A DNA stretch of 55,260 nucleotides, from positions 1-55,260 of the forward strand of contig JALEHU010000079.1 of NCBI GenBank assembly GCA_022770365.1, read 5' to 3'. Under the pieces are notes generated by a model, which did not search any database, was not told the DNA's origin, and saw only the letters and a program-made list of their open reading frames with translations. Within the stretch, counting starts at the first letter, position 1. Every line of letters starts with the position of its first letter. A program made the position numbers and the translations under genes. Shown here piece after piece: positions 1 to 55,260 of the stretch. Source of the stretch: Blautia sp. (lineage in GTDB: Bacteria > Bacillota > Clostridia > Lachnospirales > Lachnospiraceae).

Positions 1-61
1 TTTGATGCGCCAAGATCAAACGGCAAATATATTTGACAGAGTATCCAGAATCTTTGGATAA
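1..61 (+). CDS. 3' end of an unidentified gene (partial)
   Basis: Reading from base 2, an open frame runs to a TAA at 59-61 and ends in IFDRVSRIFG. A terminator-like hairpin follows six bases later, which supports a real gene end. Too little is visible to name a function. Another frame stays open only to base 36. The assignment rests on the position of the hairpin and is weak. Confidence 0.35.
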   Translation, partial: LMRQDQTANIFDRVSRIFG

Positions 62-66
62 AAGAT

Positions 67-113
67 AAACCGATGGCTTTTGACTAATCTCAGTCTATAC
101 CATCGGTTTTCTT
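67..113 (+). terminator. Terminator-like hairpin after the partial gene
   Basis: A 10-bp stem pairs AAACCGATGG (67-76) with CCATCGGTTT (100-109), followed by a short T-rich tail (TTTTCTT). The loop is long (23 nt) and has a small internal GACT/AGTC pairing. It lies between the partial gene and the promoter of the next gene. Confidence 0.55.
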
Positions 114-181
114 AATGCAAGATAACCTGTGAACAGTAACAATATCTCCAAAATGCCGTATTCTTTAATCAGAATCCCGTC

Positions 182-210
182 TTGTATTTACAAAAAACTT
201 TTGCTAGAAT
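182..210 (+). promoter_or_regulatory. Promoter of the AraC-type regulator
   Basis: The -35 box is TTGTAT (182-187) and the -10 box is TAGAAT (205-210), 17 bp apart. It sits 35 bp upstream of the start codon at 246. AAAGGA at about 231-236 is the ribosome site. Confidence 0.55.
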
Positions 211-245
211 ACTTTTAATTATACTTTACGAAAGGATTCTATTTC

Positions 246-1067
246 ATGGAAAACGCAGTCAGTTTCTCCCTTCCCACACCGCAGCAGAAGTCTCTGGGCA
301 TCATTACATTCGGTCACTCCATAACAGAGCCCTGCCATAAATACGGGCCGGCTGTCCGTTCCTATTACCTGCTGCACTATATTCTGAATGGAAAAGGTAT
401 CTTTTCTGTCAACCAGACCGACTATCACCTGAAAGCCGGTCAGGGTTTTCTTATTGCACCGGACTACCTGACAACTTATACAGCCGATGCCGCAGAACCA
501 TGGACCTATGTCTGGGTTGGTTTTTCAGGAGCAGAAGCATCCCGACTGATTGCTTCCATTGGCCTTTCTCAGGAGCAGCCGGTATTTGAAAGTGCCGAAT
601 CGGCAATCCTGCATCGCTGTGTTACAAACATGCTGCTTCACAACCACAGCAGCGTAGCGGATACTCTGGCCGTTCTGGGAGAGTTCTATCAGTTTCTCAG
701 TGTCATTGCTGCTTCGAGCCAGGAAATTCTCCCGAAATCTGACGGCAACCTTTATGTCCGTCAGGCCGCTGATTATATTCACAACCATTTTGCAGAATCA
801 CTTACCGTAGAAGAAATTGCCCGCCATGTAGGACTGAACCGCAGCTATTTCAGCAGTATTTTCAAAGAACAGACTGGTCAGACTCCGATCGAATATATTC
901 AGAATTTCCGACTGACAAAAGCTGTGCATCTGCTGGATTCCTCCACACTTTCTGTTGCAGCGGTAGCATATTCCTGCGGCTATCAGCAGCCGGAATCTCT
1001 GATCCGGATTTTCCGGATGCGCTATGGTATTTCGCCAGCAGCTTATCGAAAGAGACTGCATTTGTAA
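246..1067 (+). CDS. AraC-family transcriptional regulator (MsmR/RafR-like)
   Basis: A 273-residue regulator. The N-terminal half (about 20-160) looks like a cupin-type sensor domain and includes the WTYVWVGFSG stretch common in regulators of sugar utilisation. The C-terminal 100 residues carry the two helix-turn-helix motifs of the AraC/XylS family, from LTVEEIARHVGLNRSYFSSIF to the FRMRYGISPAAYRKR end. Such proteins usually activate a neighbouring carbohydrate operon when a sugar binds. The likely target would lie upstream of this window, since the next gene is on the other strand. AAAGGA precedes the ATG by 9 nt and a plausible promoter lies just upstream. The ligand cannot be deduced. Confidence 0.9.
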   Translation: MENAVSFSLPTPQQKSLGIITFGHSITEPCHKYGPAVRSYYLLHYILNGKGIFSVNQTDYHLKAGQGFLIAPDYLTTYTADAAEPWTYVWVGFSGAEASRLIASIGLSQEQPVFESAESAILHRCVTNMLLHNHSSVADTLAVLGEFYQFLSVIAASSQEILPKSDGNLYVRQAADYIHNHFAESLTVEEIARHVGLNRSYFSSIFKEQTGQTPIEYIQNFRLTKAVHLLDSSTLSVAAVAYSCGYQQPESLIRIFRMRYGISPAAYRKRLHL

Positions 1068-1219
1068 TTTTTATCACTTTTGGTTGCTATTATCTGAAAA
1101 TTCATTGTATCTATTGTAACTTGTTTTTATGAACTAACCAAGATTCTATTAACGAAAAAAGCTGTCCATTTGTTAGATGTTTGCGATAACAACTTTCGCA
1201 TCTGACTTTTGGGCTGTAC

Positions 1220-1262
1220 AAAAAACTGCCGCACTATGCGATAATCATCACATGTGCGGCAG
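1220..1262 (-). terminator. Terminator downstream of the phosphofructokinase gene
   Basis: On the minus strand CTGCCGCAC pairs with GTGCGGCAG (9 bp) and a run of six T follows. It lies about 90 nt beyond the stop codon of the phosphofructokinase gene. The rest of the stretch 1068-1348 holds a second hairpin (1303-1322) and a weak hairpin near 1172-1209 (AGATG..GCGA / TCGCATCT, then TTTT) that could end the AraC transcript. I see no gene there. Confidence 0.7.
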
Positions 1263-1302
1263 CTCTTACCCATATACACTTCTCCAAAAATAAACAGTTC
1301 AC

Positions 1303-1322
1303 CGGCAGGCCCCCACCTGCCG
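1303..1322. other. GC-rich hairpin just past the phosphofructokinase stop
   Basis: CGGCAGG (1303-1309) pairs perfectly with CCTGCCG (1316-1322). No T-run follows on either strand, so this is more likely an mRNA 3'-end stabiliser or pause hairpin than the terminator itself, which lies further on at 1220-1262. Confidence 0.4.
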
Positions 1323-1348
1323 TTTATGAAATTCTGTATCTGCAAAAA

Positions 1349-2599
1349 TTATTTCTTTTTCTTCAGGTTCAGAACTAGATGTCTCGGAAGACCATTTACC
1401 ATGATCGGCTGGTAATCTCCCTGGATCAGCGGATTGATATAATCAATGAAATCTTTTGTCACATAAGTGGCATCCTTGTTCATCCAGTTTCTCGGAACCA
1501 GTTTCTCTTCATTGGCAATACGATGTACATCGTAAATGCCGGTCTTCGCCATATAAGGATCATCGGAAACACGGTCAATAACGATCATCTTGCCGGTATC
1601 TCCTTCATCAGCTGCTTTGACTGCTGCGCCGCCAACCATGAATGCTTCATCAATATCCACACGGGATGCCATATGAGAAGCACTTCTCTGAAGAGTGGAA
1701 AGCTCCACAGCTCTTGTCTTGCATCCGCACTCAGCTGCAAGGAAATTAGCCAGATAAGTAGCCGTTCCCTGAAGCTGCTTATGTCCAAATGCATCTACAT
1801 AATCGCCAACGCTGCCCAACTCACATACATAGCGTCCGTCAGCAAGTTTGATTCCTTCAGAAACTGCAATTACGATGGATGATTTTTTGTTCAGAAGTTC
1901 TTTGACTTTTACAAGGAATTTATCCACGTCAAACGGTACTTCCGGAAGATAGATCAGATCCGGTCCGTCACAGTCTTCTGTCTTGGCAAGTGCTGCAGCA
2001 CCTGTCAGCCAGCCTGCATTACGGCCCATGATCTCCATAATGGTGATCATATTCTTCTTATAGGTAAGACCTTCTGCATCACGAATAACCTCTTTGGTGG
2101 ATGCGCCGATGTATTTGGCAGCACTTCCGAATCCGGGAGTATGATCTGTCAATGCAAGGTCATTGTCAATTGTCTTGGGAACGCCCAGGAATTTCTGGGT
2201 ATGACCGGTAAGGATCGCGTAATCGGACAGCTTCTTGATGGTGTCCATGGAATCATTACCGCCGATGTAGATAAATGCTTCTATATCTAATTTATTTAAA
2301 ATCTCGAAAATCTTCTCATAAATCGCCTTATCCTGGTGAATTTCGGGAAGTTTGAAACGACAGGAGCCCAGGAAAGCGGAAGGTGTTCTCTTTAAAAGTT
2401 CGATGTCCAGTTCTGAATGAATCTGGGTGGAAAGGTCAATGTACTGCTCATCCAGTAATCCCTGGATGCCGTGAAGCATACCATAAACCTTATCAAATCC
2501 TCTCTCAATGGCATTCTTATAAACGCCTGCAAGACTGGAATTAATAACAGAAGTAGGGCCTCCTGACTGTCCTACAATGATGTTTCTTTTCTTTGCCAT
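1349..2599 (-). CDS. pfp: Pyrophosphate-dependent 6-phosphofructokinase
   Basis: A 416-residue phosphofructokinase that phosphorylates fructose 6-phosphate to fructose 1,6-bisphosphate in glycolysis. The phosphoryl donor can be read from two positions: GGNDS (113-117) has Asp where ATP enzymes have Gly (GGDGS), and PKTIDND (141-147) has Lys where ATP enzymes have Gly. Both are the known signature of PPi-using enzymes, so the reaction should be reversible. QSGGPT at 11-16 is the N-terminal phosphate loop. GAGGAGG lies 8 nt before the ATG. It appears monocistronic, with its own strong promoter and terminator. An ATP-dependent paralogue may exist elsewhere; that cannot be seen here. Confidence 0.95.
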   Translation of the reverse strand: MAKKRNIIVGQSGGPTSVINSSLAGVYKNAIERGFDKVYGMLHGIQGLLDEQYIDLSTQIHSELDIELLKRTPSAFLGSCRFKLPEIHQDKAIYEKIFEILNKLDIEAFIYIGGNDSMDTIKKLSDYAILTGHTQKFLGVPKTIDNDLALTDHTPGFGSAAKYIGASTKEVIRDAEGLTYKKNMITIMEIMGRNAGWLTGAAALAKTEDCDGPDLIYLPEVPFDVDKFLVKVKELLNKKSSIVIAVSEGIKLADGRYVCELGSVGDYVDAFGHKQLQGTATYLANFLAAECGCKTRAVELSTLQRSASHMASRVDIDEAFMVGGAAVKAADEGDTGKMIVIDRVSDDPYMAKTGIYDVHRIANEEKLVPRNWMNKDATYVTKDFIDYINPLIQGDYQPIMVNGLPRHLVLNLKKKK

Positions 2600-2635
2600 A
2601 GTCTTATCCTCCTCTGAAACGGCCTATAATTCATG

Positions 2636-2664
2636 ATTCTAGCAAGTCTCATCGATAAAGTCAA
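2636..2664 (-). promoter_or_regulatory. Promoter of pfp
   Basis: Minus strand: TTGACT (2659-2664) and TAGAAT (2636-2641) with a 17-bp spacer, 37 nt upstream of the pfp start codon. This is close to the consensus of the main sigma factor and suggests strong constitutive expression. Confidence 0.75.
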
Positions 2665-2715
2665 TAAAGAATTGTAGATTTTTGTGTCTTTTTCTCGATT
2701 TTCCGGCTTTATCAT

Positions 2716-2723
2716 GCTATAAT
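2716..2723 (+). promoter_or_regulatory. Extended -10 promoter of the aldose epimerase
   Basis: TG-C-TATAAT (2716-2723) is an extended -10 element with a perfect hexamer. No good -35 box is seen 16-18 bp upstream. It lies about 67 nt before the start codon and is divergent from the pfp promoter. Confidence 0.6.
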
Positions 2724-2790
2724 GTAAGTGAAGTGCATAGGAAAGTCACCTTCCCGACACTTAAACCATTATGAGACAGGAGGATTTTTT

Positions 2791-3669
2791 ATGATTCGTA
2801 CTATGGGAAATGAATTTCTGCGTGTGGGTATTGCAGATGCGGGCGCAGAACTGATAAGTATTTATGATAAAAAGAATAACCGTGAAGTAATATGGCAGGC
2901 AGATCCCGCTTACTGGAAACGCCATGCTCCTGTCCTCTTTCCCAATGTCGGACGTCATTACGGCGACCATTATACTGTAAACGGACAGAAATATTCCTCT
3001 AAGCAGCATGGATTCGCCAGAGACACCGAATTCACCTGCACGATAAGTACTGCAGCTTCCATTACTCATGAAATGATCTCTTCAGATGCTACCAGAGAAT
3101 CCTATCCTTTTGATTTTCTACTTCAGATTACGCATACCCTTGCCGACAAAGAAGTGCAGGTATCCTGGAAAGTCATCAACAGAAGCGAAACTCCGATGTA
3201 TTTTACCATCGGCGGTCATCCGGCATTCCGTATTCCGGTAATTGAAGGGACACAGTACAGTGATTATTCTCTTTCTTTCGAAGGGCAGGATTCTCTTACC
3301 TATCTTCTTCTGGATCCGGCTTCAGGAACTGCATGCCCGGACAAAACCAGTGAGCTGGAACTCACTGACGGAACATGCAGGCTTGATACTCATATGTTTG
3401 ACCACGATGCCCTCGTTTTTGATAACGAACAGATTTCCCGGGCAGGTATTCTTCTGCCGGATGGCAGTCCTTATCTGGAACTTAGCTGTGAAGGATTCCC
3501 CAATTTCGGAATCTGGTCTGTTCCCGGTGCTCCTTTTGTCTGCCTGGAGCCATGGATGGGACGCTGCGACAATTGCGGTTACGAAGGTCCTCTGGAGAAA
3601 AAACCGGGAATCAATTCCCTGGACCCTGAAGAGGTATTTGAGAAATCCTATACCATTAAAGTTTATTAA
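2791..3669 (+). CDS. Aldose 1-epimerase family protein (LacX-like)
   Basis: A 292-residue galactose-mutarotase-like beta-sandwich protein. Such enzymes interconvert the alpha and beta anomers of hexoses or hexose phosphates. Visible landmarks are the QHGFARD stretch (about 72-78) with a candidate catalytic His and GGHPAFRIP (141-149). The closest family I recognise is LacX / YeaD-like rather than classical GalM. I chose the ATG at 2791 because AGGAGG sits 7 nt before it; an in-frame ATG at 2728 has no ribosome site and would add a non-conserved leader. The gene stands alone, divergent from pfp, and ends at a bidirectional terminator. Confidence 0.88.
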   Translation: MIRTMGNEFLRVGIADAGAELISIYDKKNNREVIWQADPAYWKRHAPVLFPNVGRHYGDHYTVNGQKYSSKQHGFARDTEFTCTISTAASITHEMISSDATRESYPFDFLLQITHTLADKEVQVSWKVINRSETPMYFTIGGHPAFRIPVIEGTQYSDYSLSFEGQDSLTYLLLDPASGTACPDKTSELELTDGTCRLDTHMFDHDALVFDNEQISRAGILLPDGSPYLELSCEGFPNFGIWSVPGAPFVCLEPWMGRCDNCGYEGPLEKKPGINSLDPEEVFEKSYTIKVY

Positions 3670-3718
3670 AATATCATTTCTGTTTTCATACATAGCAGAG
3701 TTATTACGATTATATTAT

Positions 3719-3760
3719 AAAAAGATGCAGCCCGGCATTCTCTGTCTGACTGCATCTTTT
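3719..3760. terminator. Bidirectional terminator between epimerase and glyS
   Basis: AAAAAGATGCAG (3719-3730) and CTGCATCTTTT (3750-3760) form an A/T-flanked hairpin with a G+C core. A-run before and T-run after allow termination in both directions between two convergent genes. Confidence 0.8.
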
Positions 3761-3837
3761 ATCCTGTTATATTCAACTACAAACTATTTCAGGCAAATTC
3801 CGTTTTATTTTTCCAGAGAATCCGTCTGTCTGTATGA

Positions 3838-5232
3838 TTAAAATGTAAATTTGTCTGCAAAATATGCATCCAGTTCATCAATCTTCACACGAACCTGTTC
3901 CATGGTATCACGGTCACGTACAGTGACTGCACCATCATTCTCAGACTCAAAATCATATGTGATGCAGAATGGAGTTCCGATCTCATCCTGTCTTCTGTAA
4001 CGTTTTCCGATATTTCCGCGGTCATCATATTCACAGTTGTATTTCCTGGATAACTGCTGGTAGATCTTCTCTGCACCCTCATTCAGTTTCTTGGAAAGCG
4101 GAAGCACACCGATCTTCACCGGTGCCAGTACAGGATGGAAGTGAAGGACTGTACGGACATCATTCTTCTCTGCATCCAGAACTTCCTCATCATATGCGCT
4201 GCACAGGAATGCAAGAACCATACGGTCTGCACCAAGAGACGGCTCAATGACATACGGAACGTATTTTTCTTTCTTTTCGTCATCAAAATAACTCATATCC
4301 TGTCCGGAAACATTCTGATGCTGTGTCAGGTCATAGTCTGTTCTGTCTGCAATACCCCACAGCTCGCCCCATCCGAACGGGAACAGGAACTCCACATCAG
4401 TGGTAGCTTTGCTGTAGAAGCTCAGTTCTTCTTTGTCATGGTCACGGTAGCGTACCTCATCTTCTTTCAGTCCAAGAGAGCTCAGCCAGTCAAGACAGAA
4501 TTTCTTCCAGTATGCAAACCATTTCAGGTCGGTATCCGGCTCACAGAAGAATTCCAGTTCCATCTGCTCAAACTCACGGGTACGGAAAGTGAAGTTACCG
4601 GGTGTGATCTCGTTACGGAAAGATTTACCGATCTGTCCGATACCGAACGGAATCTTCTTGCGGGAAGTTCTCTGCACATTTTTGAAATTGACAAAAATAC
4701 CCTGAGCGGTCTCCGGTCTCAGATATACGGTATTCTTGGCATCCTCGGTAACACCCTGGAATGTCTTGAACATCAGGTTGAACTGACGAATATCCGTGAA
4801 ATTATGCTTGCCGCAGGTTGGACAGGGAATTTCGTGCTCTTTGATAAAGTCCATCATCTGTTCCTGAGACCATGCATCAACAGAACCTTCCAGCTTAATG
4901 TCATGTTCTGCGCAGTAATCTTCGATCAGTTTATCTGCACGGAAACGTTCATGGCATTCTTTACAGTCCATCAGCGGATCAGAAAATCCGCCAAGATGAC
5001 CGGATGCCACCCATGTCTGAGGATTCATCAGAATGGCACAGTCAACACCCACATTATACGGGGATTCCTGGATAAATTTCTGCCACCATGCACGTTTTAC
5101 GTTATTCTTCAGTTCTACACCAAGATTGCCGTAATCCCAGGTATTTGCCAGACCTCCATAGATTTCCGAACCCGGATAGACGAAACCTCTGGCTTTTGCC
5201 AGGGCAACAATTTTTTCCATTGTTTTTTCCAT
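3838..5232 (-). CDS. glyS: Glycyl-tRNA synthetase (single-chain, class II)
   Basis: A 464-residue enzyme that charges tRNA-Gly. It is the single-polypeptide alpha2-type (GlyQS), not the bacterial alpha2beta2 form. Class II motifs are visible: motif 2 around [21 protein letters not shown] and motif 3 near [11 protein letters not shown]. The CPTCGKHNF segment near 140 is a zinc-ribbon-like half. The C-terminal anticodon-binding domain starts around [14 protein letters not shown]. The start at 5232 is supported by AAAGGAGA 6 nt upstream; an internal Met five codons later has none. Only 121 nt separate it from recO, too short for a full T-box leader, and none is seen. Confidence 0.97.
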
Positions 5233-5263
5233 AATATTTCTCCTTTAACCGTCAATTATCCTC

Positions 5264-5291
5264 ATTATACCATCTAAAAATTTTTTTTCAA
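5264..5291 (-). promoter_or_regulatory. Promoter of glyS
   Basis: Minus strand TTGAAA (5286-5291) and TATAAT (5264-5269) separated by 16 bp, 31 nt upstream of the glyS start codon. Confidence 0.7.
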
Positions 5292-5353
5292 TACAAAACA
5301 CATATCCTCACGTAAATTATATTCACCTTATATACAACGCATAAAATCAATCA

Positions 5354-6109
5354 TCACCTGCACATCATCTCAAGAATCTGCAGGCTTTTGAATTTCCTGT
5401 CCGTATTCGCAGATGTATATCGATAGATATGATGTTCCAGTTCCAGAAGCACATCTTCTTTCACTGAAAAAGTATACAGTTTCCCCATTGGAGCACTGAC
5501 AATATACTGCATTGCATAAAGAGCAGCCCCGGAAATCCTTACCGCATCCCGTATCCCCATTGCACAGGACGCACACAGCACACCATGTTCCTGCTGGGAA
5601 AAATATACAGGCGCAGCCTCTTCCGGTTCTTTGCCGCAGGATGCACAGTCTGCCACCTGAGGACAGAGCCCCTGTTCAGCCATGGTCCGGAGCTCAAATA
5701 TACAGCGCACAAGTCTGTCCTCAATATGAGGATTCAAAAGGGCTTTCACTGTCACATAGAGCAGGTTCATCATCTCTCTCTCATCTGTCCCTTCACGGCC
5801 GAAATAATCTGCCAGCTCCAGAAAATAATACCCGTAATAAATCCCCGGCTGCATCCCCGCAAGCTCTACAAAATGATGTGTTACAGACACCTGATTCAGA
5901 TTATAGCTGGACCGTCCCTCATACAGAGTGAAGTTCCCGAAAACAAACGGATTCGCCGCTGCCATAAAAGGACTGTTCAGACGCCTGGCCCCTTTGGCAA
6001 ATGCGGATATTTTGCCACGCTCCCTGGTAAGAAGCACGATGCGCTTGTCATATTCCCCCACAGGCATGGCGGAAAGTACTACGCCCTGTACCGTAATCAG
6101 GTCTCTCAT
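5354..6109 (-). CDS. recO: DNA repair protein RecO
   Basis: A 251-residue recombination mediator that helps RecR load RecA on SSB-coated single strands in the RecFOR gap-repair pathway. The N-terminal OB fold (about 1-80, VQGVVLSAMPVGEYDKRIVLLT) is followed by an all-helical domain with a zinc site: Cys149, Cys155, Cys158, Cys179 and Cys182 supply the CXXC pairs. The start codon lies 2 nt after the era stop, so the two are cotranscribed, an arrangement common in Firmicutes. Length is normal for the family. Confidence 0.95.
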   Translation of the reverse strand: MRDLITVQGVVLSAMPVGEYDKRIVLLTRERGKISAFAKGARRLNSPFMAAANPFVFGNFTLYEGRSSYNLNQVSVTHHFVELAGMQPGIYYGYYFLELADYFGREGTDEREMMNLLYVTVKALLNPHIEDRLVRCIFELRTMAEQGLCPQVADCASCGKEPEEAAPVYFSQQEHGVLCASCAMGIRDAVRISGAALYAMQYIVSAPMGKLYTFSVKEDVLLELEHHIYRYTSANTDRKFKSLQILEMMCR

Positions 6110-6111
6110 GA

Positions 6112-7020
6112 TCAGATTTCCTTTTTATCATATCCAAAATTCTTAATCATAAAATCGCTGTCACGCCAGTCCTTCTTAACCTTTACCCACAGTTTCAGGT
6201 TGACACCGGATTCCAGCATCCGCTCCAGCTCATAGCGGGCATTGCTGCCGATTTTCTTGAGCATGCTCCCCTGTTTACCGATGATAATTCCCTTATGAGA
6301 GTCTCTCTCACAGATGATCGTAGCTTCAATATCCACCATGGGCTTATTTCCGGGACGGCGCTTCATCTTATCAATGGCAACAGCTATTCCGTGGGGAATT
6401 TCCGCGTCCAGAGCATGAAGTGCTTTTTCCCTGATAATTTCTGCTGCAATCTGCCTCTGGGGCTGGTCTGTCACAGTATCCTCGTCATAAAACATCGGAC
6501 CGTACGGCAGATATTTAAAAATACTGGCAATGATATCTCCCGTATTCATTCCGCGAAGAGCAGATACAGGAATGATCTCATCAAATTCGTAGATCTTCCG
6601 ATATGTGTCGATGGATTTGAGAATCTCTTCTTTTTCCACAGTGTCCACTTTGTTGATCACAAGAATGACCGGAATATGAAGACCGGCAAGCTGCTCTGCA
6701 ATATGCTTCTCTCCTGCCCCCACAAAGGTCGTCGGCTCCACCAGCCAGAGAATTACATCTACTTCTTTGAGCGTACGCTCTGCCACCTGAACCATGTACT
6801 CTCCAAGCTTATTCTTGGCCTTGTGGATACCCGGGGTATCCAGAAAAACGATCTGACCGTCCTCACAGGTATACACAGTCTGGATACGGTTTCTGGTTGT
6901 CTGAGGCTTTTTGGATGTAATGGCAATCTTCTGGCCGATGAGATGGTTCATCAGCGTGGATTTTCCCACATTTGGGCGTCCGATGATTGCAACAAAGCCT
7001 GATTTAAAATTTTCCTTCAT
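6112..7020 (-). CDS. era: GTPase Era
   Basis: A 302-residue Ras-like GTPase with a C-terminal KH domain that binds 16S rRNA near its 3' end and acts in 30S subunit maturation. The G1 loop GRPNVGKS is at 14-21, G3 DTPG at 61-64, G4 NKVD at 123-126, and the KH GXXG loop is GKQG at 248-251. All catalytic and binding motifs are intact and the length is typical. It is directly upstream of recO and lies 63 nt downstream of the M16 peptidase stop, so it may be transcribed from that gene or from an unseen promoter in the gap. Confidence 0.97.
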   Translation of the reverse strand: MKENFKSGFVAIIGRPNVGKSTLMNHLIGQKIAITSKKPQTTRNRIQTVYTCEDGQIVFLDTPGIHKAKNKLGEYMVQVAERTLKEVDVILWLVEPTTFVGAGEKHIAEQLAGLHIPVILVINKVDTVEKEEILKSIDTYRKIYEFDEIIPVSALRGMNTGDIIASIFKYLPYGPMFYDEDTVTDQPQRQIAAEIIREKALHALDAEIPHGIAVAIDKMKRRPGNKPMVDIEATIICERDSHKGIIIGKQGSMLKKIGSNARYELERMLESGVNLKLWVKVKKDWRDSDFMIKNFGYDKKEI

Positions 7021-7083
7021 ACTTTCTATCCTCTCCTGACGGAACTCTCATGCAATTCAGATCTGTCTGATCTCCTGCGGTTT

Positions 7084-10008
7084 TCAGCTGTTGAACAGCG
7101 GTTTTATTTCCAGGAACAGCTCCTGCCCGCTTCGGACAGTGTTTTCACTTCCAACTACACAAATGGCTTCCTCTGACAGAACCGCCTCCACCATCGGAGC
7201 CAGAGCACGCATATCTTCCACAGTCGCATCCAGGATCTGATCCCGTTCTTTTTGAATGGTTTCCTCTGAAACCTTGCAGAAATAAGCATTCTTTGAAATA
7301 TTGCCTTTCATCTGAGGGGTCTTTGGAACATCTTTACCGCTGATTGTCCCAATGATATATTTGGTCATTTCACGCTCATCCGCTTTAAACTCCCGAATAT
7401 ACTCCGGAATCTTTTTATAAACATCCAGGGTTTCTTTCAGATGCGGATCGCGGTAAGATACAAAATAGCTTTCTCCATTTCTTCTGAATCCGCTCATGCA
7501 GCCATATGCACCGCCTTTTACTCTGAGATTGATCCATAAATAGTCATAGCTCAGGGCAACCTTCAGAATCTCCAGTGCTCCGGTATATTCCAGGCCTTTT
7601 TTTCGGAAATTTCCTGTCTGAGCCACATACTGTACCTGTCCGGAAGTCATGAATCCCTCATTTTTCTTTACACATTTCATCTTTTCGTCGGAAATCTGTA
7701 CAGATTCTGTATGAAGTTTCTGTTTCAGACCGATTGCCAGTCCCTTCACTTTTTCCACAGATTCTTCCTCACCGGTATAGCTGATCATAAAATTCTCAGG
7801 GCGGAGAATCTCTGCAGTCAGTTCGCGAAGAGAGCGGACGAGTTCTTCCTTCCGGCTGTCAAATTCCTTCTCCAGTTTCTCAATAAACTGATAATACCCG
7901 ATACCTGCCATATCATCCTGAAAAGCTGCCATCGGGGAACCGTAAGAAGATGCTCTGAGCACAGCAGTGGAATGTCCGCCGCTCACAAGGTTTGTCTGTG
8001 CTCTTGCTTTCACTTCCGCAATAATCTCCCGGAGACGCTTTGTATCATCCAGAGAAGAAGTCAGTAGAATTTCTTCCACCATACGGAAAAGAAAATCCAG
8101 TTTTGTATACAATGACTTGCCGCGGACAGAAAACATGGCACGGAATTTCCCGGGCTCTTCTGCCTGATCGAATACCTCTACTCCACACTGGATTCCGCCT
8201 GTACCTGCATTGATCTCGTTAAACAGACCTCCATAGGTAAAGTTCTCGGTATCCACGTAACCAAGGACAGATTTCAAAAGTCCCAGGTAAGGAACCTTCT
8301 CCGGACTCAGGTGCTTCAGATCAAATAAAAGATCCACATATCCGATGCCGTTCGTGCATACATCATGATACAAAAACAGACTTCCGCCTGCATCCAGTTC
8401 ATGATTGAAAAAATGTCCGGCTTCTCTTTTGATATCCTCTCGTTTCAGCATTGGAATGCATTTCAGAGCTTCCGGGTCCTCCTCGCTTTCCTGATATGCT
8501 GTCAGTGCTTCTGTCTTCTTTACCATCTCTTCCAGTTCTTCTTCTGTCATGCTGCGCCGCAGAGCTTCCAGTTTTTCTTCCAGAGCTTTCTCTCTGCGCG
8601 CTGCAAGACCTCCAACAGGCACCAGTGTCAGCACGCTTCCATGAGGATTGTCAAGAAGATATTTCCGGATCATGTTTTCAAAATAGCCTTCATGTACTGC
8701 TTTTTTCAGGTACTCATATACTTCCAGAAGCTGTACGCTGGCAAAAGGATTCTCATCATCATACAGCCAGCTGCCAAGAATATCCAGACTGTACATCAGG
8801 CCTTTTGGATAAGAGGAAAAATCTGCTTCCCTGTAACGGAATTCAAAATAATTGATTCCCGCTTCCACTGCTTTTACGTCAATTCCGTTTTTCACAATAT
8901 CTTCAAAGACACTCTGCACCACGGATACAAATTTGTCTTTCTGATTTTCATTGGCTCCCTTGGCAATCACATCGAAATATGGCTGACGGATTCCGTCTTC
9001 ATAGCCGCCATAAATATCTTTGCCGATTCCAGCTTCCAGAAGAGCCTTTTTCAGCGGGGCCCCCGGTGCGCTTAAAAGTGCATAGTCCAGCACCTCAAAG
9101 GCCGTACACAGCGTCATATCCAGCGCATCTCCCACAACTCTGCTGTAGGAAAGATACGTATTATCTTCCAGTCCCTCGTTTTCGGATACCGGATATTCCA
9201 TGGCAATGTCCCGGCAGGATGCAAATGCCTTCTGCTCCTTTATTTCCGAATCCACTTCCAGCGCATCAAATGCAGAAAGATAATGCCTGTCTATAAAATC
9301 CAGTTTTTCTGCCATATCCATATTACCGTAGAGATAAATATAACTGTTGGACGGATGATAGAATTTTCTGTGGAAATCCAGAAATTCCTCATAGGACAGT
9401 TCTGGAATATTATCCGGATTGCCCCCTGACTCAAACCCGTAAGAGGTGTCAGGATAAAGAGAATTCATGATCTCCCGTTCCAGAACCTCATCCGGAGAGG
9501 AAAAAGCCCCCTTCATTTCATTATAAACAACACCATTGTATGTCAGCGGTCCATCAGCATTTTCCAGATGATAACTCCACCCTTCCTGACGGAAAATCTC
9601 TTCTTTCTGGTAGATATTCGGATAAAAAACCGCATCCAGATATACGTGCATCAGATTCTGAAAATCCTGGTCATTACAGCTTGCAACAGGATAACAGGTT
9701 TTATCCGGATAAGTCATTGCATTTAAAAAAGTGTTCAATGAGCCCTTCACCAGTTCTACGAAAGGATCCTTCAGAGGAAATTCCCGGGATCCGCACAGCA
9801 CGCTGTGTTCCAGAATATGAGCAACACCTGTGCTGTTCTTCGGAGGTGTGCGAAAAGCGATATTGAACACTTTATTCTCATCATCATTCTCAATGAGCAT
9901 CACCCGTGCACCTGTTTTTTTATGGCGCAGGAGCCATCCCATAGAATGAATATCTGTCAGATTTTCCTGTTTGATTACTTCGTATGCAGTCAAAGTTTCT
10001 TTTTTCAT
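7084..10008 (-). CDS. M16C family zinc metallopeptidase (presequence-protease-like)
   Basis: A 974-residue inverzincin-type peptidase. The zinc motif HILEH is at 64-68 (two His ligands and the catalytic Glu), and Glu164 in NEMKGAF is the expected third ligand. The chain has the four-domain layout of the M16C group (eukaryotic PreP / Cym1 relatives) with an M16C-associated middle domain and an inactive C-terminal half carrying the RVKGGAYG substrate-binding segment. These enzymes form a closed chamber that degrades peptides up to about 70 residues. No signal peptide is seen, so a cytoplasmic peptide-clearing role is likely. GGAGG lies 5 nt before the ATG. Confidence 0.93.
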   Translation of the reverse strand: MKKETLTAYEVIKQENLTDIHSMGWLLRHKKTGARVMLIENDDENKVFNIAFRTPPKNSTGVAHILEHSVLCGSREFPLKDPFVELVKGSLNTFLNAMTYPDKTCYPVASCNDQDFQNLMHVYLDAVFYPNIYQKEEIFRQEGWSYHLENADGPLTYNGVVYNEMKGAFSSPDEVLEREIMNSLYPDTSYGFESGGNPDNIPELSYEEFLDFHRKFYHPSNSYIYLYGNMDMAEKLDFIDRHYLSAFDALEVDSEIKEQKAFASCRDIAMEYPVSENEGLEDNTYLSYSRVVGDALDMTLCTAFEVLDYALLSAPGAPLKKALLEAGIGKDIYGGYEDGIRQPYFDVIAKGANENQKDKFVSVVQSVFEDIVKNGIDVKAVEAGINYFEFRYREADFSSYPKGLMYSLDILGSWLYDDENPFASVQLLEVYEYLKKAVHEGYFENMIRKYLLDNPHGSVLTLVPVGGLAARREKALEEKLEALRRSMTEEELEEMVKKTEALTAYQESEEDPEALKCIPMLKREDIKREAGHFFNHELDAGGSLFLYHDVCTNGIGYVDLLFDLKHLSPEKVPYLGLLKSVLGYVDTENFTYGGLFNEINAGTGGIQCGVEVFDQAEEPGKFRAMFSVRGKSLYTKLDFLFRMVEEILLTSSLDDTKRLREIIAEVKARAQTNLVSGGHSTAVLRASSYGSPMAAFQDDMAGIGYYQFIEKLEKEFDSRKEELVRSLRELTAEILRPENFMISYTGEEESVEKVKGLAIGLKQKLHTESVQISDEKMKCVKKNEGFMTSGQVQYVAQTGNFRKKGLEYTGALEILKVALSYDYLWINLRVKGGAYGCMSGFRRNGESYFVSYRDPHLKETLDVYKKIPEYIREFKADEREMTKYIIGTISGKDVPKTPQMKGNISKNAYFCKVSEETIQKERDQILDATVEDMRALAPMVEAVLSEEAICVVGSENTVRSGQELFLEIKPLFNS

Positions 10009-10028
10009 TCTTTCCTCCGGTTAATTTC

Positions 10029-10074
10029 AAAAGGTCATGATTTCCCATTTTTATCTGAGAAACCATGACTTTTG
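10029..10074 (-). terminator. Hairpin after the hypothetical gene at 10180
   Basis: Minus strand: AAAAGTCATGGTTTC pairs with GAAATCATGACCTTTT through one G-T wobble and a one-base bulge. The distal arm ends in a short T-run (CCTTTT). It lies between the 10180 gene and the M16 peptidase and probably ends or attenuates the upstream transcript. The rest of 10009-10179 shows no gene. Confidence 0.5.
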
Positions 10075-10179
10075 ATTCTTTACTTATTCTGCGTATCTGT
10101 TCAGTACTTTCACAAATACTATTTTCTGTTTATTTACAGTTCTTATACATCTGTCTCCCTATGGATTCCAAAAAACGGC

Positions 10180-10764
10180 TCAGCTGATTCCACCCTCTCC
10201 CGGAAACTGTACTTCATACATTTCTTTTGCAGCCTTAGTGATAAGTCCGAGTTCTTCTTCCATCTGCAGTGCTGCGGGAAGTTTCACAGCAGTATGAATG
10301 ATGTCATTCTGAAGTTTCTCCTTCGCTCTCTCACTGCTTATAGAAACCAGACCGAACAGAAGATTATTATAATTCTTATCTCTCTCACAAAGCTCCATAT
10401 AAAGCTTCACCAGATGGCAGCATTCCCTGTAAAGCAGTTCCTGATGCAGCTCACTTTTTTTCTCGAACTCCGCAAAATGAAGCTTTTCAAGCTGTTGGGC
10501 AATCTCCCTGCGAGCCCGCTTGACAGCAAACCACTTTTTATCCGCATCGCGGTTGAACTCCAGTGTCATCCAAAGTCCCAGAAATCCATCGGCTCTCGCC
10601 GCCCCTTTTGCATCGGATGATTCGCTGTATCTGATTTCCCATAGTTCCTTCCGGACGGCATTTTCCTGAGCATCCTCTCCCTCTGCTATGGATTTCTCCA
10701 GAAGAGCCCTGCGCTTCATCGGGTCGGATTCACGGTAATAAGCTGCAATTGTGGGTGTATCCAT
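10180..10764 (-). CDS. Conserved hypothetical protein (possibly DUF6553)
   Basis: A 194-residue soluble protein rich in Glu, Lys and Arg and predicted to be mostly helical. It begins MDTPTIAAYYRESDPMKRRALL. I see no signal peptide, membrane segment, nucleotide-binding loop or metal site. From memory it resembles Lachnospiraceae proteins filed as DUF6553, but I am not certain. It follows glf by 18 nt and is probably cotranscribed with it. GGAG precedes the ATG by about 10 nt. No function can be assigned. Confidence 0.8.
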   Translation of the reverse strand: MDTPTIAAYYRESDPMKRRALLEKSIAEGEDAQENAVRKELWEIRYSESSDAKGAARADGFLGLWMTLEFNRDADKKWFAVKRARREIAQQLEKLHFAEFEKKSELHQELLYRECCHLVKLYMELCERDKNYNNLLFGLVSISSERAKEKLQNDIIHTAVKLPAALQMEEELGLITKAAKEMYEVQFPGEGGIS

Positions 10765-10782
10765 CTGTATCTTTCTCCTTCC

Positions 10783-11904
10783 TTACTTTTTCGGGGATTC
10801 GTAGCTTAATTCTGTTTCCACCATATTCAATGCCTCTTCAATAACCTTGTCCATGTCCATATAACGGTACATGCCAAGACGTCCGCCAAAGAGAACTTTC
10901 TCCTCTCCCAGCGCGCGCTGCTCATATCTGGAAAACAGTTCGTTATTTCTCGGGTCATTAATCGGATAATAAGGCTCTGTTCCCGGCTTCCACTGGGCAG
11001 AGTATTCTCTGGTGATAACCGTCTTAGGCTGTGTGCCGAATTCAAAATGCTTATGCTCAATGATTCTGGTATACGGAACTTCATAATCCGTATAATTCAC
11101 AACGGCATTACCCTGATAATTCTCCATATCCAGCACTTCTGTCTCAAATCTGAGAGAACGGTAATCCAGTTCTCCATAGCAGAAATCATAATATGCGTCA
11201 ATCATACCGGTATACAGCACCTTATCTGCCTGAGCGGTAAGCTCTGCACGATTTGCAAAAAAGTCCGTATTCAGAATGACCTGAACGCCTTCCAGAAGCC
11301 TCTTCACGATACGGGTATATCCGCCCTTGGGAATACCCTGATATGGATCTTTGAAATAGTTGTTGTCATAAGTATAACGAAGAGGAAGACGCTTAATGAT
11401 GAAGGACGGAAGGTCTTTACATTCTCTGCCCCACTGTTTCCTTGTATACCCTTCTACAAGTTTCTCATAAACATCCTGTCCTACAAGGGCAAGTGCCTGC
11501 TCTTCCAGATTCTTCGGATGAGTGATATGCATTCTGGAAATCTGTTCACAGATCTTCGCCTGCGCCTCCGCAGGAGTGCGGACTCCCCAGAGCTGATGGA
11601 ATGTATTCATGTTAAACGGAAGATTGTAAAGTTCGTCTTTATAAATGGCAATCGGAGAATTCACAAAATGATTGAATTCTGCAAATTCATTTACGTAATC
11701 CCAGATTTTCTTACTGGATGTATGGAAAATATGAGCTCCATAACGGTGAACCTGAATGCCTTCCACTTCCTCTGTATAAATATTACCGCCGATATGATCC
11801 CGTTTGTCGATCACGAGACAGGTCTTTCCTCTCTTTGTGGCTTCATGTGCAAAAACAGCGCCAAAAAGTCCGGCGCCAACGATCAGATAATCATATTTCT
11901 TCAA
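10783..11904 (-). CDS. glf: UDP-galactopyranose mutase
   Basis: A 373-residue flavoprotein that converts UDP-galactopyranose to UDP-galactofuranose, the donor for galactofuranose in surface polysaccharides. The FAD-binding loop is VGAGLFGAVFA (9-19), followed by the EATKRGKTCLVIDKR strand and HIGGN. The RYGAHIFHT segment and the YTRKQWG / YNNYF region carry the substrate-binding Arg and Tyr residues of the family. Length is normal. No glycosyltransferase or capsule genes are nearby, so Galf polymer genes must lie elsewhere. An extended -10 promoter sits inside an inverted repeat just upstream. Confidence 0.95.
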   Translation of the reverse strand: MKKYDYLIVGAGLFGAVFAHEATKRGKTCLVIDKRDHIGGNIYTEEVEGIQVHRYGAHIFHTSSKKIWDYVNEFAEFNHFVNSPIAIYKDELYNLPFNMNTFHQLWGVRTPAEAQAKICEQISRMHITHPKNLEEQALALVGQDVYEKLVEGYTRKQWGRECKDLPSFIIKRLPLRYTYDNNYFKDPYQGIPKGGYTRIVKRLLEGVQVILNTDFFANRAELTAQADKVLYTGMIDAYYDFCYGELDYRSLRFETEVLDMENYQGNAVVNYTDYEVPYTRIIEHKHFEFGTQPKTVITREYSAQWKPGTEPYYPINDPRNNELFSRYEQRALGEEKVLFGGRLGMYRYMDMDKVIEEALNMVETELSYESPKK

Positions 11905-11912
11905 AAAAGGAC

Positions 11913-11981
11913 ACCCTCTTTCTTCTAAATTCTTTCCTGATATAACAAAATGTATTATATCAGATTTGGAAGAAAAAGGGT
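11913..11981. repeat. Nested inverted repeat containing the glf promoter
   Basis: The outer arms ACCCTCTTTCTTC (11913-11925) and GAAGAAAAAGGGT (11969-11981) pair imperfectly. The inner arms CTGATATAA (11937-11945) and TTATATCAG (11955-11963) pair perfectly. It fills most of the 121-nt gap between putP and glf. Neither strand has a T-run, so it is not a standard terminator. Confidence 0.55.
11954..11962 (-). promoter_or_regulatory. Extended -10 promoter of glf
   Basis: Minus strand TG-A-TATAAT occupies one inner arm of the inverted repeat, about 50 nt upstream of the glf ATG. No clear -35 box is seen. Being inside a palindrome, it could be gated by a DNA-binding protein or DNA structure. Confidence 0.45.
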
Positions 11982-12025
11982 AGTCTTATAATTCTGATTC
12001 TTTGTTTTCTTACAGATTCCTGTAT

Positions 12026-13564
12026 TTATTTTATAGATACCACACGGTCAAATTCGTCTGTGATTTCTTTTGACGGAGCTTTGGTTGTAAGGCTGAAGAT
12101 CACGATCATCAGAGCACTCACTGCAAATCCTACAGCAAGAGAATACAGTCCCGTGGCACTGCCCAGCGTCTGTCCTCCCACGATCGGAATATAATCCCAG
12201 ATAATGACCGTAAGGCCGCCGGAAACCATACCCGCGATCGCGCCTGCCAGATTTGTCCGCCTCCAGAAAAGTGACAGAAGCACAATCGGTCCGAATGCAG
12301 AGCCAAGTCCTGCCCATGCATTGGATACAAGTCCCATAACACTGCTGTCGGGATTCCATGCGATTACAAACGCAAGAATGGAAATGACAACAACGGTCCC
12401 CCTGCTGACATTTACAATTTTTCTGGAATCTGCATTCTTATCAATAAAACTGTGATAAAGATCCTCAGATACCGCAGATGCCGTAACCAGAAGCTGGGAG
12501 TCAGCCGTAGACATGATCGCAGCCAGGATTCCGCAGAGGAACAGACCTCCGATAAAAGGCAGAGCCAGATTTTCGGTAAACAGCTTGCTGATCATTTCAA
12601 TAAAAACGCTCTCAGTAGAAGCCACGCCGTTTTCCCCCAGAATTTCCGGAAGCAGGAATGCACGCCCGATCACACCGATAAAGCATGCTGCCCCAAGAGA
12701 AAGAATATCCCACACGATTGCGATCACTCTGGATTTCTTCAGTTCCTTTTCATTTTTAACAGCCATAAAACGAGTCAGAATATGGGGCATTCCGCAGTAT
12801 CCCAGTCCCCACGCAAGCTGGGAAAAAATTTCAACAAATGTATACGGACGTTCACCATTCATCAGCGGATTCAGAAATGATGCCGCACCACCGGTGACTC
12901 CGCTCTGGTCAAGCAGTCCTGAAAGTTCACCCGGAAGCATAAAATATGCAATGATCGGAACAATCAGCAGACCAACCAGCATCAGGGTTCCCTGTACAAA
13001 GTCCGTTACACAGACTGCCATAAAACCGCCCATAAAAGTATAGCAGAGAATAACCGCCGCGCCCACTGCCAGTGCTGCATGATAATCAATGCCGAATACC
13101 GTGTTAAAAAGCTTTCCTCCTGCTGCAAGTGCAGATGCTGTATAAACAAGGAAAAATACAACGATCACAATGGAAGATACCAGCAGAAGAATCTTCTTTT
13201 TGTCACGGAAACGATTTTCAAAATATGCCGGTATAGTCAGGGAATTATTCGCTGTAATTGTATATTTGCGCAGCCTTCCGGAAATACATACCCAGTTAAA
13301 TACTGTTCCGATAAACAGACCTACCGCAATCCAGACCTGTCCGGTACCCATTGCATAAATAGCACCCGGAAGTCCCATCAGAAGCCATCCGCTCATATCT
13401 GATGCCTGTGCAGACAGAGCAGCTACCCAGGCATTCAATCCACGGCCGCCCAGGAAATAATCTTCTGAATTCTTTGTCTTTCTCATATACACAACACCGA
13501 TCACAATCATCAGCAAAAGGTATGCCGCAAATGCTGACAAAATGATCATTTTTGTACTGTTCAT
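12026..13564 (-). CDS. putP: Sodium:solute symporter, PutP-like (proline)
   Basis: A 512-residue integral membrane transporter of the SSS family with about 13 hydrophobic segments. It begins with a membrane helix (ILSAFAAYLLLMIVIG) and then YFLGGRGLNAWVAALSAQASDMSGWLLMGLPGA, the region that forms the Na+ and proline sites in PutP. It most likely imports proline with Na+; another small amino acid is possible. I chose the ATG at 13564, preceded by GAGGAGGAG at 7 nt, over an in-frame ATG 45 nt upstream with no ribosome site. A promoter and a terminator bracket the gene, so it is a single-gene unit. Confidence 0.9.
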   Translation of the reverse strand: MNSTKMIILSAFAAYLLLMIVIGVVYMRKTKNSEDYFLGGRGLNAWVAALSAQASDMSGWLLMGLPGAIYAMGTGQVWIAVGLFIGTVFNWVCISGRLRKYTITANNSLTIPAYFENRFRDKKKILLLVSSIVIVVFFLVYTASALAAGGKLFNTVFGIDYHAALAVGAAVILCYTFMGGFMAVCVTDFVQGTLMLVGLLIVPIIAYFMLPGELSGLLDQSGVTGGAASFLNPLMNGERPYTFVEIFSQLAWGLGYCGMPHILTRFMAVKNEKELKKSRVIAIVWDILSLGAACFIGVIGRAFLLPEILGENGVASTESVFIEMISKLFTENLALPFIGGLFLCGILAAIMSTADSQLLVTASAVSEDLYHSFIDKNADSRKIVNVSRGTVVVISILAFVIAWNPDSSVMGLVSNAWAGLGSAFGPIVLLSLFWRRTNLAGAIAGMVSGGLTVIIWDYIPIVGGQTLGSATGLYSLAVGFAVSALMIVIFSLTTKAPSKEITDEFDRVVSIK

Positions 13565-13599
13565 ACTTTCTCCTCCTCTTTGTATGAAATATATCCTAC

Positions 13600-13628
13600 A
13601 CTGTACCACATCCCATCTGTCTTGGCAA
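13600..13628 (-). promoter_or_regulatory. Promoter of putP
   Basis: Minus strand TTGCCA (13623-13628) and TACAGT (13600-13605) with a 17-bp spacer, 35 nt upstream of the chosen start codon. Confidence 0.6.
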
Positions 13629-13630
13629 CT

Positions 13631-13672
13631 AAAAAACGAGGAAAAATGTTTATTTTTCCTCGTTTTTGTATT
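13631..13672. terminator. Bidirectional terminator upstream of putP
   Basis: AACGAGGAAAAAT and ATTTTTCCTCGTT form a perfect stem with a 4-nt loop, with A-run before and T-run after. On the minus strand it ends the xth / GH13-like / DUF5662 transcript. It is one of the strongest terminators in the window. Confidence 0.85.
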
Positions 13673-13714
13673 TTTATTGATTTTAGCAGGATTTTATAAA
13701 TCGCAAATGTATTT

Positions 13715-14272
13715 TTATACATTGTGATAACACTTTGGTCCCTCTTTCAAATAGACATGCTTAATATACTTCAGGGTCTTTTTTTCACCGTGCTGTGAAA
13801 GAATCCGAAGAAGTGCTTCCAGATCACGTTTCGTATTCGGATGAATGAACCACAGTTTCTCTTTGCCCTTCAGATAATACTCAAGAGGCTGCTGATCCGT
13901 ATATGCATCTCCCAGATAAGTTCGTGAGGCACTGATCCTGTCCATGACCATCTCGGCAACATATTTCCGCGGCATCTGTGCTCCCATGATCACATGTTTT
14001 CCGTCCAGTGAATAATCCACCCAATACTCAAAATGATGGCGGTTGCGTCCCTTGTGATGCAGCCAGGACATGGACACGCCAATGTCCTCTCTCTCCGCAT
14101 TATTAGGGCTCCTTGTTCCCTGATAGTATTTACATCCCACAAGAAATTCCGTGGGAGAATATTTGGACAGATCATGCAGAAGTCCCTGCTTATATAACCC
14201 GATACGGAAACAGTACTGCATCACCAGCAGCTTATGTTTCGTGATTGTCTTAAAATGCAGCCATGGATGCAT
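13715..14272 (-). CDS. DUF5662 family protein (HD-like metal site)
   Basis: A 185-residue soluble protein that matches my memory of DUF5662. It has His/Asp clusters arranged like a metal-dependent hydrolase: HK at 13-14, HDLSK at 33-37, and a distal HHKGRNRHH at 72-80 followed by EYW. The spacing resembles small HD-domain phosphohydrolases such as YfbR, but activity has not been shown as far as I know. It starts 11 nt after the stop of the GH13-like gene and is the last gene of the xth operon. Substrate unknown. Confidence 0.8.
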   Translation of the reverse strand: MHPWLHFKTITKHKLLVMQYCFRIGLYKQGLLHDLSKYSPTEFLVGCKYYQGTRSPNNAEREDIGVSMSWLHHKGRNRHHFEYWVDYSLDGKHVIMGAQMPRKYVAEMVMDRISASRTYLGDAYTDQQPLEYYLKGKEKLWFIHPNTKRDLEALLRILSQHGEKKTLKYIKHVYLKEGPKCYHNV

Positions 14273-14283
14273 CGTTTTGCCTC

Positions 14284-16137
14284 CTACCTGCCCAACAGCA
14301 CGACAATGGTGCGGGGCGAAATTTCAATGGTTTTGCTGTAAGTTTCTTCTGATTCTCCGAAATATACTTCTTCCTCAAAGCCTGAAGTATCCACAGCTTT
14401 TTTCCATGTTTTTCCATCAGGGAGATTCGGGAGTGCGATACTTCTGGATTCCCAGTGGAAATTGTATGCGATATAAATATGGTCATCCGGTTCTCCGTCT
14501 GTTTTTTTTGCATAGGCACCGCAGAGCATGACTCCAAGAAGACGGGAAGTATTCTCATAACTGCAGTACCATGCCCGTTCACTGTGAAAAGAGATATCCG
14601 GAAATCCTCTGGTAAGATAATCCACACCTTTCAGTCCTTCCGGCTGATGCAGTGCCGGATGCTCTTTGCGGAAAGCAATGGCATCTTTTACAAACTGAAG
14701 GAGTTTTTCGTTTTTCTTCAGGCCTTTCCAGTCGATCCACCCTGTGGCATTATCCTGACAGTAAGCATTGTTATTGCCTTCCTGGGAATTACCGATCTCA
14801 TCACCGCCATAGATCATGGGAACTCCCTGACTCAGCAGCATCATAAGAAAAGCGTTGCGCATCTGGCGTTCTCTGATCTGTCTGACGGCAGATTTGCGGC
14901 ACGGACCCTCGAAACCACAGTTCCAGGAATAATTATAGGTTGTCCCGTCCATATTATCTTCGCCGTTTCCTTCATTATGCTTATAGTTATAGCTGACAGC
15001 ATCCGCCAGAGTAAATCCATCCTGAAATGCCATATAGTGAACTGCTGTATGAGTACTGAAATTTTCTTTTACACGGTTTACCACTCCCGTTACCGTATCC
15101 TCGTCACTTTTCAGGAAACGGCGCATATCCTGCATGAATCCGGAATTGTATTCTGCAAGATACTTTCCTGACTGAAGATGTTCCTCCGGAATTTCCCACA
15201 CCGGAACATTGTCCATCATCAGTTTCGTCCTGGAAAGAACACCGTCTTTCAGCACCAGATTCACGGGAGCCCCTTCTCCGAGCATATGGAATCCATCAAC
15301 ATGATAATAAAGTTTCCAGAACTGAAGTGCACGCAGGGCAGTCAGCGGATTAATTTCCTTCGGAAAGTAAAATTCCATAATACACTCGATTCCTGCGCTG
15401 TGGAGCGCTTTTACAAGATCACGGAATTCCCTCTCCGGATGTGCCGTAGCGCAATAGGATCGTTTCGGTGCAAAATAAAAACCCGGTACATATCCCCAGA
15501 AATTAATTTTTTCTTCCTGTCTGGCAGATACAAGTCCGGAATACTCTGTCGGAACAGGCACCTCCATAAATTCATAAGAAGGCATCAGCTCAATGGCATT
15601 GATGCCAAGTTCTTTAAGATAGGGAATCATTTCCGCCAGTCCGCTGAAAGTTCCCCGTTTCTTCGCAGATAAACGGGCCTGTTTTGTAAAACCTCTCACA
15701 TGGAGCTTGTACAGGATCATTTCATCATATGAAACAGCCGGTGCACTATCATCCTCCCAGTCATATTTATCCTCAGAGAGGAATCCGCAGCGCACCCTGT
15801 GTTCATCCTCTTTGTTCCAGGCTTCTCCAAAATGCTCTCTTCCGGAAACGCGATAGGTACATGGATCCTGCTTTATTTTTCCGTCAATGCGGAAATTATA
15901 TTCATAATCTCTGGGCGAAAAACCGCCAAGACAAAGTGAACTGATACTTCCCGTCCTTTTTCCCTGCGAAAATGAAATTTCCTCTGCAGGTTCTTTAGAT
16001 TTTTTGTAATATAATAAAAGAAATGCTTCTGTATTTTCTGGTATTTCAACTGCAAAATTGTAGCCCTCTGTTACTTTGTTGGCACCAAGCGCCAATGGAT
16101 ATCCCTGCTCAATACGTGGAGCTTTCCGGACTGCCAT
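14284..16137 (-). CDS. GH13 isoamylase/GlgX-like protein lacking catalytic residues
   Basis: A 617-residue protein with the fold layout of glycogen debranching enzyme GlgX: an N-terminal CBM48-like domain (about 15-100), a GH13 barrel and a C-terminal beta domain. Several GlgX signatures are kept, such as KHNEGNGEDNMDG (386-398) and GNNNAYCQDN (454-463). The four catalytic regions are altered: region I reads EFYFPK (255-260) where GlgX has DIVLNH; region II reads DGFHMLGE (281-288) where the family has DGFRFDLA, so Arg becomes His and the nucleophile Asp becomes Leu286; region III KLMMDN (305-310) lacks the acid/base Glu of AEPWD; region IV FQDGF (371-375) has Gln for His. The loop between regions I and II is also shortened. 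It is probably not a hydrolase. The start at 16137 has AAGGAGGT 6 nt upstream. Confidence 0.88.
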   Translation of the reverse strand: MAVRKAPRIEQGYPLALGANKVTEGYNFAVEIPENTEAFLLLYYKKSKEPAEEISFSQGKRTGSISSLCLGGFSPRDYEYNFRIDGKIKQDPCTYRVSGREHFGEAWNKEDEHRVRCGFLSEDKYDWEDDSAPAVSYDEMILYKLHVRGFTKQARLSAKKRGTFSGLAEMIPYLKELGINAIELMPSYEFMEVPVPTEYSGLVSARQEEKINFWGYVPGFYFAPKRSYCATAHPEREFRDLVKALHSAGIECIMEFYFPKEINPLTALRALQFWKLYYHVDGFHMLGEGAPVNLVLKDGVLSRTKLMMDNVPVWEIPEEHLQSGKYLAEYNSGFMQDMRRFLKSDEDTVTGVVNRVKENFSTHTAVHYMAFQDGFTLADAVSYNYKHNEGNGEDNMDGTTYNYSWNCGFEGPCRKSAVRQIRERQMRNAFLMMLLSQGVPMIYGGDEIGNSQEGNNNAYCQDNATGWIDWKGLKKNEKLLQFVKDAIAFRKEHPALHQPEGLKGVDYLTRGFPDISFHSERAWYCSYENTSRLLGVMLCGAYAKKTDGEPDDHIYIAYNFHWESRSIALPNLPDGKTWKKAVDTSGFEEEVYFGESEETYSKTIEISPRTIVVLLGR

Positions 16138-16199
16138 AAAATACCTCCTTTTCATGTGTAATCTTTTATTTACGATGAAGCCTGCATCAGCAGACAGCA

Positions 16200-16952
16200 T
16201 CAGTTCAGTATCAGTTCAACGGGGCAATGATCAGATCCCATGATCTCTGTATGGATTGCAGCACTCTCCAGACGCTCTTTCAGGTCCGGTGAAACGATAA
16301 AATAGTCAATTCTCCAGCCGGCATTCTTTTCTCTGGCACGGAAGCGGTAGGACCACCAGGAATAAGCCTCCGCCTTTTCCGGATAAAAATACCGGAACGT
16401 ATCAATAAATCCACTATCCAGGACTTTTGTAAAACAGGCTCTCTCTTCATCAGTAAATCCTGCATTGTTCCGGTTCGTGGAGGGATTTTTAAGATCGATT
16501 TCCCTGTGTGCCACATTAAAGTCTCCGCAGCAGATCACCGGTTTTTTCTCCTGGAGTTTCAGAAGATATGCCAGGAAATCTCTCTCCCATTCCATTCTGT
16601 AGGAAAGGCGCCTGAGTTCACTCTGGGAATTCGGTGTATAGACGGTCATCGCATAAAAATCTTCGAATTCCAGCGTGATCACGCGTCCTTCTTTATCATG
16701 TTCTTCGATACCGATTCCATATGATGCTGATAAAGGTTCCATTTTCGTAAAAATCGCGGTTCCTGAATAGCCTTTCCTGTTGGCATAGTTCCAATATTGA
16801 TAATATCCGGGCAATGAAAGCTTCACCTGCCCTTCCTGGCATTTAGTCTCCTGCAGGCAGAAAATATCTGCATCCAGTTCCCGAAAACGCTCTTCAAATC
16901 CCTTTGTCAGGCATGCTCTGATTCCATTTACGTTCCATGAAATAAGTTTCAT
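16200..16952 (-). CDS. xth: Exodeoxyribonuclease III / AP endonuclease
   Basis: A 250-residue Mg2+-dependent endonuclease/exonuclease/phosphatase-fold enzyme for base-excision repair. It cuts 5' of abasic sites and has 3'-5' exonuclease and 3'-phosphatase activity. It begins MKLISWNVNGIRA, with the metal-binding Glu in IFCLQETKCQ, the catalytic GDFNVAHREIDL block and the terminal GSDHCPVEL. All are intact. It heads a three-gene minus-strand unit with the GH13-like and DUF5662 genes (62 nt and 11 nt gaps). A functional link among the three is not obvious. Confidence 0.96.
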   Translation of the reverse strand: MKLISWNVNGIRACLTKGFEERFRELDADIFCLQETKCQEGQVKLSLPGYYQYWNYANRKGYSGTAIFTKMEPLSASYGIGIEEHDKEGRVITLEFEDFYAMTVYTPNSQSELRRLSYRMEWERDFLAYLLKLQEKKPVICCGDFNVAHREIDLKNPSTNRNNAGFTDEERACFTKVLDSGFIDTFRYFYPEKAEAYSWWSYRFRAREKNAGWRIDYFIVSPDLKERLESAAIHTEIMGSDHCPVELILN

Positions 16953-16987
16953 CTTCTGTCTCCTTTTTAGTCAATACGAATATATTT

Positions 16988-17015
16988 ATTATAACACAGA
17001 ACTCTGTAATATGAA
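16988..17015 (-). promoter_or_regulatory. Promoter of the xth operon
   Basis: Minus strand TTCATA (17010-17015) and TATAAT (16988-16993) with a 16-bp spacer, 35 nt upstream of the xth ATG. Confidence 0.6.
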
Positions 17016-17062
17016 CATAGAAAAAGTAATTATTCATTACGCGCTCACAATCCCGGTAGCTC

Positions 17063-17091
17063 TTGCAATCTTCCCCGTGTTCTGTTACAAT
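17063..17091 (+). promoter_or_regulatory. Promoter of the DUF1292 gene
   Basis: TTGCAA (17063-17068) and TACAAT (17086-17091) with a 17-bp spacer, 43 nt upstream of the start codon at 17135. Divergent from the xth promoter. Confidence 0.65.
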
Positions 17092-17134
17092 AAAACAACC
17101 ATTACGGAAATAAAAACAAAGTGAGGATACCATT

Positions 17135-17518
17135 ATGAGTGACGATATGAACAAATCATCCTGCGGTGATTCCTGCGGATGCACATCCAGTGACTGCGCA
17201 TCCTGCGGCGGCGGATGCGGCGACAGCACCCCGCGCACTATTACCCTGACCATGGAAGATGACACAGAGGTGGAATGCGCCATTCTTACCATCTTTCCGG
17301 TAGACAATAATGAATACATTGCCCTTCTTCCTCTGAATGAAAACGGTCAGAACACCGACGGTGAAGTTTATCTTTATAAATTCAAACGTACCGAAGACGG
17401 TGATCCCGTACTCTCCAATATTGAAGATGATGAGGAATACAACAAAGCAGCCAATGCATTTGATGACATCCTTATGAAAGCAAGACAGGCAGAAGAAGCC
17501 GGCGAGCCATTGGAATAA
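17135..17518 (+). CDS. DUF1292 protein with a Cys-rich N-terminus
   Basis: A 127-residue protein. The C-terminal part (about 32-115, ITLTMEDDTEVECAILTIFPV ... YLYKFK) is a DUF1292 domain, widespread in Firmicutes and of unknown function. The first 31 residues are unusual: Cys10, Cys14, Cys16, Cys21, Cys24 and Cys28 lie among Gly, Ser and Asp, a composition that suggests metal or metal-cluster binding or a redox-active tail. The protein is strongly acidic. GTGAGGA lies upstream of the ATG. It is a single-gene unit with its own promoter and terminator. Function unknown. Confidence 0.88.
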   Translation: MSDDMNKSSCGDSCGCTSSDCASCGGGCGDSTPRTITLTMEDDTEVECAILTIFPVDNNEYIALLPLNENGQNTDGEVYLYKFKRTEDGDPVLSNIEDDEEYNKAANAFDDILMKARQAEEAGEPLE

Positions 17519-17563
17519 GGCAGGATACTGTTTACCTGACGAGCAATTGCTGCTGAACGCCAA

Positions 17564-17612
17564 CAGGGCAGAGATTCAAGAATTCTCTTAAATCTCTGCC
17601 CTGTATTTTTTT
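17564..17612 (+). terminator. Terminator of the DUF1292 gene
   Basis: CAGGGCAGAGATT pairs with AATCTCTGCCCTG (13 bp) and a T-rich tail (TATTTTTTT) follows. On the minus strand the same hairpin would form after dut, but without a T-run. Confidence 0.88.
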
Positions 17613-17621
17613 AGTATTCTA

Positions 17622-18134
17622 TCATTTTGTGGTACTGCCGAAACCGCCGTTGCGGACATCCGATACATCATCATCCACAGTAATGCCATATTCAACAAAA
17701 ATCCCCTGCATAAAACCTGTACCCGCCGGGATCGTCACTGTCTTATTCTCGTTGGTATCATTGGTCAGCTTGGCAAAAATATGGCCTTCATTGTCGGAAT
17801 AAAAATAATCACTGTCAATAATTCCCACTGTGTTATTCATCTGCAGACGGTATTTAAACCCCAGCCCGCTTCTGGGATAACATTTGAGCACCCATTCCGG
17901 ATTCATTTCCACACGGATTCCGGTAGGTATTTTGACGGTTTCCCCCGGCTTCAGTGTGAAATCCGCCGGTGAAAAGAAATCATATCCGGCACTTCCCGCC
18001 GTAGCTCTTCTGGGAAGACGGATTCCTTCGTACACAGATGCCGTCTCCTCAGATGAAGCATCCGGAAATGTATCTTTCCAGTCTGCTGCAAATCTTTTTT
18101 CACTTACTTTATGAAATCTGGCAATTCTCTGCAT
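17622..18134 (-). CDS. dut: dUTP diphosphatase
   Basis: A 170-residue trimeric-type dUTPase that hydrolyses dUTP to dUMP and PPi, limiting uracil in DNA and feeding dTMP synthesis. Conserved motifs: AGSAGYDFFSP (motif 1), PRSGLGFKY (motif 2), VGIIDSDY with the catalytic Asp (motif 3), PAGTGFMQGIF (motif 4), and the P-loop-like RNGGFGST at the C-terminus (motif 5). There is an N-terminal extension of about 45 residues before motif 1 and a short insertion after motif 3. It follows nrdG by 8 nt, so nucleotide-metabolism genes are grouped. Confidence 0.92.
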   Translation of the reverse strand: MQRIARFHKVSEKRFAADWKDTFPDASSEETASVYEGIRLPRRATAGSAGYDFFSPADFTLKPGETVKIPTGIRVEMNPEWVLKCYPRSGLGFKYRLQMNNTVGIIDSDYFYSDNEGHIFAKLTNDTNENKTVTIPAGTGFMQGIFVEYGITVDDDVSDVRNGGFGSTTK

Positions 18135-18142
18135 CGTTCCTC

Positions 18143-18634
18143 CTAGCTCGTGTGCAAAACAATACGTCCCTCTCTCAGGGTGGCCGGCACATCAATCACA
18201 CGCTGATTGCTGGAGCCTTTCCATTCCAGAAGGAGTTCTTTCTTGTCAATTTCGAACTCTCCGTCAACACATACATCCAGATACTGAACGATTTCTTCAT
18301 TCCGGATTTCTTCCCAGAGAGAACCTGTGTATAACCAAATGGTCTTCTCCGGATATTTTGCGCGGATCTCTCTGGCAAGAGAGGTTACTTCCGTAATGTT
18401 GGAAGGATGCAGCGGATCCCCTCCCGAAAAGGTGATTCCGCTGATATAATCCTTGTCCAGTTCGTCAAAAATTTCTTTCCGCTCCGCGTCAGTAAATGGA
18501 AGTCCTCCATTGGGGTCCCATGTGATCGGGTTCTGGCACTCCCTGCAGCAGTGTGAGCAGCCTGCAACCCAGAGGACCACGCGAAGTCCGTCGCCATTTA
18601 ACATATCGTCCCTGGTTATATTATGATATCTCAT
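18143..18634 (-). CDS. nrdG: Anaerobic ribonucleotide reductase activating protein
   Basis: A 163-residue radical-SAM enzyme that installs the glycyl radical on the class III ribonucleotide reductase NrdD. The 4Fe-4S ligands are Cys26, Cys30 and Cys33 (CX3CX2C) and the SAM-binding GGDP is at 71-74. It marks an anaerobic lifestyle. The partner nrdD is not in the window. The gene starts 3 nt after the pnp stop and runs 8 nt short of dut, so it is cotranscribed with both. Confidence 0.94.
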   Translation of the reverse strand: MRYHNITRDDMLNGDGLRVVLWVAGCSHCCRECQNPITWDPNGGLPFTDAERKEIFDELDKDYISGITFSGGDPLHPSNITEVTSLAREIRAKYPEKTIWLYTGSLWEEIRNEEIVQYLDVCVDGEFEIDKKELLLEWKGSSNQRVIDVPATLREGRIVLHTS

Positions 18635-18637
18635 ATT

Positions 18638-20731
18638 TTATGCTTCTTCCGGTACATCCTTCATGCTGAAGCTGATTCTTCCCATCTTGTCCTTGCCAAG
18701 GCAGACTACCTTAACTTTGTCACCAAGAGTCAGAACATCTTCTACACGGTTGATTCTTTCTTTGCAGATTTTGGAAATGTGGACCATTCCCTCTTTGCCC
18801 GGTGCAAATTCAATAAATGCGCCGAACTCTTTGATGCTGACAACCCTGCCGGTAAAGATCTGTCCTGCTTCAAAATCAGTAGCAATGATCTCTACCATAC
18901 GTGCTGCCTCATCCATGCTCTTCTGCTCTACGCCGCAGATGGATACTGCACCGTCATCTGTAATATCGATCTTCACGCCGGTACGCTCGATGATCGTATT
19001 GATGGTCTTGCCTCTCTGTCCGACCACATCACCGATCTTCTGAGGATCGATCTGGATCTGAATGATCTTTGGAGCATGTTTTCCAACTGATGCACGAGGC
19101 TGTGCAATGCATTTCTCCATAACCTCTGTCAGGATGTATTCTCTTGCTTCTTTTGTCCTTCTGATCGCTTCTTCCACGATCGGTCTTGTCAGGCCATGGA
19201 TCTTAATATCCATCTGAATCGCAGTGATACCGTCATGAGTACCCGCAACCTTGAAATCCATATCTCCGAAGAAATCTTCCAGACCCTGGATATCAGTCAG
19301 TACGATATAGTCATCATCGCTCTCACCTGTCACAAGACCACAGGAAATACCTGCTACCGGCTTTTTGATCGGAACACCTGCAGCCATCAGGGACATGGTG
19401 GATGCACAGATACTTGCCTGAGAGGTGGAGCCGTTGGATTCAAATGTTTCGGATACCGTACGGATCGCATAGGGGAATTCCTCCTCACCCGGAAGAACCG
19501 GCACAAGTGCTCTTTCTGCCAGTGCTCCGTGACCGATCTCACGGCGTCCCGGTCCTCTGGACGGTTTTGTCTCGCCTACAGAGTAGGACGGGAAATTATA
19601 GTGGTGCATGTATCTCTTGGAAGTCTCAAATTCATCCAGTCCGTCCAGCTTCTGTGCTTCGGAAAGCGGTGCCAGAGTGGTTACTGTACAGATCTGAGTC
19701 TGTCCGCGGGTAAACATGGCAGATCCGTGAACTCGCGGAATAATATCTACTTCTGCTGCCAGAGGACGGATCTGAGTGATCTCACGTCCATCCGGTCTCT
19801 TGTGATCTTTCAGGATCATCTTGCGGACAGTCTTCTTCTGATACTGATAAACAGCATCCGGAAGAACAGCCAGCCATTCTTCGTTGTCTGCAAATGCCTC
19901 AGCAAGCTTTTCTGTCACTTTGCGGATGTTTTCTTCTCTTGTCTGTTTGTCATCGGAAAAAACTGCAACTTCCATTTCTTCAGGAGTTACAACTTTCTTG
20001 ATTGCCTCAAACAGTTCTTCCGGAACTGCGCAGGATTCATAGGAATGTTTCGGTTTGCCGCATTCAGCAACGATTTTATCAATAAATGCGATGATTTCCT
20101 GGTTCACTTCATGAGCTTTGTAAATTGCCTCGATCATCTTATCTTCCGGAACCTCATTGGCACCGGCTTCGATCATGATGACTTTTTCTCTGGTAGAAGC
20201 AACTGTAAGCTGAAGGTCAGAAATGTCTTTCTGAGCCATAGTCGGGTTGATCACAAACTCACCATCGATCAGACCAACCTGCGTAGTCGCACAGGGACCG
20301 TCAAATGGAATATCAGAAATGCAGGTTGCAATAGAAGAACCAAGCATTGCAGGGATTTCCGGATTGCACTCAGGATCTACGGACATAACCATATTGACCA
20401 GAGTCACATCGTTTCTGTAGTCCTTCGGGAACAGCGGACGCATCGGACGGTCAATGACACGGGATGTCAGGATCGCATGCTCACTTGCCTTGCCTTCTCT
20501 TTTGTTAAATCCTCCCGGGATCTTGCCTACGGCATACATTTTTTCTTCATATTCAACGCTTAACGGGAAGAAATCCACGCCTTCTCTCGGCTCTTTGGAA
20601 GCAGTTGCTGTTGATAAAACAGTAGTTTCACCGTAATGCATCAGAGCTGCACCATTGGCCTGTTTTGCAACACGGTCAATATCAACTGTCAGTGTTCTTC
20701 CGGCTAATTCCATGGAATAACTTTTGTACAT
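18638..20731 (-). CDS. pnp: Polyribonucleotide nucleotidyltransferase (PNPase)
   Basis: A 697-residue phosphorolytic 3'-5' exoribonuclease of mRNA decay. It has two RNase PH-like domains (first about 5-230; second about 300-540, containing the GSAMFTRGQTQ catalytic segment), then a KH domain with the GQRGKTIN loop and a C-terminal S1 domain (FTGRVVSIKEFGAFIEF). I chose the ATG at 20731, which has AAGGAG 6-8 nt upstream; the in-frame ATG six codons earlier has no ribosome site. It follows rpsO, the usual order, but with a terminator and a weak possible promoter in the 217-nt gap. A role in autoregulation by the leader is possible but not visible. Confidence 0.97.
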   Translation of the reverse strand: MYKSYSMELAGRTLTVDIDRVAKQANGAALMHYGETTVLSTATASKEPREGVDFFPLSVEYEEKMYAVGKIPGGFNKREGKASEHAILTSRVIDRPMRPLFPKDYRNDVTLVNMVMSVDPECNPEIPAMLGSSIATCISDIPFDGPCATTQVGLIDGEFVINPTMAQKDISDLQLTVASTREKVIMIEAGANEVPEDKMIEAIYKAHEVNQEIIAFIDKIVAECGKPKHSYESCAVPEELFEAIKKVVTPEEMEVAVFSDDKQTREENIRKVTEKLAEAFADNEEWLAVLPDAVYQYQKKTVRKMILKDHKRPDGREITQIRPLAAEVDIIPRVHGSAMFTRGQTQICTVTTLAPLSEAQKLDGLDEFETSKRYMHHYNFPSYSVGETKPSRGPGRREIGHGALAERALVPVLPGEEEFPYAIRTVSETFESNGSTSQASICASTMSLMAAGVPIKKPVAGISCGLVTGESDDDYIVLTDIQGLEDFFGDMDFKVAGTHDGITAIQMDIKIHGLTRPIVEEAIRRTKEAREYILTEVMEKCIAQPRASVGKHAPKIIQIQIDPQKIGDVVGQRGKTINTIIERTGVKIDITDDGAVSICGVEQKSMDEAARMVEIIATDFEAGQIFTGRVVSIKEFGAFIEFAPGKEGMVHISKICKERINRVEDVLTLGDKVKVVCLGKDKMGRISFSMKDVPEEA

Positions 20732-20904
20732 GTTTTTTCTCCTTTTCAAGTATTTTTATATATTTGCATGTATAACAGAAGTCCGAAACAACTGAAAAAA
20801 CCGTCTGTCCCAGAACCGCTCCCACGTCGCACCGGCGGGCTTTTCAGTAGTCTCGGAAATTACTTCTGCCATGTTTTGACCAGGTGCCGTCAAAAAAGCC
20901 GTCA

Positions 20905-20935
20905 CCCAAAAATAGGGCGGATGGAAATCCGCCCC
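20905..20935 (-). terminator. Terminator of rpsO
   Basis: On the minus strand GGGCGGAT pairs with ATCCGCCC around a short loop and is followed by TATTTTT. It lies 14 nt after the rpsO stop. The rest of 20736-20904 holds no gene; a weak TTTTCA / TATACA pair 18 bp apart just upstream of pnp may be its promoter. Confidence 0.8.
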
Positions 20936-20948
20936 TTCCGCATACCAA

Positions 20949-21215
20949 TTATTTTCTTAAGCCTAACTTTTCAATCAGTGCACGGTATCTTTCGATGTCA
21001 GTTTTCTTCAGGTAAGCTAACAGTCCACGTCTCTGACCTACCATTTTCAGAAGACCTCTTCTGGAATGATGGTCTTTGTGGTGTGTCTGTAAATGCTCTG
21101 TAAGTTCCTGAATTCTTGCGGTAAGAACAGCAACCTGTACTTCCGGTGAACCTGTGTCACCCTCACATCTTGCATATTCTTTCATAATTGCCTGTTTCTT
21201 TTCTTTTGAAATCAT
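20949..21215 (-). CDS. rpsO: 30S ribosomal protein S15
   Basis: An 88-residue primary-binding protein of the 30S platform that contacts 16S rRNA helices 20-22 and the B4 bridge. It has the typical sequence [45 protein letters not shown] and the ending [18 protein letters not shown] precedes the ATG. Its 5' leader is about 90 nt, the size range in which S15 represses its own translation in several bacteria; I could not identify a known S15 leader motif. Confidence 0.98.
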
Positions 21216-21311
21216 TTTAATTTCCTCCTTATTTTCTTTTATAAACGCCGCATATTAAGAAATGGTCGGAGTCTCCTGTCTCTGAATATGGGCTGTATTA
21301 CAACCTTGGTT

Positions 21312-21340
21312 AGTATATCACAGAACTTTTTTGGTGTAAA
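21312..21340 (-). promoter_or_regulatory. Promoter of rpsO
   Basis: Minus strand TTTACA (21335-21340) and TATACT (21312-21317) with a 17-bp spacer, about 97 nt upstream of the rpsO start codon. Confidence 0.75.
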
Positions 21341-21415
21341 CTGTTTTTTTAATTTTATCGTTCTTATTTTGCAAAAAGAACCTTTCCTGTTCATTCTTCC
21401 CGGATGTCCGTGAAT

Positions 21416-23080
21416 TTATTTCGCTGCAGCAGCCATTTTCTGCTCTTTCCGGCGCTCCACCGGGTCATCTTCCATCAGTGAAAAGGCAATGTTGGTTGCA
21501 TGGTCTGATACACGCTCCAGTCCGGAAATAATATCCGAGAACATCATGCCCGCGCTTGCGGTACATTCGTTCTGAGTCAGACGCTGAATGTGGGATTCCT
21601 GAAGAATGCGTTCCGCTTCGTCCACCTTATCCTCCAGATCCAGAATTTCCTGCATATGCTCCTGGTTGTTGTTGGAGAACATATCCAATGCGTATGTGGT
21701 GATTTTAATAACCATATCCAGCATGCCGGAAAGTTCTTTTTTCGCCTGGTCACTGAACTCGATGTTCCTTTCGATCCTGCTCCTTGCGGCATCTGCCATA
21801 TTCTCCGCATGATCACCGATTCGCTCAATATCGTTGACTACATGGAAAAGTCCACCGATTGTCTGTTTATCATCTACAGGAAGCGTTGTCTGGTTGATTT
21901 TCACCAGATAATTGGTAATGGAATGATTCAGGAAGTCAATCTGTTTCTCTACCTGATAAACTTCATTGATCTCGTTCTCATCCAGAGTGATCAGCGCATT
22001 CATGGCACGTTCCAGATTTGTAAGAGCCATCTGTCCCATGCGTTCCATTTCTCTTGTGGCATCAAACACTGCAGTTGTAGGAGAAAATACAGATTTCTCC
22101 CCGATATACTGAAGTTCGAAACTTTCTTCGATCTTTTCATCATCTCCTTTGATGATCAGTCCGGTCAGTTTGACAATCTGTTTATTGAACGGTGCAAGCA
22201 TAAGAACTTCCACAATTTTGATCATTGTATGGGCATTTGCAACTTCGCGGCCCGGATCCATATGCGAGATCGTCTTGATCAGATTGACAACCGGATCCAG
22301 TGCAATAGAGAAGATAACGTACATGAGAGCCGTACCGATCAGATTAAACAGCAGATGAATAAGGGCTGCTCTCTTGGCATCACGTTTGCCGTTCAGTCCT
22401 GCCAGCAGTGCGGATACACAGGAACCGATATTACATCCCATAATGATAAAGAGACAGATGCTGATCTCCAGAAGTCCCTGCTGAGCAAGCAAAAGAATGA
22501 TACCAACCGTTGCGGAAGAGCTCTGAAGAATCGTTGTCACAATAATACCTACCAGCAGAGCCGCAAAATGACTGCTTAAGGATCCCATGATCTCCACAAC
22601 CTCCGGAGACTCTCTTAAAACGGACATGGATGAGGACATCGTGGTAAGTCCCATAAATAAAATACCAAATCCCAGAAAAACCTCACCAATTCTCTGCACC
22701 TTATTCTTCTTGCAGAACATTGCAAGAATCACTCCCGCCATTACAATTGCCGGAGCAAGAGCAGAAAGATTAAATGAAATCAACTGTGATGTTACAGTAG
22801 TACCAATGTTGGCGCCCATGATCACGCCTGCCGCCTGATACAGATTCAGCAGTCCGGAATTTACGAAGCTGACTACCATTACTGTAGAGGCACTGGACGA
22901 CTGAATAATCGCAGTAAAAAAGATACCGACCAGTATTCCGCGAAGCGGTGTTTTCGTAAAGAACTCAAGAATGCTCCTCATTTTAGCACCGGCGGCTTTT
23001 TCCAGGGCATCGCTCATAAGCTTCATACCATATAAAAAGAGGCCCAGACCTCCCATTAATCCAAGAATTATCCCTGCCAT
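21416..23080 (-). CDS. Na/Pi cotransporter family protein with PhoU-like tail
   Basis: A 554-residue membrane protein. The N-terminal part (about 1-310) has eight or so hydrophobic segments with two Na_Pi_cotrans repeats, each with the QSSSA signature (IIQSSSAS and ILQSSSAT) that binds Na+ and phosphate in this family. The C-terminal 230 residues form a PhoU-like helical domain (EMERMGQMALTNLERAM ... RIGDHAENMADAARSRI). Related NptA/YjbB proteins move phosphate across the membrane and may export it. Its gene follows ribF by 57 nt and could be read from the nusA-infB operon. Confidence 0.92.
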   Translation of the reverse strand: MAGIILGLMGGLGLFLYGMKLMSDALEKAAGAKMRSILEFFTKTPLRGILVGIFFTAIIQSSSASTVMVVSFVNSGLLNLYQAAGVIMGANIGTTVTSQLISFNLSALAPAIVMAGVILAMFCKKNKVQRIGEVFLGFGILFMGLTTMSSSMSVLRESPEVVEIMGSLSSHFAALLVGIIVTTILQSSSATVGIILLLAQQGLLEISICLFIIMGCNIGSCVSALLAGLNGKRDAKRAALIHLLFNLIGTALMYVIFSIALDPVVNLIKTISHMDPGREVANAHTMIKIVEVLMLAPFNKQIVKLTGLIIKGDDEKIEESFELQYIGEKSVFSPTTAVFDATREMERMGQMALTNLERAMNALITLDENEINEVYQVEKQIDFLNHSITNYLVKINQTTLPVDDKQTIGGLFHVVNDIERIGDHAENMADAARSRIERNIEFSDQAKKELSGMLDMVIKITTYALDMFSNNNQEHMQEILDLEDKVDEAERILQESHIQRLTQNECTASAGMMFSDIISGLERVSDHATNIAFSLMEDDPVERRKEQKMAAAAK

Positions 23081-23137
23081 TCCTCAATTTCTCCTTGCTT
23101 GTTTGTATCTTGTAACCGTTCAGCAGATGTTTTTAAT

Positions 23138-24052
23138 TCACCGAACAGATACGCATCCTGTTTTGTCTTCAAAGTACTTCTTCCCGCTGGCTGCATCTTT
23201 TTGCATCTGATTGCGGAGAGCTTCAAAAGAAGGAAACTTTTCCTCCGGGCGCTGGAATTTTAAGAATTCAACAACGCATTCCTGTCCGTAAAGGTCCTCT
23301 TCACAATCAAATAGATAGGTTTCCACACCAAGGAATTTTTCTCCTACAGTCGGTTTGTATCCCACATTGGTAATTCCCTTAAAAACCCTCTCTCCAAATC
23401 TGCTGATTGTAACATAAACGCCATTGGGAGGCATCAGTTTTCTGTCTGATGGAACAAGATTAACTGTAGGGAACAAAAGCTTATGTCCCAGACCTCTTCC
23501 ATGTTCCACCGTCCCTTTTACAAAGAAATTTCTGCCAAGCAGCGAGGAAACCTTTTCCATGCTGCCTTTTCTCAATTTTTCCCGGATATAAGTACTGCTG
23601 ATCTTCCTGCTGTCTTCCATTTCTTTTGGAAGGATTTTTACTGTAAAGCCATACTTCCTGCCAAGTTCCTCCAGAAGCTTCGGCGTTCCTTTCCGCTCAA
23701 ATCCGAAACGGAAATCCTCTCCTACCGCCACATGGCTTACCTGAAGGTCTCCCACCAGGATTTCCCGGACAAAGGCTTCTGCCTTCATGTGCCTCATTCT
23801 GTCATCCAGTGGGCATTCCAGAAGAATATCCAGCCCCATTTTCTCCAGAAGTTCTGCTCTCTCTTCACATGTAAAAATCATCTGACCGGAAGAAACAAAA
23901 GCAAAAAGGACTGCCTGTGCGCCTTCTTCCTTTTGTTTCAGGATTTCTTCCACCAGCTTCTGATGTCCGCGGTGAATACCGTCAAATTTTCCCAAAGTCA
24001 CTGCACTGTTGGACAGCCGGGGAAATTCCCCGTGAATCCTTACATATTCCAT
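23138..24052 (-). CDS. ribF: Bifunctional riboflavin kinase / FAD synthetase
   Basis: A 304-residue enzyme that makes FMN and FAD from riboflavin. The N-terminal FAD synthetase domain shows LGKFDGIHRGHQKL (nucleotidyltransferase HXGH-like motif), and the C-terminal kinase domain shows GTVEHGRGLGHKLLFPTVNL and NGVYVT. It is the last classical member of the nusA-infB operon, 10 nt after truB. Confidence 0.96.
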   Translation of the reverse strand: MEYVRIHGEFPRLSNSAVTLGKFDGIHRGHQKLVEEILKQKEEGAQAVLFAFVSSGQMIFTCEERAELLEKMGLDILLECPLDDRMRHMKAEAFVREILVGDLQVSHVAVGEDFRFGFERKGTPKLLEELGRKYGFTVKILPKEMEDSRKISSTYIREKLRKGSMEKVSSLLGRNFFVKGTVEHGRGLGHKLLFPTVNLVPSDRKLMPPNGVYVTISRFGERVFKGITNVGYKPTVGEKFLGVETYLFDCEEDLYGQECVVEFLKFQRPEEKFPSFEALRNQMQKDAASGKKYFEDKTGCVSVR

Positions 24053-24062
24053 TTCAAACTCC

Positions 24063-24950
24063 TCAAAGAAACATTTTCACAGGAATGTATTTCTTCCGGC
24101 CGGGATTCCACTGATAGATCCCTGTAAAATCTCCGGAAGACGTACACATCCGTACCGGCATCTCCAGACATCTGCTCTGCACAAGTTCCTCATGAAGAGG
24201 ATTCCCGTTCAAAAGAAGCCTGTCTCCTTCTCCTGTACACAAGATCCTGGGATATTCTGAAAGGATATCCTCAATTCCCACAACCATTTCGGAAACAGTT
24301 CCGTTTTCTGCAGCCTGCTGTACCTGGGAGAGTGTCACACTTTCTTCAATTGAGAATCTGCCTGATTTTGTGCGGACGAGCTCCTCCATACAGCCTCCGC
24401 AGCCAAGTGCTCTTCCTATATCGTGACACAGGGTGCGGATATAGGTTCCCTTGCTGCAGGTCACGGAAAAACGGACAAAAGGAAGTCTGATTTCTCTGAT
24501 ATCAATTGAGAAAAAATGTACAGGCCTCGCTTCCCGGTGAACTTCTTTTCCTTCTCTGGCAATCTCATAAAGTTTCCTGCCGTTTACTTTGAGAGCGGAA
24601 TACATCGGGGGAACCTGCATCTGATCTCCCAGAAAAGACTGTATCACAGTTCTGATTTCTTCCTCTGTCACAGCTGCTTCTCTTTCGGACAGTACAGTTC
24701 CGGTCATATCCTGAGTATCCGTCTCTATTCCCAGATGAAGAAGTGCTTCGTATGTCTTTTCCTTATCTGTCAGCATCTCACAAAGCCTGGTAGCCTTGCC
24801 AAGAGCTACCGGCAGCACACCCTGTGCATCCGGATCCAGCGTACCTGTATGACCGATTTTTTTCATATGGAGAATTCCCCGAAGCTTTGCCACAACATCG
24901 TGAGATGTATATCCCTTTTCCTTGCGGATGACCAATATTCCGTCCATCAT
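24063..24950 (-). CDS. truB: tRNA pseudouridine(55) synthase
   Basis: A 295-residue enzyme that converts U55 in the T loop of tRNAs to pseudouridine. The catalytic Asp lies in HTGTLDPDAQGVL, followed by LGKATRLCEML; the KGTYIRTLCHDIG motif and a C-terminal PUA-like domain are visible. I chose the ATG at 24950: it overlaps the nrnA stop as ATGA and has AGGAGG just upstream. An in-frame GTG at 24962 would lie before that ribosome site. Confidence 0.96.
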   Translation of the reverse strand: MMDGILVIRKEKGYTSHDVVAKLRGILHMKKIGHTGTLDPDAQGVLPVALGKATRLCEMLTDKEKTYEALLHLGIETDTQDMTGTVLSEREAAVTEEEIRTVIQSFLGDQMQVPPMYSALKVNGRKLYEIAREGKEVHREARPVHFFSIDIREIRLPFVRFSVTCSKGTYIRTLCHDIGRALGCGGCMEELVRTKSGRFSIEESVTLSQVQQAAENGTVSEMVVGIEDILSEYPRILCTGEGDRLLLNGNPLHEELVQSRCLEMPVRMCTSSGDFTGIYQWNPGRKKYIPVKMFL

Positions 24951-25912
24951 GCCTCCTGACACAGGAGCAGCTGACGCTCGATCTCACCTGTTATATTATT
25001 GATCACATCATGAAGAGATCCCTGCAGATCAATTCCCGCAGCTCTTGTATGACCGCCTCCGCCAAAATAAACTGCAATTCTGCTGACATCTACTTTTCCA
25101 TTAGAACGCAGCGATACCTTAAATGTCTGACTCTCGACTTCATAGAGGAACATTGCCACCTCCACTCCTTTTGTCAGACGGAGCTGACTGACAATGCCAT
25201 CCAGATCCTTACCGTCCACGCCATAGAAATCCAGATCTTTTCTGCGCAGATAGCCTACAATACATTTACCGTCCAGAAGCATAATGCTCTCTGCAAGCAC
25301 GCGGCCCATGACCTGGTTCTGAATATATGTCTTTTCATAAAAAGATTCATCAATAATCCTGCTGAAATTAAATCCTGTTTTCATTAACTCTCCGGCAATC
25401 CTCATAGTTTCCGGAGATGTTGATGCATACTGGAATACACCGGTATCATGGATCATACCGGTATAAATGGGAACTGCCACTTTGCGGTTCACCTTTTCCG
25501 GATCGAAAAGGCCGTAAAGCACTTCACATGCAGAGCTTACATCCCCGCGCACATGATTGGTACCGGCAAAACCCGGATTGCTGATATGATGATCAATGCA
25601 GACTGTTTTTTCGGCTTTGTCAAAATAATCTCCGGCAAGGGCCAGACGATCTCTGGAGCTGACATCACAGGTCACAAACAGATCATATACTTTTTCTGTG
25701 TCCGCCTCTGTTTTGATTTCATCAATACAGTCGATATGAGAAAAGATCGGTTTTGGATGATCCAGATAGACATCTACCTGAATATCGGGATAATACTCTT
25801 TAATATAAAGATACAGCGCCATGCAGGAACCCACACAGTCACCATCCGGACGAATATGCCCTGCAATACCCATCGTCTTTACCTGATCCAGTACTTCTGC
25901 AATATTGTTCAT
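24947..25912 (-). CDS. nrnA: Bifunctional oligoribonuclease / pAp phosphatase NrnA
   Basis: A 321-residue DHH/DHHA1 phosphoesterase that degrades short RNA oligomers (nanoRNA) and dephosphorylates pAp. Metal motifs: RPDGDCVGS near 22-30, the DHH signature in IDHHISNPGF, and the C-terminal DHHA1 block GGGGHTRAAG that binds the nucleobase. It sits between rbfA and truB as in many Firmicutes and overlaps truB by 4 nt. AGGAGGT precedes the ATG by 4 nt. Confidence 0.95.
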   Translation of the reverse strand: MNNIAEVLDQVKTMGIAGHIRPDGDCVGSCMALYLYIKEYYPDIQVDVYLDHPKPIFSHIDCIDEIKTEADTEKVYDLFVTCDVSSRDRLALAGDYFDKAEKTVCIDHHISNPGFAGTNHVRGDVSSACEVLYGLFDPEKVNRKVAVPIYTGMIHDTGVFQYASTSPETMRIAGELMKTGFNFSRIIDESFYEKTYIQNQVMGRVLAESIMLLDGKCIVGYLRRKDLDFYGVDGKDLDGIVSQLRLTKGVEVAMFLYEVESQTFKVSLRSNGKVDVSRIAVYFGGGGHTRAAGIDLQGSLHDVINNITGEIERQLLLCQEA

Positions 25913-25967
25913 GCTTACCTCCTATGCTTGCCGCAGCGGATGCGCCGCGGGCAGGGAAACAGGAAAT

Positions 25968-26360
25968 TTACTCCTGTTCTTCCTCTGCCGTTTCTTTTGC
26001 AGCCGCATCCTTTCTGTTCACATCATCAATCAGCTTTGACATATTTACACCATATTCAATAGATTCATCCAGAATAAAACGAATTTCCGGCGTATTCCGC
26101 AGATTCAGGTTTCTGGCAAGCTGTCTGCGGATATAGCCTTCTGCACTGGAAAGTCCCCGGATCGTGTCTTCTTTTGCCTCCTGTGTACCAAGAACACTGA
26201 TATAAGCTTTGCATGTTTTCAGATCCGGAGCCACTTCCACAGACATGACGGAAGTCATGGGATGAATGCGCGGATCTTTGATCTCACTGCGGATAATGGA
26301 ACTTAATTCCTTCTGCACTTCTCCATTGATACGCGTATTCTTAATGCTGTTTTTTCTCAT
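25968..26360 (-). CDS. rbfA: Ribosome-binding factor A
   Basis: A 130-residue cold-shock and 30S maturation factor with a KH-like fold that binds the 16S rRNA 5' region. It starts MRKNSIKNTRINGEVQKELS and contains the conserved DPRIHPMTSV and LRNTPEIRFILDESIEYG segments. The last 15 residues are Ala/Glu-rich. It lies 23 nt after infB. Confidence 0.96.
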   Translation of the reverse strand: MRKNSIKNTRINGEVQKELSSIIRSEIKDPRIHPMTSVMSVEVAPDLKTCKAYISVLGTQEAKEDTIRGLSSAEGYIRRQLARNLNLRNTPEIRFILDESIEYGVNMSKLIDDVNRKDAAAKETAEEEQE

Positions 26361-26383
26361 TCTGTCTCACTCCTGTCGGTATT

Positions 26384-29300
26384 CTATCTCGGTACTTCAA
26401 CCATAATATATGCTTCAACCTTATCTTCTTCTTTCACATCATTAAATCCGGCAAATACAAGACCGCACTCGTATCCTGCCTTTACTTCTTTAACGTCATC
26501 CTTGAATCTCTTCAGGGAACCAAGTTCACCCTCAAAGATCTGTTCGCCTTCTCTGGAAATACGTACCTTGCAGTTTCTCTGGAAAACGCCATCCAGGATA
26601 TAGCTTCCCGCAATGGTTCCTACACCGGATGCTTTAAACAGCTGGCGCACTTCCGCATGTCCGATGACTTTTTCTTCAAATACAGGATCAAGCATGCCTT
26701 TCATTGCGGATTCCACATCTTCGATTGCCTGATAAATAACTTTGTACAGACGCATATCCACGCCTTCCTGCTCAGCAAGCTGTTTTGCCATGGCATCCGG
26801 ACGTACATTAAATCCAATGATAATGGCATTGGAAGTTGCAGCCAGAGATACGTCAGATTCATTGATGGCACCAACACCGCCGTGGATGACTCTGACTACC
26901 ACCTCTTCATTGGAAAGTTTCACAAGACTCTGTTTTACAGCTTCCACGGAACCCTGAACATCGGCTTTTACGATGAGCGGCAGTTCTTTCAGATCGCTTG
27001 CCTGAATCTGGTCAAACAGATTATCCAGAGACAGTTTGCCTTTGGTTTCTTCCAGAAGACGGTTTTTATTCTCAGATACAAATGCACCAGCGAAATTCTT
27101 CGCTTCTTTATCGCTGTCGAAGGACATGATGATCTCACCGGCATTCGGTACATCACCAAGACCCAGGATCTCTACCGGAGTAGACGGTCCTGCCTCTTTG
27201 ACACGGCGTCCCTTATCATCCATCATTGCACGCACCTTACCGCTGCATGCACCTGCTGCAATAAAGTCTCCCACATGAAGCGTACCCTTCTGAACCAGAA
27301 TGGTAGCAACCGGACCTTTGCCTTTATCAAGCTGTGCCTCGATGACAAGACCTCTTGCGGCACGTTTCGGATTCGCTTTCAGTTCTGCAACTTCTGCAGT
27401 AAGAAGGATCATCTCAAGAAGAGTATCGATTCCTTCTCCGGTATGTGCGGATACCGGAACAAATACGGTGCTTCCGCCCCAGTCTTCCGGAATCAGTTCA
27501 TATTCAGAAAGTTCCTGTTTTACACGCTCTACATTAGCACTTGGCTTATCGATCTTATTGATCGCCACAATAATTTCCACGCCTGCTGCTTTGGCATGAC
27601 TGATGGCTTCTACGGTCTGCGGCATAACACCATCATCTGCTGCAACGACAAGTACTGCAATATCAGTAGCATTGGCACCACGCATACGCATTGCGGTGAA
27701 CGCCTCATGACCCGGAGTATCCAGGAATGTGATCTTCTGATCATTAATGGTTACCACATAAGCACCGATATGCTGTGTGATACCGCCTGCCTCTCCTCTG
27801 GTAACGTTTGTATTACGGATTGCATCCAGAAGAGATGTTTTACCATGGTCAACGTGTCCCATTACACAGACTACCGGAGGTCTTGGAATCATAGTGGATT
27901 CATCTTCCTCATTTTCTTTAAGGAGTTCCTCGATCACATCCACTTTTTCTTCCTGTTCTGCGATAATATCGTACTCCAATGCGATTTCCTGCGCTTTTTC
28001 AAAGTCAATTTCATGGTTCACGGTAACCATAATGCCCTGCATGAAAAGTTTCTTTACAATTGCAGACGGCTGCATCTTCATGGCTTCTGCAAGTTCACGA
28101 ATCGTCATTTTCTCCGGAAGGACGATTTCCTTTACTTCCGATTTCTTTTCCTCCTGTTTCGGCTGCACAGCCGGCTTCTGCAATGCTTTTGGCAGTTTTA
28201 CACCGGTCTTGCGGCTGTTCTGATTCGGACGGTGTCCCATGTTGGAGGTTTTATCGAAATCTTTTTTCTTATTCTTATTTTCTCTGTCTCTTTCTCTCTT
28301 GCTGTCCTTGGAGGTTTTGGTCAGTTCCGGAGCAAATACAGCTTCACTGTCATTCTTTCTGGTGTTCTGACGCTGACCGCCGCGGTTTGCTCCCGGACGG
28401 TTCTGGCTGCCGCCAAATCTTCCTCCGTCGGTTCTTCCCTCCATACGATCCTGGCCGCCCTGCGGACGTCCCTGATTTCTCGGTGTCCGGTTTGTGCTGT
28501 TATCTCCCTGTCTGGAAGGACGATTCTGACCGTCATTACTTCTGAACGGACGGCCTGCGCTGTCACTATTTCTCTGGGGGCGATCCTGACCTGCACGGTT
28601 CTGGCTGCTGCGCTCGCCCTGTCTTCTGTCATTATTTCGTAAGTCTCTTGCGCCGCGATTATCTCTGTTGTCACGTCTTTCGCGGAAATCTCTGCCGTCA
28701 CGGCTTTCTCTGTTATCGCGGGATTCGCGGTTATCACGATTGTCCCGTATTTCTCTGTTATCACGCTGTTCTCTGGCATTTCCGCGAGGCTGCTGCGGGC
28801 GTACCTGTTCCTGCGAAGCAGGTTTCACAGTCTGCTGTGCTGTCGGTGCTGCTGTCTGGGCTGCTTTTACTTCCGGTGCTTTCGGCTGCTCTGCTGCCGT
28901 GGCTGCCGGTTTTGTCTGTGCAGGAGCAGCCTGCTGCTGTGCAGGTGCAGTTCTTGCTGTCTGAGGCTTCTGACTCTGCGATGCTGCTGCCGGGGCTTTC
29001 TGGCCCTGCGGCGCTGCTGTCTGGGCTTTCTGGCCCTGCGGTGCTGCTGACGGGGCTTTCTGACCCTGCGGTGCTGCTGTCTGGGCTTTCTGACCCTGCG
29101 GTGCTGCTGCCTGTGATCTCAGGCCTCCTTTTCTTTCAGCGCCCGGTTTTCTCGGTCTGTTCTTACCTCCGTCACTTGCATTCTGTGCGTGATATACACG
29201 AATAATATTCTTTTTCTTTTTAGGAGCCTCTGCTTTCTCAGCTTCCGGCTTCATGTTTACCATCTTTTCTTCTTTGGAAGTATCCACGTTGGCAATATGC

Positions 29301-29467
29301 TCCTTTCCCATCTTTTCAAATTTTTCTTTTAGCATTGCTATATGGGCTTCATCAACAATCGTCATATGACTCCTGACATCAATCCCATGTTTCTTTAATA
29401 GTTCAATGACCTCTTTGTTCTGTCTGCCCAGTTCCCGGGCAATCTCATGCACTCTGATCCCAGCCAT
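26384..29467 (-). CDS. infB: Translation initiation factor IF-2
   Basis: A 1027-residue GTPase that places initiator tRNA on the 30S subunit and promotes subunit joining. An IF2-N helical domain (1-55) is followed by a long low-complexity region (about 80-430) with Ala/Gln/Pro decapeptide repeats and then an Arg/Asp/Asn-rich tract. A second IF2-N domain precedes the G domain: GHVDHGKTS (about 536-544), DTPGHEAF and NKID. Domains II-IV complete the C-terminus. The linker is long for a Firmicute. AAGGAGGT precedes the ATG. Confidence 0.98.
28968..29117 (-). repeat. 30-bp in-frame tandem repeat within infB
   Basis: About five copies of a 30-bp unit encode variants of the decapeptide [10 protein letters not shown] / [10 protein letters not shown]. 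The best-kept copies differ by a few bases. The repeat keeps the reading frame, so copy-number changes would alter the length of the IF-2 linker without disrupting the protein. Confidence 0.85.
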
Positions 29468-29541
29468 TTCTCTACCTCCTTATGCCATCTCCTGCTCCGG
29501 TCCGCATCTGTTCTTCCCAGACGGACAGACCAGACGGACAA

Positions 29542-29853
29542 CTACTCCAATTCCTTTATGATTGCTTTCGCAAAATTCTCGTCCTGTATGGCAAGGCTGG
29601 CACGGAATTCTTTTCCCATGGCTTTTCCCAGACCTTCTTTATCTGCAAGAAAATAAATCGGAACTTCATAATAATCACACATATTCCGAAATTTCTTTTT
29701 GGTATTCACAGAGGCATCATCAGCAACCAGGACCAGAAATCCTTTGCCTGTTTTGACGGATTTTTCTGTGGAGAATTCTCCGCTTACCGTCTTTCCAGCC
29801 TTTGTGGCCAGGCCTACTAATGACAAAACCTTATTGTTTCTCAATTGCTTCAA
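29542..29853 (-). CDS. ylxQ: L7Ae-family RNA-binding protein YlxQ
   Basis: A 103-residue member of the L7Ae/L30e/S12e family (kink-turn RNA binding fold), shown by LVGLATKAGKTVSGEFSTEKSVK and LVLVADDASVNTKKKFRNMC. It sits between ylxR and infB, the conserved place for ylxQ. It overlaps ylxR by 23 nt, pointing to translational coupling. Its RNA target is not known with certainty. Confidence 0.93.
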   Translation of the reverse strand: MKQLRNNKVLSLVGLATKAGKTVSGEFSTEKSVKTGKGFLVLVADDASVNTKKKFRNMCDYYEVPIYFLADKEGLGKAMGKEFRASLAIQDENFAKAIIKELE

Positions 29854-30109
29854 ACTCCTTTTTCAGACTCTTATAAACCTCCTCCGGAATCGAAGCCTTC
29901 AGCGAGCGTTCAAGCCCATGGCTTTTGATTGCTTTTTCAAGACATTCCATGGAAAAGCAAAGATAAGCTCCCCTGCCGTTTTTCTTACCGGTAGCATCCA
30001 GGATGATTTCATCCTCTGCAGTTTTCAGAACTCTGATCATGTCTTTTTTGCTTTTCATTTCCCTGCAGCCGGTACATTGACGCATGGGAATCTTACTTTT
30101 TGTTTTCAT
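29831..30109 (-). CDS. ylxR: YlxR / RnpM family RNA-binding protein
   Basis: A 92-residue protein with the signature PMRQCTGCREMKSKKDMIRV and a GRGAYLCFSMECLEKA segment. In Bacillus and Clostridioides this family binds the RNA of RNase P and modulates its activity (hence RnpM). It overlaps nusA by 4 nt (ATGA) and ylxQ by 23 nt. Confidence 0.94.
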   Translation of the reverse strand: MKTKSKIPMRQCTGCREMKSKKDMIRVLKTAEDEIILDATGKKNGRGAYLCFSMECLEKAIKSHGLERSLKASIPEEVYKSLKKEFEAIEKQ

Positions 30110-31374
30110 TCTTCTTCCGCTGCTGCCTCCTCAATGTATTCCGGTGCAGCTTCTTCACTGACGCGAGCTGTCACATCGTCCTGTAACTCCTCACCGTTTA
30201 CAGCTTCGTCAGCGTCCAAAGCCTCTTCGCTGTATTCTTCCTGACTGTCACCGGATTCTTCCATATATTCTGCATCCTCTGCGTACTCGTCATCTTCATC
30301 ATAATACTCATCATCCTCGTAATCATAAAGATCACCGGACTCTCTTGCTTTGGTCTCGCTCTTGATATCAATCTTGAAACCGGTAAGGCGGGCCGCCAGA
30401 CGGGCATTCTGACCCTCCTTGCCGATTGCAAGGGAAAGCTGATAATCCGGAACCACTACCAGTGCGGTCTTCTCATCCGGGTCAGCCATAACAGCGATTA
30501 CTTTCGCCGGGCTCAAAGCATTTTCTATCAAAATCGCCGGGTTATCGTCCCAGTTGATGATATCGATTTTTTCTCCGCGAAGCTCATTGACGATCACACC
30601 GACACGTTCGCCCTTCATACCTACGCAGGCACCTACCGGATCCACGTCAGGATCATTGCTCCAGACAGCGATTTTAGTACGGGAACCGGCTTCTCTGGCA
30701 ATACTCTTGATTTCCACAATACCGGACTGCACCTCGGCAACTTCAGATTCAAAAAGACGTTTTACCAGACCCGGATGAGTTCTGGAAACAAGAATTCTCG
30801 GCCCTTTCGGGGTATCCTTTACTTCCAGGATATATACTTTGATACGCTCTGTAGGCTTGAATTCCTCTCCTTTTACCTGCTCATTCTCACTGAGGATCGC
30901 ATCTGCCTTGCCCAGGTTTATGCTGACATTCTTGCCCATAACACGCTGTACAATACCGGTCACTACTTCTTTTTCTTTGCTGTAGTACTGATCATACAGA
31001 ACCTTGCGTTCTTCCTCACGGATTTTCTGCAGAATCACATTTTTTGCGTTCTGGGTAGCAATTCTTCCGAATTCCTTGGAATGGATCTCTACCTGAACGG
31101 TATCACCGATTTCTGCGCTGGTGTTGATCTTCTGGGCATCTACCAGTGAAATCTCCAGAACCGGATCATCGACATATTCCACAACCGTCCGGTCTGCCAT
31201 AACTTTGAAATCGCAGGTGTCCGGATTAATGGCAACATGTACATTGTCTGCTTTTCCAAAATGGTTCTTGCAGGCCTGGAGCAAAGACTGTTCAATCGCA
31301 CCAAGCAAAGTATCTTTGCTGATGTTTTTCTCTTTTTCCAGAATATCCAGCGCTTCCATCAACTCTTTGTTCAT
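30106..31374 (-). CDS. nusA: Transcription termination/antitermination protein NusA
   Basis: A 422-residue RNA polymerase-binding factor that modulates pausing, termination and antitermination. The N-terminal polymerase-binding domain (1-130) precedes an S1 domain (about 135-200) and two KH domains (DPVGACVGMKGERV and LAIGKEGQNARLAARLTG). Beyond about residue 347 there is a strongly acidic tail of roughly 75 residues rich in Asp, Glu and Tyr (starting YDYEDDEYYDEDDEY). Most Firmicute NusA proteins end soon after KH2, so this tail is notable. It lies 30 nt after rimP. Confidence 0.97.
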   Translation of the reverse strand: MNKELMEALDILEKEKNISKDTLLGAIEQSLLQACKNHFGKADNVHVAINPDTCDFKVMADRTVVEYVDDPVLEISLVDAQKINTSAEIGDTVQVEIHSKEFGRIATQNAKNVILQKIREEERKVLYDQYYSKEKEVVTGIVQRVMGKNVSINLGKADAILSENEQVKGEEFKPTERIKVYILEVKDTPKGPRILVSRTHPGLVKRLFESEVAEVQSGIVEIKSIAREAGSRTKIAVWSNDPDVDPVGACVGMKGERVGVIVNELRGEKIDIINWDDNPAILIENALSPAKVIAVMADPDEKTALVVVPDYQLSLAIGKEGQNARLAARLTGFKIDIKSETKARESGDLYDYEDDEYYDEDDEYAEDAEYMEESGDSQEEYSEEALDADEAVNGEELQDDVTARVSEEAAPEYIEEAAAEEE

Positions 31375-31404
31375 TTTTCTCTTTTCCTCCTGATTTGTTA
31401 AATA

Positions 31405-31869
31405 CTAGAACTCGATTGCCAGACGGATCAGTGCAATTTCTTTCTTCTCAAAGGTGCGCATGGTGCCGTCCTCGTCAATTGTTACACTGTTACTATCATA
31501 TGCGGTCAGAATGCCGCAGAACTCCTTTTGTTTTTCGATTGGTCGGTAGGTGCGGATTTCCACCAGCCTGCCCATACTCCTTGCAAAATCCTTGTCCTTT
31601 TTCAAAGGTCTGTCAAGTCCCGGAGAGCTGATTTCCATAATATAGCTTTCATCTATGAAATCTTCTTCATCCAGTTTATCACTGAATGCGCGGCTGACTG
31701 TCTCGCAGTCATTCACAGTGATCCCGCCGGGTTTATCAATGTAGCCCCGAAGATACCATTCTCCTGCTTCCCTGACATATTCCACATCCACCAGTTCAAA
31801 ACCGTTGGCGTTTACAATAGGAGTCAGCAGGGCTTCTGCTCTCTTCTCATATTCATCACGCCTGCTCAT
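31405..31869 (-). CDS. rimP: Ribosome maturation factor RimP
   Basis: A 154-residue 30S assembly factor, first gene of the nusA-infB operon. It shows the conserved ANGFELVDVEYVREAGEW, the GGITVNDCETVSR and SSPGLDRPLKKDKDF blocks. I chose the ATG at 31869, with AGGAAGG 8 nt upstream; an in-frame GTG three codons earlier lies inside that ribosome site. Confidence 0.94.
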   Translation of the reverse strand: MSRRDEYEKRAEALLTPIVNANGFELVDVEYVREAGEWYLRGYIDKPGGITVNDCETVSRAFSDKLDEEDFIDESYIMEISSPGLDRPLKKDKDFARSMGRLVEIRTYRPIEKQKEFCGILTAYDSNSVTIDEDGTMRTFEKKEIALIRLAIEF

Positions 31870-31908
31870 AATTCCCACCTTCCTCTCAGAATTTCGGATT
31901 ACACATAA

Positions 31909-31932
31909 AAGAGTGGACCGAAGCCCACTCTT
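31909..31932 (-). promoter_or_regulatory. UUCG-capped leader hairpin before rimP
   Basis: In the 5' leader of the rimP-nusA-infB transcript, a 10-bp stem (AAGAGTGGGC with GTCCACTCTT, one G-T pair) is closed by a C-TTCG-G tetraloop, an unusually stable cap, and is followed by TTATG. It is placed between the promoter and the rimP ribosome site. The short T-run suggests an attenuator or pause site, possibly tied to NusA autoregulation. Confidence 0.6.
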
Positions 31933-31958
31933 ATGCTATCCATCATCTAGTTTCCTAC

Positions 31959-31987
31959 ATTCTAACACTATCATTTCAGAAAATCAA
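31959..31987 (-). promoter_or_regulatory. Promoter of the rimP-nusA-infB operon
   Basis: Minus strand TTGATT (31982-31987) and TAGAAT (31959-31964) with a 17-bp spacer, about 90 nt upstream of rimP. Confidence 0.75.
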
Positions 31988-32007
31988 GGGATTTTTTTGT
32001 CCCTCTT

Positions 32008-34254
32008 TTATATCCTGGGCTTTATTCCTTTGGTATCCCGTCTGGCAAGTTTCACTTTGTTCAGGGAATACTGTTTGTCATGATAGTTTATGGCATATTC
32101 CTGATGTCCCTCCAGAAGGTATGCGTGTTCCAGTACATCTCCCTGCGCAAGTTTCATGCCGCGCACGCCCACTGCACTCTTTTTCTTCGTCGGTATCTCA
32201 TTTTTAAGAAATCTGAGGAAACAACCGCCTCTGCTCTGAAGCACCACCTGCTCCATTTCGTCCGCAGCTCCCACAAAAATCAGACGGTCATCTTCACTCA
32301 TCCTGGTAGCGGCGATGGTGCGTTTTGCCACATCAAATTCCTCGCCCTCCACGATCTTGCACATGGCGCTTTCTGTTACAAACATAAGAGAAGAACGGCT
32401 TACCCCGGCCATCGGTCCCACATAGATCATCTGCTCCCGGGTGCTGTCATAATTACTGAGATTATCCGCCGGAGTACCTTTGTCCCGGAAACGTACCAGA
32501 GGAATATCCGCAATTTTTATGGTATGCATTTTTCCTGTATCTGTAAAAATGCAGATTTTGTCTGTATTCATGCAGGTAAAAATGTATTTGTTTTCCCCAT
32601 GTGCGGCTTCTTTATTTCTTTCATATGCCGTCTTATCGATCAGTTTCATATACCCAAAACGGTCCATGAGGAAGCAGACTTCCATTTCCTCCATCTTTTT
32701 CTCTTCATAGACAGCTTCCTGTGCGTTCTCGATAGATGTACGGCGCTTGGTATTGTATTCCTTTTTGATATCATCCAGTTCTTTCATAATGACTGCTGCC
32801 ATGGAATCATAATTATCCAGAATATCCTGATAAGTACTGATATTTTTCATGGTTTCCTCATACTCAGCCTGCAAAGCCTCAATCTCCAGACCGATCAGTT
32901 TATAGAGGCGCATTTCCAGGATCGCATTGGCCTGACGCTCGGAAAAACGGAGTTTCCCCGCTGCCTTTTCGCTTGCCCGGGTCTTAAACCGGATTCCTTC
33001 TGTGATGCCCTCAACCAGACATTTCTTTACCTGCTCACGGTTCTTGCTTCCACGAAGGATTTCAATGATCAGATCAATGACGTCGCAGGCCTTGATCAGG
33101 CCTTCCTGAATCTCCTTCTTCTCCAGTTCCTTTGTAAGGAGCGTTTTATATTTTCTGGTGGTCACTTCAAACAAAAAGTCCACATGATGCTCAATGATCT
33201 GTTTCAGACTCAGTGTCTCCGGTCTTCCGTCCGCAACCGCCAGCATATTGACACCGAAGGTATCTTCCAGGCGGGTCTTTTTGTACAGCATGTTGGTAAG
33301 ATTTTCCACATCGGTATCTTTTTTCAGTTCCAGGACGATCCGGATTCCCTCCTTGGAAGACTGGTTGGAGATGTCCACGATATCGGTTGTCTTTTTTGTC
33401 TCTACCAGACCTGCCACATCATTGAGGAATTTTCCGATATTGGCACCAAGCATGGTGTAAGGGATTTCTGTAATCACAAGCTGCTGCCTGCCGCCTTTTA
33501 ATTTTTCCACTTCCACACGGCCTCTGAGGCGGATCTTACCGGTGCCTGTCTCATATATATTTTTCAGTTCGTCCTTGTTGACCACAATCCCGCCGGTAGG
33601 AAAATCCGGTCCTTTAATATAGCGCATCAGACCCTTGACACTGATACTGCTGTCTTTCATGTAAGCTTTCACCGCGTCAATGACCTCGCCCAGATTGTGC
33701 GGCGGAATGCTGGTCGCCATACCTACGGCAATTCCGTCCGCGCCGTTGACCAGAATATTCGGAATGCGTACAGGCAGTACCACCGGTTCCTTCTCAGTCT
33801 CATCAAAATTGGGCATAAAATCCACAACATCTTTATCAAGGTCTCCAAGAAAAACTTCCTGAGTCAGCTTTTCCAGACGGGCTTCCGTGTATCGCATGGC
33901 AGCGGCACCATCGCCTTCAATAGAACCGAAGTTTCCGTGACCGTCCACCAGGGTCTTTCCCTTTTTGAAATCCTGTGCCATCACCACAAGAGCTTCATAA
34001 ATAGAGCTGTCACCGTGGGGATGATATTTACCCATGGTATCGCCTACGATACGGGCACATTTACGATACGGGCGGTCATACCGGATTCCCAGCTCATACA
34101 TATCATATAATGTTCTTCTCTGTACCGGTTTCAGTCCGTCCCGCACATCCGGCAGGGCACGGGAAATGATGACACTCATGGCATAATCAATATATGATTT
34201 CTGCATGACCTCCGCATAGTCGGTACGGATGATATTTTCCTGTTTTGTTTCCAT
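32008..34254 (-). CDS. parC: DNA topoisomerase IV subunit A
   Basis: A 748-residue type IIA topoisomerase subunit that cuts and rejoins DNA. The catalytic Tyr122 lies in MRYTEARL, and the quinolone-contact segment [12 protein letters not shown] (78-89) has Ser83 and Glu87, the usual drug-sensitive residues. The C-terminal beta-pinwheel lacks the GyrA-box QRRGGKG, so I call it ParC and not GyrA. It starts 14 nt after parE and is the second gene of that operon. Confidence 0.9.
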
Positions 34255-34268
34255 GTTGTTCCTTTCTG

Positions 34269-36194
34269 TCAGATATCCAGTTCTGCGTCTCTCGCATGCT
34301 CATAAATGAAACTCTTTCGGGGCGGTACGTCGCTGCCCATCAGAATCTCCGTTACACTGGAAGCCAGACGGGCATCCTCAATCTCCACCCGTTTCATCAT
34401 ACGGGTCTCTGGATTCAGTGTTGTCTCCCAGAGCTGCTCCGCATCCATCTCTCCAAGCCCTTTATATCTCTGCAGCGTAAAGGAGCCGGGCTTATGGGTA
34501 CGGCGGTATTTTTCAAGTGCTTTATCATCATAAAGGTACTCTTGTGCACCTTTCTTCGGCATGACTTTATAAAGAGGCGGCATGGCGATATACACATGTC
34601 CCTCGTAGATCAGTTCCGGCATAAAACGATAAAACAGCGTCAAAAGAAGTGTAGAAATATGGGCGCCGTCCACATCCGCATCTGCCATGATAACGATCTT
34701 GTCATAGCGCAGTTTTGAAATGTCAAAATCATTTCCGTATCCTTCGGAAAATCCGCATCCGAAGGCATTGATCATGGTCTTGATCTCCGCATTCGCAAGA
34801 ATTTTATCAATGGAAGCTTTCTCAACATTCAGGATCTTGCCTCTGATCGGAAGGATTGCCTGGTAATTGCGGTTTCGTGCAGTCTTGGCAGAACCTCCGG
34901 CAGAATCTCCCTCCACAATAAAAATCTCGCACTGGGACGGATCCTTTTTCTCACAGTTGGCCAGCTTGCCGTTGGAATCAAAGGAATATTTCTGTTTCGT
35001 CAGAAGATTGGTTTTGGCACGCTCCTCTGTCTTTCTGATCTTTGCCGCTTTTTCCGCACAGGAAAGGATGGTTTTCAGTGTCTCCAGATTACGGTCAAAA
35101 TAAAGCACCATCTGCTCTCCCACGACTTTGCCCGTGGCCTTGGCTGCGTCCTGATTGTCCAGCTTTGTCTTGGTCTGTCCTTCAAATCTTGGTGTGGGAT
35201 GCTTGATAGAGATAACGGCTGTCATACCGTTACGGATATCCGCGCCGGTGAAATTCGGATCTTTTTCCTTAAGGACACCGATCTCCCGGGCATAGGTATT
35301 CATAACCGCTGTAAACGTGGTTTTAAACCCGGTCAGATGTGTACCGCCTTCTGCATTATAAATATTATTGCAGAATCCAAGTACATTTTCACGGAATTCA
35401 TTCGTAAACTGAAAAGCCGCTTCCACCTGGATGCCTTCGGATTCCCCCTTAAAGTATACAGGCTCATGAAGGGCCTCAGAGTTCTTGTTCAGATCCTTAA
35501 TAAATCCGATAATGCCGTCAGGTTCATGGTATTCAACCTTCTCCGGTTCTTCCCCTCTTAAGTCTTCAAATAATATGGTCAGGTTGGGATTCAGATAGGC
35601 AGTTTCATGGAGCCTGCTCTTAACTTCTGTGGCAGAAAACCGTGTCTTCTCAAATATTTCCGGATCCGGCAGAAAATTGATGCAGGTTCCGGTAGCTTTT
35701 GTCCGGCCCAGTTTTGGCAGAAGTCCATCCTCCAATTCCAGTGCAGGGATTCCACGTTCATAATAATCATGATGGATATAGCCGTCACGGCTGATCTTAA
35801 TATCCAGATACGTGGAAAGAGCATTCACTACAGAAGATCCCACACCGTGAAGGCCGCCGCTTGTCTTATAAGCAGAGTTATCAAACTTGCCTCCGGCATG
35901 AAGGGTGGTAAACACCAGACGCTCTGCGGAAACACCTTTCTCATGCATGTCCACAGGAATTCCGCGCCCGTTGTCATCCACGGTACAGGAACCGTCCTTC
36001 TCCAGAACTACATGAATCCGGTCACAATATCCTGCCAGATGCTCATCCACTGCATTGTCAACGATTTCATATATCAAATGATTCAAACCCTTCCGGGACA
36101 CGCTTCCGATATACATACCGGGACGCTTCCGGACCGCCTCCAATCCTTCCAGAACGGAGATGCTTCCTGCATCATAAGTTTCCTTTTTTGCCAT
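34269..36194 (-). CDS. parE: DNA topoisomerase IV subunit B
   Basis: A 641-residue ATPase subunit. GHKL ATP-binding motifs EIVDNAVDEHLAGYC and DNGRGIPVDMHEKG are in the N-terminal domain; the Toprim domain shows EGDSAGGSAK and DADVDGAHIS; the C-terminus ends with the short domain before DAELDI. The pairing with a gyrase-box-less A subunit favours topoisomerase IV, which decatenates chromosomes. I chose the ATG at 36194 (MAKKETYDAGS); AAAGGA lies 12 nt upstream, a little far, and an in-frame ATG 33 nt earlier is less conserved. Confidence 0.9.
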   Translation of the reverse strand: MAKKETYDAGSISVLEGLEAVRKRPGMYIGSVSRKGLNHLIYEIVDNAVDEHLAGYCDRIHVVLEKDGSCTVDDNGRGIPVDMHEKGVSAERLVFTTLHAGGKFDNSAYKTSGGLHGVGSSVVNALSTYLDIKISRDGYIHHDYYERGIPALELEDGLLPKLGRTKATGTCINFLPDPEIFEKTRFSATEVKSRLHETAYLNPNLTILFEDLRGEEPEKVEYHEPDGIIGFIKDLNKNSEALHEPVYFKGESEGIQVEAAFQFTNEFRENVLGFCNNIYNAEGGTHLTGFKTTFTAVMNTYAREIGVLKEKDPNFTGADIRNGMTAVISIKHPTPRFEGQTKTKLDNQDAAKATGKVVGEQMVLYFDRNLETLKTILSCAEKAAKIRKTEERAKTNLLTKQKYSFDSNGKLANCEKKDPSQCEIFIVEGDSAGGSAKTARNRNYQAILPIRGKILNVEKASIDKILANAEIKTMINAFGCGFSEGYGNDFDISKLRYDKIVIMADADVDGAHISTLLLTLFYRFMPELIYEGHVYIAMPPLYKVMPKKGAQEYLYDDKALEKYRRTHKPGSFTLQRYKGLGEMDAEQLWETTLNPETRMMKRVEIEDARLASSVTEILMGSDVPPRKSFIYEHARDAELDI

Positions 36195-36237
36195 GACTGT
36201 TACATTTCCTTTCTTCAACTCAAACATTCGTTCTATT

Positions 36238-36267
36238 ATGATACCCTATTTTCCATCTGTTTGGCAA
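36238..36267 (-). promoter_or_regulatory. Candidate promoter of parE-parC
   Basis: Minus strand TTGCCA (36262-36267) and TATCAT (36238-36243) with an 18-bp spacer, between the tRNA-Glu terminator and the parE start. Confidence 0.45.
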
Positions 36268-36303
36268 GAAAAAAAACCAACCAAGTGGAAACTTGATTGG
36301 TTT
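36268..36303 (-). terminator. Terminator of tRNA-Glu (left copy)
   Basis: Minus strand AACCAATCAAG pairs with CTTGGTTGGTT and a run of T follows. It matches the terminator of the right copy. Confidence 0.85.
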
Positions 36304-36308
36304 CTTAA

Positions 36309-36380
36309 CAGCCAGTACGGGAATCGAACCCGTGTTTTCGCCGTGAGAGGGCGACGTCTTAACCCCTTGACCAACTGGCC
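36309..36380 (-). tRNA. tRNA-Glu, anticodon CUC (left copy)
   Basis: A 72-nt tRNA with a 7-bp acceptor stem (GGCCAGT with ACTGGCT, first pair G-U), discriminator G, D arm GTC/GAC, anticodon stem TCGCC/GGCGA with loop CTCTCAC (anticodon CTC, reading GAG) and T arm ACGGG/CCCGT with TTCGATT loop. CCA is not encoded. It is identical to the copy at 45075-45146. Confidence 0.95.
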
Positions 36381-36399
36381 ATGTCTAACCGACTCGTTT

Positions 36400-36427
36400 A
36401 GTATACACTACTTCAGGAAAAATGCAA
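36400..36427 (-). promoter_or_regulatory. Promoter of tRNA-Glu (left copy)
   Basis: Minus strand TTGCAT (36422-36427) and TATACT (36400-36405) with a 16-bp spacer. It lies inside the cassette edge and fires outward, away from lacI. Confidence 0.75.
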
Positions 36428-36449
36428 GTGTTTTTTGGAATTTTTTTAA

Positions 36450-36504
36450 GGAAGTCCCATCCTGCTATTTGATGCTCCGTTCAAATGAAACAGGAGGTAC
36501 TTCC
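36450..36504. repeat. Three-part inverted repeat next to the lacI stop
   Basis: Nested arms GGAAGT/ACTTCC (36450-36455, 36499-36504), CCTG/CAGG (36461-36464, 36491-36494) and ATTTGA/TCAAAT (36467-36472, 36481-36486) form one 55-nt interrupted palindrome. It begins 8 nt after the lacI stop on the minus strand. The next bases are A-rich and not T-rich, so it is a poor intrinsic terminator. Confidence 0.6.
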
Positions 36505-36512
36505 TCTTCCAG

Positions 36513-37517
36513 TTAATTTGTGGATTCCTTCATCCTTATTTCGTAGCCCAGAAATGCATCTGTCATCGCTCCGTATTCTGTCAGATTCCTGTATAGCAGT
36601 TTTGCAGCTTCTCTTCCAAGAGCATCCAGATCAAAATGTACACAACTGACAGCAGGACACCACTGATCCAGAAATTCGCTGTCATACAGCGAAGCAATTT
36701 TAATATCCGCCGGAATTTCCGCCTTTGTTTTTCTCAGTGCCTTCAGAACATCCAGACATATATGGGCATCCATGCACAGGATGCAGTCCTGTCTGCCGCT
36801 CAGAATCTTATCCACCGCAATTTCCGCACTGTTTTCTGACTCTATATGAAAAAACACATATTCCTCATCAATCACCATGTGATTCTGCACATGTGCACTG
36901 AGAATCCCTTTATAACGTCTTCGGTTCAACAGGGAATTTTTCTCTCCGCCTATGATTGCGATTCTGTACAGCCCTCTGTGAATAAGAGCGTTGGTGATAT
37001 CCCTGCTGGCTCCTTCATCGTCAGTTTCCACCTGTGGGATTTCCGGATCGTTCACACTTCCCAGCGTGACAAAGGGAACTCCGCATTTCTGAAGATATTC
37101 TATTATCCATTTCCCGGTGTTCCCGTGTGTGAGCACAATTCCATCCACCAGATGCTGTTCTACCAGTCTTTCCACGTTTTCCATATTTTCTTTTCCTGCC
37201 ATGACAGGAAATACCTGATAACCCCGAATTGAAAAATAATTATAAATACTGAAAAACACATGGTAAAAATAAGGCAGAACAGAAATATGATTTATATCCG
37301 GAAAAATCACAGCCACCATATTGGTAGTAACATCTGTGTACTTCTTCATTCTCGTGTTTGGAACAAGCTTTTTGTCTTTCAGATACTCTGTGATTCTCTG
37401 TCTGGTAGCATCAGATATCCTGCCGCTGCCAGACAGAGCTCTTGACACTGTTGATACAGAAACACCCAGATCTTCAGCAATTTTACTGATACTAACCTTA
37501 TTGTTCAGTATTCCCAT
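36513..37517 (-). CDS. LacI-family transcriptional regulator
   Basis: A 334-residue repressor. The N-terminal helix-turn-helix and hinge are clear (ISKIAEDLGVSVSTVSRALSG, residues 9-29), followed by a periplasmic-binding-protein-like sensor domain (about 60-330). It is the last gene of the galactoside operon, 34 nt after lacZ, and is probably made from the same transcript, giving feedback control. A perfect palindrome with a central CCGG upstream of the operon (43713-43726) is the expected type of operator. The ribosome site (GAGGA) is 12 nt from the ATG, a weak spacing that may keep the repressor low. Confidence 0.92.
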   Translation of the reverse strand: MGILNNKVSISKIAEDLGVSVSTVSRALSGSGRISDATRQRITEYLKDKKLVPNTRMKKYTDVTTNMVAVIFPDINHISVLPYFYHVFFSIYNYFSIRGYQVFPVMAGKENMENVERLVEQHLVDGIVLTHGNTGKWIIEYLQKCGVPFVTLGSVNDPEIPQVETDDEGASRDITNALIHRGLYRIAIIGGEKNSLLNRRRYKGILSAHVQNHMVIDEEYVFFHIESENSAEIAVDKILSGRQDCILCMDAHICLDVLKALRKTKAEIPADIKIASLYDSEFLDQWCPAVSCVHFDLDALGREAAKLLYRNLTEYGAMTDAFLGYEIRMKESTN

Positions 37518-37551
37518 CTCTTTTTGTGTTCCTCACAGCAATCATTCTTTT

Positions 37552-41387
<3,836 letters not shown>

Positions 41388-41404
<17 letters not shown>

Positions 41405-42275
41405 CTACTTTCATCTGGATAAAGGCAAGTACTGCCACCATAATCAGGATCACAAAGGCCATGGCCGAAGTATAACCGAAATTGGCTACTCCTTTGAATG
41501 CCTGATTATAAATATAATGAGACATGGTAATGGATGCATTTCCCGGTCCTCCGAAGGTCAGGTTCACAGATTCATCAAACAGCTGCAGTGTACCATTTGT
41601 GGACATGATTGCAGTCATCAGAATCGTCGGCTTCAGAAGCGGCACTGTGATATGTGTAAAAGTCTTAAGCGGTGAAGCTCCGTCAATTTTTGCAGCTTCA
41701 TATACAGAATATTCAATATTCTGAAGTCCTGCCAGATAAAATACCATGTTATACCCTGTCCACCGCCAGATCAGCGCAATGATGATCACGATTCTGGCAC
41801 TGGTGGCATGGGACAGGAAATTGTAGGCTGTATCCAGAATTCCTATTTTAACCAGGACTGTATTGATAAATCCGTCAGTGGCAAACAGTGACCGGAAGAT
41901 TATCGCATACGCAACCAGTGACGTTGCACATGGAAGGAAAATCGCAGTTCGGAAAAAGCCCCTGAATTTCAGATTACGGTCATTGAGGATGGACGCAAGG
42001 ATCAGTGCCAGGATCAGCATTACCGGAACCTGTATGATCAGGTAAAAAATACAGTTCCGAATTGACTGAAGAAACACGGTGTCCTTAAATATACGCGCAT
42101 AGTTCGCAATGCCCACCCAGCGCATATTGCTGCCGGCGCCGGTTTTGAAGGAAGTGATCAGTGCTTTCACAGCCGGATAAAGACTCAGGCACATAATCAG
42201 CGCCATAGCCGGTATCAGAAAAATCCATCCGGTAAGATTTTGTTTTTTTGATAATGTCAGTTTGTTTTTTTTCAT
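41388..42275 (-). CDS. ABC sugar transporter permease, MalF type
   Basis: A 295-residue membrane protein with six predicted segments and the EAA loop YEAAKIDGASPLKTFTHITV. I chose the ATG at 42275 (MKKNKLTLSKKQNLTGW), with GGGGA 4 nt before it; an in-frame ATG 63 nt upstream would overlap the preceding gene and adds a non-membrane leader. It lies 28 nt after the binding-protein gene. No ATPase gene is in the cassette, so a shared MsmK/UgpC-like ATPase is likely to power the importer. Confidence 0.93.
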
Positions 42276-42303
42276 AGTTTCCCCATTCCTGTACGCTTGT
42301 TTA

Positions 42304-43683
42304 TTACTGCATACTGAACTCAACAGTTTCCTGGGCAATCTTCAATTCATCATCAATGTCGGAACCGGCTACTACATTGGCAAGGAGCGTAGCCAGTGCT
42401 GTATTCGCTTCTGTATAGTAAACTCCAAGATTTACAGACGGTGTTTTTTCCGCAAAATCAGTCAGCAGGCTGAATACTTCCTGGCCGCCGTAGAATTCCT
42501 GCGGTTCCGAATAAACGCTGCTCTCACTTGCAGGGATCCAGGTAGACAGTGCTCCGGCGCCCGGAAGGATTGTTTCATAAAGTTCCACGCTTCCGGCAAA
42601 TGTTTCCTTAAGGAAATCCACAGCCAGATCAAAATCGGAACAGTTGGATGTGATCGCCCATGTCGAACCGCCCTGGTTGGAATAGTTGGTAGCACCTTCC
42701 ACTCCCGGAAGTGACGGAAGATTCGTGATCTGCCACAGACCGGAGGTATCTTCTGCAGACTGTATGGATGCCATGATCCAGCAGCCGTTAATAACACCGC
42801 AGGACTTGCCGCTGGTAAATGTAGCTATGTATTCATCCCAGCTGTTTGTAATGGCCATTACACCTTCCTCAAACATTGTTTTATAAATTCCTACACACTG
42901 TTTCAGCACATCATTGCCAACCAGATTCGGTGTATCATCTTCATTCCATGTAGATACACCGGCAGACTGCAGCATCTGATAGATCAGGTCAGAGCTTGCC
43001 GCCTGTACGGAGCAGAGGGAATATCCTGTCTTGCTGAAAACATCTTTACCGATTTCGATGAAGCGATCCCAGTCAATATCCGTCAGATCTTCCACTGTAT
43101 ATCCGGCCTGCTCCAGGATATCCGTTCTGTAAGCAGCGATTTCCGTACCATTATCAAAAGGTACTCCATAATTTTTACCGCCAACAACGGAAGCATTCAA
43201 TTTACCTTCTGCAAACTGAGAAAAATCAATACCGCAGTCTGTCAGATCCTGAAACAGATCCGGATAGGTAATACAGTATTTCTGATAAGCAAAATCCTGC
43301 ATCAGCAGAATGTCCGGAAGCTGGTCATAGTTGCCGGATCCTACAATTGTGCTGAGCTTTGTCTGCATATCATCCCAGCCAACTTCCACAATTTCAAGCT
43401 GAAAACCGGGATGGTCTTTCTGGTAAACCTTTTCTGCCTCTTCCATAGAATAAATATTGAAGGATTTATCCCATGCCCATACAGTCAGCGTCTGGTCTCC
43501 ATCTGTATCTGCTTCTTTTGTATCTGCTTCTTTTGTCTCTGTTTCTGCATCTTCGTTATTTTCCATAGCAACGGTAGATTCACCGGATGAAGTACCTGCA
43601 GAATCACCTGAGCTGCCGCAGCCGGCAAGTAATGTACATCCCATTATTACAGTCATGAAAACTGATATTAATTTTCTTTTCAC
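42304..43683 (-). CDS. Extracellular sugar-binding lipoprotein (ABC importer)
   Basis: A 459-residue solute-binding protein of family 1, anchored outside the membrane by a lipid. The signal peptide ends in the lipobox LAGC (Cys22), followed by a Ser/Gly/Glu-rich linker and the binding domain (LTVWAWDKSFNIYSMEEAEK...). It captures an oligosaccharide, probably a beta-galactoside given the next genes. I chose GTG at 43683 as start: AGGAGG is 7 nt upstream. The ATG two codons earlier (43689) directly abuts AGGAGG. Confidence 0.92.
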   Translation of the reverse strand: MKRKLISVFMTVIMGCTLLAGCGSSGDSAGTSSGESTVAMENNEDAETETKEADTKEADTDGDQTLTVWAWDKSFNIYSMEEAEKVYQKDHPGFQLEIVEVGWDDMQTKLSTIVGSGNYDQLPDILLMQDFAYQKYCITYPDLFQDLTDCGIDFSQFAEGKLNASVVGGKNYGVPFDNGTEIAAYRTDILEQAGYTVEDLTDIDWDRFIEIGKDVFSKTGYSLCSVQAASSDLIYQMLQSAGVSTWNEDDTPNLVGNDVLKQCVGIYKTMFEEGVMAITNSWDEYIATFTSGKSCGVINGCWIMASIQSAEDTSGLWQITNLPSLPGVEGATNYSNQGGSTWAITSNCSDFDLAVDFLKETFAGSVELYETILPGAGALSTWIPASESSVYSEPQEFYGGQEVFSLLTDFAEKTPSVNLGVYYTEANTALATLLANVVAGSDIDDELKIAQETVEFSMQ

Positions 43684-43712
43684 TTTCATTCCTCCTGTGA
43701 TGATATTTATTT

Positions 43713-43726
43713 TTAGACCGGTCTAA
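43713..43726. promoter_or_regulatory. LacI-type operator
   Basis: TTAGACCGGTCTAA is a perfect 14-bp palindrome with a central CCGG, the pattern bound by many LacI/GalR-family repressors. It lies 30 nt before the binding-protein start codon and downstream of the predicted -10 box, so the bound repressor would block elongation or a nearer promoter. Confidence 0.65.
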
Positions 43727-43754
43727 TTTACTTAGAATTTCTTAAGACGCAGAA

Positions 43755-43778
43755 TCACTTACTTTTGCATTTTTGCAT
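43755..43778 (-). CDS. Short leader ORF before the galactoside operon
   Basis: An ATG at 43778 preceded by AGGAG (6-nt spacing) opens a seven-codon frame (MQKCKSK) ending in TGA. It lies in the expected 5' leader, between the -10 box and the LacI operator. Its small size makes chance likely, but the ribosome site is good. If translated, it may affect leader folding or mRNA stability. Confidence 0.35.
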   Translation of the reverse strand: MQKCKSK

Positions 43779-43807
43779 TTTGTTCTCCTGCCCTGATATC
43801 ATATTAG

Positions 43808-43813
43808 ATTATA
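43808..43813 (-). promoter_or_regulatory. -10 box of the galactoside operon
   Basis: A perfect TATAAT on the minus strand. The sequence at -35 (ACAATT or AACAAT) is a poor match, which fits a promoter that needs an activator such as the AraC protein encoded next door. Confidence 0.55.
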
Positions 43814-43871
43814 CAGATACTTTTCCCACAATTGTTATGATATTCAACGAAAAAAACAGCAAAAAGACAAG

Positions 43872-43904
43872 TTGCGCAAAACTATCGCTTTGTTATTTGC
43901 GCAA
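43872..43904. promoter_or_regulatory. Pair of TTGCGCAA sites, possible activator sites
   Basis: TTGCGCAA occurs at 43872-43879 and 43897-43904, each followed by AA, 25 bp apart. They lie about 70-100 bp upstream of the expected start of the operon transcript; the second is inside the 3' end of the AraC gene. Spacing suits a dimeric activator. This is a candidate only. Confidence 0.35.
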
Positions 43905-44838
43905 AAATATCATAATCAGAAAGCTTTTTCTCTGCGCTGTTCATTTTCTTTTTCCATTGCTTTGGTGTTTCACCCACATATAATTTAAAATTATTAATGA
44001 AAGTGGAAATATTGGAAAATCCAACTTTATATGCAGTTTCATTGATATTGCTGTCATATTTCAGAATCAGTTTGCAGGCAGCCTTGATCCTCACCAGATT
44101 CACATACTGCATAGGCGGCATTCCGCAGTAATTGCCAAACATCTGCCGGAGATTTGTCTCACTGACATATGCTGCCCTGGCGATATCTGCTGCCCGGATT
44201 TCCCGCGCAAAATTTTCATCAATAAAATCCAGAGCACGGTATATTTTCAAAATATCCGTCTCGTTTGTCATATCTTTACCCTGATACTGCTCAAACTCCT
44301 CATGGTTGATTTTCACAATTTCCATGAGCAGTGCATAAACCAGACCTCTTACACAATTTCGGTATCCATATTCCTGCATTCGGATCTGGTCCATGATCAG
44401 ATCCACCTCTGAAGCAAGGATCGGCAGTTCTTCTCTTTGCTTCACAAATACCCTTTTTTCTATCTGTTCCAGATAATTTCTGATTTCATATTTGTCCATG
44501 CCGGACCGGGTTTCCAGAAATACCGCCGGATTGATATAAAGATATTCCCAGAAGCTTTTTTCGCCTTCTCTGTTCTTTACCGAATGGGAATGATTTTTTG
44601 GTATTATGACAATTGTGCCGTTTTTATACGGGATTTTGTTTTTCCCAAACGTCAGTGTACCATATCCCCATCTGCATATTCCGATCTCCAGTAAATTATG
44701 AAAATGACCATTTTCGATTTCTTCTCCGTTTCCATCCACTCCATAGGAGCGAATCCCGTCACTTCCCAGAAGCGCAAGCACATCTTCACCGTTTGTTATT
44801 TCAAAATACTGAAATTCATCCCCGTTATTTTTTGACAT
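43882..44838 (-). CDS. AraC-family regulator of the galactoside cassette
   Basis: A 318-residue regulator. The N-terminal half is a cupin-like sensing domain (GTLTFGKNKIPYKNGTIVII, with HSH near the end), and the C-terminal 100 residues hold two helix-turn-helix motifs (IRAADIARAAYVSETNLRQMF and INETAYKVGFSNISTFINNF). It is directly upstream of the binding-protein operon in the same direction, the usual position of an activator of a sugar ABC operon. I chose the ATG at 44838, with AAGGA 9 nt upstream. The stop is 198 nt before the operon start. Confidence 0.92.
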   Translation of the reverse strand: MSKNNGDEFQYFEITNGEDVLALLGSDGIRSYGVDGNGEEIENGHFHNLLEIGICRWGYGTLTFGKNKIPYKNGTIVIIPKNHSHSVKNREGEKSFWEYLYINPAVFLETRSGMDKYEIRNYLEQIEKRVFVKQREELPILASEVDLIMDQIRMQEYGYRNCVRGLVYALLMEIVKINHEEFEQYQGKDMTNETDILKIYRALDFIDENFAREIRAADIARAAYVSETNLRQMFGNYCGMPPMQYVNLVRIKAACKLILKYDSNINETAYKVGFSNISTFINNFKLYVGETPKQWKKKMNSAEKKLSDYDIFAQITKR

Positions 44839-44913
44839 TCCGACCATTCCTTCATCTGCACAAATTAATCCTGTTGTATTTTTACCATTTTGTTATATTC
44901 TCTTCAATTCCAT

Positions 44914-44919
44914 ATTATA
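44914..44919 (-). promoter_or_regulatory. -10 box of the AraC gene
   Basis: A TATAAT on the minus strand, about 75 nt upstream of the AraC start codon. No clear -35 box is seen. The rest of 44839-45025 shows no gene or structure I can support. Confidence 0.4.
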
Positions 44920-45025
44920 TCGGCAATACTGATCAATCTCCATAAATTACATTAGACAAAACCTGCACAAAATGATTCAGTTTCGCAAACAGTTAAAAGA
45001 ATTTTCGACAGAATAAAAAAAGTAC

Positions 45026-45054
45026 TTGCAAATTTCCCGAAACTGGTGTATACT
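45026..45054 (+). promoter_or_regulatory. Promoter of tRNA-Glu (right copy)
   Basis: TTGCAA (45026-45031) and TATACT (45049-45054) with a 17-bp spacer, 20 nt upstream of the mature tRNA. It matches the promoter of the left copy and points away from the cassette. Confidence 0.8.
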
Positions 45055-45074
45055 TAACAAGTCGGTTAGGACAT

Positions 45075-45146
45075 GGCCAGTTGGTCAAGGGGTTAAGACG
45101 TCGCCCTCTCACGGCGAAAACACGGGTTCGATTCCCGTACTGGCTG
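45075..45146 (+). tRNA. tRNA-Glu, anticodon CUC (right copy)
   Basis: Identical in all 72 positions to the left copy, with the same cloverleaf, anticodon CTC in loop CTCTCAC and discriminator G. CCA is not encoded. Confidence 0.95.
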
Positions 45147-45152
45147 TTTAGA

Positions 45153-45185
45153 AACCAATCAAGTTTCGGCTTGGTTGGTTTTTTT
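45153..45185 (+). terminator. Terminator of tRNA-Glu (right copy)
   Basis: AACCAATCAAG pairs with CTTGGTTGGTT across a TTTCGG loop and is followed by a T-run. Confidence 0.88.
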
Positions 45186-45225
45186 ATGCAAATAAGAAGT
45201 TACAAAATAAAGTCCATTACAACTT

Positions 45226-45283
45226 ATATGGCCACACGATACTTCACAGGAAAAATTCACCTGCATGTACTGTGTGGCCATAT
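45226..45283. repeat. Perfect 12-bp inverted repeat after ppk
   Basis: ATATGGCCACAC (45226-45237) pairs perfectly with GTGTGGCCATAT (45272-45283). The 34-nt loop carries a small CAGG/CCTG pairing. It lies between the tRNA terminator and the ppk stop. Neither side has a T-run, so it may be an unusual terminator, an mRNA-end stabiliser or a dispersed repeat. Confidence 0.65.
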
Positions 45284-45322
45284 CATTTTATCTATTTTCT
45301 ATTCCTTAATGTCCTCTGCCTC

Positions 45323-47479
45323 CTATTCCTCGATATCCTCTGCCGGTTCTGCCGGAACGAAGACTCTTGATTTTTCCTTGTTTTGCTTTTTATTCTTACC
45401 GGCCTTCTCCTGGGCTTCTCTGCAGAATTCCATCTGAGAGTTGACAAGAGCCTTTCCTCTCTTATCCGGTTTCACATAAGTGCCGTCCGGCTGAAGAATA
45501 TGAGCTTTTACATTATCCCTGAATTCCAGGTCGAGAACATGAATTGCCTCGGGACGGATCGACTCATCCTCTACAGGGAAGACGATCTCCACACGACGGT
45601 CCAGGTTACGGGGCATCCAGTCTGCGCTTCCCATATAAACTTCTTCATTTCCGCCATTGCAGAAGCAGAAAATACGGCTGTGCTCCAGGAATTCGCCGAC
45701 AATTGAACGAACTTGGATATTTTCGCTCACGCCCGGAATTCCCACTTTAATACAGCAGATGCCGCGCACCAGAAGATCGATCTGTACACCGCAGGAGGAC
45801 GCATAATACAGAGCAGACATGATCACCGGGTCACAGAGAGAATTCATCTTTGCCCGAATATATGCCGGAAGTCCGTTTTTGGCATTTTCCGCTTCTCTCC
45901 CGATCAGCTTCAGGAAACGGTTCTTCATCCAGATCGGAGCCACGATCAGTTTGTTCCAGCGCTTTGGTTCGGAATATCCGGAAAGCATATTAAATACTGC
46001 TGTCGCATCTTCTCCGAAGCGCTCATCACAGCTGAACACACCGCAGTCTGTATAAAGCTTGGCAGTGGAATCGTTATAGTTTCCGGTTGCCATATGCACA
46101 TACCTGCGGATTCCGGTCTCCTCTCTTCTCACAACCAGAGTAATCTTGCTGTGCGTCTTCAGGCCAACAAGGCCGTAAATAACATGACATCCTGCTTTTT
46201 CCAGCATCTTCGCCCATACGATGTTATGTTCCTCATCGAAACGCGCTTTCAGTTCCACCAGAACGGAAACCTGTTTGCCGTTCTCGGCAGCCTGGGCAAG
46301 TGCCGCAATGATCGGGGAATTTCCGCTTACACGGTACAGGGTCTGTTTAATAGCCAGAACATCCGGATCCTTGGCCGCCTGACGTACAAAATTAACGACA
46401 GGATCGAAACTCATATACGGATGATGTAAAAATACATCTCCCTCACGGATCACCTGGAAAATATCCTTGTCATTCTGGAAAGCAGGTACAGGAGCAGGAA
46501 CATATTTCGGCGTCTTGTACTCATCAAATCCGTCCAGTCCATATACCTTCATCAGCATCGTCAGATCCAGAGGACCGCTGATGGAAAAGATATCTTCATT
46601 TTTAATATCAAATTCCGTTTTCAGTATTTTCAGAAGGCGTTTATCCATCTTATCTTCCACTTCCAGACGGATAACTTCACCCCACTGACGCTTTTTGAGC
46701 TGTTTCTGGATTTCCACCAGAAGATCCTCCGCCTCATCCTCGTCAATGCTCAGATCCGCATTTCTCATGATACGATACGGATGGGCGCAGACCACATCAT
46801 TGCTCAGAAACAGCTTGCCGATATTTCTCTCTATGATCTCCTCCAGCATGATCACCGCTCTCACACCATCTTTGCCGGATGGAATCTCAATTACACGTGG
46901 AAGTACGGACGGAACCTGTACAGTGGCAAATTCCAGTACCTCTTTGTCTTTTTTGCGGTCCTTTTTGGCAATCAGTGCTCCAATATTCAGAGTCTTGTTA
47001 CGGATCAGAGGGAACGGTCTGGAAGAATCCATCGCCATGGGTGTCAGAACCGGGTAAACATTATCTTCAAAATAACGGTCCACATATTCTTTCTGCTTTT
47101 CCGTAAGTTCTTCATGCTCCAGAATCATATGTAATCCGGCCTTTTCCAGAAGCGGAAGCAGGGAGCGGGTCAGTGTATTATACTGCGTATGAACCAGTTC
47201 ATGAGTCTGGGCACTGATCTCTTTGAGCTGTTCCTTCGGTGTCAGTCCGGCAATATCCGGTTTTTCATATCCCGCATGAACCTGGTCTTTCAGAGAAGCC
47301 ACACGTACCATATAAAACTCATCCAGATTGGATGAAGTGATGCTTAAAAATTTCAGGCGGTCAAAAAGGGGAAGGCTTTTGTCCCTTGCTTCGCTTAAAA
47401 CTCTTTCATCAAACTTCAGCCAGCTTAATTCTCTGTTCACAAAATATTCCGGTTTTTCAAAATTTTTCAGATCCATCAT
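45323..47479 (-). CDS. ppk1: Polyphosphate kinase 1
   Basis: A 718-residue enzyme that builds inorganic polyphosphate from ATP, reversibly. It opens with the PPK_N segment YFVNRELSWLKFDERVL. The autophosphorylated His corresponds to that in GLKTHSKI and the second catalytic His to that in YVHMATGNYNDSTAKLY. The last 45 residues are charged (KAGKNKKQNKEKSRV...) and poorly conserved. I chose the ATG at 47479; two Met codons stand side by side there and GAGGTG is about 7 nt upstream. It follows ppx by 11 nt. Confidence 0.95.
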   Translation of the reverse strand: MMDLKNFEKPEYFVNRELSWLKFDERVLSEARDKSLPLFDRLKFLSITSSNLDEFYMVRVASLKDQVHAGYEKPDIAGLTPKEQLKEISAQTHELVHTQYNTLTRSLLPLLEKAGLHMILEHEELTEKQKEYVDRYFEDNVYPVLTPMAMDSSRPFPLIRNKTLNIGALIAKKDRKKDKEVLEFATVQVPSVLPRVIEIPSGKDGVRAVIMLEEIIERNIGKLFLSNDVVCAHPYRIMRNADLSIDEDEAEDLLVEIQKQLKKRQWGEVIRLEVEDKMDKRLLKILKTEFDIKNEDIFSISGPLDLTMLMKVYGLDGFDEYKTPKYVPAPVPAFQNDKDIFQVIREGDVFLHHPYMSFDPVVNFVRQAAKDPDVLAIKQTLYRVSGNSPIIAALAQAAENGKQVSVLVELKARFDEEHNIVWAKMLEKAGCHVIYGLVGLKTHSKITLVVRREETGIRRYVHMATGNYNDSTAKLYTDCGVFSCDERFGEDATAVFNMLSGYSEPKRWNKLIVAPIWMKNRFLKLIGREAENAKNGLPAYIRAKMNSLCDPVIMSALYYASSCGVQIDLLVRGICCIKVGIPGVSENIQVRSIVGEFLEHSRIFCFCNGGNEEVYMGSADWMPRNLDRRVEIVFPVEDESIRPEAIHVLDLEFRDNVKAHILQPDGTYVKPDKRGKALVNSQMEFCREAQEKAGKNKKQNKEKSRVFVPAEPAEDIEE

Positions 47480-47490
47480 TGCACCCACCT

Positions 47491-49029
47491 CTACATTTTT
47501 CTCTTACGTCTGAGAACCAGACGGATACCAAATACTTCTTCAAAAAATTTGACTTTGTCCTTCAAAAGTCCAAGTTCCAGGGAAATATCCCTGTTGGAGT
47601 CTATGATCAGCTGCAGTTCCCTGTCTTTAAGTACTGCACGGAGTCCCTGTACTTTCTGATAATGGCTTCTGTCCATGGCATTGGCCAGACGGAGGATTGC
47701 CGTCAGTTTCGCTACCAGCAGATAACGTTTCCTGTCAAGACCGGAACCGTCATCACTCTTTTCATCATAATAGACAAATTCCGTCGTATTATACCGCACT
47801 GCATTTGCGATGATCTGTCTCTCCTCTGTGGAAAGACCGATGATCTCTGTGGCCATAATGATCCGGTAGGAACACTCCGCCACATCTCCCAGGCTGATAT
47901 ACTTCCCGCAGTCATGAAGCTGAACGGCGATCTGCAGGAGCAGGCGCTCCCTGGAACCCATGCCGTGGACCTTTTTCATACTGTCAAAAATCGTCAGAGC
48001 CAGATCTGTCGTCCCCTGGATATGATTCTTGCCGCTGGAATAGCGCTTTGCAATATTTCTGGAAGCCACCAGAATATCATTCTCGAAATTATGAACACTT
48101 TTGATGAATTTCTTCTTCTCACCGAAATCATAAGCGAGACCGTCAAGAAGGGAAACACCCGGAACCCAGATGGATTCCGCATTAAAAATATCCAGGAAAT
48201 TCTTGCAGATGACCATTGTGGGAATTACAAGAGAAGCATATTCCTCATCCATTCCCAGTTCCTCTGCCAGAACTTCTTCCGTCTTATATACCGTATTCTC
48301 ATACCGGTTCAGAAATTCCGCTCTGGTGATGATACGATCTTCCAGTTCTTCCTTGAAAATCGTATCCGTCAGAAGATCCCCCATGAGAATCACATTTTTG
48401 ATGTCTCTGTCCTTCAAATGCAGACGCGAAAATGCAGTCAGATCATTACGGATAAACTCTTCAATAAGCTGGTCATAATGAATGTTCTGCTTTCCAAGTT
48501 CTTTCAGGCGCTCACGGATCCGCAGACTGCCCATCTTCAGATTCTGTGTGGTGACCAGCGCATCCTTGTCAAAAAGAGATACCTGCAGGCTGCCGCCTCC
48601 CACATCCAGTATGGCAGTTCCCTTCTGAATCATTTTCTTAAATCCCGTTTCAATAGCTGCGATGGATTTGTATCCGAGGAAATGCTGTTCTGCATTGCTT
48701 AAGACCTCAATCCTCACACCGGTTCTCTGATAAATCTGCTCAATGATCAGTATCGGATTTTTCAGTTCTCGAAATGCACTGGTAGCACATGCCCGGTATT
48801 CCTCTGCTCCGAATTCCTTCATCATCTTCTTAAAATCCAGCAGGATCTCGCAGAGATCATCCACCATCTTCATGTCCAGTATACCGCCTGTATAAGACCC
48901 CCGTCCCAGTTCCAGCCGGTATCTGACATGATTCAGTTCTTTGAATCCTGTTTTCCTGGAAAATTCAAAGATCTTCATACTGGTTTCGTACGACCCCACG
49001 TCAATTGCTGCAAAAGTTGTCACTGCCAT
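47491..49029 (-). CDS. ppx: Exopolyphosphatase / guanosine pentaphosphatase family
   Basis: A 512-residue Ppx/GppA protein. The sugar-kinase-like ATPase fold shows AAIDVGSYETSMKIFEF at the N-terminus and the phosphate-binding loop ILDVGGGSLQVSLF near 140. The C-terminal half holds an HD-type domain (LQIAVQLHDCGKYIS). Family members remove end phosphates from polyphosphate or convert pppGpp to ppGpp. Being next to ppk1 favours polyphosphate. I chose the ATG at 49029 (MAVTTFAAID), with AAGGAG 9-10 nt upstream. Confidence 0.93.
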   Translation of the reverse strand: MAVTTFAAIDVGSYETSMKIFEFSRKTGFKELNHVRYRLELGRGSYTGGILDMKMVDDLCEILLDFKKMMKEFGAEEYRACATSAFRELKNPILIIEQIYQRTGVRIEVLSNAEQHFLGYKSIAAIETGFKKMIQKGTAILDVGGGSLQVSLFDKDALVTTQNLKMGSLRIRERLKELGKQNIHYDQLIEEFIRNDLTAFSRLHLKDRDIKNVILMGDLLTDTIFKEELEDRIITRAEFLNRYENTVYKTEEVLAEELGMDEEYASLVIPTMVICKNFLDIFNAESIWVPGVSLLDGLAYDFGEKKKFIKSVHNFENDILVASRNIAKRYSSGKNHIQGTTDLALTIFDSMKKVHGMGSRERLLLQIAVQLHDCGKYISLGDVAECSYRIIMATEIIGLSTEERQIIANAVRYNTTEFVYYDEKSDDGSGLDRKRYLLVAKLTAILRLANAMDRSHYQKVQGLRAVLKDRELQLIIDSNRDISLELGLLKDKVKFFEEVFGIRLVLRRKRKM

Positions 49030-49068
49030 ATCCCCATCTCCTTCTTCCAACGGTTCCCTTTTACCGCA

Positions 49069-50376
49069 TTAGTTTTCCACTGTTCCCAGCAGATGATCAA
49101 TAAACTGCTGCGCTGTTCTTCCGGTCAGACCGCCATGGGACAGCTCCCATTTGTTTGCCTCCAGCATAAGCTGTTCTTCCGGCATGGTAATTCCATAACG
49201 TCCGGCAAGAACTCTGACAATATTCTGGAATTCCTTTTTGTCCGGCGCTCCGAAATAGATACGCACTCCAAAACGGTATACCAGTGAAAGTTTCTCCTGT
49301 ACAGTATCTGAGGAATGCAGATCGTCTTCATCCATGATTTCCAGCTTATCACTGGAGCGCTCACGTACCAGGTGACGGCGGTTGCTTGTTGCATAGATTA
49401 AAATGTTGTCCGGTTTTTTCTCCAGACCTCCCTCGATCACGGCTTTCAGATATTTGTACTCGATCTCAAATTCCTCAAAAGACAGATCGTCCATATAGAT
49501 AATAAATTTGTAGTTTCGGTTCTTGATCTGTGCGATCACATCATTCAGATCCTGAAACTGATGCTTGTAAACTTCAATGATCCGGAGTCCCTCCTCATAA
49601 TACCGGTTCAGGATTCCCTTGATGCTGGATGATTTACCGGTTCCGGCATCTCCGAACAGCAGGCAGTTATTGGCTTTTCTTCCCCTGACAAAAGCTTCGG
49701 TGTTCTCGATAAGCTTTTTCTTCGGAATCTCATACCCCACAAGATCGTCAAGCTGGACATGCGCGATTCTGGTGATGGGTTCAATGACCACTTTGCCGTT
49801 GTCATCATGGGCAATCCTGAAAGCTTTATGAAGTCCCAGCTTGCCTACACCAAAATCCTTGTAAAACTGCACCATATCTTCCATAAATTCTTCCGTCGTT
49901 TCCGCACCGGCCAGTGTTTTGCTCATGCTGCAGATCCTGTCGCGGATCCTGGAATTAAACATCTTGCTGATGCCGTTCACATTCTGATAATTGCAGATTA
50001 CCTTACAGCAGGAAGTTCCAAACACACGGTCAAATTTCTCAAGGTCAAAATCATATAACTCTTTAAAAATTTCAAAATCATTCCGGGCAAGCTCATTAAT
50101 GCTGCCTTCCACAGCTCCGCGGATTTCACTTGCCGTACTGAACGCATTTTCATGGTTTACCAGAAGAAAGGTCAGATAATTGTGCCAGAGATTTCCTGAA
50201 AACCCATAGGAACCCGCCATTTCCACCAGCCCGTTCACACACTCAAAAAACGTATTTTCCTGTTCCTTCAACTGCTGCTGACCACTCTCACAGGCATTCA
50301 TCAGAGCTGTCATTTTTTCCAGAATCTCTCCGTGCTGAAAACCACGGTAGAGTATACATTCCTGAATCCTAACCAT
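49069..50376 (-). CDS. DUF815-type AAA+ ATPase
   Basis: A 435-residue protein. The second half is a P-loop ATPase of the DUF815 family with Walker A GDAGTGKSS (about 240-248), Walker B IIYMDDLSFEEFE, and a sensor-like ATSNRRHLVRERS segment. The first 200 residues are helical and lack motifs I know. The family is common in Firmicutes and has no firmly assigned role as far as I know. It sits between pheA and ppx in a tight minus-strand run. GAGGAG precedes the ATG by 8 nt. Confidence 0.88.
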   Translation of the reverse strand: MVRIQECILYRGFQHGEILEKMTALMNACESGQQQLKEQENTFFECVNGLVEMAGSYGFSGNLWHNYLTFLLVNHENAFSTASEIRGAVEGSINELARNDFEIFKELYDFDLEKFDRVFGTSCCKVICNYQNVNGISKMFNSRIRDRICSMSKTLAGAETTEEFMEDMVQFYKDFGVGKLGLHKAFRIAHDDNGKVVIEPITRIAHVQLDDLVGYEIPKKKLIENTEAFVRGRKANNCLLFGDAGTGKSSSIKGILNRYYEEGLRIIEVYKHQFQDLNDVIAQIKNRNYKFIIYMDDLSFEEFEIEYKYLKAVIEGGLEKKPDNILIYATSNRRHLVRERSSDKLEIMDEDDLHSSDTVQEKLSLVYRFGVRIYFGAPDKKEFQNIVRVLAGRYGITMPEEQLMLEANKWELSHGGLTGRTAQQFIDHLLGTVEN

Positions 50377-50462
50377 TTTTCATTCTCCTCTTATGTTTCG
50401 TATCTTTCATCATCGTCACAGCTGCTTCATGTCATACTTCATCATCACTGCTGTTTCACTTT

Positions 50463-51608
50463 TTACTCCATTGTCACAGCATAACATCCCAGCACACGCA
50501 TGCGGTTGGCTTCTGCCTGAAGTCCGCGCAGGGCATTTTTCACTGCGCTTTCCTCCAGATTTCCCTCAAAATCCACAAAGAAACGGTATTCCCAGTTTTT
50601 CCCCGGAATCGGACGCGATTCAATTTTTGTCATGTTCAGGCCATTGTATATAATATGAGAAAGCATATTATAAAGCGTTCCGCTGGCATGGGGCAGCTCG
50701 AAGCAGATAGTGATCTTGTCCGCATTTTTGACATAAACAGGATTACGGCTGACAATGATAAATCTTGTCACATTCTGTCCGTTATGACAGATATTCTCCG
50801 CAAGCACCTGAAGCCCGAACACCTTCCCGGCTTCACGGCTGGCAATCGCAGCATGGCTCTTATCCTGTTCTTCGTGCACTTTTTTGGCCGCGCCGGCAGT
50901 ATTGATCTCTTTTATTGTCTCCCATTTCGGATGTTCTTCCAGAAATCTGCTGCACTGGGCAAGTCCCTGGGGGTGAGAATATACTTTTTTAATATCATCA
51001 AGGCATACTCCGGGCAGTCCCAGAAGCACATGATCTACACGGACATGCTGTTCTCCCACGATATAAAGCTGATATTCTGTCAGAAGATCATAAATATCCG
51101 CCACAATACCGGCTGTGGAATTCTCGATGGGGAGTACCGCGTAATCCGCTCTTCCTGCAGATGCTTCTTCCATGGCATCCCGCCATGTCTTTACGTGATA
51201 GCTGCTAATATTATTCTCAAAGTAGGCACGCATGGCAGCATAGCTGTAAGCTCCCTCCACTCCCTGAAAAACCACACTGACATTTTCCAGTGGAAGAGTG
51301 TCCGCCATCTCATAGTCTTTTTCCTCTTCCACACCATGTTCTGTGAGAAGCTGATACTGACGTTTGCGGCTGATAGCCATAATCTGCTGAAAAAGCTCCT
51401 GTGCACCAAGTGCGTTAAATTCTCCGTGCGCCTTAGCACGCAGATTCCTGATCTTGGATTGCTCCCGCTGCGGATCCAGCACTTTTTTGCCTGTGGCGAT
51501 TTTATATTCTGCCACATCCTCACAGACTTTCATTCTTTTTTCAAAAAGCCGGATGATCTCATCATCAATTTCATCGATTTCCTTTCGGCAGTCCTGTAAA
51601 TCTATCAT
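50463..51608 (-). CDS. pheA: Bifunctional chorismate mutase / prephenate dehydratase
   Basis: A 381-residue P-protein for phenylalanine synthesis. Residues 1-90 are an AroQ chorismate mutase (LQDCRKEIDEIDDEIIRLFEKRM), followed by the prephenate dehydratase domain (VVFQGVEGAYSYAAM) with the catalytic NVTRFIIV motif, and a C-terminal ACT domain with the ESRP motif that binds Phe for feedback inhibition. The start overlaps the folC stop as ATGA. Confidence 0.96.
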   Translation of the reverse strand: MIDLQDCRKEIDEIDDEIIRLFEKRMKVCEDVAEYKIATGKKVLDPQREQSKIRNLRAKAHGEFNALGAQELFQQIMAISRKRQYQLLTEHGVEEEKDYEMADTLPLENVSVVFQGVEGAYSYAAMRAYFENNISSYHVKTWRDAMEEASAGRADYAVLPIENSTAGIVADIYDLLTEYQLYIVGEQHVRVDHVLLGLPGVCLDDIKKVYSHPQGLAQCSRFLEEHPKWETIKEINTAGAAKKVHEEQDKSHAAIASREAGKVFGLQVLAENICHNGQNVTRFIIVSRNPVYVKNADKITICFELPHASGTLYNMLSHIIYNGLNMTKIESRPIPGKNWEYRFFVDFEGNLEESAVKNALRGLQAEANRMRVLGCYAVTME

Positions 51609-52900
51609 GCTTTTATCCTCTCTTTATCCCGTACAGTTTTCGTCAGTTCACCTATAAACGACAATGATCCGAATGCCAGAATGACATCTTCCGGTCCGGC
51701 AAGCTCATAGGCCCTGTCAACAGCCGCTGAAATACTGTCCGTTTCTTCCACGTCCGGATGATATTCTCTCACCGCTGCCGCCAGCTCCGCAGCCGGAAGC
51801 GCGCGGGGATTATCCGGTGTCTCTATCGTCAGGATCTTTTTTGCATAGGAATGTGTCTTCTGAATGACTGTCCTGTAATCTTTGTCACGAAATACGCCCA
51901 TAATATAATAGATATTTCGTCCCTCAAAATAACGGCTGATAGAAGCCGCCAGCATGTCTGCGGCACCCGGATTATGCGCACCATCCACAATAAATAAAGG
52001 ATTTTTATGAAGCACTGTAAAACGTCCGCCCCAGCAGGTTTTTCCAAGGCCTTTTTTTCTCTGGGCAAGCGTAGTCGGAAAGCCGATGTTTTCCAGAAGT
52101 TCCAGTGCTTTTAACGCAAGCAGCGCGTTTTCCGTCTGATAAGCACCTGCGAGAGAGATTTCGTAAGTCTCTTCTCCATACCGGAACGTCTGACCGAAGC
52201 AGTCTGCCTCCAGAACCCGGGCCTCATTTCTGTCAGCAATATGTAACGGTACACGTTCCCTTTCGCATGTTTCCTGAAGCACCTTCATAGCCTCAGGCTG
52301 CTGAGTCACAGTGACCGCCCGGCATCCATGTTTGATGATACCGGCTTTTTTTTCTGCAATTTCGCCCAGTGTATTCCCAAGGAAGCCCTGGTGGTCAATA
52401 CTTATGGACACGATTACTGTAAGAAGAGGGGCTTTGATGATATTAGTTGCATCCATATCGCCTCCCATTCCCACTTCCAGAAGAACCAGGTCACACTTCT
52501 CTTCCTGAAAAAATAAAAATGCAGCCGCTGTCTCGATCTCAAAAGGAGTGGGATGCGGCAGTCCCTCCTTCGTCATTTCATGAATCACTTTGGAAATTTT
52601 TGTTATATATCCGGCAAATTTATCACGGCTGACCTTCGTTCCATCCACTTCCATTCTTTCCCTGTAGGAATAAATGGTCGGAGAAACATATCGTCCCACA
52701 TGATAACCGGCTTCTGTAAGCATCGTGTAAAGATAAGCGATGACAGAACCCTTTCCATTGGTTCCGGCGATGTGAATATATCTGGAGTCATCCTGGGGAT
52801 TGCCCAGGCGGCTCATAAGTTCTTTCATATTGGCTAGGCCAAGAACACTTCCATACTGCTGCGCGTCCCTGATATATGCCCGGCTTTGCTGATAATCCAT
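51605..52900 (-). CDS. folC: Folylpolyglutamate synthase / dihydrofolate synthase
   Basis: A 431-residue Mur-ligase-type enzyme that adds glutamate to dihydropteroate or folates. The P-loop is GTNGKGS (46-52), and VLLEVGMGGDMDATNII and VDGAHNPGAADML are the expected active-site blocks. I chose the ATG at 52900 with AGGAG 7 nt upstream; the open frame extends further 5' but without homology or a ribosome site. It overlaps pheA by 4 nt. Confidence 0.95.
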   Translation of the reverse strand: MDYQQSRAYIRDAQQYGSVLGLANMKELMSRLGNPQDDSRYIHIAGTNGKGSVIAYLYTMLTEAGYHVGRYVSPTIYSYRERMEVDGTKVSRDKFAGYITKISKVIHEMTKEGLPHPTPFEIETAAAFLFFQEEKCDLVLLEVGMGGDMDATNIIKAPLLTVIVSISIDHQGFLGNTLGEIAEKKAGIIKHGCRAVTVTQQPEAMKVLQETCERERVPLHIADRNEARVLEADCFGQTFRYGEETYEISLAGAYQTENALLALKALELLENIGFPTTLAQRKKGLGKTCWGGRFTVLHKNPLFIVDGAHNPGAADMLAASISRYFEGRNIYYIMGVFRDKDYRTVIQKTHSYAKKILTIETPDNPRALPAAELAAAVREYHPDVEETDSISAAVDRAYELAGPEDVILAFGSLSFIGELTKTVRDKERIKA

Positions 52901-52934
52901 TTGTCTGCTCCTGTCAAAAAGATATTTTCTCCTA

Positions 52935-52963
52935 ATAATAGCATCCGTGAATGATTTTTTCAA
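52935..52963 (-). promoter_or_regulatory. Promoter of the folC-pheA-DUF815-ppx-ppk1 run
   Basis: Minus strand TTGAAA (52958-52963) and TATTAT (52935-52940) with a 17-bp spacer, 34 nt upstream of the folC start codon. It may drive all five genes. Confidence 0.6.
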
Positions 52964-53014
52964 GGTGGGCAATACTAAAATAAGGTTAAAAAAATGTAAA
53001 GGCGGTAACAGTCC

Positions 53015-53401
53015 ATGAAGCATAATTTCCTGCTGTGCGGTTCCATCGGTCTTTGTCTGGAAGTATTCTGGACAGGCCTTCATTCGCTGATACACGGAGA
53101 AGCAACCATGACAGGAAGAACCTCTCTTTTGATGTTTCCTATTTACGGATGTGCGGCACTGATCAAACCGGTATATCAAAAAATCGTATCTATTCCCACA
53201 GCACTGAGAGGATGCATTTATACTGCCGGAATCTATGCGGCAGAATATTTCAGCGGTTCCATCCTGAAGCATTTCGGCATATGTCCCTGGGACTACAGCA
53301 AAACGCCTTTCCAGGTCAAAGGCATTATCCGTCTGGATTACGCTCCTCTCTGGTTTCTGACAGGTCTGCTTTTTGAGAAAATACTTACAAAATCATCTTG
53401 A
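53015..53401 (+). CDS. CmpB-type putative ABC transporter membrane protein
   Basis: A 128-residue membrane protein with about four hydrophobic segments. It fits the family called ABC_trans_CmpB / putative ABC-transporter type IV, recognised by CPWDYSKTPFQVKGIIRLDYAPLWFLTGLLFE. The family name is historical and transport has not been shown as far as I know. It starts divergently from folC, 114 nt apart. Its stop codon overlaps the predicted -35 box of pyrB. Confidence 0.82.
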   Translation: MKHNFLLCGSIGLCLEVFWTGLHSLIHGEATMTGRTSLLMFPIYGCAALIKPVYQKIVSIPTALRGCIYTAGIYAAEYFSGSILKHFGICPWDYSKTPFQVKGIIRLDYAPLWFLTGLLFEKILTKSS

Positions 53402-53426
53402 AAAAAAGCCCCGGTTATTATATGAT
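53398..53426 (+). promoter_or_regulatory. Promoter of pyrBI
   Basis: TTGAAA (53398-53403) and TATGAT (53421-53426) with a 17-bp spacer. Transcription should start near 53433, giving a leader of about 120 nt before pyrB. Confidence 0.6.
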
Positions 53427-53466
53427 GATGAAGGGGTCAAAAGGCATTTTGACCCTGGTATCATAT
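53420..53466 (+). promoter_or_regulatory. Extended palindrome at the pyrBI transcript start
   Basis: GGGTCAAAA (53434-53442) pairs perfectly with TTTTGACCC (53447-53455) across a GGCA loop. Outer arms ATATGAT (53420-53426) and ATCATAT (53460-53466) extend it as DNA and include the -10 box. In RNA the inner hairpin would sit at the very 5' end. It may be an operator, a 5'-end mRNA stabiliser or a dispersed repeat. Confidence 0.6.
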
Positions 53467-53511
53467 GATTGAATGCAAGGGAATTTAAGTATTTTCTCAT
53501 CCCAAACGGAC

Positions 53512-53530
53512 ATGTCTGAAAAGCAGACAT
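53512..53530 (+). promoter_or_regulatory. Second leader hairpin upstream of pyrB
   Basis: ATGTCTG (53512-53518) pairs with CAGACAT (53524-53530). An alternative pairing GACA/TGTC with a TCAC loop shares the right arm. It ends 14 nt before the GGAGGT ribosome site, so it could influence translation of pyrB. Confidence 0.5.
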
Positions 53531-53555
53531 CACTGTCAGAAAATGGAGGTATGAT

Positions 53556-54479
53556 ATGAGACACTTAATGAGCCCGTTGGACTTTTCCGTAGAAGAGCTT
53601 GACAAGCTCCTGGATCTGGCCAACGATATCGAAAAAAATCCAAAGAAATATGCTCACACCTGTGACGACAAGCGGCTCGCCACTTTATTTTATGAACCAA
53701 GTACCCGTACCCGTCTCAGCTTTGAGGCTGCCATGATGAATCTCGGGGGTAAGGTATTAGGATTTTCCAGTGCCGATTCCAGTTCCGCAGCCAAAGGCGA
53801 AAGCGTTGCTGATACGATTCGCGTTACATCCTGCTATGCAGATATCTGTGCTATGCGTCATCCCAAGGAAGGTGCTCCGTTAGTAGCTTCAATGGCATCT
53901 TCTATTCCTGTAATCAACGCCGGTGACGGCGGTCACCAACATCCCACCCAGACATTAACAGATTTACTTACCATCCGTTCTCTGAAAGGTCGTCTTAACA
54001 ACCTTACGATCGGTCTGTGCGGAGATTTGAAATTCGGCCGTACTGTTCACTCACTTATCGAGGCACTTGTCCGTTACGAAAATGTAAAATTCATCCTGAT
54101 TTCTCCGGAAGAGCTCCGCATTCCCAGCTATATCCGTGAAGATGTCCTGAAACGTCATAATATCGAATTTGAAGAAGTGGAACGTCTGGAAGACGCAATT
54201 CCGGATCTGGATATCCTGTACATGACACGTGTTCAGAAAGAACGTTTCTTCAACGAAGAAGACTATGTCCGCATGAAAGACTTTTACATTCTCGATGCAC
54301 AAAAAATGGAACTTGCCAGAGAAGATATGTTTATCCTTCATCCGCTTCCTCGTGTCAATGAGATCGCAGTGGAAGTAGACTCCGACCCGAGAGCCGCATA
54401 CTTCAAACAGGCACAGTATGGTGTATACGTACGTATGGCACTGATTCTTACATTACTGGAGGTGGATGTATCATGTTAA
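53556..54479 (+). CDS. pyrB: Aspartate carbamoyltransferase, catalytic chain
   Basis: A 307-residue enzyme joining carbamoyl phosphate and aspartate in pyrimidine synthesis. The carbamoyl-phosphate site is STRTR (49-53), the 80s loop carries SSSAAKGES, and [11 protein letters not shown] and HPLPRVNEI are the usual active-site blocks. GGAGGT lies 5 nt before the ATG; an ATG ATA TGA triplet overlaps that spacing. It overlaps pyrI by 7 nt, so the two chains are coupled and should form the allosteric holoenzyme. Confidence 0.97.
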
Positions 54480-54913
54480 ACGTTGGAGCACTTCGCGAAG
54501 GTTATGTTCTTGATCATATCAAAGCAGGTAAAGCCATGACCATTTATCATGACCTGCAGCTGGACAAGCTGGACTGCACTGTCGCCATCATCAAAAATGC
54601 CCGCAGCAACAAAATGGGCAAAAAAGATATTTTGAAGGTGGAATGTGATCCCGCTACCCTGGATCTGGATGTCCTTGGTTTTATTGACCACAATATCACC
54701 GTGAACATCATCAAAGGGGAGAAAATCGTGGAGAAGAAAGTTCTGCATCTTCCCAAAGAGATTAAAAATATCATCCGCTGCAAGAATCCCCGCTGCATCA
54801 CTTCCATCGAGCAGGAACTGGACCAGATTTTCCTTCTTACCGATGAAAAAAAAGAAATTTACCGCTGCAAGTACTGCGAAGAAGAATACAAGGGGCATAA
54901 AAAAGTGAGATAG
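54473..54913 (+). CDS. pyrI: Aspartate carbamoyltransferase, regulatory chain
   Basis: A 146-residue subunit that binds CTP or ATP and links catalytic trimers. The zinc ligands are Cys103, Cys108, Cys132 and Cys135 (CX4C and CX2C). The nucleotide-binding part includes [15 protein letters not shown] and [13 protein letters not shown]. Its presence implies feedback control of pyrimidine synthesis by nucleotides at the enzyme level. Confidence 0.96.
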
Positions 54914-54928
54914 GAAGTAGATGAGTAA

Positions 54929-55260
54929 ATGAAACAAAGATTACAAAAATTTATGTCAGGTCGTTACGGCGCAGATGAGCTTTCCCGGATGCTGTTGGCC
55001 ATATCCATGGTATTTCTGGTTATTTCCATGCTAAGCAGATGGAATTTGTTCTATCTTTTCGCCATCGTACTTCTGATATATACTTATTTTCGTATGTTCT
55101 CCAGAAATGTCAGCAAACGGTATGCCGAGAACCAGAAATACCTGAACTGGAAATACCGCCTGGTAGTAAAAAAAGACCAGAAGAAAAAGCAGTGGGAACA
55201 GCGGAAAATCTACCATTTTTACAAATGCCCCTCCTGCGGACAGAAGGTGCGTGTTCCCAA
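54929..55260 (+). CDS. Membrane protein with a zinc-ribbon motif (partial)
   Basis: The first 110 codons of a protein cut by the window edge. Two adjacent hydrophobic segments (about 20-37 and 40-55) are followed by a basic stretch (VVKKDQKKKQWEQRK) and the start of a zinc ribbon, CPSCGQKVRVP. The architecture is common in Lachnospiraceae but I cannot name a function. It starts 15 nt after pyrI and may be cotranscribed. AGGAAG is 11 nt from the ATG. Confidence 0.75.
   Translation, partial: MKQRLQKFMSGRYGADELSRMLLAISMVFLVISMLSRWNLFYLFAIVLLIYTYFRMFSRNVSKRYAENQKYLNWKYRLVVKKDQKKKQWEQRKIYHFYKCPSCGQKVRVP

Follow-up and report, generated by a model that had tools for sequence, protein, structure and literature searches.

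Noncatalytic isoamylases have been described from plants, in which ISA2, a noncatalytic paralogue kept throughout Chloroplastida, binds ISA1, and in which each ISA2 studied shows variation at four or more of the five invariant residues, according to the sections of that report used here (PMC12510319). A non-catalytic ligand role of the GlgX fold is also on record for the S. venezuelae GlgX, which is regulated by c-di-GMP and whose c-di-GMP residues are not conserved in TreX or in E. coli GlgX, according to the sections drawn on (PMC9530166). Regarding noncatalytic GlgX proteins in the bacteria studied here, no earlier description was found in the open-access literature searched, including the consulted sections of PMC4236520.

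The window, that is, the whole 55,260-nucleotide stretch of Blautia sp. DNA analyzed here, harbors on its minus strand a coding sequence for a GlgX-like protein (14284..16137, 617 amino acids plus stop), hereafter pseudo-GlgX. Its ATG at position 16137 is preceded at a distance of 6 nt by the Shine–Dalgarno sequence AGGAGG (16144..16149, minus strand, read directly as CCTCCT on the plus strand), and the reading frame is intact. Sequence searches revealed homology to GlgX/isoamylase proteins over the full length, with TreX, ISA1, and GlgX as the top PDB matches, and the GlgX equivalog model TIGR02100 returned 340.1 bits against a curated NCBIfam cut-off of 640.9. In the predicted model, a (β/α)8 barrel is flanked by N- and C-terminal β domains, although this parent fold was favored in the prediction because catalytic-type sequences made up 58 of the 78 rows in the underlying alignment. 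Structural comparison with VIA-align placed S. venezuelae GlgX, which is catalytic unlike the window protein, as a tied closest match to this model. The window protein is thus predicted to be a GH13_11 paralogue of the GlgX/isoamylase debranching enzymes that is non-catalytic but keeps a complete isoamylase fold. In comparison with the GH13_11 members 7u3b, 2wsk, 2vnc, and 4j7r (S. venezuelae GlgX, E. coli GlgX, S. solfataricus TreX, and Chlamydomonas ISA1, respectively), pseudo-GlgX lacks the nucleophile, the acid/base, and the region I His, has about 44 fewer residues between regions I and II, and mostly lacks the CBM48 signature.

The alignment with a reference set of 62 catalytic-type GlgX sequences located these losses within the window protein, all coordinates being on the minus strand. 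Region I, DVVFNHT in the catalytic type, reads EFYFPKE (residues 255–261; 15355..15375), with the loss of Asn and His, and is followed by a segment of only 17 residues instead of about 61 (residues 262–278; 15304..15354). In region II (residues 279–288; 15274..15303), HVDGFRFDLA is represented by HVDGFHMLGE, so that GFRFDLA became GFHMLGE, the Arg being replaced by His and the nucleophile Asp by Leu286. Region III exhibits KLMMDNVP in place of KLIAEAWD (residues 305–312; 15202..15225), with Asp309 at the position of the acid/base Glu, and region IV (MAFQDGFTL, residues 369–377; 15007..15033) conserves Asp373 but carries Gln372 instead of His (HDG to QDG). The triad of Asp nucleophile, Glu acid/base, and Asp stabilizer therefore corresponds to Leu286, Asp309, and Asp373, and pseudo-GlgX is almost certainly dead as a GH13 hydrolase. 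The preliminary description of this DNA, which had reported degenerate motifs in all four regions (EFYFPK at 255–260, DGFHMLGE at 281–288, KLMMDN at 305–310, and FQDGF at 371–375), a shorter stretch separating region I from region II, and an intact frame with a good ribosome site, was accurate on each of these points.

To place this protein in its family, we used a sample of 200 genomes of the same family, one per genus, of which 164 reach 90% completeness or more and contain no more than 5% contamination, so that a missing gene may reflect an incomplete assembly. The window protein found matches in 164 of the 200 genomes. We fetched the best 149 of these 164, leaving the own genome apart, with 15 of the 164 outside those listed, and in each of the 149 regions I and II are only 16–19 residues apart and one or more catalytic residues are missing, which places the degenerate state beyond chance. 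As the pseudo class was defined by a segment of fewer than 40 residues between regions I and II, the short segment in all 168 members counted is a matter of definition, whereas the falling of all 149 fetched best matches into this class is informative, not being set by it. A profile search of the remaining 50 genomes revealed 12 further pseudo-type genomes and two with catalytic GlgX alone; in five of these 12 genomes (G048, G074, G143, G147, and G189) only partial copies were present, the G048 fragment lying outside the motif columns. Altogether, the pseudoenzyme was detected in 162 of the 200 genera, own genome included, and 20 of the 21 genomes of the window's genus match. Of 96 genomes sampled across the order, nine belong to the same family and seven of these carry it, whereas among the 87 from other families 11 matched with catalytic-type GlgX only and 76 gave no match at E ≤ 1e-60; a class-wide sample yielded three matches in 148 genomes at E ≤ 1e-115, all three from the same family. 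Named relatives carrying pseudo-GlgX (19 of 80 loci) include Lachnospiraceae MAGs, Lachnoclostridium, Velocimicrobium, Anaerocolumna, and Roseburia, together with carriers under the vaguer names Clostridia, Clostridiales, Eubacterium, and "Bacterium"; judging from these names, the family is probably Lachnospiraceae.

The catalytic loss extends across this class. Among 168 pseudo sequences (the partial L256 being excluded from residue counts), two retain the nucleophile Asp, 21 the acid/base Glu, and 41 the stabilizer Asp, versus 62, 62, and 61 of the 62 catalytic-type sequences, respectively. Of the five invariant residues, four or more are missing in 157 of the 168, three in nine, and two in two. 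The nucleophile column is mostly occupied by Asn, Leu, Val, or Ile, and the two sequences with Asp at this position (L193 and L234) nevertheless lack the full catalytic set. Nor was a new catalytic acid found in the barrel: in 15 columns 80% or more of the pseudo sequences share one acidic residue, and in every one of these columns it is also the commonest residue of catalytic GlgX. In an unrooted tree computed with the motif columns removed, from bacterial rows picked for diversity and without plant sequences, 35 of the 169 pseudo sequences and 47 catalytic-type sequences were split by one branch with a support of 100; the pseudo end branches are mostly longer and several long ones were flagged. 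The pseudo sequences form a single clade, evolving faster than GlgX with a median dN 1.75 times as high and a larger dN in 54 of 55 pairs. The dN/dS ratio was low in four pairs, which shows that pseudo-GlgX is under purifying selection, although dS exceeds 1 in three of the four, and the more distant pairs (dS 1.85–3.2) gave ratios from 0.096 to 0.166. Moreover, of the 130 columns in which catalytic GlgX is at least 95% conserved, the pseudoenzyme keeps 66 at a level of 80% or higher, and none of the best matches listed by the family search has an internal stop. The term "conserved pseudoenzyme" used in the preliminary description is accordingly well supported by the family-wide catalytic loss, the single clade, the purifying selection, and the predicted intact fold: pseudo-GlgX represents a real and widespread clade of pseudoenzymes within an enzyme kind already known, and is absent from the literature searched.

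The retained positions are unevenly spread over the protein. Taking the columns in which catalytic GlgX is at least 90% conserved, and counting those that the pseudoenzyme keeps at a level of 80% or higher, we observed retention of 19 of 21 in the β7 strand with its loop, 17 of 22 in the β8 strand with its loop, and all six in the C-terminal domain, versus 3 of 19 in regions I–II and 5 of 27 from β4 to β6. It has been reported that S. venezuelae GlgX contacts acarbose through Trp222, Tyr224, His271, Asp342, Glu378, Trp380, and His449, and the other sugars through Arg212, Glu470, Asn534, and Tyr536, according to the parts of the source consulted (PMC9530166). These contacts were transferred through L103, a Streptomyces homologue, with His449 as the anchor, under which Arg212 was unmappable and Trp222, Tyr224, and His271 were one position off and were instead placed by their motifs. 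The loop KHNEGNGE (residues 386–393; 14959..14982, minus strand) contains Glu393, the equivalent of Glu470, which is kept in 165 of 168 pseudo sequences, and the motif GNNNAYCQDN (residues 454–463; 14749..14778, minus strand) contains Asn457 and Tyr459, equivalent to Asn534 and Tyr536 and kept in 168 and 158 of the 168, in agreement with the strong retention of the barrel-end signature NNNAYCQDN claimed previously. The equivalents of Trp222, Tyr224, and His271 are kept in about 99%, 88%, and 1% of pseudo sequences, and the Trp380 column holds Trp in 55 and Phe in 52. Because both the contact residues and the β7/β8 columns are kept, the sugar cleft is in part under selection on its non-catalytic side, and pseudo-GlgX probably binds glucan; the contact residues could also be retained for folding rather than for binding. 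The preliminary description had also called the N-terminal sugar-binding domain strongly kept, which is true of the predicted fold, whereas the sequence does not bear it out: Pfam CBM_48 gave no match in the window protein and matched only two of 46 members at E ≤ 0.001 (pseudo members alone being scanned), and of 12 strongly conserved N-domain columns, five are kept family-wide and nine in the window protein. As a separate observation, Lys225, His246, Asp506, Ser516, and His518 are present in 97–100% of pseudoenzymes, more conserved than in catalytic GlgX, and may comprise a clade-specific site lying partly in the C-terminal domain.

The genomic context of pseudo-GlgX is of a housekeeping kind. 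In the window, an xth-like gene (Exo_endo_phos; 16200..16952, minus strand) lies upstream in the same direction, and a gene for a 185-residue DUF5662 protein (13715..14272, minus strand) starts 11 bases after the pseudo-GlgX stop. A promoter-like site matching 10 of 12 positions, with TG before the second hexamer, was found upstream of xth (16988..17015, minus strand), and a 16-pair inverted repeat with a T tract (13632..13667), between DUF5662 and the next gene, is a candidate operon end. This near-perfect 36-base repeat, bordered by A/T tracts, precedes a sodium-symporter-like ORF and might act as a two-way terminator. Since neither the promoter scan (eight sites versus 7.7 in shuffles) nor the terminator scan (four versus 3.1) exceeded shuffled sequences, these limits are only suggestive. 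The operon with xth and DUF5662 proposed in the preliminary description is sustained in its gene order, seen in 10 of 10 congeneric loci, and not in its boundaries. Neighbors were counted in 168 of 169 loci (L223, which had no located target, is missing), 165 of them with a downstream gene. DUF5662 is the first or second gene downstream in 79 of the 168 family loci and a gene for a TraX-like membrane protein in 43, both being present in 16; upstream, we found xth, gltX with a UvrD-type helicase, DUF1292, or ABC ATPases (ABC-F in the scanned representative), and trpS and topA also belong to this neighborhood. No glycogen gene occurred among the scanned representatives of the neighbor clusters. 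The DUF5662 protein was present in 167 of 200 genera and in none of 14 control genomes, and it also occurs where the pseudoenzyme was not found (e.g., G002, G021, and G025), so that its linkage may be old synteny and its candidacy as a functional partner is weak. Its AlphaFold2 model is mostly helical (mean pLDDT 76.3), and an invariant His/Asp/Lys pattern, HDxSK ... HHKGRNxHH, runs across eight aligned homologues; at a guess, it could be a metal-binding or HD-like protein. No paper containing the word DUF5662 was found in the open-access literature searched. In a shorter subgroup of about 560–590 residues, whose alignment also lacks residues after the start of region III, all 15 loci (L183, L187, L190, L193, L194, L203–L205, L210, L212, L218, L219, L231, L233, and L235) lie directly behind a gene for an RbsB-like substrate-binding protein, and the similar L198 does not.

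Regarding debranching enzymes, GlgX and type I pullulanase being those searched, catalytic GlgX (a match at E ≤ 1e-40) was detected in 58 of the 200 genera and type I pullulanase in 49; 11 more genomes with matches at about 1e-24 to 1e-21 presumably carry other GH13 members. The pseudoenzyme occurs together with GlgX in 56 genera and without it in 106, GlgX occurs without the pseudoenzyme in two, and 36 have neither. At the thresholds used, 77 of the 162 pseudoenzyme genera have neither GlgX nor type I pullulanase. Restricting the comparison to the 164 better genomes, window-protein matches were found in 138 (E ≤ 1e-30) and the catalytic segment in 57 (E ≤ 1e-20), and therefore at least 81 have a window-type match without the catalytic segment. 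The window's own genome also carries a catalytic GlgX (L270). Because glgA lies above its cut-off in 194 of the 200 genera, its co-occurrence is uninformative; glycogen making is accordingly general in the family, and the pseudoenzyme could serve glycogen making alone.

Plant ISA2 is, by analogy, the closest functional analogue of pseudo-GlgX. Each is a noncatalytic paralogue kept within one large clade, with an elevated evolutionary rate and the loss of at least four of five invariant residues (157 of 168 here), and the two may have arisen independently, since our searches located pseudo-GlgX in a single bacterial family. This precedent of a noncatalytic GH13_11 protein kept across Chloroplastida at an elevated rate (PMC12510319, in the sections consulted), matched by the faster dN of the pseudoenzyme, is what recommends the reading of pseudo-GlgX as a noncatalytic subunit that joins a true debranching enzyme in a hetero-oligomer, in the way that ISA2 does with ISA1. 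Its presence in 56 of the 58 GlgX genera versus 106 of the 142 without GlgX (Fisher p 1.2e-4, phylogeny ignored) points the same way. Unlike ISA2, however, pseudo-GlgX has no detected catalytic partner in 106 of its 162 genera and is predicted to lack the extra N-terminal β-sandwich; the first of these differences rules out an obligate GlgX partner as a general rule. Type I pullulanase does not fill this place either, as it showed no association with the pseudoenzyme (41 of 162 versus 8 of 38, Fisher p 0.68). The partnership with a real debranching enzyme put forward in the preliminary description is thus unsupported as an obligate role, and we regard the hetero-oligomer as unlikely, although a part-time partnership with GlgX may exist given the 56 of 58 genera. 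The same 77 genera without either enzyme, set beside the near-universal glgA, could instead suggest a neofunctionalized protein, i.e., an unrecognized debranching or α-glucan enzyme with new active-site residues, and the five residues more conserved than in catalytic GlgX would be compatible with it. This is more improbable still, considering that no new acidic residue emerged among the 15 conserved barrel columns, that the nucleophile column is filled mostly by Asn, Leu, Val, or Ile, and that the enzymes searched as alternatives were GlgX and type I pullulanase.

A function outside glycogen metabolism, at a housekeeping locus shared with DUF5662 and the TraX-like membrane protein, would account for the downstream linkages, for the order conserved in the congeneric loci, and for the scanned neighbor clusters having no glg gene, yet the wide occurrence of DUF5662, also where the pseudoenzyme was not found, the retained sugar-contact residues, and the pseudoenzyme's lower identity within the genus (54–63% versus 79–86% for its neighbors) make it doubtful. 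That pseudo-GlgX might be a decaying relic of a duplicated glgX is scarcely credible: its evolution is faster than that of GlgX, its catalytic motifs are free to vary, and five of the 162 genomes have only a partial copy (which may lie at a contig end or in a broken gene), but the absence of internal stops among the best matches listed, the low dN/dS, the retention of half of the near-invariant GlgX columns (66 of 130), and the breadth of 162 genera disfavor a pseudogene. We lean, with some reserve, toward a stand-alone non-catalytic GH13_11 paralogue with a glucan-binding half-cleft, acting as a sensor, adaptor, or protector. Speaking against this reading are the housekeeping neighborhood, in which the scanned cluster representatives included no glycogen gene, and the CBM48 signature, missing from most members. 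As the gene was kept under selection despite the loss of the cutting residues, the protein probably continues to hold sugar chains but no longer cleaves them. α-1,4-Glucan chains would be gripped by the half-cleft built from the β7/β8 loops and the C-terminal domain, the catalytic half at the ends of β3, β4, and β5 having presumably been dismantled through the shortening of about 44 residues and the disappearance of the nucleophile, the acid/base, and the region I His. After binding, pseudo-GlgX would act by itself in cells that make glycogen, sensing glucan, serving as an adaptor, or protecting the polymer, a role that would be neither that of a hydrolase nor that of an obligate GlgX subunit. 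The narrower proposal of a stand-alone sensor or adaptor is tentative, as is the sensor or scaffold role suggested in the preliminary description. Equally speculative is that of a lone glycogen gauge, which would grip the outer chains, report on or protect the polymer, and have outlived catalytic GlgX in most of the family.

These observations bear on how glycogen metabolism is read from genomes of this family. In a gut survey, two glgX homologues were reported in Blautia obeum, and the BLASTP rule for calling Glg proteins was E < 1e-5 with an identity of 20% or more over half the length, according to the sections consulted (PMC10395257). One of the two B. obeum homologues may be a pseudo-GlgX, which probably passes this BLASTP rule, and judging from the thresholds, 106 of the 200 genera could score as GlgX-positive by the pseudoenzyme alone. 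Whereas noncatalytic isoamylases were known from plants with a catalytic partner (ISA2), here one occurs in most of the sampled genera of a bacterial family common in the gut and often without detectable GlgX, so that a non-cutting role of the debranching-enzyme fold becomes directly testable in a simple system.
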